Under the pieces are notes generated by a model. It worked only from the letters and a program-made list of their open reading frames with translations, did no database searches and was not told where the DNA came from. 34,947 bases of DNA. Origin: Rickettsiales bacterium. Its GTDB lineage: Bacteria; Pseudomonadota; Alphaproteobacteria; Rickettsiales; SXRF01. The position numbers and the translations under genes were made by a program. The stretch is from assembly GCA_005792635.1 (NCBI GenBank), contig SXRF01000026.1:1-34947 (forward strand). Reading direction: 5' to 3'. Below are positions 1 to 34,947 of this stretch, piece by piece. The stretch's first letter is position 1. Each line of letters begins with the position of its first letter.

Positions 1-35
1 CTGGTCGCTGGTCGCTGTACGCTGGTCGCTGGTCG
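1..35. repeat. Tandem heptamer repeat, five units
   Basis: Five consecutive 7-bp units of CTGGTCG start at base 1; the third unit reads CTGTACG. The array is cut by the window edge, so its true length is unknown. It lies just downstream of the Tim44-like gene, which is read toward it. No function is evident. A similar short-unit low-complexity element, folded as a hairpin, lies on the other side of that gene at 815-877. Confidence 0.7.
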
Positions 36-77
36 CCATTTTACTGCCCTCATTTTCAAGATTCCTTACCATCAAAC

Positions 78-797
78 TCATGTCTCAATAATTTTCCAGT
101 TTGGATTTTTGGAAGTGGTGTCGCGCTCAAAAACCCACTCATCGCGCACATGCACAGTATCAGACGGATCGCCACTGATGATTTTTCCTGATTTATCCCG
201 CTCTAGAGTCACCTGTTCGCTTTCAAAATGCACCGCAATCCGCGCCATATTTGCGTTCAGTCGCGCACTTAGAATTTCCTTGGGAGCAACGGCAAGAAGC
301 GTGGTGTCATGCAGGGTTTCCTGCTTTTCCCGCGCTTCAATATCACGAATAAAATCATCGTATAATTCCTTGGACAGCAACATTTCCAGAGTTGGCTTGT
401 CGCCCTTGGCAAAAGCGTCGAATACCATCTCAAACGCCATTTTCGCACCATTTAGGAAAGTGGTGGCGTTAAACGCAGGGTCTTTGGTTTTTATTTCGGC
501 AATATCGGCGGCAAGCGGGCTGCCCTCAAGACTTGCAGCAACTGGGTCATGCTCATTTTCTGGCTTATTTGCGCGTGGTTTTAGAGTTTTTTCCACTAGC
601 TGAATAATTGGATCTGATTTTCTGGGATCAGGTTTTTTTATGTCTGGATTTTGATTTTTATCATCAAGTTTCGGCGGAAAAATCGTTGGATCGCCGTCCA
701 TTTTCTGCCCGAGTACGCTACGCAAACGCAGCAATATAAAACCAGCAATCAGTGCCAGAATTATAATATCACCAAAAGGGAAGCCAGATTCATTCAT
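78..797 (-). CDS. Tim44-like domain membrane protein
   Basis: 239 residues. One N-terminal membrane segment (about residues 9-24) is followed by a charged, proline-rich linker (about 40-95) and a C-terminal Tim44-like domain (about 108-238), which includes the stretch FLNGAKMAFEMVFDAFAKGD and ends in WKIIET. Alphaproteobacterial Tim44-domain proteins are inner-membrane proteins related to the mitochondrial import motor subunit; their exact bacterial role is poorly defined. The ATG at 795-797 is preceded by GAGG about 8 nt upstream, which supports the start. The usual alphaproteobacterial neighbours (secB, fxsA, mltA) may lie beyond the left edge. The gene is flanked by short-unit repeats on both sides. 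The family assignment is fairly sure; the function is inferred from the family. Confidence 0.8.
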   Translation of the reverse strand: MNESGFPFGDIIILALIAGFILLRLRSVLGQKMDGDPTIFPPKLDDKNQNPDIKKPDPRKSDPIIQLVEKTLKPRANKPENEHDPVAASLEGSPLAADIAEIKTKDPAFNATTFLNGAKMAFEMVFDAFAKGDKPTLEMLLSKELYDDFIRDIEAREKQETLHDTTLLAVAPKEILSARLNANMARIAVHFESEQVTLERDKSGKIISGDPSDTVHVRDEWVFERDTTSKNPNWKIIET

Positions 798-814
798 AGT
801 TATTACCTCGTAAA

Positions 815-877
815 TTCGTAGATCGTAGTCCGTAGACCGCGTAGCTACTTAACGAACTACGGACTACGATCTACGAA
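815..877. repeat. Perfect 21-bp inverted repeat, long hairpin
   Basis: Bases 815-835 and 857-877 are perfect reverse complements (21 bp) around a 21-nt loop. Each arm is itself built from repeats of a CGTAG-like unit. The hairpin lies between the minus-strand nitronate-monooxygenase-like gene (starting at 2318, ending at 891) and the start of the Tim44-like gene. It could act as a terminator for the former, but it has no T-tract, so it may instead be a dispersed repeat. Confidence 0.75.
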
Positions 878-890
878 CTACGATACTAAA

Positions 891-2318
891 TCAATATCCC
901 GTCAAAATTCTATCCACCAACTCTTTGATGGTTGGCACAAAGCCATTCGCATAAAATGGGTCGGATTTGAATTTATAGGCATTATGCCCAGAGAACATCA
1001 GCTGCGTATCCACAGGCTCGCCAAGAATAATATCCTGCAAGGTTTTCTGGATACAGAAGCTGCGCGGGTCAGCGCGTTTTCCTGTGCTGAAATCATCATG
1101 GTCTTTCCAATTGGAAAAGCGGCAATGCGACAAGCAGCCCATGCAATCAATTTGGTCTTTGATGATTTCCGCGGCCTTTTCTGGCGTTACAAAAATAAAG
1201 CTGGAATCTGGCGTGCGGATAGTTTCTACAAAACCCTGTTCCTGCCAAGCATCGGTTCGCGCCACATCATCAGGCTGAATAAACACCACGCGCCCGCGCT
1301 TGCCAATCGTCAGCGGTTCGGAAAACAAGCCTTCCTGTTCAGTGCGATATTCAATTTGTCGCTCGCTACGACCGCGCAGTTCTTTGATAAAACTGTTATT
1401 CACCCCTGAAGAATAAAAACCTGTTGGGCTGAACTGATTGAGGAAAACATCACCCTCTTCCAGCTCCATAAGTTTTTTCTTCCAATCAGCGGACACAGGG
1501 CTTTCCTTGGTGAGTAACGGTCGCGTTCCAAACTGAAAAGCAATCTGCCCGATTTCTGGATTGTCCAGCCAATGCTCCCAGTCCTTCAAATGCCACGCAC
1601 CACCCGCCATAATAATCGGCTTATCCTGCAAGCCGTAGCTATTCATCACTTTACGAAGCTCGGCAACCCTAGGATATGGATCTTGTGGAGAATTTGGGTC
1701 TTCGGCATTGGAAAGCCCATTATGCCCACCAGCCAACCACGGATCTTCATAAACCACGCTGCCCAGCCACTGCGGAGTTTTGCTATAGGCTCGTTTCCAC
1801 AAAGCATTAAACGCCCGCGCCGAAGAAATAATCGGGTGGTAATACACGCCATAACTCGCTGCTAAATCACCAAGGCGATAAGGCATCCCCGCACCGCAAG
1901 TAACGCCATGAACCGCGCCTTTCGCGCCCTCAAGAATGCCCATAAGCACGCGCTCTGCGCCGCCCATTTCCCACAAAACATTAACATGGATACGCCCATT
2001 ATCGCCAGCGATTTCACGAGCGATTTTCGCCTGTGTGATACCACCGCGAATGCTTTGCTCCACCAGCTCTTCATGTTTTTCTCGCCGCGTTTTCGCGTGA
2101 TATTGATAGGGTACAACCTTGCCATTTTCATCGTAATACTGCGCGTTCACGCCAGAAAATGTGCCAACTGCACCAGCAGCAGCGAATGCACCCGCACTCG
2201 CGCCATTGCTCGCGCCGATGCCTTTGCCACCTTCAATAATCGGGTGGACTTCCTTGCCTGAAACAATCACAGGTTTTAATTTTTGGCGAAAAGCCGATAT
2301 ATTGCTAGAGTCTGACAA
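891..2318 (-). CDS. Nitronate monooxygenase / 2-nitropropane dioxygenase-like FMN protein
   Basis: 475 residues, longer than the usual 320-350 of the family. A TIM-barrel FMN enzyme of the NMO/2-nitropropane dioxygenase superfamily is suggested by the segments INVLW-like (HVNVLWEMGG), GVTCGAGMP, PIIMAGGAWHLKDWEHWL and IGQIAFQFGTRPLLT. The GG and FGTRP motifs are typical phosphate-binding parts of the barrel. A C-terminal extension holds a cysteine cluster (CMGCLSHC) that could bind metal. The only plausible start is a TTG at 2316-2318, preceded by a purine-rich AGAAAG; an in-frame stop lies just upstream. Such enzymes oxidise nitronates or act as related flavin reductases/oxygenases; the substrate here is unknown. 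The gene stands alone, divergent from the membrane-protein operon at 2490. Confidence 0.72.
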   Translation of the reverse strand: MSDSSNISAFRQKLKPVIVSGKEVHPIIEGGKGIGASNGASAGAFAAAGAVGTFSGVNAQYYDENGKVVPYQYHAKTRREKHEELVEQSIRGGITQAKIAREIAGDNGRIHVNVLWEMGGAERVLMGILEGAKGAVHGVTCGAGMPYRLGDLAASYGVYYHPIISSARAFNALWKRAYSKTPQWLGSVVYEDPWLAGGHNGLSNAEDPNSPQDPYPRVAELRKVMNSYGLQDKPIIMAGGAWHLKDWEHWLDNPEIGQIAFQFGTRPLLTKESPVSADWKKKLMELEEGDVFLNQFSPTGFYSSGVNNSFIKELRGRSERQIEYRTEQEGLFSEPLTIGKRGRVVFIQPDDVARTDAWQEQGFVETIRTPDSSFIFVTPEKAAEIIKDQIDCMGCLSHCRFSNWKDHDDFSTGKRADPRSFCIQKTLQDIILGEPVDTQLMFSGHNAYKFKSDPFYANGFVPTIKELVDRILTGY

Positions 2319-2448
2319 TTTTATTCTTTCTGTTTTTTGTTAATGCAAAAGCGGATTATAGAGCTATAAAAATAGAACGCAAAGAAAAAACGCCAAAAAC
2401 CCTAAACACTTAAAACCGAAAGACTTGCAACAAAAATCTGTTATACAT

Positions 2449-2472
2449 AATTTCAACTAAAAATTTGAAATT
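2449..2472. promoter_or_regulatory. Inverted repeat upstream of the 2490 operon
   Basis: AATTTCAA (2449-2456) and TTGAAATT (2465-2472) form a perfect 8-bp inverted repeat with an 8-nt spacer, ending 17 nt before the ATG at 2490. It could be an operator or part of the 5' leader of the operon. The region is AT-rich, so chance is possible. Confidence 0.35.
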
Positions 2473-2489
2473 AGGTATATTAAAATCTT

Positions 2490-4661
2490 ATGATTAAATT
2501 TAATTCAGCAACTTTGGGTTTTAAGCTATGCGGCTTGTCTTTGCTGTGCCTATTGCTTTTCCTGTTTATTTTTGCACTGCCGCCATTTCAGGCTGGAACT
2601 TGGTTTAACACTGAGCCAGCGATGCTTGCTATGTTTATTCTGGCAGCTTTGTGTTCTTTGTGGCTGGGTGAAGGCATTTGGCGTGGCTTCCTTGTGATTG
2701 AACGACCAATCCACCCGCTGGTTTATGGCTTGCTGGCATGGGCGGGCTTGCAATTTCTGACACTGCCGTTTGCCGCAAATCCCTATCGTTCGTGGCTAGG
2801 CGTTCCGCAAACTGGCGAAGGCGCAGCGTGGCAGATTATGCTCGTATTATTCACCTTCCTTGCTATGCCATTATGGGAAGCGGCAATCCATAAAAAAATC
2901 CTGTTGCTAGTGGGCTTGGCTAGCCTGTGTATTATGACCTATCTGCATTTTGACCTCGGGGTTTTTTGCGCTAAATACGCGAATTATACTGAAAATAATG
3001 TTGATACCCCTGCTAATTTTCCTGATTATCTGGCCTTTATTGCTGCGTTTTTATGGCTTGCATACGCTAGCGTTCCCAGCATACGAACACCTGCCCGCCA
3101 TTTCTGGATGGTAACCATCTGCTCATTTGCTATTTTCACCACCTCCAACCACACAGCTAGCCTGTTCATCTTCCCCATGTTAATTGCTATGGGAATTGCA
3201 TTATTATCACAACTCGCGCGGCGCAAATTATACTGGCTAACCTTCATCATAAAACAACGAAAACTATGGAAAATTCTGGCAATAGCTGGAATATTTCTGC
3301 CGCTTTCTTTTGTCGCCATCAGCCAGCAACCAGATTTTTTCCCTTGCAAGAACGAATCCTTTGCTTCACGGGCAGTATTTAATCAAGCCGCCATTTCAGC
3401 AATCATCCAAGAACCACATAGACTGATTACGGGTACGGGATGGGGTGGCTTTAGCAGTGACATGTTCAAATATGGCATGGTGGATGGGCTATACGGCTTT
3501 AAGGGTGGAATATATCAGCCAAACTGTATGTGGCTTGCGGGAACTGTTTTCCACCCACACAACCAAGGAATGGCGGCACTCCTTGCCACAGGTTTTATTG
3601 GATTTGCAGTATTTATGCTGCTGCCGATACTGGCTTTTTTGCCGCTCCGTAGGTCGTTATTTTGGTGGTGCGTTCCCGTATTAATTGGCATTAGTGCGGT
3701 GGGGGCTTTGTGGTTTGCCTTGCCACAAGTTTTGCCCTTTCAAGCACTAGCCTTTGCGGCTTTATGCGCGGGACGAAAAGCCTGTGGCTGGCAAACCATG
3801 CCAACTCCAAAATTCTTTAGAGCCTGTTTAGAATCTCGCTGTAGCGTAACAAAAAAGCGAAGCTTTTCAAGAATTTTACCGCAGTGTACACGCAAGTACA
3901 TGAGGACAAAATTTTTGAAAAGCAAAGCGTTTTGTAGCTACAGTAGAGATTATAAACAGGCTCTTACCGCGATATTTGCTATATTTTTTGTGTTATTTGC
4001 CGCTAGTGCTTACGAACAAAAACAGATTATTTCTTATGGTGAACGCTTGGCATATATTATGGGCGAAGATCCAAATCAGGTGGATATTGTCGAGTGGCTA
4101 GCGCAGGATATTTCGCGTGGCAGCGACAGCTTTATAACAGCAGCGCAACATTATGCGGGAATGTTTGCCGACAAAGCAAATTCGGGAATGCTCACCGACA
4201 GGGACAAAGACTGGTATCGCAATTTTCTGGAAACTACCAAGATAGCGGCGAGCGATAATAATGCCGATATTCGTTTTGCAAAACTGGAAGTTGAGCTTTC
4301 TATGCTGCCTTTTCGCCTCATGCAAAAATCGCCTCTGGATGTTTTGAAGCCACAAATAAAAGAGCATCTAGCGGATGCCATTTTCCGTATTAGCGAAAAA
4401 GCTCCGCAGCGCGAGGATTTTATTGCGCCATTTCTGATGAGTTTAGATGGCTTTACGGGTGGAAATCTTGCAAAACAACAAGAAATATTGGAAAAAATTA
4501 TCTCCATAGCCCCAAATCATCGTAGCGCATTATGGCTGCTTGGTGGTATATATCAACATTCACCAGCAACCATTAAGCAAGGCACAGAGATGAAAACTCG
4601 CGCTGGCATACTTGGCGTTGAGCGAGTTTTCCCAGTCACCAAGCAGGAATTAAACGAATAA
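2490..4661 (+). CDS. O-antigen ligase/polymerase-like multispanning membrane protein
   Basis: 723 residues. About ten membrane segments fill the first 440 residues, followed by one more near residues 494-510 and a soluble helical C-terminal part (about 515-723) that ends in a TPR-like segment (HRSALWLLGGIY). A large loop before the last membrane pair contains HPHNQGMAALLATGFIGF, resembling the conserved loop of Wzy_C/O-antigen ligase proteins. Such proteins join or polymerise surface glycans in the inner membrane. Residues about 444-491 are encoded by a 144-bp palindromic element and form an Arg/Lys/Cys/Ser-rich stretch unlike the rest. The element is a multiple of three and leaves the frame open. 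The stop codon overlaps the prmA start (TAATG), so the genes are coupled. The ligase versus polymerase role and the glycan are unknown. Confidence 0.68.
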   Translation: MIKFNSATLGFKLCGLSLLCLLLFLFIFALPPFQAGTWFNTEPAMLAMFILAALCSLWLGEGIWRGFLVIERPIHPLVYGLLAWAGLQFLTLPFAANPYRSWLGVPQTGEGAAWQIMLVLFTFLAMPLWEAAIHKKILLLVGLASLCIMTYLHFDLGVFCAKYANYTENNVDTPANFPDYLAFIAAFLWLAYASVPSIRTPARHFWMVTICSFAIFTTSNHTASLFIFPMLIAMGIALLSQLARRKLYWLTFIIKQRKLWKILAIAGIFLPLSFVAISQQPDFFPCKNESFASRAVFNQAAISAIIQEPHRLITGTGWGGFSSDMFKYGMVDGLYGFKGGIYQPNCMWLAGTVFHPHNQGMAALLATGFIGFAVFMLLPILAFLPLRRSLFWWCVPVLIGISAVGALWFALPQVLPFQALAFAALCAGRKACGWQTMPTPKFFRACLESRCSVTKKRSFSRILPQCTRKYMRTKFLKSKAFCSYSRDYKQALTAIFAIFFVLFAASAYEQKQIISYGERLAYIMGEDPNQVDIVEWLAQDISRGSDSFITAAQHYAGMFADKANSGMLTDRDKDWYRNFLETTKIAASDNNADIRFAKLEVELSMLPFRLMQKSPLDVLKPQIKEHLADAIFRISEKAPQREDFIAPFLMSLDGFTGGNLAKQQEILEKIISIAPNHRSALWLLGGIYQHSPATIKQGTEMKTRAGILGVERVFPVTKQELNE
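3819..3964. repeat. Palindromic element inserted in frame in a coding gene (RPE-like)
   Basis: Terminal inverted repeats AGAGCCTGTTTA and TAAACAGGCTCT (12 bp, perfect) bound an imperfect palindrome. Inner arms GCTTTTCAAGAATTTT and AAAATTTTTGAAAAGC also pair, and the tip GCAGTGTAC...GTACATGAG resembles the tips of the elements at 30100 and 33129. TTA lies directly outside GAGCC and GGCTC on both sides and could be a 3-bp target duplication, giving a net insertion of 147 bp, or 49 codons. The element carries no stop in the host frame. In layout it matches Rickettsia palindromic elements found inside protein genes; identity with a named family is not claimed. Confidence 0.85.
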
Positions 4662-5566
4662 TGAAAAAAATATTTGAACAAAACCCATTTGTACAACGGG
4701 CGATTTATTGGCAGCTATTATTCACCCTGCCCGCCGCCGCAGTTGGCACGGCGGAAGATGCTTTTTCCGACATAGCAACTTCAGTTTCTAATTTTGAGAC
4801 GGATGAGGAAAACGGAATTTGGAGCTTTGAGCTGATTTTTGATGCCAAGCCAGATATGGAAGATATAAACCGCCGTTTATTCGTTATTTCCGAGCTGCAT
4901 GGCGTTGCAACACCTGTGCCGTCACTCGCACAATTACAACAAGAAGACTGGCTATCGCAAGTTGCCCGCGATTTTCCACCGCTGGCGATTGGGCGGTTTT
5001 TTGTGCATGGGGCGCATGTAATGGAAAAACCACGGGCGGGCAGCATCGCCATTCAGGTGGACGCAGGGGCAGCCTTCGGCTCAGGCGAACACGGCACAAC
5101 TCGCTGCTGCCTTCAGGCTTTAGAGTGGCTTTCACATTCGCGCAAATTCAGAAATATTCTGGATATGGGGACAGGTTCAGGGATTTTGGCAATCGCCGCC
5201 GCGCATCTTTGGAAAACCAATATTCTCGCGGTGGATTTAGACCCTGTTTCTGTGCGTGTCACGCAGGATAACAACCGCATTAACCGCGTGCAGAAATTCA
5301 TAAATACTGGCGTTTCTGATGGCTATAGCAGCGCACAGGTGCAGCGCGGCGCGAAGTATGATTTGATAATCGCCAATATCCTCGCCCGCCCGCTAATTGC
5401 TTTTGCCAAAGATTTAAGCGAAAATCTGGCGGAAGGTGGGGTGGCGGTGCTTTCAGGGCTGTTAGTTTCGCAGAGCAAACATGTTCTAGCCGCCCACCGA
5501 ATGCACGGGCTGTCGCTAAAGCGCAAATTTGTGTATCATGATTGGTGTACGCTGGTGATTGGATAA
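4661..5566 (+). CDS. prmA: Ribosomal protein L11 methyltransferase
   Basis: 301 residues, the usual size. PrmA transfers methyl groups from S-adenosylmethionine to lysines and the N-terminus of ribosomal protein L11 in the cytoplasm. The conserved AFGSGEHGTTR motif (about residue 145), the AdoMet-binding motif ILDMGTGSGILAIAAAH (about 166-182) followed by the acidic end of the next strand (AVDLDP), and the ANILARPL motif (about 237-244; family NILA) are all present. The ATG overlaps the stop of the upstream membrane-protein gene by one base, and only 3 nt separate its stop from the aminopeptidase P start, so it sits in the middle of a three-gene operon. The N-terminal domain is diverged but of normal length. 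Confidence 0.95.
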   Translation: MKKIFEQNPFVQRAIYWQLLFTLPAAAVGTAEDAFSDIATSVSNFETDEENGIWSFELIFDAKPDMEDINRRLFVISELHGVATPVPSLAQLQQEDWLSQVARDFPPLAIGRFFVHGAHVMEKPRAGSIAIQVDAGAAFGSGEHGTTRCCLQALEWLSHSRKFRNILDMGTGSGILAIAAAHLWKTNILAVDLDPVSVRVTQDNNRINRVQKFINTGVSDGYSSAQVQRGAKYDLIIANILARPLIAFAKDLSENLAEGGVAVLSGLLVSQSKHVLAAHRMHGLSLKRKFVYHDWCTLVIG

Positions 5567-5569
5567 AAT

Positions 5570-7237
5570 ATGACCGAAAAATTAAAAAGCTTGCGCGAAT
5601 TACTGGTGAAAAACGGCATGGATTCTTGGTTGCAACCTGTGCATGACGAGTGGTTTGGGGAATATCCACCTGCTTGCAATCGGCGGGTGGAGTGGATTTC
5701 GGGCTTTTCTGGCTCGGCGGGTTTGGCTATTATTGGGCTTGGAAAAGCGGTGTTGCTGACTGATGGGCGATACACATTGCAAGCGCGGTCGCAAGTGCCA
5801 GCAGAGTTTGAAGTGCAAAATAGCGGGGATATTTCCGCGCAAAAATGGCTTGCGGGTAATTTGCCAAACAGTGCGCGGGTGGGCTATGACCCAAAGCTTT
5901 ACACGCTGGTGATGCTGGAAAAACTTACTTGTCACACCTCACTTGTTGCGGGGTCTGGATTTACTTTAATACCTGCCGAAAACCTGATTGACCAATTATG
6001 GCATGATAGACCGCCCGCACCAGCCACAAAAGTTTTCGAGCATGATATAAAATATGCGGGCGAAAGCGCAGATAGCAAAAAAAAGCGCGTTGCTGAAATC
6101 ATTAAAAAATCTGGTGCGGATGCGGCTTTTTTGAGTGCGCCCGAAAGCATTTGCTGGCTGCTGAATATACGCGCCCGCGACACGGAAAACACTCCGCTCC
6201 ACCTCGCACGGGCGATTATTGACGCGCAAGGTAATGTTGAATTTTTCAAAGATGATGCAAGGAAATTTGCTGGCAAAAAAATGTTGTTTTCGCCGCAAAA
6301 CACCAGCGTGTTTATCGCTGATTTATTGGAAAAAGCTGGCGTTATTTTGCAAAGCGGCGAAGACCCTTGCACCTTGCTCAAAGCCATAAAAAACTCGGTG
6401 GAAATTGCTGGTATCCGCCGCGCCCACATTCGCGATGGGGCAGCGGTTACCAAGCTTTTATATTGGTTGGCGCAGCAAAAAAATATCAGCGAGCTAGAGG
6501 TGGTGGATAAAATTCTGGAGTTTCGTAAGTCCCAAGAAAATTTTCTCGAGCCGAGCTTTGATACTATTGCGGGCAGCGGCGCAAATGGCGCAATCGTGCA
6601 TTATCGAGCCACCGAAGCAAGTAACCGAATTTTGCAAAATGGCGAGTTGTTTTTGCTGGATTCTGGCGGGCAGTATTTTGACGGAACAACCGATATAACC
6701 CGCACCATCGCCATTGGTGAGCCATCTGCTGAACATAAAAAACGCTTTACGCAGGTACTAAAAGGGCATATCGCCATCGCCACCGCCATTTTCCCAGAAG
6801 GAACGCAAGGCTCACAACTCGACGCATTAGCTCGCCAATATCTGTGGCATGACGGGTTAGATTACGACCATGGCACAGGGCATGGTGTTGGCTGTTTCCT
6901 TGGTGTACATGAAGGGCCGCAGCGCATCAGCAAACGCGGTGGGGACGCGGCTCTTGTGGCGGGCATGGTGATTTCCAACGAACCGGGGTATTACAAGGCT
7001 GGAGAATATGGCATCCGCATTGAAAATCTGGTGACAGTTGTTCCCGCTGGCGAAAAATTCCTGAAATTTGAAACACTTACCTGCGCACCAATTGACCTGC
7101 GGCTAGTTGATTTTTCGTTGCTCACCGACGCAGAAAAAACTTGGCTAAACGACTATCACCAATGGGTCACCGCAGAGCTAAGCCCATATTTAAGCGAACA
7201 AGAACAAGCTTGGATTGGACACTTAAAGCAGGCGTGA
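5570..7237 (+). CDS. pepP: Xaa-Pro aminopeptidase (aminopeptidase P, M24B)
   Basis: 555 residues, matching the long three-domain aminopeptidase P form. It removes an N-terminal residue that precedes proline, using two metal ions. Two creatinase-like N-terminal domains (about 1-310) precede the pita-bread catalytic domain. Metal-ligand motifs are visible in order: LLDSGGQYFDGTTDITRT (two Asp, about 362-379), HGTGHGVG (His, about 433-440), SNEPGYY (Glu, about 467) and GIRIENL (Glu, about 482). A short C-terminal extension rich in aromatic residues ends in WIGHLKQA, as in the eukaryote-like/long bacterial forms. It is the last gene of the operon with prmA; the ATG is 3 nt after the prmA stop. 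An 18-bp perfect palindrome follows about 55 nt after its stop. Confidence 0.93.
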   Translation: MTEKLKSLRELLVKNGMDSWLQPVHDEWFGEYPPACNRRVEWISGFSGSAGLAIIGLGKAVLLTDGRYTLQARSQVPAEFEVQNSGDISAQKWLAGNLPNSARVGYDPKLYTLVMLEKLTCHTSLVAGSGFTLIPAENLIDQLWHDRPPAPATKVFEHDIKYAGESADSKKKRVAEIIKKSGADAAFLSAPESICWLLNIRARDTENTPLHLARAIIDAQGNVEFFKDDARKFAGKKMLFSPQNTSVFIADLLEKAGVILQSGEDPCTLLKAIKNSVEIAGIRRAHIRDGAAVTKLLYWLAQQKNISELEVVDKILEFRKSQENFLEPSFDTIAGSGANGAIVHYRATEASNRILQNGELFLLDSGGQYFDGTTDITRTIAIGEPSAEHKKRFTQVLKGHIAIATAIFPEGTQGSQLDALARQYLWHDGLDYDHGTGHGVGCFLGVHEGPQRISKRGGDAALVAGMVISNEPGYYKAGEYGIRIENLVTVVPAGEKFLKFETLTCAPIDLRLVDFSLLTDAEKTWLNDYHQWVTAELSPYLSEQEQAWIGHLKQA

Positions 7238-7274
7238 CACAATATGTTGGAATATAAGAATTTTTAATTGAAAA

Positions 7275-7287
7275 TGGTGGAGGGAAC
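7275..7287. other. Candidate left attachment site of the island
   Basis: TGGTGGAGG at 7275-7283 repeats the 3' end of the tRNA-Ala gene (TGGTGGAGG at 15983-15991, same orientation); 11 of 13 bases match when extended. This is what insertion of the island into the tRNA 3' end would leave. The match is short. An alternative short repeat, AGTGGTC, occurs at 7326-7332 and 15976-15982, so the exact crossover is unsettled. Confidence 0.35.
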
Positions 7288-7290
7288 GCA

Positions 7291-7308
7291 AAACTTTTCG
7301 AAAAGTTT
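7291..7308. repeat. Perfect 18-bp palindrome
   Basis: AAACTTTTCGAAAAGTTT reads identically on both strands. It lies between the pepP stop and the KAP gene stop, so it could terminate either convergent gene or belong to the left end of the island. Its core TTTTCGAAAA recurs at 15915-15924 near the right end. It has no long T-tract. Confidence 0.55.
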
Positions 7309-7459
7309 CTTTGATACCCTTCAACAGTGGTCAGAGGCACTAAATTACAGGCTTTCCAGCGAAAATCAAGCTGAATAGGCAGTCAACCTTTTCCATTTTA
7401 CAAGGATATTAACCACCAAACAAAAACCGAATATATAATAGATAGCCAAATGTGGAAAT

Positions 7460-10400
7460 TTACTTTTGTTCAGTAGTAGTTTCTATTTCAGTTTCAACGG
7501 TGGATTTTAAAGTCTCAATATTCAGTGTTTTTGCAATTTCTACAATTATCTTTTGTGCATCGTCTTCCGTAGTATCTATTAATGATCTTTGTAAACGGAT
7601 TTTAAAGGCATCATTAGCAGTATTTTGGTTATCTTCTAAGAATCTTGGATATGCTCTAAAAAACTCGTTCATCCAATTCAAGCTATATAATTGTCTTTCC
7701 TGAAGCATTGGGACAAGAATATTTGATGGTGTCTTGGCATTTGAAGACATAGTATCCTTGGTAAATATCTCATCTTTATATATTGCCATAAAATTTGATG
7801 ATATTTTACCCTTTGCTTCATTAACTAGCTCCAGCAAATTATTTCGCAGTTCAATTCTGATTGGATTTTTTAGAAGGGATAAAATATTTTGCCATTTACC
7901 ATGTAATTTTTCCTCTACTTGTTTTTGACCAGTAATTACTTGTGCAGCGTGTATTTTAAGTGCATCAGAGAAGGCGGTATCTAATGTAATTTTAGTATCT
8001 CTTTCTTCTAGGAATAATAGAAGATCTAATATTTCAGGATTATCATTTAAGGCATCAGTCCATTCTTCAGTATTAAGTTTTTCTATAGTATCTTTTAGCC
8101 AAATTTTAAAAGCAGGAACTTCAGAGTTGTTCTTACTAATTAGCTTTATAAATAGTTCAGCATCCTGTGGATAGAATGTATCTTCCTTGAACCTATTATA
8201 AAGCTCAGGTTTTGTTGCTAGTTTATCAAGTAGTTTGTCAAAATCAGCACCGAGTTTTGATTTAAGAGTAGTCCAAGACTGGTATATAAGATCAGGCGTA
8301 AATACTTCTTCAGGTCGTTCACTATCTATAACAGTACGTAGGCATTCTACTATAAAATTATTATAGCCTTTTTCCTTCTTTGCCTCGATAATTTTAGATA
8401 TTAAATCTACTTCGTTCCATTCATAGAGTAACTTTACAAATTCCCCCGATAAGATTTTGTCAGCAGAATTTAAAGAATTTGATAGCGTAGTATAACCGTT
8501 CTCACCGTTACCAACTATATTTGACCTAGCGTTGTCAGGCTTTTCTCTAAGGTAAGTAAATAGCATCAACGCCTTTGCAGGTATATTAGTTTCTGCATGA
8601 GCTTGTTCTAGGTAATGTAAAATATGCCCGTCATGTACCAATGAACTTATCTTTGTAAGTGCATCAGTTGTACCAATTCTTGAAAGTTCAAATAGTGCTG
8701 TAAGTAATAAATTAGATTCTTTTGTACTTGCACCACTTGAAAAATTTAATCTATTGAAAAGTATTTTTACTAAATTTTCCCATTTATTGTCATAGGCAGT
8801 TAATGGGGTTACTTTCATAGCGATTAATTGCCGTTCATCGAATCTTCCATTATTTATATTGGTTATTAGTAGGTTTTCTAACTCTAAGACTTTTACTACA
8901 GAAACAATTTTTCTTACTGCAATCTTCTGGTTTTTATTTTTTTCAATATATTCGCAAACTGAAAACCATTCCTCTACTCCAAGATTTAAACTAATAGTAG
9001 AATTGATATGCTCCAAGTGTCCTAATTTAATGAAGCCGTCCAAAAATGCTAGTGTTGATTCCGTGACCTCTCCAATATGATTAGGCTGTAACTTTGTTGC
9101 GACCAGTGATTTAGTAACTGTAGAATAAATAGCTTTGGAAAAGTCTAGATCATTCTTCCATTGACATATTGTTATAAGGCTTTCAGATGTTCTTTTATTA
9201 AATCTATTCCATAGTGGGACAGCCTTTGTACTTTTGCAAATGTGTTCTTTTATTGAATTAATATCTTCAATAGGAGCATTTTCAATTAGCTCATAGTTCT
9301 GAAAGCAGTGTATTACATTCGATATTTGCTCGTCAGAGCAATACACTATTCTCTCTGGAATAACTGTATCTAGCACATCCCAAAAGCCCTGCTTATGGGC
9401 ATCTTTTAATTTCAACAACTCGTCTTGTTCACTATTAATCAAAGCATTGTAGATGCTATCACCTAACAGAAGTTCTTGACCGAGTTTTGCATCAACATTA
9501 AATGCAAGACCTGCCATATTTTTCTTTATGTCATTACTGAGTATCCTAACCGCTTCTGCCTCTGGTAATTTGCCAGTTCGTAGCATTTCAGTTAAGTTTC
9601 CTACTTTGTTCGATCTTAGTGAAAAATAAGCCATATCAGCTAAAGGGTAATTATCTTCCCATTGCCTATGAATTGCACCTAATTGGTTCACGAATATTTT
9701 CAGCTGTCTTGGAGTAGGTGGGATATTGGGATTTTCTCTTAAAAGACTAAATACCTGATAAACTTCATGCTTATCTTTTTCTCCATGATTAGGCAAAGCT
9801 GTTTGTAGAAGTTCATACAAATATTTTTTCCAGTTTGATAACACTGGGGGGGGTACCTGAAATCTAATTTGAAAACTTTTGTCAAAAAACGAATCTGCAA
9901 CAGGAGAGGAATTATTTCCATTAGGTTGTTCCCATATTCTTTTTAGACCTTCTGGGTCATTTGGCACCAGTATCCATAGCCGTGGAAACCAAGTTTTATC
10001 TCGATGATGATGCTCCTGCACAAATGCTTGTAATGTTGACCAAATCTCTAAAGCTGTCTTAGGTTCAACTCTATCAAGATTATCAAGTACTAACAATATT
10101 TTCCGCTGTCTTTTGCTAAGAGCTTCGTTGAGCAATAGACTAAAATATTTTTCAAACTCAATCGAAGTTGGTTCAGGGGTTTGTATAGAATGAGAAGTTT
10201 CTCGTATTAGCGACTGTGAATTTAAAAAAGCCCACTCGCTTTGTTTTTCCTCAGTTTCTATTATGCTAGGTGGCTTTATAAAAGATTTAAGACGTTTGCA
10301 TATAACTCGTATTAGATTTAGGAAAAGAATTATAAATGGAGCAAAAATAAATAAAAGCCCTAAAACTCCAGTAGGAACATGAAGGAATTCTGAAATATCA

Positions 10401-10897
10401 TTAAAAAAAATATTATTTGAGGTGGAGGATAGTAAATTATTTCCTAAAGGAAGGAATAAAACTGATAATCCAAAAAAAATTCCTAACTTAGAGTATGCAG
10501 GAATTACCCTTCTGCTATTCGAGCTTACTCTTTTTGCTAGTTCTTCAATAACTTTGTCCCAAGCCTTATTATCAATCCAGCCTTTCTTCTGTAAAGATTG
10601 AATTACAGTTTCAAGATAAGTTCTCCGCAAAGGATCTCCTACATGTGCCCAAGCATCGAATTGGACGACAGCAAAATCATCACTTTCACATTTGTTTCTT
10701 ATGATTTTGACTACATTAGATTTACCAGCTCCCCATTTGCCTTCTAGCCCAATTACTTTTCCTCCATGTTCATTCATTAGTAATTCTGAGATTGCATTCG
10801 CTACACGTTCATGTGCACCAATGCCATCATCTTTAAATTCGTCCTTGCCTATTGGAACGTCCTCGATAATTATTGTAGGGCATTTTTTATGTTCCAT
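7460..10897 (-). CDS. KAP-family P-loop NTPase with membrane segments and long helical C-terminus
   Basis: 1145 residues. The N-terminal 420 residues show the KAP architecture: Walker A GKWGAGKS (53-60), FDAWAHVGDP (81-90), two hydrophobic segments inserted between Walker A and B (about 139-153 and 178-198), Walker B ILLVLDNLDR (268-277), and the downstream motif PPTPRQLKIFVNQL (about 391-405). The remaining 700 residues have no recognisable domain and look like a helical repeat or scaffold rich in Leu, Asn and Lys. KAP NTPases are STAND-like ATPases often tethered to the inner membrane; several bacterial members lie in mobile or defence loci. A role in defence is inference from family and context. 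The ATG at 10895-10897 has GGAG about 10 nt upstream. An inverted repeat at 10930-10961 lies in its promoter region. Confidence 0.85.
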   Translation of the reverse strand: MEHKKCPTIIIEDVPIGKDEFKDDGIGAHERVANAISELLMNEHGGKVIGLEGKWGAGKSNVVKIIRNKCESDDFAVVQFDAWAHVGDPLRRTYLETVIQSLQKKGWIDNKAWDKVIEELAKRVSSNSRRVIPAYSKLGIFFGLSVLFLPLGNNLLSSTSNNIFFNDISEFLHVPTGVLGLLFIFAPFIILFLNLIRVICKRLKSFIKPPSIIETEEKQSEWAFLNSQSLIRETSHSIQTPEPTSIEFEKYFSLLLNEALSKRQRKILLVLDNLDRVEPKTALEIWSTLQAFVQEHHHRDKTWFPRLWILVPNDPEGLKRIWEQPNGNNSSPVADSFFDKSFQIRFQVPPPVLSNWKKYLYELLQTALPNHGEKDKHEVYQVFSLLRENPNIPPTPRQLKIFVNQLGAIHRQWEDNYPLADMAYFSLRSNKVGNLTEMLRTGKLPEAEAVRILSNDIKKNMAGLAFNVDAKLGQELLLGDSIYNALINSEQDELLKLKDAHKQGFWDVLDTVIPERIVYCSDEQISNVIHCFQNYELIENAPIEDINSIKEHICKSTKAVPLWNRFNKRTSESLITICQWKNDLDFSKAIYSTVTKSLVATKLQPNHIGEVTESTLAFLDGFIKLGHLEHINSTISLNLGVEEWFSVCEYIEKNKNQKIAVRKIVSVVKVLELENLLITNINNGRFDERQLIAMKVTPLTAYDNKWENLVKILFNRLNFSSGASTKESNLLLTALFELSRIGTTDALTKISSLVHDGHILHYLEQAHAETNIPAKALMLFTYLREKPDNARSNIVGNGENGYTTLSNSLNSADKILSGEFVKLLYEWNEVDLISKIIEAKKEKGYNNFIVECLRTVIDSERPEEVFTPDLIYQSWTTLKSKLGADFDKLLDKLATKPELYNRFKEDTFYPQDAELFIKLISKNNSEVPAFKIWLKDTIEKLNTEEWTDALNDNPEILDLLLFLEERDTKITLDTAFSDALKIHAAQVITGQKQVEEKLHGKWQNILSLLKNPIRIELRNNLLELVNEAKGKISSNFMAIYKDEIFTKDTMSSNAKTPSNILVPMLQERQLYSLNWMNEFFRAYPRFLEDNQNTANDAFKIRLQRSLIDTTEDDAQKIIVEIAKTLNIETLKSTVETEIETTTEQK

Positions 10898-10929
10898 AAT
10901 TCAATATCTCCAAACCATCCACAACTTCA

Positions 10930-10961
10930 TTATGCTATAATTAGTAAAGTCAATAGCATAA
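10930..10961. promoter_or_regulatory. Operator-like inverted repeat upstream of the KAP gene
   Basis: TTATGCTAT (10930-10938) and ATAGCATAA (10953-10961) are perfect 9-bp reverse complements separated by 14 nt, starting 33 nt upstream of the KAP start codon. On the minus strand a TATAGCAT-like sequence falls inside the repeat. Binding by the neighbouring XRE regulator is a reasonable but untested idea. Confidence 0.45.
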
Positions 10962-11060
10962 GCCTAAACGGTTCTATTTGGCTATAAAATTATTGTTCCA
11001 GCATTTGGATATAGATAAAATAGAAAATTATACGGCTTGGATTTAAATTCAATGAATTTA

Positions 11061-11408
11061 CTATTCCCGTATCTCAGACAAGTTCCTGATATGGTCAATA
11101 AAGGCTTTTAGGAGGGCTTTGTCCTGATCGAGTGCTATGGCAACGAGTTCCTTAATAAGCTCGGACTTTTCTCTATTTCTGCCATTAAACAATGGCAAAT
11201 CAAACAGGTCAGTTAAAGGTATTTGTAGGACTTCTGCAATATTTGCAGCAGTTTCAATGCGGGTGCTACTTATACCACGTTCAATATTGGAAATAGTGTC
11301 CTCTGTACGGTCAATTTTCTCGGCAAGAGCAGCTTGTGTCAGTCCTCTTTCCTTACGAAAAAACTGCACTCTTTGACCAAATTCTCTGCGAATATCCGTT
11401 TGTTTCAT
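11061..11408 (-). CDS. XRE-family helix-turn-helix transcriptional regulator
   Basis: 115 residues from the chosen start. A single HTH_3/Cro-C1 domain covers about residues 8-65: FGQRVQFFRKERGLTQAALA is the first part, followed by a recognition helix with TEDTISNIERG. The C-terminal 50 residues are helical and may dimerise. The ATG at 11406-11408 has a strong GGGAGG 10 nt upstream; a longer upstream frame lacks such support. It lies downstream of, and is divergent from, the gene at 11694, and is followed by the KAP gene on the same strand. It probably controls the island genes and itself through palindromes at 11487-11501 or 10930-10961; this is inferred from position only. Confidence 0.9.
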   Translation of the reverse strand: MKQTDIRREFGQRVQFFRKERGLTQAALAEKIDRTEDTISNIERGISSTRIETAANIAEVLQIPLTDLFDLPLFNGRNREKSELIKELVAIALDQDKALLKAFIDHIRNLSEIRE

Positions 11409-11469
11409 GGCTGCAATCCTCCCTTTTTCATTAGAGAATCGCCACCTATTCAAAATCAGTTTTTAGGCA

Positions 11470-11501
11470 TTGAATTGTAATAAATCCGTATTATAAATAC
11501 G
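11470..11501 (+). promoter_or_regulatory. Sigma70-like promoter overlapping a palindrome
   Basis: TTGAAT (11470-11475), a 16-nt spacer and TATAAA (11492-11497) make a plausible plus-strand promoter. The 15-bp palindrome CGTATT-ATA-AATACG (11487-11501) covers the -10 box, a classic position for a repressor operator. On the minus strand the same palindrome contains TATAAT, so it could also control the XRE gene. A second TATAAT at 11668-11673, nearer the 11694 gene, may be another start. The rest of 11409-11693 shows nothing further. Confidence 0.5.
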
Positions 11502-11693
11502 TTTTAATGCTAAAGACTGATAAATTATCATGTTTTAACTTCGGTATTTATTGAAATTAACAGGATTTTTTGCAAAAAACGCAAATAAACCATTGATAAA
11601 CAAAAATAAAGAGCGACATTTAAGAAAAGTTTTGGCACACTGTTTTTTGGGAAAGCTATTGTTTTTCTATAATAAACAGCAAAGGAGATAGTT

Positions 11694-12860
11694 ATGCCAG
11701 TTAACAACGATTCAAGAACTAAACGTAAGTTACTAAGTATAGTAATAAAAATTATAATTTTTTGTTTAGCAGCTTATGGGTTGTATTATTCAGTAAGTGG
11801 GATGGCGGACAAAAGAGGTCAGCCATTCTTCGGGCAAGGTGAAGTTGTAAGTGAGTCGAGAGAAGAGCCAAATCCAAAAGATGAAAATAATTTATTTTTT
11901 GAAAATCCAAATTGGAGTCTTAAAAAGCAATATGATGGCTTTGAAGATACTGTATCTGAAGAGCTAGTAAGTTTGTTTGTAATAAATCCAAATATATTCT
12001 TGGGTTTAAGGGTGGCTTGTCCTGCTAAAAACAGAGTTAATATCCAATTTACATATTTGGATGATAGTTCAGAAAAAACTGGATTTGAACTTCATGCATT
12101 ACCAGGAGGATCAGCTATAGTATCCAGCTACAGGTTTGATCAAGAGCGTTCTTATCAATATTTTTACAATACCCCTCAATTTATAAATCAACTAAATATG
12201 TATTTTTCAGACGATCCATTCATAATGGATAGACCTCAGTGGACATCACCTATCCCACTTGGAATGCTTATTGGAAGTAACCTATTGAGAGTTAAACTTA
12301 ATTTGTATAATGGGGAAAATCCAGTTGTACAAATTAATTTGCGGGACAAAATAATTGAGGATTTCATCTCAGAATGTATAGATGTTGCTATTAAAAATAA
12401 ACATTCATTTTTTTCTAATCCAGATAAATCAAGAGACCATACAACCGATAATATACCAAAAGAGCAATTTATTGCAAATAGCGTTGATGCTTCTCAAGTA
12501 ACAAAAGCTGTAATCCCTGAAGAAAAGTCACAAGTGCTAGATGGTGAAAGAAAAGATATTAAGGATGCAGAGAACAAAGAACCTGTTGAGAAATTGGATT
12601 ATCCAAAGCAGCTTGAAGAAGTTATAGCTCCTAATGACTGGTCATATGTACAATCGGCTTTATCATTTGCATACTCTCTTGGAAAAGATGCTCAAATTGT
12701 AAATTGGCACAATAAAAAGAATGGGCATAAAGGGGCGGTGCTTTTAACTGGGCTTGAAGCTAATTCTAAAAAATGTCGTCAATTTAGAGTAACTCGCCTA
12801 GTTAATGATAATGCGCTAATAGGATACATAGAATTTTGTAAGGATGGCACTATAAAGTAA
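11694..12860 (+). CDS. Membrane-anchored protein with 17-kDa-antigen-like C-terminal domain
   Basis: 388 residues. A basic N-terminus and one membrane segment (about 14-32) suggest an inner-membrane anchor with the rest in the periplasm. The middle (about 70-240) resembles no family I know; it contains FENPNWSLKKQYDGFEDTV. A charged linker (about 245-305) leads to a C-terminal segment whose spacing (NWHNKKNGHKG, KKCRQFRVT, GYIEFCKDGTIK) resembles the W..-tGh-G...CR.F....G..C.DG pattern of 17-kDa surface-antigen/RT0821-type domains. That resemblance is by eye. AAGGAG 6 nt before the ATG supports the start. It is divergent from the XRE gene, so the two may share control. The function in the island is unknown. 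Confidence 0.7.
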   Translation: MPVNNDSRTKRKLLSIVIKIIIFCLAAYGLYYSVSGMADKRGQPFFGQGEVVSESREEPNPKDENNLFFENPNWSLKKQYDGFEDTVSEELVSLFVINPNIFLGLRVACPAKNRVNIQFTYLDDSSEKTGFELHALPGGSAIVSSYRFDQERSYQYFYNTPQFINQLNMYFSDDPFIMDRPQWTSPIPLGMLIGSNLLRVKLNLYNGENPVVQINLRDKIIEDFISECIDVAIKNKHSFFSNPDKSRDHTTDNIPKEQFIANSVDASQVTKAVIPEEKSQVLDGERKDIKDAENKEPVEKLDYPKQLEEVIAPNDWSYVQSALSFAYSLGKDAQIVNWHNKKNGHKGAVLLTGLEANSKKCRQFRVTRLVNDNALIGYIEFCKDGTIK

Positions 12861-12971
12861 AATTACTTGGAGTTGTTTTGTGCATTGCCTTTTACAGGGT
12901 GGTATCTCTTTTTTCTTCCCGCCCTTGCCAAAATCGTTTTGACGCGCTGTATTGGGCTTTCCCAGCGTAAT

Positions 12972-13220
12972 TTAACGCTTTCCAAAGGCTTGGAGGGCTT
13001 TTTCTATTTTGTCTAAACGAGACTCAATATTTGCTAATGTTTTTTTCTGATACTTGAAGAACATATTGAGAGATTCCAAATCCTCGTGATTGACAACCCC
13101 GACTATTGTATCGCAAGAACTGCATATTACGAAATGCAATTTATAGCGAACATATGACAATGACATTTCTTTCGCTTCAAAACGTTTTCCTTGGCAATGT
13201 GGGCAGATTGGTATCGACAT
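12972..13220 (-). CDS. Small zinc-ribbon protein with coiled-coil tail
   Basis: 82 residues. CPHC (residues 6-9) and CSSC (33-36) form a four-cysteine zinc ribbon, and the last 25 residues (IESRLDKIEKALQAFGKR and before) look like a short coiled coil. The ATG at 13218-13220 is preceded by a strong AGGAGA about 8 nt upstream, which makes expression likely. No family is recognised; zinc ribbons of this kind bind nucleic acid or protein. It is convergent with the gene ending at 12860. The 111-nt gap between them shows no other gene. Confidence 0.7.
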   Translation of the reverse strand: MSIPICPHCQGKRFEAKEMSLSYVRYKLHFVICSSCDTIVGVVNHEDLESLNMFFKYQKKTLANIESRLDKIEKALQAFGKR

Positions 13221-13344
13221 AAATTAAATCTCCTATTTAGTTAAAACGACAAGGTCACTTTCCTTGCCTTTTCTCTAAGTGGAAACTTTTTTGAATAACT
13301 ACCCCAATATTTGGAGGGAGTTTTGGGTTTTGAGGCTTTTAAGT

Positions 13345-13365
13345 CAAAATACTTTTTGTATTTTG
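13345..13365. repeat. Small hairpin upstream of the micro-gene operon
   Basis: CAAAATAC (13345-13352) and GTATTTTG (13358-13365) pair perfectly around a TTTTT loop, directly upstream of the promoter at 13368. It could be an operator or an upstream terminator. The rest of 13221-13524 contains only this, the promoter and an untranslated leader. Confidence 0.4.
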
Positions 13366-13367
13366 TC

Positions 13368-13396
13368 TTGACTGCCACAATGTAGAAAGTTACAAT
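13368..13396 (+). promoter_or_regulatory. Sigma70-like promoter for the recombinase module
   Basis: TTGACT (13368-13373), a 17-nt spacer and TACAAT (13391-13396) form the best promoter match in the island, reading toward the small genes at 13525, 13705 and 13841 and the recombinase at 14461. The leader to the first ATG is about 120 nt. Confidence 0.6.
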
Positions 13397-13524
13397 ATGT
13401 TTTAAGAGTTGAAGTGTGAAGCAAGCGGAGCTTCAAAAAAGCATGGATACTGCTGGTTCTATTTCCAGAAAAAAACTCCGATTACGCACATCGGTTCTCC
13501 AAACTAGTTTGTTTACGAGGGCAT

Positions 13525-13686
13525 ATGTGCGCGTACGGAAATCGTATTGCCATTACTAAATGTAATGAGTATCTATCTGGATTGCATCTTAACGATATAG
13601 AAACGGAGTCTCTTCGTGACTCTCTGTATGTTTTATGTGATGAGATTGTACGCACATATTTTTCTTCCAAGTTAGCAAACTTCTAA
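13525..13686 (+). CDS. Small protein, 53 residues, recombinase module
   Basis: The ATG at 13525-13527 opens a 53-codon frame ending TAA at 13684-13686. GAGGG lies just upstream, though with a short 3-nt spacing. The product is acidic and helical, with a segment LHLNDIETESLRDSLYVL followed by a conserved-looking EIVRTYF end. This resembles the tiny helical proteins often found beside recombinases, but no family name is claimed. The frame is open further upstream but has no start codon there. It is followed after 18 nt by another small gene, and both follow the promoter at 13368. A longer frame on the opposite strand (13482-13670) looks like a shadow. Confidence 0.5.
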   Translation: MCAYGNRIAITKCNEYLSGLHLNDIETESLRDSLYVLCDEIVRTYFSSKLANF

Positions 13687-13704
13687 CAAGAAAAGGAAAA
13701 TATA

Positions 13705-13851
13705 ATGCTGTTCTATCCAATCCCCAATCTCCATTCCAAAGCGATTAAATGCTCATTGCCCAGAGTGTATATGCACTTTGAGCATTGGCATATAATGAAT
13801 ATTCAGAGATCAACACAACAAATTGAACTTGGAGATATTTATGAAAAATAA
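13705..13851 (+). CDS. Small protein, 48 residues, coupled to the 13841 gene
   Basis: ATG at 13705 with AAAAGGA 6-8 nt upstream; stop TAA at 13849-13851. The start codon of the next gene (ATG 13841) lies inside its last codons in another frame, so the two are probably translationally coupled. The product is rich in His, aromatic residues and Ile (VYMHFEHWHIMNIQ) with no recognised domain. The good ribosome site and the operon position are the main support. Confidence 0.45.
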   Translation: MLFYPIPNLHSKAIKCSLPRVYMHFEHWHIMNIQRSTQQIELGDIYEK

Positions 13852-14236
13852 TCCCATTAATCAAAAATTGATAGTCGCATATTATCTTACTGGAGGATCT
13901 ATGGAAATGGATTGCCTATTTCAGGATAGGATTCTTAATGCCTATGCAGCTAAGTATGGCTTACCTGAAGCAGATAGTGAATTTACTTATTGCTCGTTTC
14001 CTTTGGGAGAAGATGAATCTGCTAACGATAATTATCAACAGCTCCTTAGTGACATACGTTTGCATACTAACGCAGAGAAAACCCAATTTTTATTGATGGT
14101 CTATTCAAAGCATAGCATTGCAACCAGTAGGCATTTCGCAAATATATTTGAGAAGGGCGTTAAAAACGCAGGGGCTCAAATGGTTTATGTTAAACAAGGA
14201 GAGCCACCGCCATTCCTGCAATACGAATTGTTTTAG
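13841..14236 (+). CDS. Serine-recombinase catalytic-domain-like protein lacking the active site
   Basis: 131 residues from ATG 13841, with GGAG 7 nt upstream (a longer TTG start at 13823 is less likely). The whole protein can be laid over the N-terminal resolvase domain of the downstream recombinase. IVAYYLTGGS matches IIYCRVSSDK; FQDRILNAYAAKYGL matches SQERTCREYARIKGY; and FLLMVYSKHSIATSRHFANI matches LIIDDWSRFARDVEVHIFLK. In this alignment the catalytic Arg and Ser of RVS become L and G, and the SRxxR arginines are mostly lost, so it should not cut DNA. An accessory or regulatory partner of the recombinase is the best guess. The alignment is by eye and needs a profile search. Confidence 0.6.
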   Translation: MKNNPINQKLIVAYYLTGGSMEMDCLFQDRILNAYAAKYGLPEADSEFTYCSFPLGEDESANDNYQQLLSDIRLHTNAEKTQFLLMVYSKHSIATSRHFANIFEKGVKNAGAQMVYVKQGEPPPFLQYELF

Positions 14237-14344
14237 CAGGTAAGTACCAGTCCATTTTGCATACAAAAGAATGGATTAATATTAGTTGAATAGACTTTTG
14301 TATTGGCGGTTCATTCAATTTCATTCCAAATAACGCATGAATAT

Positions 14345-14360
14345 GCGGCTAAAAAGCCGC
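14345..14360. repeat. GC-rich hairpin before the recombinase gene
   Basis: GCGGCT, loop AAAA, AGCCGC: a compact 6-bp stem in otherwise AT-rich DNA, 100 nt upstream of the recombinase start. It has no T-tract after it, so it may act on the leader RNA or as attenuator-like structure. The rest of 14237-14460 shows only a ribosome site (AAGGAA) before ATG 14461. Confidence 0.4.
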
Positions 14361-14460
14361 AACTGGAGAATATTTTTCTAATTCAGAAGGTTATTTGAGA
14401 ATAAGGGCGGAAATCGTTTCGCTTTTTTGCCAAAATATAAAAACAGAAAGGAACTAAAAA

Positions 14461-16020
14461 ATGTCTAAAATCAAAGCAATTATATACTGTCGTGTGAGTT
14501 CAGATAAACAAGCAAAAGAAGGAAATGGTATAAGTTCGCAAGAAAGAACTTGTCGGGAATATGCTCGTATAAAAGGTTATGAAGTTATTGGTGTGTACAA
14601 AGACGAAGGTGTGTCTGGAGGCACAAGCAATAGACCAGGTATGAGGGCAGTTATTGAACGTGTTGAAAAAGAAGAATCTGGGTTAAGACTGATCATTGAT
14701 GATTGGAGTCGCTTTGCAAGAGATGTTGAAGTCCATATTTTTCTTAAAAAAGTTATAAAAGAAAAGGGTGGTTTAATAGAAAGTACAAAGCAGAATTTTG
14801 AAGATAATCCAGAGGGGCAGCTTATGGAAAGGATTGCTGCTGCTACATCCGAATATGAACGCAATAATAATACTCGTCGTGTTTCCTCTCGGATGCAAGC
14901 TAGAGTTGAAGAAGGATATTGGTGTTTTGCTCCGTTGTTTGCCTATTGCTATAGAGATGATAAAAACGGTCATGGGCGCATATTAAAGCCAGACGGTTAT
15001 AACGCAACTGTAGCGAAAGCAGCTTTAGAGAAATATGCTCTTGGCGAATTAGGTAGAATTTCTGATGTGCAGAATTATCTGAACGAAAGGAAAATAGAAA
15101 AAACACAATACAAGAATCGTGGAAAGCAAGATTTTTGTGATTTCCAAAAAGCAGATAGGCTTATTAAGAATGCATGGTTCTATGCTGGCTATATTGAGTA
15201 CAAGCCATGGGGCATAACACGGCGTAGGGGAAAACATGATGCTATTATATCTGTAGCAACGTTTCAAAAAATTGAAGAGCGACTTAATGGAAAGGAAGCT
15301 CCTAAATATGGTAAACGTAATGATGACTTTCCTTTACGAGGTATTGTGGAGTGTGCTGCTTGTGGTAAAGTTCTGACAAGTTGTTGGTCTGGTCAAAAAG
15401 ACAATAAATATCCCTATTACTATTGTACAAACACTAATTGCCCATTCCGTAGCAAGATAATTAAACGTGATTTGCTTCATTCCCAATTTGAAGCTCTCTT
15501 GGATGGTATCACGCCAGCTACTCAGGTTGTTGAGCTTGCTAAAGAGATTATGCGTGAAGTTTGGAGCAATAACATCGCAGAAAGGGAGGTGATCAAAAAG
15601 AATTGGCAGTCTGAGTTAAGATCTATTGATAAAGAGATTGATAGTTTTACCTCGGAATTGAGAGAAGCCCCGACAAAATCTGTTAAACAGGCTATATATT
15701 CTGCTATCGAAAAGCTAGATGAACGAAGGATTGTAATAGAGGCGAAGCTGTATTCGGACAATATTGCTGATTCTAACTTTGACCAAGTTCTTGGCGAAGC
15801 TATACATTTAATCTCTAATCCTAAGCAGATGTGGCAGATTGGAGACTTGGAAAGAAAGCGAATGATTCAAAAAATGGTTTTTCCGAACCGCGTGTCTTAC
15901 GTTTGGAATGACAATTTTCGAAAACCCCAAGAGGCACTGCCATTCAGGGCTTTTCAGGGGTTGACCGCAGAAAAAAGTGGTCTGGTGGAGGCGACAGGAA
16001 TCGAACCTGCGACATCTTGA
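14461..16020 (+). CDS. Large serine recombinase (site-specific integrase)
   Basis: 519 residues. Order: N-terminal resolvase catalytic domain (about 1-150) with YCRVSSDKQ giving catalytic Ser13 and Arg11, and WSRFARD carrying the conserved arginines; recombinase domain (about 165-275); zinc beta-ribbon with CAAC and a second Cys pair (about 297-328); coiled coil (about 375-440). This is the layout of large serine integrases that insert and excise mobile elements. AAGGAA lies 8 nt before the ATG. The last 12 codons (ending EATGIEPATS) run antisense into the tRNA-Ala gene, so the natural C-terminus depends on the integration junction. Its position at the end of the island, next to the tRNA, makes it the likely integrase of the island. 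Confidence 0.93.
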   Translation: MSKIKAIIYCRVSSDKQAKEGNGISSQERTCREYARIKGYEVIGVYKDEGVSGGTSNRPGMRAVIERVEKEESGLRLIIDDWSRFARDVEVHIFLKKVIKEKGGLIESTKQNFEDNPEGQLMERIAAATSEYERNNNTRRVSSRMQARVEEGYWCFAPLFAYCYRDDKNGHGRILKPDGYNATVAKAALEKYALGELGRISDVQNYLNERKIEKTQYKNRGKQDFCDFQKADRLIKNAWFYAGYIEYKPWGITRRRGKHDAIISVATFQKIEERLNGKEAPKYGKRNDDFPLRGIVECAACGKVLTSCWSGQKDNKYPYYYCTNTNCPFRSKIIKRDLLHSQFEALLDGITPATQVVELAKEIMREVWSNNIAEREVIKKNWQSELRSIDKEIDSFTSELREAPTKSVKQAIYSAIEKLDERRIVIEAKLYSDNIADSNFDQVLGEAIHLISNPKQMWQIGDLERKRMIQKMVFPNRVSYVWNDNFRKPQEALPFRAFQGLTAEKSGLVEATGIEPATS

Positions 16021-16058
16021 ATGCAAATCAAGTGCTCTACCAACTGAGCTACGCCCCC
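15983..16058 (-). tRNA. tRNA-Ala (anticodon UGC)
   Basis: Read on the minus strand, all four arms fold: a 7-bp acceptor GGGGGCG/CGCCTCC, D arm GCTC/GAGC, anticodon stem CTTGA/TCAAG with loop TTTGCAT, and T arm with TTCGATT. The anticodon is TGC (Ala). The acceptor has the G3-U70 wobble pair that defines alanine tRNAs, and position 73 is A. CCA is encoded. The gene stands alone, not next to rRNA genes. Its 3' end is the probable insertion site of the island. Confidence 0.95.
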
Positions 16059-16150
16059 ATTGCAATCGGATAATATCTCCGAAATAGGAGGTGTAAATTA
16101 ATCATACACAGCACATAGTCAAGTATTATTTACACGAACCAGCTATTTTT

Positions 16151-16786
16151 TTATGCGTGACCAACCACGCTAGAGAAATTCCCGACATCAAAGCCTAGCG
16201 AGGCGATTGCCATGCCCCATTTTCTGTCATTACTAGTGTCAAATAACAGCTGTTTGCTAGCGGAAGCCACAATCCAGCAACCGCTTTCCATTTCCGCCTC
16301 TAGCTGCCCTGCCGACCAGCCCGCATAGCCAATTACCAGCATTCCCTGTTTTGGGCCATCTCCACCAATAATAGCCTCCAGAACCTCAGCATTAGAGGTT
16401 ACCGCCAAGCCATCATGGTGAACGATAGTTCCCCGCGCCGTAAATTCATCGCTATGGATGATAAAACCGCGATTTCCATCTATCGGCCCGCCAAAATGCA
16501 CAGGCACATTGCGCTGAGCATCGTTCTTCATGTTCATCTGTTCGAGTATATCTTCCAGCTTCAGATTATGCACTGGGTAATTGACGATTAAACCCATAGC
16601 CCCAGCCTCGCTATGCTGACATAAATAGATTACGGCGCGTGCAAAGCCAGTGTCCTGCATGGACGGTGCAGCGACCAAAAACTTGCCCGCCAAAGAGCCA
16701 GTCCGCCTGCCAACAGAGAAATTAGCGTCAGCATTAACGCTTGCTATATGGGGAGTTTGTTTCGCTATCGTTATGTTTTTCATCAT
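16151..16786 (-). CDS. yqgE: YqgE/AlgH family protein (UPF0301)
   Basis: 211 residues, slightly long at the N-terminus. The family hallmarks are present: LAGKFLVAAPSMQDTGFARAVIY near residue 32, then GAMGLIVNYP, HFGGPIDGNRGFIIHSDE and LVIGYAGWSAGQLEAEMESG with WI near residue 180. The molecular function of the family is unsettled; it is widespread in proteobacteria and described as a putative transcriptional regulator. It is the last gene of the minus-strand cluster, 40 nt after ygfZ, and lies just upstream of the tRNA-Ala. Two adjacent ATGs (16781-16786) compete; an internal start nearer the conserved LAGKFL is also possible. Confidence 0.92.
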   Translation of the reverse strand: MMKNITIAKQTPHIASVNADANFSVGRRTGSLAGKFLVAAPSMQDTGFARAVIYLCQHSEAGAMGLIVNYPVHNLKLEDILEQMNMKNDAQRNVPVHFGGPIDGNRGFIIHSDEFTARGTIVHHDGLAVTSNAEVLEAIIGGDGPKQGMLVIGYAGWSAGQLEAEMESGCWIVASASKQLLFDTSNDRKWGMAIASLGFDVGNFSSVVGHA

Positions 16787-16826
16787 AGCTACAAATATAT
16801 AGTAGTTTTAGAAAAATAAAAGGTTT

Positions 16827-17657
16827 TTATGACCATACAGGCAGAGAAATATTTACAGGTAATTCTCCACAATAAAACGCTGCATTTTCTGTTTTCGCGG
16901 CATTGTATGCGTCTGTGTTTATTATTCCAATGCCAATATTCTCACAGCTAGTGCGAAGTTCACCAATGCTTTTTCCGCCAGCGATTATCGGCGTGCCAAT
17001 CATTGGCAAGTCGCTATTTGCTGATATTTTATAAAAAGATTTGCGAACCTGCCCGCGGAATTTGCTACGAGCCGTTACCTCTTGCCCAACATAGCAACCT
17101 TTGGAAAAATCCACGCCGTGCAACTCCTCAAACCCACATTCCAGAAGGAGAGATTTTTCAATAATCATATCCTCAGTGTCAGGCACTCCGAGCGACAAAC
17201 GAAATTTATCATATTCTTTTTCATCATTCGCGGTGTTGCAATCCAAGCAAATCGTGCGATAGCCAAGGGCAGAAAGCCGCGGGTCTTGGTATATTATTTG
17301 TTCGGTATTTTCTGATGTTTTTACTTCCTCGCCCCAAATTACCGTAACGCGCAACTGTGTTTCTAAGGAAATTTCCACCTTTGAGCGCAAACGATAAATT
17401 TTTAAGCGGGAAAGTAAGTCAGAGGCGCGATTTGCAGCAATATCAATAAATATTTTACCACCCCATTTAATAAGAAAAAAATCATGGAGGAATTTTCCTT
17501 GCGGCGAGAGCAGCGCGGCATATAGCGGCGCACCAGCTTGCAGTTTTCGCGCATCGTTGCTAATCAAGCCTTGCAGGAAATCTAGACTGTCGTCACCAGA
17601 CTTGGCATCTCCAACTACAGAAATGATGCTGCGTTTTGATAAAAAAGCCGTCTGCAT
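16827..17657 (-). CDS. ygfZ: YgfZ/GcvT-like folate-binding Fe-S repair protein
   Basis: 276 residues. The signature KGCYVGQEVTAR (about 194-205), whose Cys is essential in family members, is intact, and the folate-binding GcvT-like fold is seen in FLQGLISNDAR near residue 28. YgfZ proteins use tetrahydrofolate to help build or repair certain Fe-S enzymes in the cytoplasm. The ATG overlaps the stop of the upstream gene by one base (TAATG), so the two are coupled. It lies within the cluster secretin, permease, TPR-like protein, ygfZ, yqgE; no functional link to the secretin is known. Confidence 0.93.
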   Translation of the reverse strand: MQTAFLSKRSIISVVGDAKSGDDSLDFLQGLISNDARKLQAGAPLYAALLSPQGKFLHDFFLIKWGGKIFIDIAANRASDLLSRLKIYRLRSKVEISLETQLRVTVIWGEEVKTSENTEQIIYQDPRLSALGYRTICLDCNTANDEKEYDKFRLSLGVPDTEDMIIEKSLLLECGFEELHGVDFSKGCYVGQEVTARSKFRGQVRKSFYKISANSDLPMIGTPIIAGGKSIGELRTSCENIGIGIINTDAYNAAKTENAAFYCGELPVNISLPVWS

Positions 17658-18397
17658 TATTCCGCAGCTTTTTTTGATTTCTTGATTTTATCTAATTTAT
17701 TGATGCGCTCATCAATAAAATATTTCATGTATTTCAAATCATTATCTTCAATTTTTGTGGCGTTTTTGCTGATAGTTTCCATGATTTTTAGGGCATCCTC
17801 AAATTCACCGCGTTTTTCACGCACCACCGCCGCCATTTGCTGCGCCCAAGCAGGAACATCTTTATTCACCAGAGGCGCGGAAACTTTAAGCGCGAGATCT
17901 TTATCTTCCAGCCTGTGCATAGACAAATAAATCGCCTGCACCAACCACCACCATTTTTTGCCAACATCACGCGTGGAATGGGTATATAAATAATCCACAA
18001 CATAGCGCACATCAGGCGTGTTTTGTGTCTGGCTGAAATAATAAGTTGCCATTGAAGGCATCATATTAGACTTATAATCCAGCCCATCCAACAAATTAAA
18101 CCACTGAGATAATTTATTAAAATCATAATAGCGCAGAGCTGTTGAGCGACCAAAAGTATCGCCTGCATTCTGGAGATTGAATGAAAGAACGCGAAAATAA
18201 AACTGGTCATCACCAAAGGTCATCGCCTCCACTGCCTCACGCCCCGGAACGGCAGGAACTATATCCATTTCTGGCGTAATAGACTTGGTTTTATACCAAA
18301 ATCCAAGCTGCAACAATACAAGCGTCGCCAGAATAAAATAAGAGCTATGCAATTTTTTTGATTTTTTGTGGCTGTTTTGAGTCATGGCTAAAGACAT
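17657..18397 (-). CDS. Membrane-anchored TPR-like protein, unknown
   Basis: 246 residues from the ATG at 18395-18397. The frame opens earlier with a TTG at 18439 inside the permease gene, but that adds no ribosome site and overlaps the upstream stop. One N-terminal membrane segment (about 23-38, YFILATLVLLQLGFW) is followed by a helical, probably periplasmic region with TPR-like spacing (FNLLDGLDYKSNMMPSMATY, WWWLVQAIYLSMHRLEDKDL, MAAVVREKRGEFEDALKIME). The C-terminus is lysine-rich. It follows the ABC-2-like permease by 16 nt and overlaps ygfZ by one base. The function is unknown; possibly it works with the permease. Confidence 0.7.
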   Translation of the reverse strand: MSLAMTQNSHKKSKKLHSSYFILATLVLLQLGFWYKTKSITPEMDIVPAVPGREAVEAMTFGDDQFYFRVLSFNLQNAGDTFGRSTALRYYDFNKLSQWFNLLDGLDYKSNMMPSMATYYFSQTQNTPDVRYVVDYLYTHSTRDVGKKWWWLVQAIYLSMHRLEDKDLALKVSAPLVNKDVPAWAQQMAAVVREKRGEFEDALKIMETISKNATKIEDNDLKYMKYFIDERINKLDKIKKSKKAAE

Positions 18398-18413
18398 TGG
18401 GTTAAAACGGCGA

Positions 18414-19172
18414 TTAAAACTGCTTTTTACGGAAATCAATCATAGTAGCGGCAAGCAGCAACGGCACAAAAATAAACGCCTGTGCCACGAACAATTGCCA
18501 ATCTATCGCCGCATTAAAACCATAAACCAACCAATCACTCTTAGCAAAAAAATCAAGGCGCGGAAGCAGCGTCGAAATCGCCTGTAATGACCATTTTAGA
18601 ACGATGAATTTAGGGTCATTAAACATGCCCGACTGCGAAGTAACCACAAAAAACGCCATCATGCGCGACAGCACATAAAAGCCCATACAGCCAAGAACCG
18701 AGGTAACCGCGCTACGCATGGTGAAAGCAGAAAACAAGGCGAGAGCGACGACCAGTGCCATTTCCAGAGCGAGGCTTGCCGCCCACCCAGCAAAGCCAAC
18801 CCAATCATTCACGCCAATAAGCGCGATAATCGCCACCACGGGAACGACTAGCAACAAGCCAACGAAAGAAAAGCCAAGAAAATAAGAAATGACGAGATTA
18901 GAGCGCGAAATAGGGCGCGATAAAATCACATCGATTTCCTTGGTGTCGAACGCATGGCGAATATGGAAACAAACAAAAACCACCAGCCCAGCCATCAAAA
19001 TTAGTCGCGCCGAAGCCGAAGCGAAAGACAGCGTCATTTCCTTTTCTTCAATAAACGCAGTGCTGCCAAGAGTTGCGGAAATTGCGGTTGCCACCAAAAT
19101 TGCCAGCAGCAAACCAACAAAAAGCCAATCACGCAGGGCGGTAATCAGAATGTAACGAATATTAGTCAGCAT
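18414..19172 (-). CDS. ABC-2-type permease-like membrane protein
   Basis: 252 residues with about six membrane segments. The stretch HIRHAFDTKEIDVILSRPIS at residues 67-86 followed by SRSNLVISYFLG is typical of ABC-2 permeases that lack a separate ATPase domain (the intracellular coupling helix before TM3). No ATPase gene is beside it: upstream is the secretin, 13 nt away, and downstream a TPR-like protein. The ATPase may be elsewhere. The substrate is unknown. Confidence 0.72.
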   Translation of the reverse strand: MLTNIRYILITALRDWLFVGLLLAILVATAISATLGSTAFIEEKEMTLSFASASARLILMAGLVVFVCFHIRHAFDTKEIDVILSRPISRSNLVISYFLGFSFVGLLLVVPVVAIIALIGVNDWVGFAGWAASLALEMALVVALALFSAFTMRSAVTSVLGCMGFYVLSRMMAFFVVTSQSGMFNDPKFIVLKWSLQAISTLLPRLDFFAKSDWLVYGFNAAIDWQLFVAQAFIFVPLLLAATMIDFRKKQF

Positions 19173-19185
19173 AGTTTATAGCACC

Positions 19186-21234
19186 TTAAAATTTTAGAGG
19201 GCGTGGGTCTTGAATGAATTTTTGATAGACCCCCTTATCATACGGATCGGAACTGCCGTTTGTACCAATAATAGAAGCGCGGATAAAAATCACTAATTCC
19301 TTCTTTTGGTTGCTTTTTTCAACGGATTTGAACAAATTTCCGAAGAAAGGTATCTCCGCCGCATAAGGCACACCAGCTTCAGAATTAATTATTTTATCCT
19401 CAAGCAACCCACCAATCACCAGCGTTTGACCGCTTTTGATTTTTACAATGGAATCAAGCTCCCGCGTTTCTATTTGCGGAATTGGGCTGGTTATTTTAGA
19501 CAGAGCAGCAATAACATCAGCAGAGGCGTTCGCATCAGCAAGGGTCGCAATTGCCCCCGCCTTCGCCACTTCAAACCCTGGATCAGTAATATCGCTGGTT
19601 TTCCGTGTAAGCGTCGGGCGAATTACCAAAGTAACCTCATCCGTTTCTTTGTTAATCGATGGCTGCATATTGAGCAAAATACCAATTGGTGTTGTTCTCT
19701 GCTCGCTAGTGACATCAACTTTTGCAGGCGTGGTTATATTGTTAGACGCGTCACGCACAGCATCCGTAGTTGATATTCTCACAGTAAAATAAACAATATT
19801 TTCGGCAAAACTAAGGATTGCTTGCTGATTGTTCATTGCATGCAAACGCGGGCTGGAAAGCGCGCGCGTTGTGCCGAATTCATTGAGTAATTTTACCGAT
19901 TGATCCAAGCCAACTCCGCCAATTCCAAAACCGTCTTTTAGCAAAGAAACCGTTGGAATAGTCGTTGTTGATGAAGTTGAGGAAACTTTACTGCTAAAAT
20001 CAGCATCAAATTGAATCGGGCTGCCAAATTTTGCCCAATTTATACCACTTTTATAATTTTCGTTCAGGTCAACCTCAACGATTTTCGCCTCAATCAACAC
20101 TTGCGCCGAATAGTTTTCGCTTATTTTATCCAAAAATTTACGAACTGTTTCATGCTGTTTTTGCGTGGCAGAAACCGTCATCGTTCCTGCTTGGCGATTT
20201 AATATATAGAAAGATTTATTGCCCGTCACCACTGATGCAGCCGCAGACGAAGAAGACGGAGACGAAGGCGCATCCGTTGCCGCAGCAGACGGAGAAGAAG
20301 AACCATCAGGAAAAGCAGAAGCTTCAGCCATCGGGCTAAGTGATGCCCCGCCACCACTGCCGCCACCGCCAAAAGCTTGATCGGCTGGAACGGACGGCGA
20401 GGATGGCGCAGGAGGAACAGCCGCTGGCGATGCTGACTGTGCAGCAGCACCAGAAGGCGCGGGCTGCGCCGCAGTTGCAGAAGATGAAGACTGAGCGGAC
20501 GGCGTATAAGCCAAAATCTGGGCAACACTAGCCTCAAATTTCGACCAAAAATCGGCATCCGCCTTATAAGTAATGCTAGAAGTTGAGCCACCAGAAGAAC
20601 CAGCAGCAGCTCCGCCACCGCCACCACCGCTGCCACCACTGCTGCCGCCACCAGAGGAGGTGTTGGAAGTGATATTCGACTGCGAGCTACGGTCAACATT
20701 CAGCAAATCAACATTATAAATTTGAATATATGGTGTGTCGCGCTCAATATGCAAAACCCCGTTTTTCATGTTATAGCGCAAGCCAGCCATCTCCGCGATG
20801 CGGTCGATAACCTCGTTAAACGGCTTATCCGTCGCCCGAAGCGAAACACCACCTTTAATACTCGCGTCAACATCAATATCAACTTTGGCAAGGCGGGCGA
20901 CCTCAAGCAGGACATCCTTCAGCGGAACATCATCAGTCACCGAAAGGGAAACTAGCTGAGTCTCACCAATCTTGGGTTTTGGTGGCGCGGCAAGGATTTC
21001 TGCGAGGTCAGGTATCGGAGGCTCAACGACATTACCCAGATTAGCGGTCACTTCCGCGGGCTTTTTAACGCTCTCGATATTCCGAATATCGCGGAAATCA
21101 TCGCGGGTTAGCCCATCGCGCGAGCCAATTTCGTCAAATTTTGGCGTATCCACCGTCCCCAGCTTATCACAGCTAGCAACCAAAATGGTACAGGTGAGTA
21201 GCAATGAAAGTCTAGCTGTTCCTCGTTTTACCAT
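19186..21234 (-). CDS. Type IV pilus / MSHA-type secretin lipoprotein (PilQ/MshL-like)
   Basis: 682 residues from the ATG at 21232-21234 (a TTG two codons upstream is less likely). The N-terminus is a lipoprotein signal with lipobox LVASC (about residues 18-22). A secretin/TonB short N-terminal domain follows (about 92-170: LVSLSVTDDVPLKDVLLEVA). Then comes a long low-complexity region: a Gly/Ser run near 190-215 and an Ala/Ser/Pro region near 245-335. The C-terminal secretin domain (about 370-670) has VEVDLNENYKSGINW, ALSSPRLHAMNNQQA, IPIGIL-type core and SGQTLVIGGLLED, ending in KKELVIFIRASII. Secretins form the outer-membrane pore for pili or type II secretion. PilT and PilU at 25862-28120 make a pilus the likely context. 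Confidence 0.88.
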   Translation of the reverse strand: MVKRGTARLSLLLTCTILVASCDKLGTVDTPKFDEIGSRDGLTRDDFRDIRNIESVKKPAEVTANLGNVVEPPIPDLAEILAAPPKPKIGETQLVSLSVTDDVPLKDVLLEVARLAKVDIDVDASIKGGVSLRATDKPFNEVIDRIAEMAGLRYNMKNGVLHIERDTPYIQIYNVDLLNVDRSSQSNITSNTSSGGGSSGGSGGGGGGAAAGSSGGSTSSITYKADADFWSKFEASVAQILAYTPSAQSSSSATAAQPAPSGAAAQSASPAAVPPAPSSPSVPADQAFGGGGSGGGASLSPMAEASAFPDGSSSPSAAATDAPSSPSSSSAAASVVTGNKSFYILNRQAGTMTVSATQKQHETVRKFLDKISENYSAQVLIEAKIVEVDLNENYKSGINWAKFGSPIQFDADFSSKVSSTSSTTTIPTVSLLKDGFGIGGVGLDQSVKLLNEFGTTRALSSPRLHAMNNQQAILSFAENIVYFTVRISTTDAVRDASNNITTPAKVDVTSEQRTTPIGILLNMQPSINKETDEVTLVIRPTLTRKTSDITDPGFEVAKAGAIATLADANASADVIAALSKITSPIPQIETRELDSIVKIKSGQTLVIGGLLEDKIINSEAGVPYAAEIPFFGNLFKSVEKSNQKKELVIFIRASIIGTNGSSDPYDKGVYQKFIQDPRPLKF

Positions 21235-21250
21235 GCCCAAACCCTATTCG

Positions 21251-21313
21251 TAGTTGCAAAATCAGTTAATACTGAGGGTTATGATTATTCGTTGTTATTC
21301 AATATTGCAACTA
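21251..21313. promoter_or_regulatory. Spaced inverted repeat between divergent secretin and lysozyme-like genes
   Basis: TAGTTGCAA (21251-21259) and TTGCAACTA (21305-21313) are perfect 9-bp reverse complements 45 nt apart; between them TCAGT-TAAT-ACTGA can form a small hairpin. The repeat lies in the intergenic region serving both divergent genes, so it may be a shared regulatory site. No clear -35/-10 pair was chosen. Confidence 0.4.
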
Positions 21314-21395
21314 TTTAGGACAGCCAACCCATGTTTTTTTCAATTATTTTCATTTCTGTCATAATTCTGTAACATATTTGTGATAGTGTAGGGGT

Positions 21396-22961
21396 ATGAC
21401 AAATAAAACACACAATGATTTTGCCTCCATTATTCCGCATGTTTTTAATGTGGAAGGTGACATTGGTGCCGATTCTGCTTATGGAATTGATATTAAGGCT
21501 TTTCCTAAAGAATTTGAAGAAGCAAAAAGAATTACGAAAGAACAAGGTAGAAATAAGGCAGTAGAATATGCCACTAATTTTTACAAAGACAAATTCTGGG
21601 ATGCTCGAAATATGGATTCTGTTCCCGCCGAAACTCGGGATGTTGTTTTTGATACCACAATAAATCATTCATACAAATTTTCGGAATATGTGATTTCTGC
21701 AGCAAAAAACGGCGCATCGCGGGAAGATTTGCTTGAAATGCGGAAGACAGAATATGAAAGGTTAGCAACTGTAAAGCCAGAAAAATATGCAAAAAACCTG
21801 AAGGGATGGTTGAACCGCCTAGATACATTTAGATCAGGAAAAACTGGCGAGCATAAGGCAGCGGAATACCGCTTTACAGACCAAGCGGGAGAAGAAACCC
21901 CAAATGATAACCGCGTAGAAATAAGCAGAACACGCCCTGCACAAGAAGATGAAGAAGATCAATATCAAACAATAAGCAAGCTTATGGAAACCAATCCTTT
22001 TGCGGGATTGTTGATGCTTTTGTTTGGCTTGCTTACTGGTGATTTAGACTTTGGTGACATGAAAAACTTGATGGGAACTTTTGATAGGCAGCCAGATGAG
22101 AAAAAAGCAGAGGCATTAAGAAAACTTCCTAGTGCATATAAAGAAAAATATGATTCTATGCGCCAACTTCTAGGACTATCAGAAAACCTACCAGATGTTG
22201 ACGGCGGAGAGAAAGCGGCGGCTCTTGCTGAAAAATTTATTGGAGAAAAAGAACAGGGCGGAAATAACTGTGGCGCAATCGTTCAATTAAGCGGTGTTGC
22301 ACAAGGGCAGCCTTGGTGTGGTGGGTTTGCTGAATATATTTTCTCACAAACCATGCCCGATGTATATAAGGGTGCAAATTTCAAAAGTGCAGCAAGCTAT
22401 AAAGAATATGGCGAAAAATATGGAGCATTCCACGAAAAAGGCGATGGCTACAAGCCAGAGGTTGGCGATGCCATTTTGTTCCACCGCAATGGAGGAAGTG
22501 GCTATCATGTAGGGATTGTAAGCGCAGTAAATGGTGATAAAATCACCTATATTTCTGGCAATGATGGCAATAAAGTTGACAAAGACATTGTTGACCTACA
22601 CGATCAAAAACTTGCTGGCTTCACCAGCTCAAGAACAATAGCAGAAAAAAAACACATAGATATTGGCAAAAAAGCTGGTGCGGAAACTGCTGCGGAAATT
22701 GGCGTTAATCTATCGGATTTGCAAGGATTGCCTGAACCAGTGCGCTCGGCGGTTGCAAAGCTTGATTTGGGTGGTGATGGTATAATAAGCAATGAGGACA
22801 GCCGCAAGGCTAAGTCTGCTAATGATATAATCGCACAACTTAAAGAAAGCGGAGTGGTTATAACTTCCAATGATACTGGGAAAAATCTATTGCAACTGGC
22901 TCTTGAGGCGGCGGCAAGGAAATTTCACGCTGCACCTCCCAACGCCTCTATTGCCCGCTAG
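21396..22961 (+). CDS. Modular peptidoglycan hydrolase: GH108-like, CHAP-like and EF-hand parts
   Basis: 521 residues. The N-terminal part (1-about 140) resembles glycoside hydrolase family 108 lysozymes: NVEGD gives a candidate catalytic Glu20, then AYGID and FYKDKFWDARN. A charged linker and a hydrophobic segment (about 196-210, LLMLLFGLLTGD) follow. A papain-like/CHAP-type amidase domain (about 268-390) has PWCGGFAEYIF (Cys308) and GYHVGIVSAV (His371). Residues about 448-470 match a calcium EF-hand (DLGGDGIISNED). No N-terminal signal peptide is seen, so export may use another route. It stands alone on the plus strand, divergent from the secretin, and its stop overlaps queD by 4 nt. A secreted or phage-like lysin role is inferred. 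Confidence 0.75.
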   Translation: MTNKTHNDFASIIPHVFNVEGDIGADSAYGIDIKAFPKEFEEAKRITKEQGRNKAVEYATNFYKDKFWDARNMDSVPAETRDVVFDTTINHSYKFSEYVISAAKNGASREDLLEMRKTEYERLATVKPEKYAKNLKGWLNRLDTFRSGKTGEHKAAEYRFTDQAGEETPNDNRVEISRTRPAQEDEEDQYQTISKLMETNPFAGLLMLLFGLLTGDLDFGDMKNLMGTFDRQPDEKKAEALRKLPSAYKEKYDSMRQLLGLSENLPDVDGGEKAAALAEKFIGEKEQGGNNCGAIVQLSGVAQGQPWCGGFAEYIFSQTMPDVYKGANFKSAASYKEYGEKYGAFHEKGDGYKPEVGDAILFHRNGGSGYHVGIVSAVNGDKITYISGNDGNKVDKDIVDLHDQKLAGFTSSRTIAEKKHIDIGKKAGAETAAEIGVNLSDLQGLPEPVRSAVAKLDLGGDGIISNEDSRKAKSANDIIAQLKESGVVITSNDTGKNLLQLALEAAARKFHAAPPNASIAR

Positions 22962-23392
22962 TCAACCACCACCGAACAATTAGGTGTTTCGTGCAGACGG
23001 ATTTGGGTGCAGGTGACGCCCGCATCGGCAAATAGCGGCGGACAGATGGTTTCCAGCAAATAAATCGCCATATTCTCGGCGGTTGGGTTGGTCGGCAGGT
23101 AGAAAATGCTTTGTTCGGTGATTTTGCTGATATTTTCGCCCAGTTCTCGGTCGCGCTCATGCAGGATGGTGGTGTGATCCCAGTTATCATCCACCCATTT
23201 TCCCAGCCGCTCGCGGATTACGCCAAAATCCACCACCCGACCAAGGTTATCAAGGCTTTCCGCACTTTCCACCGCAAAGCTTGCCTCAATGGAATAGCGA
23301 TGCCCATGCAGGTTTTTACACTTGCTTTCATGGTCAAGAACGCGGTGGGCAGCATCAAATTCAATGCGGCGGGTGCAGGTGATTTTGGTCAT
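22958..23392 (-). CDS. queD: 6-carboxy-5,6,7,8-tetrahydropterin synthase (QueD/PTPS family)
   Basis: 144 residues. QueD converts dihydroneopterin triphosphate to 6-carboxytetrahydropterin, an early step of queuosine biosynthesis. Zinc ligands His16, His29 and His31 are visible in FDAAHRV and NLHGH, the catalytic Cys25 lies between them, and a Glu sits in IRLHETPN near the C-terminus (PTAENMAIYLLE is the other signature). It overlaps the end of the convergent lysozyme-like gene by 4 nt. No other queuosine gene is next to it. Confidence 0.93.
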   Translation of the reverse strand: MTKITCTRRIEFDAAHRVLDHESKCKNLHGHRYSIEASFAVESAESLDNLGRVVDFGVIRERLGKWVDDNWDHTTILHERDRELGENISKITEQSIFYLPTNPTAENMAIYLLETICPPLFADAGVTCTQIRLHETPNCSVVVD

Positions 23393-23514
23393 AATATGGG
23401 CATTTTAGCATATTTGCGCCGCGATTGTCACAATTAATTCACAAAATTGTCATATAAATTAATGATTTTTTATGGTATAAGTAGTAGTGTAAGATAAATA
23501 AAAGGAGAAGTTTT

Positions 23515-23730
23515 ATGGCATTAAAGGATATTAGTTGGGGAGCAGTCTTGGTAGGAGCGGCGTTTGCGACAGCGTTTGTTGCTGTGTCACCTGAAATATT
23601 CTCTGCTGTAGCGATAAGCTCAGTTGCAAAATTAGGTATAGCCGCAGTTGTTGGCGGTATAACTGGTGAATTTGTTAGCGATTTGCTACACAGGTGCGGG
23701 ACTGCGGTTTCCGCGGTTACTAGTAGATGA
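23515..23730 (+). CDS. Small hydrophobic protein, 71 residues
   Basis: The ATG has a strong AAGGAG 8 nt upstream. The product has two hydrophobic stretches (about 9-27 and 35-50) with a Gly/Ala-rich second one, so it is probably a small membrane protein. Its stop overlaps the next start (ATGA), which couples it to the 23727 gene. No family is recognised. An antisense frame covers the same bases but lacks a ribosome site. Confidence 0.6.
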   Translation: MALKDISWGAVLVGAAFATAFVAVSPEIFSAVAISSVAKLGIAAVVGGITGEFVSDLLHRCGTAVSAVTSR

Positions 23731-24077
23731 TGCAAGAAACCAAAACGGAAGAGCGAGGGGAACAGCGCATTGTCATACTCCTGCGCGGGATGATGGAGCG
23801 CGGAGGGTTTTACTGGTGCTATCTGGCGGTAAAACCTGAATTAATCAAACAATTTCAAGCCGCCGTTGCCGAAAAATATAATATCCAGAATTTCGTGGCA
23901 GATGGTTACGGCGAGGTGATTGTTTCTGGGCGCGGGCGCAACCCGCCAGACGAAATCACCGCCTATCTGGTAAAATCCCTCGGCACAAATTTTGAAAGCC
24001 TTGACGGCGGCGACGCAAAGGCAAGTTTAGAGCGAATTGTGGCGATGATTAGCCAGTCAGCCGCTAATAAACTATAG
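23727..24077 (+). CDS. Conserved-looking small cytoplasmic protein, unknown
   Basis: 116 residues with a mixed alpha/beta composition: IVILLRGMMERGGFYWCYLAV near the start, then FVADGYGEVIVSGRGRNPPDEI near the middle. It looks like a real soluble protein but matches no family I can name. It overlaps the 23515 gene by 4 nt. The TAG stop (24075-24077) is also the outer edge of the palindromic element at 24076-24220. Confidence 0.65.
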   Translation: MMQETKTEERGEQRIVILLRGMMERGGFYWCYLAVKPELIKQFQAAVAEKYNIQNFVADGYGEVIVSGRGRNPPDEITAYLVKSLGTNFESLDGGDAKASLERIVAMISQSAANKL

Positions 24078-24220
24078 AACTCTCTTACAAACTAATTTTA
24101 GCAAAAAAGCGCGAAGCGATGGATACCGAGAAACATGAGGTTATTCTTCATAACTGACTTGTTTCGAGGAGGCTCTATCGCAAGCAGATTTGAAGCTAAA
24201 ATTAGTTTGTAAGGGGTTCT
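24076..24220. repeat. Palindromic element between two convergent genes
   Basis: A 145-bp element with about 27-bp near-perfect terminal inverted repeats: AGAACTCTCTTACAAACTAA... and its complement ending TAAGGGGTTCT, differing mainly at three bases near the outer end. The stop codon of the gene on each side overlaps its edge (TAG at 24075-24077 and at 24219-24221 on the minus strand), so it may act as a shared terminator. The inner part has CCGAGAA and hairpin GTTATTCTTCATAAC. Its ends differ from the other elements here. Confidence 0.85.
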
Positions 24221-25553
24221 ACTTATCCATATCGCGGTAGGTCGCAACATCCATCGTACCTTCGGATTTATCAACCAGCATGGTAATCAGCGAATCACCA
24301 GTGATATTCACTGTGGTACGCATCATATCCAAAATGCGGTCAACGCCTGCAATCAGCGCAATGCCCTCTAGCGGCAAGCCAACAGAGGTCAGCACCATAC
24401 CCATCATAATCAGCGAGCCACCCGGAATGCCCGCTGCACCAATTGAGCCAAGGGTGGCGGTGAGGATGAGGATAAAATAATGATGCCCGTCAATAGGGAT
24501 GCCGTAAGCCTGCGAGAAGAACAGAGCGCAGATGCCGAGGTAAATCGCCGTACCGTCCATGTTGATTGATGCGCCAAGCGGCAGCACAAAAGAAGTTGTG
24601 CTTTTTGACACGCCGATTTTCTCATTAACCACGCGCATAGCGGTGGAAAGAGTGGCTTTACTACTGCTGGTAGAAAAGGCAAGAAGCTGGGCTTCCGCCA
24701 TTTTGCGGTAAAAAGGCATCGGTGATATGCGGGCGAAAACTATCACCATAACGCCAAACAAAATATATTGAGTGAACAACGCGCCCATCACCACGCCAAC
24801 CAATTTAAGTAGCGCGAATAATATCTCCAGACCTTGCGTCCCCACTACCCATGAGGTGAGCGCAAACACACCATAAGGCGAGAATTTAATCACCGTTTCA
24901 ATCATCTTGAACACTAACTGCGCCGCTGATTTGCAGATGTCAGTCAGGTTTTGCACTTTTTCACCAAGGGAATTAAGCGTAATACCCACGAAAATCGCAA
25001 ATACCACCACTTGCAGGATATGGTCATCAGCCATGGACTTAAAAATATTGGTGGAAACCATATCAACAAAAATCTGGATGAGGCTAACTTCTTTGGGCGC
25101 AGAAGCAGGCGCAACCGAACCAACTTGCGCTTTAAGCGCGGAAAGATCCACGCCAACTCCGGGATGGAAAATTGAGCCAAATAATAGCCCAATACAAACA
25201 GCAACCGCACCCGTCATCAAGAACGCGCTAACTGCCTTAAATCCAATCCGTTTGAAGGATTCGGCGTTGGTCATGCTGGTAATACCGCTTACTAGCGAGA
25301 AGAAAATCAATGGGATTACCACCATTTTAATCATATTTATGAATACCGTGCCAACAGGCTTCACATATTCCGTGAGGATGGTTTTCCCGTCAACTCCAGT
25401 CGGATTATTGGCACTAACGCCGCCAATAGCAAAGCCAAACGCAACGCCCATCAGCAAGCCAAGCAACACGCGAAACCATAATTTGGAAATAAGGGAACTC
25501 TTTGCCCCAGATTTTGTTCCAGAACTTACTGTAGATTTTACAGTTGATGCCAT
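24219..25553 (-). CDS. Dicarboxylate/amino acid:cation symporter (DAACS)
   Basis: 444 residues from the ATG at 25551-25553, which has AGGGGA about 9 nt upstream; an ATG three codons earlier is too close to it. Eight membrane helices, two re-entrant loops: the serine-rich STSSSKATLST loop (about 288-298), NMDGTA in TM7 (about 330-335) and AAGIPGGSL after it match the glutamate/aspartate/C4-dicarboxylate carriers (GltP/DctA family). It imports glutamate, aspartate or C4-dicarboxylates with protons or sodium across the inner membrane. The exact substrate cannot be read from sequence. The gene stands alone with the palindromic element at its 3' end. Confidence 0.93.
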   Translation of the reverse strand: MASTVKSTVSSGTKSGAKSSLISKLWFRVLLGLLMGVAFGFAIGGVSANNPTGVDGKTILTEYVKPVGTVFINMIKMVVIPLIFFSLVSGITSMTNAESFKRIGFKAVSAFLMTGAVAVCIGLLFGSIFHPGVGVDLSALKAQVGSVAPASAPKEVSLIQIFVDMVSTNIFKSMADDHILQVVVFAIFVGITLNSLGEKVQNLTDICKSAAQLVFKMIETVIKFSPYGVFALTSWVVGTQGLEILFALLKLVGVVMGALFTQYILFGVMVIVFARISPMPFYRKMAEAQLLAFSTSSSKATLSTAMRVVNEKIGVSKSTTSFVLPLGASINMDGTAIYLGICALFFSQAYGIPIDGHHYFILILTATLGSIGAAGIPGGSLIMMGMVLTSVGLPLEGIALIAGVDRILDMMRTTVNITGDSLITMLVDKSEGTMDVATYRDMDK

Positions 25554-25632
25554 GATTACCATTCCCCTATTGTTTCATAAGGCTGGTTGTGTACTACAAA
25601 AATGGGTAATCAGTCAAGCTTCCGCTTAAAAA

Positions 25633-25857
25633 CTACCTTTTTCCCTTGCCAATCGCGCTCACATCATCATTTCCTGATATTTTACAAGAAACGCTAGAGT
25701 CTTTGGAGTTAGGATCTTTTTGGTCATTGCAGAAAATTTTACTGTAATTTATATGTTCCCAATCGGTCGCATTATCATGTGATGCAACGGCGCAACCATA
25801 GACGACAACGGCTGTAATTCCATAAATTATGAAACGCAATAATCGCATGGTAGGCAT
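25633..25857 (-). CDS. Small putative lipoprotein
   Basis: 74 residues from the ATG at 25855-25857; an earlier frame start would overlap pilU. A basic N-terminus and hydrophobic segment end in VVVYGC, a passable lipobox, followed by a short polar, Asp/Asn/Lys-rich region with two more cysteines (residues FCND and VSC). It lies right after pilU on the same strand, with its start 5 nt from the pilU stop. No ribosome site is obvious. No family is recognised. Confidence 0.5.
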   Translation of the reverse strand: MPTMRLLRFIIYGITAVVVYGCAVASHDNATDWEHINYSKIFCNDQKDPNSKDSSVSCKISGNDDVSAIGKGKR

Positions 25858-25861
25858 AATA

Positions 25862-26983
25862 TCAAAACTGATTATCAAGAGTAATATTATTCATACTAGC
25901 CATAGCCCCTGCATTTCCGCCCATTTCATATTGCTTAATAAGCAGGCGCAAATTCCCCGGATGGTCGGATTCGGTCAGTGCTGCCGCTTGCGTTATCATG
26001 CCTTCTTTATATAAATCAAGCAAGGACTGGTCAAATGTTTGCATCCCCATATCGCGTCCTTTTTCTATTAAATCATGGATCTCTTGAACTCGCCCTTCTG
26101 CTATTAGCTCGCGGATAAGCCCTTTATTTAACATGATTTCTAGTGCTATGCTGCGCTCGCCATGCGTGTTTTGCAATAATCTTTGCGTAAGCACTCCGCG
26201 CAAATTAAGCGATAAATTTTGCAATATTTGCTTATGCCGTTCCTCAGGAAAAAAATTCACAATCCGCTCTATCGCTTGATTAGCATTATTAGCATGTAGA
26301 GTCGCAACGCATAAATGCCCAGTTTCTGAGAAATTCATGGCATGCTCCATGGTTTCACGATCACGAATTTCACCAATAACAATTACATCTGGTGATTGTC
26401 GCAGTGCGTTTTTTAGAGCTATGCCAAAAGAATAGGTGTCTATCCCCACATCACGCTGGGAAAAAATACATTTATTATGTTCGTGGATAAATTCAATCGG
26501 GTCTTCAATGGTTACAACATGCCCAGAACCATGGGTGTTTCTATGTTCGAGCATCGCAGCCAGAGAAGTTGATTTACCAGAACCCGTCGCCCCCATAACC
26601 AACACTAGACCACGCTTTTCCAAAATCAGATCCCCATAAACTGGCGGAAGCCCTAATTGCTTTAGGGATGGTATTTCAGTTTTGATGCGGCGTAAAACTA
26701 TGCCAGCATGTTTTCTTTGGCGGAAGGCGTTCAGGCGAAAACGCGCCCCCTGCCACATAATCGCTGTGTTATATTCAAGTGTGCTTTCAAACTCAACCAG
26801 AGCATCAGGCTCAAGCAAAGCAAGCAATATAGAATTAATATCATCATCCGACAAACGCTCGCAATTTTGCGCTTCCATTTTACTGCTAAAGCGAAAAACT
26901 GGCGGCATTCCAACCGTAAAATAACAATCAGACGCGCCTGTTTCCACTAATTCCTTGAATACTCCGTCAATATTTATAGCCAT
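25862..26983 (-). CDS. pilU: PilU-type pilus retraction ATPase
   Basis: 373 residues. A PilT/PilU hexameric ATPase that drives type IV pilus retraction with PilT at the inner membrane. Walker A GATGSGKST (about 131-139), Asp box EDPIEF (about 161-166), Walker B-like DVIVIGEIRD, His box TLHANNA and the MGMQTFDQSLLDLY motif near residue 315, typical of PilU, are present. GLIRELI replaces the AIRNLIRE motif of PilT. An AAGAGAG site lies 8 nt before the ATG. It follows pilT by 18 nt. Confidence 0.92.
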   Translation of the reverse strand: MAINIDGVFKELVETGASDCYFTVGMPPVFRFSSKMEAQNCERLSDDDINSILLALLEPDALVEFESTLEYNTAIMWQGARFRLNAFRQRKHAGIVLRRIKTEIPSLKQLGLPPVYGDLILEKRGLVLVMGATGSGKSTSLAAMLEHRNTHGSGHVVTIEDPIEFIHEHNKCIFSQRDVGIDTYSFGIALKNALRQSPDVIVIGEIRDRETMEHAMNFSETGHLCVATLHANNANQAIERIVNFFPEERHKQILQNLSLNLRGVLTQRLLQNTHGERSIALEIMLNKGLIRELIAEGRVQEIHDLIEKGRDMGMQTFDQSLLDLYKEGMITQAAALTESDHPGNLRLLIKQYEMGGNAGAMASMNNITLDNQF

Positions 26984-27001
26984 AAAAACACTCTCTTAAT
27001 T

Positions 27002-28120
27002 CTAAAATCCGCTTGCTTTATTTTTTACAGGTGAAGACGAATGATCACCTGCCTTGCTGGCTTTTTCCACCAGATTTTCTGAATCATCGGAAGTGCTGGT
27101 GTTTAGTGCTGATCGCGCAACTTCTTCACTAATAATTCCTTGATTGAGGAGGGCAAAAATACTGTCCTTCATAGTGTTCATGCCAATCTTACTGCCCATT
27201 TGTATCAGCGAATAAAGTTGTGATATACGCGCTTCGCGGATGAGGTTGCGGACGGCTGGTGTTCCCAGCATAATTTCATGTGCAGCAACTCGACCGCCTT
27301 CTTTTTGTTTAAGCAATGTCTGCGTTACCACTGCTTCCAGCGAGATGGAAAGCATGGCACGAACCATTTCTTTATCGCCAGAAGGAAAAACATCGATTAT
27401 ACGATCTATGGTTTTTGGCGCAGAATTGGTGTGCAAGGTTGCCATCACTAAATGCCCAGTTTCCGCTGCTGTCAGCGCAAGCTGGATGGTTTCCATATCG
27501 CGCAACTCGCCAACCAACACCACATCAGGATCTTCGCGCAGTGCGCTACGCAACGCTTTTGCAAATGAGCGCGTACTTTTCCCAACTTCGCGCTGATTGA
27601 TGAGCGATTTTTTAGAGTTGTGAATAAATTCAACAGGATCTTCAATGGTAATTATATGCTTGGCATCATTGGTATTTATATAGTCAATCATCGCCGCAAG
27701 CGTTGTCGATTTACCTGAACCCGTCGGCCCAGTAATAAGAAGCAAGCCCTTATGCAAACCGCAAAGTTTTTTAAGAATTTCTGGCGCACCAAGCTCTTCT
27801 AAGCTAAGAACGCGGTTGGGAATACTACGCAAAACCGCCGCCGCCCCGTTTAGAGTATTAAAAACATTCACACGAAAACGCAAATCATTGCCAAAAGAAA
27901 TAGCAAAATCCAACTCAAGCTCGCGCTCATATTCCGTGCGTTGCTGCTCGGTCATAATCGCGTATAGCATTTGCTTTATTTCATCCGCAGATAATAACAC
28001 CGCCCCTTTATATGGGATCATTTCGCCATTAATACGCAATATCGGCGGACTATTCGGAGATAGATGTAAATCCGAAGCTTTGTTTTTTTGGGTAAAAATC
28101 AATAAATCAGTGATTTCCAT
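27002..28120 (-). CDS. pilT: PilT-type pilus retraction ATPase
   Basis: 372 residues. Walker A GPTGSGKST (about 129-137), Asp box EDPVEF, Walker B-like DVVLVGELRD, His box TLHTNSA and AVRNLIREAR (the AIRNLIRE motif of PilT) are all visible; the N-terminal PAS-like domain carries KASDLHL. It powers pilus retraction and twitching-type motility or DNA uptake. AGGAAC upstream of the ATG supports the start. It lies between a TPR protein (46 nt upstream) and pilU, so the three form one operon. Its C-terminus is a short Ser/Asp/Lys-rich tail that PilT of model species lacks. Confidence 0.94.
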   Translation of the reverse strand: MEITDLLIFTQKNKASDLHLSPNSPPILRINGEMIPYKGAVLLSADEIKQMLYAIMTEQQRTEYERELELDFAISFGNDLRFRVNVFNTLNGAAAVLRSIPNRVLSLEELGAPEILKKLCGLHKGLLLITGPTGSGKSTTLAAMIDYINTNDAKHIITIEDPVEFIHNSKKSLINQREVGKSTRSFAKALRSALREDPDVVLVGELRDMETIQLALTAAETGHLVMATLHTNSAPKTIDRIIDVFPSGDKEMVRAMLSISLEAVVTQTLLKQKEGGRVAAHEIMLGTPAVRNLIREARISQLYSLIQMGSKIGMNTMKDSIFALLNQGIISEEVARSALNTSTSDDSENLVEKASKAGDHSSSPVKNKASGF

Positions 28121-28165
28121 TTTTAGTTCCTTTAGGTTTTTGCGACGATTTTCATCGCGCCTTAT

Positions 28166-30010
28166 CTACCTATTAGAACTTATAAAGGTTAATCTTTGCT
28201 GAATATCCGAGATTTTTCCAGGGATTTTTTCGCCACGCGCTGAAGCCTCTATCAATTGACGATAAAGCTTAGCAGCCTCATCATAATTCTTCTGCTTATC
28301 CAACATGATAGCCAAATTATAACGATAAGTTAAATTCTCGGGGGCAAGAGCAACGGCGCGGAACATCTTATCAATTGCCTTGTCCTTATCACCAAGCTTC
28401 TGATAAATAACTGCTATTTGCGCTGGGATGGTAGCAAAACTAGGGTTTTTATCTTCCAGTTTTTCCAGCTCTCCCAACGCTTCTTTCGGGGCTTCATCCG
28501 CCAGCAATACCAAAAAATTATTAAATCCATCGCGGTTTTGTGGATCAATTGCCAGCAACCGTGCATAAAGCGGGCGAGCCTTGTCAAACTGACGAGCGCG
28601 ATGATACATGGTGGCAAGCCCAAAAAGAGCCTGTTTATTATTCGGAGAATTATCCAATATAGACTGGTAAATAGCTATTGCTGCTTCGCTTTGCCCAGAA
28701 TTTACCGCATTGTAGGCATTATCCAGCTCAGCGTCCGCGTCCAGAGCTTGCGTTTTTTTCTCAACCTTCACCCCCAAAATCTGGCTGGCTGGCGACTGTG
28801 CAACACCACCGCGCTCTTTGAACAAATCCTGCATATCATGTCCGTGACTAACATCGATTTTTTCATTAGTTGCAGGCTTGGATTTTTGGGAAGGTGGCTT
28901 TACTGCGTTTAACAGCTTAACACTGTCAGGCGACAGCGTTTCAGCACCGTCATCAACCGCGTCCGCCAGTGCCGTATCCGCCAATACCTTATCTGACTGC
29001 GTACTTTTTTTCACCAGCTTTGAATCAACTGGCTTTACAGTTTTTGGGGAAGATTTTTTCCCCGCAGAGGATTTTTTTGCTGGTTTTTCAATGTCGTTTT
29101 CTGTCTTGTTTTCTGGCGGAACATAATTAACATCTGGCAATGCTGCCGTTGGCTGCGATAATAAAGGCACAGCGGGAGTTACCATCTGCTCAACAGAACC
29201 AACAGCGGCTTTCTTGGTTGTTGGCAAAATAACAGCGTCTTCAGCTGGCGGCACTATCTCAACAGTTTCCTTGCTCGCGATCAAAGCTTCCGTCGCTGGC
29301 GCAGAAGTTGGTGGCGCAGGAGGGATCTCAGCAGATGGCTGTATTTGCTCTTCCTGTTTGGGTTTTAATAAATCTGGACTAGGCAAATTAGGGACGACAG
29401 CCTCTGGCAATGCAATAAGCGGTACACTGCCAACAGCTGGTTTTTCTTCTATAGGCTTTTCTGCAACGGCATCACCACCCGCCGCTGGCGCAAGCTCCGC
29501 AAGCAACACAGGGTTCACCTGCGCAGCTTCAGCGATTGAATTTCCTTTTATAGTGTAACCAGCAACAGCTTGTGTTTTTGTGGCGGCAGCGTTTGTTTGC
29601 GCATCCTTCACCGCGCGGCTAGCAACGCGCTCAAAAAAAACATTTTTCGAGGCAGTGCTGCCCTGTTCTTGCAGCCACGGCAAGCTAGCATTAGCAGAAA
29701 CTATTTTTACTGGCGGCGGCACTTGTAAATAACTGGTAACAGGCGTTTTTGTAATACATCCAGCATCACTTTTGCGGCAAAGCTTTTCAGATTTTTCATC
29801 AACCAAATCAATAAAAGATTTCGCTGTTTTTTTGTCCTTAATATTAGGAACAGTAATCATCAGAGGATTATTTTCAGCCAAAGCCGAAGGAATATAAGCA
29901 ACCCCACAGAATAAAGAGCCGAACAAAACGCCAAACAAAGTGCTTGAACAAGAAGAAGCAAGCAAACTTTTATACGAATGTTTTTTCTGATAAATCATAA
30001 TATTTTTCAT
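28166..30010 (-). CDS. Secreted TPR protein of the pilus cluster
   Basis: 614 residues. A long signal peptide ends in ALA near residue 45, so the protein is exported. A Pro/Ala/Lys/Glu-rich low-complexity middle (about 180-390) precedes several tetratricopeptide repeats (about 440-600), e.g. AIAIYQSILDNSPNNKQALF, and YNLAIMLDKQKNYDEAAKLY. TPR proteins of this layout help assemble pilus secretins or hold partner proteins in the periplasm. No ribosome site is obvious before ATG 30008-30010; an ATG four codons later is another option. It is followed by pilT 46 nt on. The palindromic element at 30100 lies upstream. Confidence 0.82.
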   Translation of the reverse strand: MKNIMIYQKKHSYKSLLASSCSSTLFGVLFGSLFCGVAYIPSALAENNPLMITVPNIKDKKTAKSFIDLVDEKSEKLCRKSDAGCITKTPVTSYLQVPPPVKIVSANASLPWLQEQGSTASKNVFFERVASRAVKDAQTNAAATKTQAVAGYTIKGNSIAEAAQVNPVLLAELAPAAGGDAVAEKPIEEKPAVGSVPLIALPEAVVPNLPSPDLLKPKQEEQIQPSAEIPPAPPTSAPATEALIASKETVEIVPPAEDAVILPTTKKAAVGSVEQMVTPAVPLLSQPTAALPDVNYVPPENKTENDIEKPAKKSSAGKKSSPKTVKPVDSKLVKKSTQSDKVLADTALADAVDDGAETLSPDSVKLLNAVKPPSQKSKPATNEKIDVSHGHDMQDLFKERGGVAQSPASQILGVKVEKKTQALDADAELDNAYNAVNSGQSEAAIAIYQSILDNSPNNKQALFGLATMYHRARQFDKARPLYARLLAIDPQNRDGFNNFLVLLADEAPKEALGELEKLEDKNPSFATIPAQIAVIYQKLGDKDKAIDKMFRAVALAPENLTYRYNLAIMLDKQKNYDEAAKLYRQLIEASARGEKIPGKISDIQQRLTFISSNR

Positions 30011-30099
30011 TCTGATAGAAAAAATTAATCCACAAACAAATAACTATGTACATGATTATTATAAAATAAAAAACAGTTTTTTTTATAGTGTCGATAATC

Positions 30100-30244
30100 A
30101 GGTTCTGTTGCGGAATTCGCTAGAGCATAGCGAAAATGGTGGTTTCCGAGAACCGTAGCGCAGTGTATGTTTTATACATGAGCAACGGAAGCGCAGGAAA
30201 CTACCATTTGCAGCAAGCTATAGTAGAATTCATGGGCAGAACCT
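30100..30244. repeat. Palindromic element, copy in front of the TPR and iscX genes
   Basis: 145 bp bounded by AGGTTCTG and CAGAACCT. Inner stems pair along most of the length (ATGGTGGTTTCC with GGAAACTACCAT), and the tip is GCAGTGTATGT-TTTA-TACATGAG. It is a close relative of the copy at 33129-33295. The gap 30011-30320 otherwise holds only AT-rich DNA, with a TATAAT on the minus strand that may serve the TPR-pilT-pilU operon. Confidence 0.88.
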
Positions 30245-30320
30245 AACCTAAACAATTGCATATAGGTAAATGCTACCATAGAATGCAAAGGAGTAATAAA
30301 AAATATATGAAAGATGAATT

Positions 30321-30515
30321 ATGCGCTGGATAGATATTCGTGAAATTGCCATCCGTCTTGAGGAATTGTACCCTGACGCTGATAATGTCAATCTGCGTTT
30401 TACCGATTTGCGCGAGTGGATTTTGGCACTGCCAGAATTCAATGATTCTCCTGATGGCTGCAACGAAAAAATATTGGAAGCCATACAAATGGCGTGGCTA
30501 GATGAGCGCGATTAG
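30321..30515 (+). CDS. iscX: Fe-S cluster assembly protein IscX
   Basis: 64 residues, near the usual 66. IscX binds the cysteine desulfurase IscS and iron and tunes Fe-S cluster assembly. The conserved pattern is visible: W-x-D-x-REI (residues 3-9), RFTDLREWI (26-34), and the acidic end NEKILEAIQMAWLDE. The usual first residues before the W are few, and an in-frame stop lies just upstream, so the ATG at 30321 is the start. It overlaps tsaE by 14 nt and begins the operon, which is an unusual place since iscX normally ends an isc operon. Confidence 0.93.
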   Translation: MRWIDIREIAIRLEELYPDADNVNLRFTDLREWILALPEFNDSPDGCNEKILEAIQMAWLDERD

Positions 30516-30987
30516 TATTTTTAGCGGTTTTTTGCGCGACGAGGCGGAAACAAAAGCTTTTGCCGCTGGGCTTGCTGGGCTATGCAATATTGGCGACTGC
30601 ATATTATTATATGGTGAGGTGGGCGCAGGGAAAACCTCATTTGCCCGTGGCTTTATCCGCGAACTATCAGAGGTCAGCGAAGAAATCACCAGCCCAACCT
30701 TTACCATCGTGCAAAACTATCCTCTTAAAACTGGGCTTAAAAATGGTGGGCATCTGTGGCATTGCGATTTTTACCGCTTAAAACACCGCGATGAACTATA
30801 TGAACTCGGGCTGGAGGAAGCATTTGAAAACGGCATAACCCTCATTGAATGGCCAGAAATAATGGGCGATGACGCACCAAAAAATGCGCTAAAAATTATG
30901 CTAAAACTTGAGAATGACGGACGAAATATAGAATTAATAGGGAATGAAGCATGGCAAGAACGCCTGAAGAAATTAGCCATTTTATAA
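30502..30987 (+). CDS. tsaE: tRNA t6A biosynthesis ATPase TsaE
   Basis: 161 residues. TsaE works with TsaB and TsaD to make N6-threonylcarbamoyladenosine in tRNAs. Walker A GEVGAGKT (38-45), SPTF (64-67), HCDFYRL (87-93) and IEWPE (115-119) match the family. It overlaps iscX by 14 nt and amgK by 37 nt, so the operon is tightly coupled. The tsaE-amgK-murU order is common in alphaproteobacteria. Confidence 0.95.
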   Translation: MSAISIFSGFLRDEAETKAFAAGLAGLCNIGDCILLYGEVGAGKTSFARGFIRELSEVSEEITSPTFTIVQNYPLKTGLKNGGHLWHCDFYRLKHRDELYELGLEEAFENGITLIEWPEIMGDDAPKNALKIMLKLENDGRNIELIGNEAWQERLKKLAIL

Positions 30988-31937
30988 GCAAAACGGCGTT
31001 TGCTGGGGCGCAGTTGCAACCGTTGGCGGGGGATGCGTCCAGCCGCCGCTATGTTCGCGCTGTGCTGGGCGAAAAATCAGCAATGATAATGGACAGTCCA
31101 GCTGAGGGCGAAAATTTTCAAGCATTCGTTACGATTGCGGAATATTTATATAGTAACGGCTATAGCGCACCCGAAATCCTCGCCCGCAATATGGCGGCTG
31201 GTTTATTATTGCTGGAGGATTTTGGCGATGAGAGTTTTTCGCGGGTTGTTTCAAAAAATCCTAGTCAGGAAACAAAATTATACGAGGCAGCGATTGACCT
31301 TCTGGCGCAGTGGCAGAGCCTTCCCAGCATCGCCCTTCCCTGCTATAACCTTGAACTTTATATGCGCGAAGTTACCTTGTTCTGCGACTGGTTTTTGCCA
31401 AAGATTTTGGGTGCGGAAAAGTCTGCTAGCTTACGCACTGAATATCTTGCTATCTGGCAAGGAATTCTGGCAAATGCTCCACTCGCGCAAAATATTTTTG
31501 TTCACCGCGATTTCCACGCTGATAATCTTATGTGGTTGCCAAGTCGCGCTGGTGCAAAACGCCTTGGTTTGTTGGATTTTCAGGACGGTGTAATCGGCGA
31601 CGCGGCGTATGACATGGTGTCGCTGCTAGAGGATGCGCGGCGCGATGTGCCAAGCGAACTGGCGCAAGAAATGATTGCCAGATATTTGGCAAAAACAGGC
31701 GCAGATGCGGCACGCTTTAACACCGCCTATAGCGTGCTAGGAGCGCAGCGAAACAGCAAAATAATCGGCATATTCGTGCGCCTTGCTGTGCGCGATGGGA
31801 AGCAAAATTATTTGCAATATCTGCCTCGCGTTTGGGGGTATCTGGAGCGCGACCTTGAGCATCAAAACCTTGCGCCACTGCGCGAATGGCTGGATAAAAA
31901 TATTCCAGCTAGGCTAAGGCATGAGGTGGGACAATGA
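30951..31937 (+). CDS. amgK: N-acetylmuramate/N-acetylglucosamine kinase (AmgK-like)
   Basis: 328 residues of the aminoglycoside-phosphotransferase/choline-kinase fold. AmgK phosphorylates MurNAc and GlcNAc at C1 in peptidoglycan recycling, feeding MurU. The catalytic loop VHRDFHADN gives Asp187 and Asn192; the metal-binding Asp209 sits in LLDFQDG. An N-terminal phosphate-binding segment GDASSRRYVRA is visible near residue 24. The ATG lies inside tsaE, and murU follows with a 4-nt overlap. Assignment rests on the pairing with murU. Confidence 0.9.
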   Translation: MARTPEEISHFISKTAFAGAQLQPLAGDASSRRYVRAVLGEKSAMIMDSPAEGENFQAFVTIAEYLYSNGYSAPEILARNMAAGLLLLEDFGDESFSRVVSKNPSQETKLYEAAIDLLAQWQSLPSIALPCYNLELYMREVTLFCDWFLPKILGAEKSASLRTEYLAIWQGILANAPLAQNIFVHRDFHADNLMWLPSRAGAKRLGLLDFQDGVIGDAAYDMVSLLEDARRDVPSELAQEMIARYLAKTGADAARFNTAYSVLGAQRNSKIIGIFVRLAVRDGKQNYLQYLPRVWGYLERDLEHQNLAPLREWLDKNIPARLRHEVGQ

Positions 31938-32638
31938 AACTTCCCGAAACCGCAATCGTCATGGCAGCAGGGTTCGGCACGCGGATGCGCCCGCTAACCG
32001 ACACGATACCCAAGCCATTGGTAAAAGTGGCGGGAAAACCGCTGATTGACCATGCGCTAGACTGGCTGGCGGCAAGTGGCGTGCAAAAAGCGGTGGTGAA
32101 TAGTCATTATCTGGCGGAAATTATGGAAGCGCATTTGCGGGCGCGGGGCGGAAATCCGCAAATAATTATCTCGCGGGAGAATGAAATTTTAGAAACAGGC
32201 GGCGGCGTAAAAAACGCTTTGCCGCTGCTTGGTGACGCTCCGTTTTTTGTGATAAATAGTGATGTAATCGCTATTGATGGAGACACGCCAACACTAGAAA
32301 AATTAGCGCGGAATTTTGACGCGGATACGATGGACGCTATGCTCCTATTGCATAAGCTAGAGGATGCAATTGGCTATGATGGGGCGGGGGATTTTTTCAT
32401 GGATGATGGCAAGCTACGCCGCCGAGTGGAGGGCGAAACCGCGCCGCTAGTATTCACAGGAATTCAAATTCTCCATCCGCGACTATTTGAAAATTCACCC
32501 GACGGAAAATTCTCGCTCAATATTTTTTATAAAGACCTAAAGCGCATCGGCGCGATAATCCACGACGGAAGCTGGCTGCATATCGGCGATAAACAGGGCT
32601 TGGAACAGGCAGAAAACTGGTTTTCCAACCGCCGTTAA
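31934..32638 (+). CDS. murU: N-acetylmuramate alpha-1-phosphate uridylyltransferase (MurU-like)
   Basis: 234 residues of the nucleotidyltransferase fold. MurU makes UDP-MurNAc from MurNAc-1-phosphate, bypassing de novo synthesis during cell-wall recycling. The N-terminal AAGFGTRMRPLT (11-22) and KP (27-28) form the NTP-binding signature; ETGGGVKNAL (near 86) and VINSDV (near 104) are the sugar and metal sites. It overlaps amgK by 4 nt and its stop overlaps the convergent unknown gene by 4 nt. In many alphaproteobacteria addB would follow, but it does not here. Confidence 0.92.
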   Translation: MKLPETAIVMAAGFGTRMRPLTDTIPKPLVKVAGKPLIDHALDWLAASGVQKAVVNSHYLAEIMEAHLRARGGNPQIIISRENEILETGGGVKNALPLLGDAPFFVINSDVIAIDGDTPTLEKLARNFDADTMDAMLLLHKLEDAIGYDGAGDFFMDDGKLRRRVEGETAPLVFTGIQILHPRLFENSPDGKFSLNIFYKDLKRIGAIIHDGSWLHIGDKQGLEQAENWFSNRR

Positions 32639-33084
32639 ACTTTGCTTTCCCGCCGATAACCAAGCAGAAAATTCCGCAGTGCGCTTTCCAGATTGCGCCA
32701 CGCCATCACCAAATCCCCATCATGCACACCAGACAGCTTTCTGGCTGATTCCGCCAGTGCCATCTCGCAGCTATGCGCCAATAAATCAATCGGGTTTTCC
32801 AGAACAGGGCGCATCAGCGAATCGTCTTTTGCGTCATGCCGATAATGGAAGTGAAACTTCCTCGGCCCTTTTATCTCCGAAAGTGCCAGCGACACCGAAG
32901 TCACAATATTCTTGAATCTTTGCTGCCAGATTATGCGCTCCGTATCGCCGCGCGAGGCAAATTGCATCTCCAGCAGGCGAGCGCAGACATCCTCCAGCTC
33001 CAGCAAATATTTATCAATAAGGGAATTTTTTACAGTCTTTGTAGGGGCAGTAGAAGCTTTCCTACTAGCGGTCATCGTATTCAT
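32635..33084 (-). CDS. Unknown helical protein, 149 residues
   Basis: A short basic N-terminal tail rich in Thr/Lys is followed by a helical protein with no recognised domain (LIDKYLLELEDVCARLLEMQ; MALAESARKLSGVHDGDLVM). It is convergent with murU and overlaps its end by 4 nt. The start at ATG 33082-33084 is preceded by GGAGG on the minus strand, 6 nt upstream. The palindromic element at 33129 lies upstream. The regular composition suggests a real protein. Confidence 0.7.
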   Translation of the reverse strand: MNTMTASRKASTAPTKTVKNSLIDKYLLELEDVCARLLEMQFASRGDTERIIWQQRFKNIVTSVSLALSEIKGPRKFHFHYRHDAKDDSLMRPVLENPIDLLAHSCEMALAESARKLSGVHDGDLVMAWRNLESALRNFLLGYRRESKV

Positions 33085-33128
33085 AAAAACCTCCAGTCAT
33101 TTGTTGGTAACAAATTTTACGGAATATT

Positions 33129-33295
33129 AGGTTCTGCCCAGAAATTCGCTAGAGCGTAGCGAAAATGGCTGTTTTCCGAGAACCGTAGCGGAGTGTATGT
33201 AACAAATCCACAAGTGGGATTTGTGTACATGAGCAACGGAAGCGCAGGAAACTGCCATTTGCAGCAAGCTATAGTAGAATTTATGGGTAGAACCT
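33129..33295. repeat. Palindromic element, copy with an enlarged self-complementary tip
   Basis: 167 bp between AGGTTCTGCCCA and TGGGTAGAACCT. It is nearly identical to the copy at 30100-30244 but has about 21 extra bases at the tip. These are themselves complementary (AACAAATCC ... GGATTTGT), so the whole still folds as a hairpin. The left stem has ATGGC where the other copy has ATGGT, and the right stem has GCCAT instead of ACCAT, a compensatory change. Confidence 0.88.
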
Positions 33296-33349
33296 AGATC
33301 TTATGTAACGAAGAACATTCTATAACAAAATAGAGTTAAACGCCAGAAC

Positions 33350-34111
33350 TTAGTTTTTGCCGCATCCGCAAGCTGCATCCTTTGGTAAATTTATTTTGCG
33401 AATTTCCATGCTAAGAGCATCAATGACAAGAAGTTTTCCCGACAAAGTTTTGCCTATGCCCAACAATTCTTTTATCACTTCTAATGCCTGCATAGAGCCA
33501 AGCATCCCTGCGAGCGGCCCAATAATTCCCTCTTGTTTGCAGTCGCGCTGGGTATTTGGCATTTCAGGAACAAGGCAACGATAACATGGGTGCGGTTTTC
33601 CCAGATATGGCTTGAATGTGGAAAGCTGGGCAGAAAAGCCACTAATCGCCGCCGAAATCAGCGTTTTTTTTGCGAGCAGGCACGCCTCGGAAACGGCAAA
33701 ACGCGTAGCAAAATTATCGCAGCCATCCACCACAATATCAAATTTTTCCAACAATTCCTGACCATTTTCTGGCGTAAATCTATGTTCAAAAACCTCTATT
33801 TTACAATCGGGATTTATTTCATGGATGCGGTCTTGCGCGGCTCTGCCCTTGCTGCGTCCAATGTCCGAAGTTTCAAACAAAATTTGCCGTTGCAGGTTGG
33901 AAAGCTCGACGCGGTCTGGCTCAACAATTCCTATTTTGCCAATTCCCGCCGCCGCTAAATAGGCAATCGCACTGCTGCCAAGACCACCCGCACCAATAAC
34001 CAGCACGCTCGCTGCCAGCAGTTTTTCCTGACCAATTTCGCCGATTTCAGGCAAAACTATATGGCGAGCGTAACGCCGCTTTGATTCAGATGACAAATAA
34101 CAGATTGACAT
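33350..34111 (-). CDS. moeB: MoeB/ThiF/HesA-family adenylyltransferase
   Basis: 253 residues from the ATG at 34109-34111; the frame opens earlier with a TTG but the ATG is favoured by length. MoeB-type enzymes adenylate the C-terminal Gly of a small sulfur carrier (MoaD or ThiS). The Rossmann loop IGAGGLGSSA (near 38), LSNLQRQILF, DGCDNFATRF and CYRCLVP are visible; CYRC and the final CGCG pair make the zinc site. Whether it serves molybdopterin or thiamine synthesis cannot be said, as no partner is beside it. Confidence 0.92.
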   Translation of the reverse strand: MSICYLSSESKRRYARHIVLPEIGEIGQEKLLAASVLVIGAGGLGSSAIAYLAAAGIGKIGIVEPDRVELSNLQRQILFETSDIGRSKGRAAQDRIHEINPDCKIEVFEHRFTPENGQELLEKFDIVVDGCDNFATRFAVSEACLLAKKTLISAAISGFSAQLSTFKPYLGKPHPCYRCLVPEMPNTQRDCKQEGIIGPLAGMLGSMQALEVIKELLGIGKTLSGKLLVIDALSMEIRKINLPKDAACGCGKN

Positions 34112-34142
34112 AGCGAATGCGAAAACCAACCAACACTATATA

Positions 34143-34947
34143 CTATACGCCTTTTAACCCTAATAAAAAGTGATATATTGCTGCAATAACCCAAGTGTTG
34201 CTACTTACATATGTAACACTTCCGTCTTTGTTTGTTCTAGAAAGCAGCGTAGAATTCGTACTGCTAGCATTCATCGCATTTAATTTTGAACCACCAGTAT
34301 TTTGATTAAGTGCCACGAGCTTACCACTTAAAACACCATTAAGATTGCTTGAAAAAATTCCGCTATTTTTAATAATGACGCTAGAGTTAGCACTCCTTAT
34401 GCTGCTGTTGCTCATTGAAAAATCAACACCACGAGCATAAAATTTCCCTGTATTGGTAGAAATATCCGCCCCACCCAGAGTTATCTTATCGCCAGCAATT
34501 AAAGTAATCGCTCCTTTTGTAGAGTCAGAGCAGAAGAACCAACCATTATTCCCAGTATTATACGAAGATTTAATATCTGCATTCACAACAATATCATCAC
34601 CAGCGTTAAGGGTTAGCGAGCCAGCACCCGACCAAATTACATCAGACAAAACAACAACATCATTAAGTGCAGTTTCGATAACATTTGTCCCGCCATTTAG
34701 GATCGCTACGATAGCAGCATTATTTACAAAGTGATCAGTACCAAAATAATGATCCGCCATATTGCTTATATAAAGACTGTTAGGATCAAATAACAAAGTC
34801 CCCGCGTCGCCTTTTGGCGCGGTTAGGTCAGCGAAGCCGTTAAAGCCCAGCTCGCCCTTAGACGAAACTTCGGCAACGCCACCATTGCCGCCATTTACAC
34901 CGCCCTTACCAAGGATAGTGCCGTTAAAATCGGTCAGCTCATCAGAC
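34143..34947 (-). CDS. Filamentous-haemagglutinin-like exoprotein, C-terminal part (runs off right edge)
   Basis: 268 visible residues; the frame continues past the window edge. The part near the edge (SSKGELGFNGFADL, followed by TAPKGDAGTLLFDPNSL) matches the end of the conserved first region of large two-partner-secretion haemagglutinins, where the pattern LGF-G-DL-APnG-GTLLLDP is typical. The rest forms beta-helix-like repeats with ITLIAGDKITLGGADISTNT. It ends soon after with YHFLLGLKGV, much earlier than such exoproteins usually end, so the C-terminus may be truncated or a shortened variant. Members are exported through a TpsB pore and mediate adhesion. A TTG at 34794-34796 is only an internal codon. 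Confidence 0.78.
   Translation of the reverse strand, partial: SDELTDFNGTILGKGGVNGGNGGVAEVSSKGELGFNGFADLTAPKGDAGTLLFDPNSLYISNMADHYFGTDHFVNNAAIVAILNGGTNVIETALNDVVVLSDVIWSGAGSLTLNAGDDIVVNADIKSSYNTGNNGWFFCSDSTKGAITLIAGDKITLGGADISTNTGKFYARGVDFSMSNSSIRSANSSVIIKNSGIFSSNLNGVLSGKLVALNQNTGGSKLNAMNASSTNSTLLSRTNKDGSVTYVSSNTWVIAAIYHFLLGLKGV

Follow-up and report, generated by a model that had tools for sequence, protein, structure and literature searches.

The best-known cases of palindromes inside genes come from Rickettsia. In the available excerpts of two papers, Rickettsia palindromic elements (RPEs) are ~150 bp long, and nearly half of them lie within genes, in frame (PMC10969869, PMC2229807); the excerpt of the second lists their target duplication as “?”, and adds that ERIC and NEMIS also make in-frame fusions (PMC2229807). 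Wolbachia palindromic elements are grouped with RPEs here by a cited title only. ERIC, Correia/NEMIS and RUP share several properties with the element described below, being short and transposase-free, with terminal inverted repeats and a target duplication. They differ from it in that many kinds of terminal repeat surround one hairpin tip in the present case. To our knowledge, their sequences are not those of this element.

Here, we describe an in-frame palindrome in the draft genome of a Rickettsiales bacterium (GCA_005792635.1; referred to as G000). The window, i.e., the whole stretch of DNA that was analysed, is the 34,947 nt contig SXRF01000026.1. A preliminary description had proposed that an O-antigen ligase/polymerase-like gene in the window carries, without loss of frame, a palindrome bounded by perfect 12 bp terminal inverted repeats. 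The repeats are found at both ends (AGAGCCTGTTTA at 3819–3830 and TAAACAGGCTCT at 3953–3964); each includes one flanking base of what we define as a 144 bp element (Table 1). The open reading frame runs through the palindrome, and the TTA flanks, suspected earlier of being a target duplication, are exact direct repeats. The predicted fold of the palindrome has a free energy of −72.3 kcal/mol (z −11.4), equalled by none of 200 shuffles. The insert had been put at about 48 codons (residues 444–491); the location stands, but the net gain in the host gene is 147 bp, i.e., 49 codons (residues 444–492). As had been described, the added peptide is rich in Arg, Lys, Ser and Cys: the 49 residues include 7 Lys, 7 Arg, 7 Ser and 4 Cys, with only 1 Asp and 1 Glu. 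The element has a single stop-free frame, +2.

Table 1. Positions of the host gene, the in-gene element and its parts, and two related elements in the window
Feature	Position	Strand	Description or basis
Host gene	2490..4661	+	723-aa O-antigen-ligase-like membrane protein (Wzy_C; WaaL-like fold), C-terminal helical domain
Left target duplication TTA	3817..3819	.	flank comparison
Palindromic MITE-like element, class A (GAGCC ends), 144 bp	3820..3963	+	terminal repeats, fold, sister copies
Left terminal repeat GAGCCTGTTTAGAATCTC	3820..3837	+	
Conserved hairpin tip AGTGTACACGCAAGTACATGAG	3883..3904	+	63 genome copies vs 0 in reversed control
Right terminal repeat GAGCCTGTTTATAATCTC	3946..3963	-	
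Right target duplication TTA	3964..3966	.	flank comparison
Cousin element, class C (GGTTC ends), same tip	30101..30243	+	tip recurs at 30162
Cousin element, class C, flanked by TA	33130..33294	+	tip loop enlarged by second small hairpin

The proposed likeness of the host gene to O-antigen ligases is supported. The protein encoded at 2490–4661 matches Pfam PF04932 (Wzy_C) at E 3.3e-6, a weak match under the curated cut-off, and WaaL is its best relative among solved folds (Foldseek top match 7tpg_B, E 1.5e-3, TM-score 0.55 by target length). At E 1e-5, the protein is present in 10 of 55 genomes, with its own genome counted among the 55. In the AF2 model (mean pLDDT 83.5), residues 432–464 have pLDDT <50 and are disordered, and a helix starting at residue 466 continues into the last membrane helix, which agrees with the earlier placement of the insert just ahead of that helix.

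The palindrome is an insertion that is absent from three congeners. For each of these (G001, G002 and G003), protein matches cover both flanks and none crosses residues 443–491; the matches end at residues 431–442 and restart at residues 492–497. The congeners are 52–55% identical overall to the host protein, and the empty-site comparison is one with congeners. In an alignment of the host protein with 12 homologues, a check that the preliminary description had called for, the gap at the insert is visible among the 13 proteins, and the inserted residues occur in none of the 12. When the 147 bp are removed, a 90-residue ungapped alignment is obtained with all three congeners, with 42, 44 and 46 identical positions. 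As a control, a shift of 1–2 residues cuts the identity past the site from 16–20 to 0–4 of 37 residues. The host gene changes no faster than its congeners' copies: identity between the G000 gene and those of the congeners is 52–58% ahead of the site and 50–53% past it, as compared with 45–58% between congeners.

A DNA search of the genome with the element, also proposed earlier, found further copies. G000 is a draft of 128 contigs, broken at insertion sequences. In at least 11 cases (e.g., in C45, C57, C75 and C10), a contig terminates within what seems to be the same IS630-type transposase; hence, the draft breaks at a multi-copy insertion sequence. The search returned six near-full copies, including that of the window, plus many partial matches. 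The five sister copies are 89–96% identical to the window element, one of them without the outer ends. The tip is far more widespread than the full element; the pattern AGTGTAYN{1,9}TACATGAG has 63 sites in the genome and none in the reversed control. Read by eye, most of the 63 sites are the centres of palindromes with several classes of ends: GAGCC.. (A and B), GGTTCTG.. (C), GACTTC.. (D), TATAGTC.. (E), GATAGTGTCGTCACGAG.. (F) and GGACTTC.. (G). The automatic class labels are loose, and one of the 63 sites is left without a class. When 11 GAGCC-class copies are aligned, 17 of 44 predicted pairs show changes on both sides with pairing retained, a figure that counts few events because most of these changes separate just two subgroups; the pairs of the tip are nearly invariant.

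The tip had been reported to resemble that of intergenic copies in the same window. The likeness of the tips is confirmed, but the copies are not the same element: they have class C ends (TA|GGTTC...), and are thus cousins. Small additional hairpins occur in several palindromes. One lies in the tip loop of the element at 33130–33294 (window 33198–33227, AACAAATCCACAAGTGGGATTTGT), and a nested hairpin (GACCCGAAGGGCGGCGAAGCC or similar) occupies one arm of the palindromes L141 (C3), L146 (C25) and L113 (C37). At G000:C86:19894, a class C element sits at a TA, apparently within the end of a GAGCC-class element, which suggests that one palindrome was inserted into another.

Direct duplications mark the GAGCC class. 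GAGCC-class copies have identical 3 bp direct flanks in 8 of 16 rows, with a permutation mean of 2.7 (P 1.5e-4). Three of these rows fit poorly, with 7 mismatches (C1, C19 and C80), and are probably misassigned; without them, the count is 7 of 13, and the flanks in those seven are TTA or TAA. Some subgroups of IS5 typically produce TNA duplications. For the GGTTC class, whose 30 rows include misassigned ones, 17 rows have equal 2 bp flanks, and 16 of these are TA. The TA flanks are weaker evidence, since TA is its own complement.

The ends of class C connect this cousin class to the IS5 family. Fragments of IS5-family transposases (NF033580) occur at four contig ends and in one contig interior, with a best score of 101 bits against a cut-off of 110. 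The fragment ends read CTAGGTTCTGTTGAGAAATTT, and one class C variant agrees with this at 18 of 19 bases. Within 406 kb chosen around tips, the IS5-type end was found 15 times beside tips and 0 times elsewhere with up to 2 mismatches, and 29 times beside tips and 2 times elsewhere with up to 3 mismatches; the reversed control gave 0. For the GAGCC ends, searches of the G000 genome with NF033580 and PF01609 yielded no transposase with such ends, only the class C type or weak fragments, of which PF01609 (DDE_Tnp_1) gave one. Unpaired GAGCC-like ends in the 55 genomes, including G000, have no transposase-like frame inward when read by eye, with frames checked at six ends: among those of at least 100 residues within 1.5 kb inward, none was recognised as a transposase.

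Several candidate sources of class A were considered and rejected. IS630 copies end in TATAGTGACTTTATTTAACA, unlike class A. A locus with a 20 bp end match (C120:11257) has no second end within 3.5 kb and no transposase recognisable by eye, and at the Rhizobium locus L236:624, which has a stretch resembling the end, neither a second end nor a transposase was recognised by eye. Reading ~220 bp inward from nine GAGCC-like ends gave further palindromes of this kind in C37, G042 and G001 and seemingly degenerate ones in C75 and G009; the remainder looked like chance. Among viral contigs, the exact end occurs in three that share one stretch, with no palindrome in the part printed; a search of plasmids gave no match.

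The element thus has much in common with MITEs: it is short (144 bp), encodes no transposase, has terminal inverted repeats and a direct duplication, and is present in many copies. With respect to a further hallmark, ends shared with an autonomous insertion sequence, class C resembles the IS5-family fragments, and the searches above gave no GAGCC-ended insertion sequence. Given the limits of the element, the duplication, the sister copies, the insert-free congeners, the restored alignment and the IS5-type ends of class C, the palindrome is probably a MITE-like non-autonomous transposon, of the sort that an IS5-type DDE transposase mobilises in trans, which landed in frame. The element would have inserted at a TTA of the O-antigen-ligase-like gene, duplicating three bases, and the protein would have gained 49 basic residues in the loop before the last membrane helix, where they would be tolerated. 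The host gene stayed open because 144 + 3 is a multiple of three and the element has a stop-free frame (+2). A transposase of this type presumably acted on class A ends, the lengthened protein is presumably produced, and the insert is likely to be neutral. Against the explanation, the searches of this fragmented draft and of the other genomes gave no transposase with GAGCC ends, and the conserved tip is superfluous to standard two-ended transposition and is left unexplained by it.

It is the tip that lends some appeal to a different mechanism, in which the palindrome is a REP-type hairpin mobilised as single-stranded DNA by a Y1 (RAYT/IS200-like) transposase, with the asymmetric tip and the bulges serving as the recognition hairpin. 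The tip is asymmetric between strands, a bulged base is conserved, and the genome has one Y1_Tnp gene (C69:1069). However, contig C69 has no tip site, and the TNA direct duplications and the IS5-like ends of class C favour a two-ended DDE mechanism, which makes mobilisation by a Y1 transposase unlikely.

The preliminary description had suggested that the family enters both coding and non-coding sites. This is the case: none of the five sister copies lies in a long open frame, and a second in-gene copy was found. Overall, 5 of the 63 elements lie in frames that stay open >60 bases past both sides, and 2 of the 63 tip-bearing copies are shown to be gene insertions, i.e., the window gene and an L,D-transpeptidase gene in C50. 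In-frame landing is rare. The C50 copy (G000:C50:50665–50808; L110:4666–4809) is a 144 bp element of the GAGCC class with TTA and TTG flanks, in a frame identified by Pfam as YkuD (E 2.7e-23). Without the element, the protein has the N-terminus MRNFTIFYFLLLSFFLGATACAENS, a signal peptide as judged by eye; the six homologues shown have hydrophobic N-termini and lack the 49 residues. The element contributes LAPAQA|K past the hydrophobic stretch, with an AxA-like site (APAQA|K), again judged by eye. The spanning frames at C65, C71:6100 and C93:17230 were rejected as gene insertions, being short, and those at C65 and C93 have no Pfam match; the C65 element is a sister copy within a 133-codon frame. 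A tilS-like frame at C116, in which the element precedes the first domain, was also rejected, since the start codon is ambiguous.

In a further alternative, the insertion was selected, with the 49 residues or the mRNA hairpin altering ligase activity or how the downstream prmA is expressed. In favour of it, the intact gene keeps to the evolutionary rate of its relatives, the insert is strongly basic and sits in a loop, and the hairpin predicted in the mRNA is very stable. Against this, there is little look of an adaptation to coding in the family, because only 4 of 13 GAGCC-class copies combine a 3n length with any stop-free frame. The two in-gene copies are read in different frames (+2 and +0) and give different peptides, so that neither coding frame nor peptide is conserved between these two cases, and the loop is poorly ordered in the AF2 model. 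Selection for the insert is improbable in our judgement.

Transposition as an IS5-kind MITE must also be set against the layout that prompted the original comparison. The likeness to RPEs was borne out as regards a palindrome in frame within a conserved gene, but not as regards the conserved coding frame of RPEs. RPEs and the elements described here are ~100–150 bp palindromes that occur between genes and in frame within genes, a likeness by description. They differ in that the present family has clear TNA duplications, with IS5-type ends in its commonest cousin class (C), and in that it has no shared reading frame and enters genes in only the two cases among 63, as against nearly half for RPEs in the available excerpt of PMC10969869. 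The element works like an RPE, as far as layout and description go, but fits a MITE of the IS5 kind. The in-gene palindrome now comes with clear duplications, an IS5 link through a cousin class and absence from three congeners, and the second case is a signal-peptide insert with its own AxA-like site. As a consequence, the mechanism can be tested in the laboratory. Among the matches listed from the limited literature searched, none connects sX9, Bru-RS, RIME or an IS5 MITE to elements of this kind, and a text search for the letters of the tip gave nothing judged related.

The tip extends well beyond this genome. Among 398 genomes drawn across the phylum, it was found in 20, with a reversed-control match in 4; single tip hits may therefore be due to chance, and two that were read, in G281 and G409, are not palindromes. 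Six genomes hold 5 to 63 copies each with no control match. Copies read in distant families are mostly palindromes, with ends GAGCGG.., GAGCC/GAACC.. or GAGGC... A longer core pattern occurs in at least 96 stretches of named genomes, 80 of which are listed; the carriers among the matches listed include Rhizobium, Brucella/Ochrobactrum, Mesorhizobium, Phyllobacterium, Sphingobium, Pseudaquidulcibacter and MAGs. GGGTGTGTGG-like ends enclose the core in eight Rhizobium paknamense copies, six of them with CTA in front. A single core and tip is thus framed by many kinds of end. The Brucella-group core agrees in genus and size with Bru-RS1 and Bru-RS2, at 103–105 bp in the available part of PMC2267715; their identity is suggested by genus and size only, in excerpts of two sources (PMC2267715, PMC10800456), and class A differs in its diverged inner arms and GAGCC ends.

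This distribution bears on whether the palindrome is a true RPE, acquired by descent or transfer. The published RPE size range of 105–146 bp, the palindromic form and the in-frame position in genes are alike (PMC2229807, in excerpt), and Rickettsiales-labelled MAGs supply 4 of the 80 listed core-pattern contigs (L228, L251, L264 and L276). Yet most of the kin among the matches listed are in other Alphaproteobacteria, and families farther off in the phylum have tip palindromes as well; we consider a true RPE very unlikely.

A link to a presumed small RNA emerged in one genome. The distant genome G407 has 12 matches to Rfam RF02228 (sX9, a Xanthomonas sRNA), 10 of them over the cut-off, and these overlap 9 of its 9 tip sites; equal 3 bp flanks border the GAGCGG ends of 5 of 11 copies there (P 0.0023). 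G415 has five sX9 matches under the cut-off, one of them at its tip site, and G314 has two, both away from its listed tip sites. The covariance model gave no match in G000 at E 0.001, none at E 1 in three G000 copies (L001, L009 and L017), and none in the tip-bearing genomes G001, G223, G230 and G243. A comparison of 13 core-pattern loci with Rfam at the gathering score assigned no RNA family to the core. In the accessible portions of the sources, sX9 ranks within the 20 most prevalent annotated bacterial sRNAs (PMC9029176), and is mentioned as a transcribed or predicted sRNA (PMC10924375, PMC6337395), which favours a transcript at some sX9 copies.

New here are the sX9 link and the many types of ends around one tip. 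A tentative proposal, possible rather than probable, is that one hairpin module (GC-AGTGTAC..GTACATGAG-GC) is present across Pseudomonadota and came, time and again, to be enclosed by the ends of different IS5-type elements. It would unite, as a modular MITE superfamily, what are probably Bru-RS-like repeats of Rhizobiales with at least part of the presumed sRNA sX9; the tip would itself have a function, as RNA or as single-stranded DNA, and proteins outside Rickettsiales would recurrently be lengthened by in-frame landings. If such a superfamily is real, the Rfam sX9 family may need to be re-read as mobile DNA.

Two last alternatives to an in-frame MITE insertion do without either a longer protein or a transposition. 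The insert might be skipped at the level of the RNA or the ribosome, leaving the protein unchanged, as a strong hairpin within a reading frame could suggest; however, the frame is open throughout, no signal was recognised by eye, and the take-off and landing codons are unlike (TTT vs CTT), so skipping is highly improbable. An assembly chimera, conceivable in a repeat-rich draft genome, is the least credible account, as the two flanks belong to a single gene arranged as in the congeners, and the insert is bordered by exact duplications of TTA.

Other inverted repeats are present in the window. That at 24084–24213 has arms like those of classes D and G around another hairpin centre, without the usual tip. 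Between two minus-strand frames, a perfect 21 bp inverted repeat (TTCGTAGATCGTAGTCCGTAG) with a 21 bp loop is found at 815–877.
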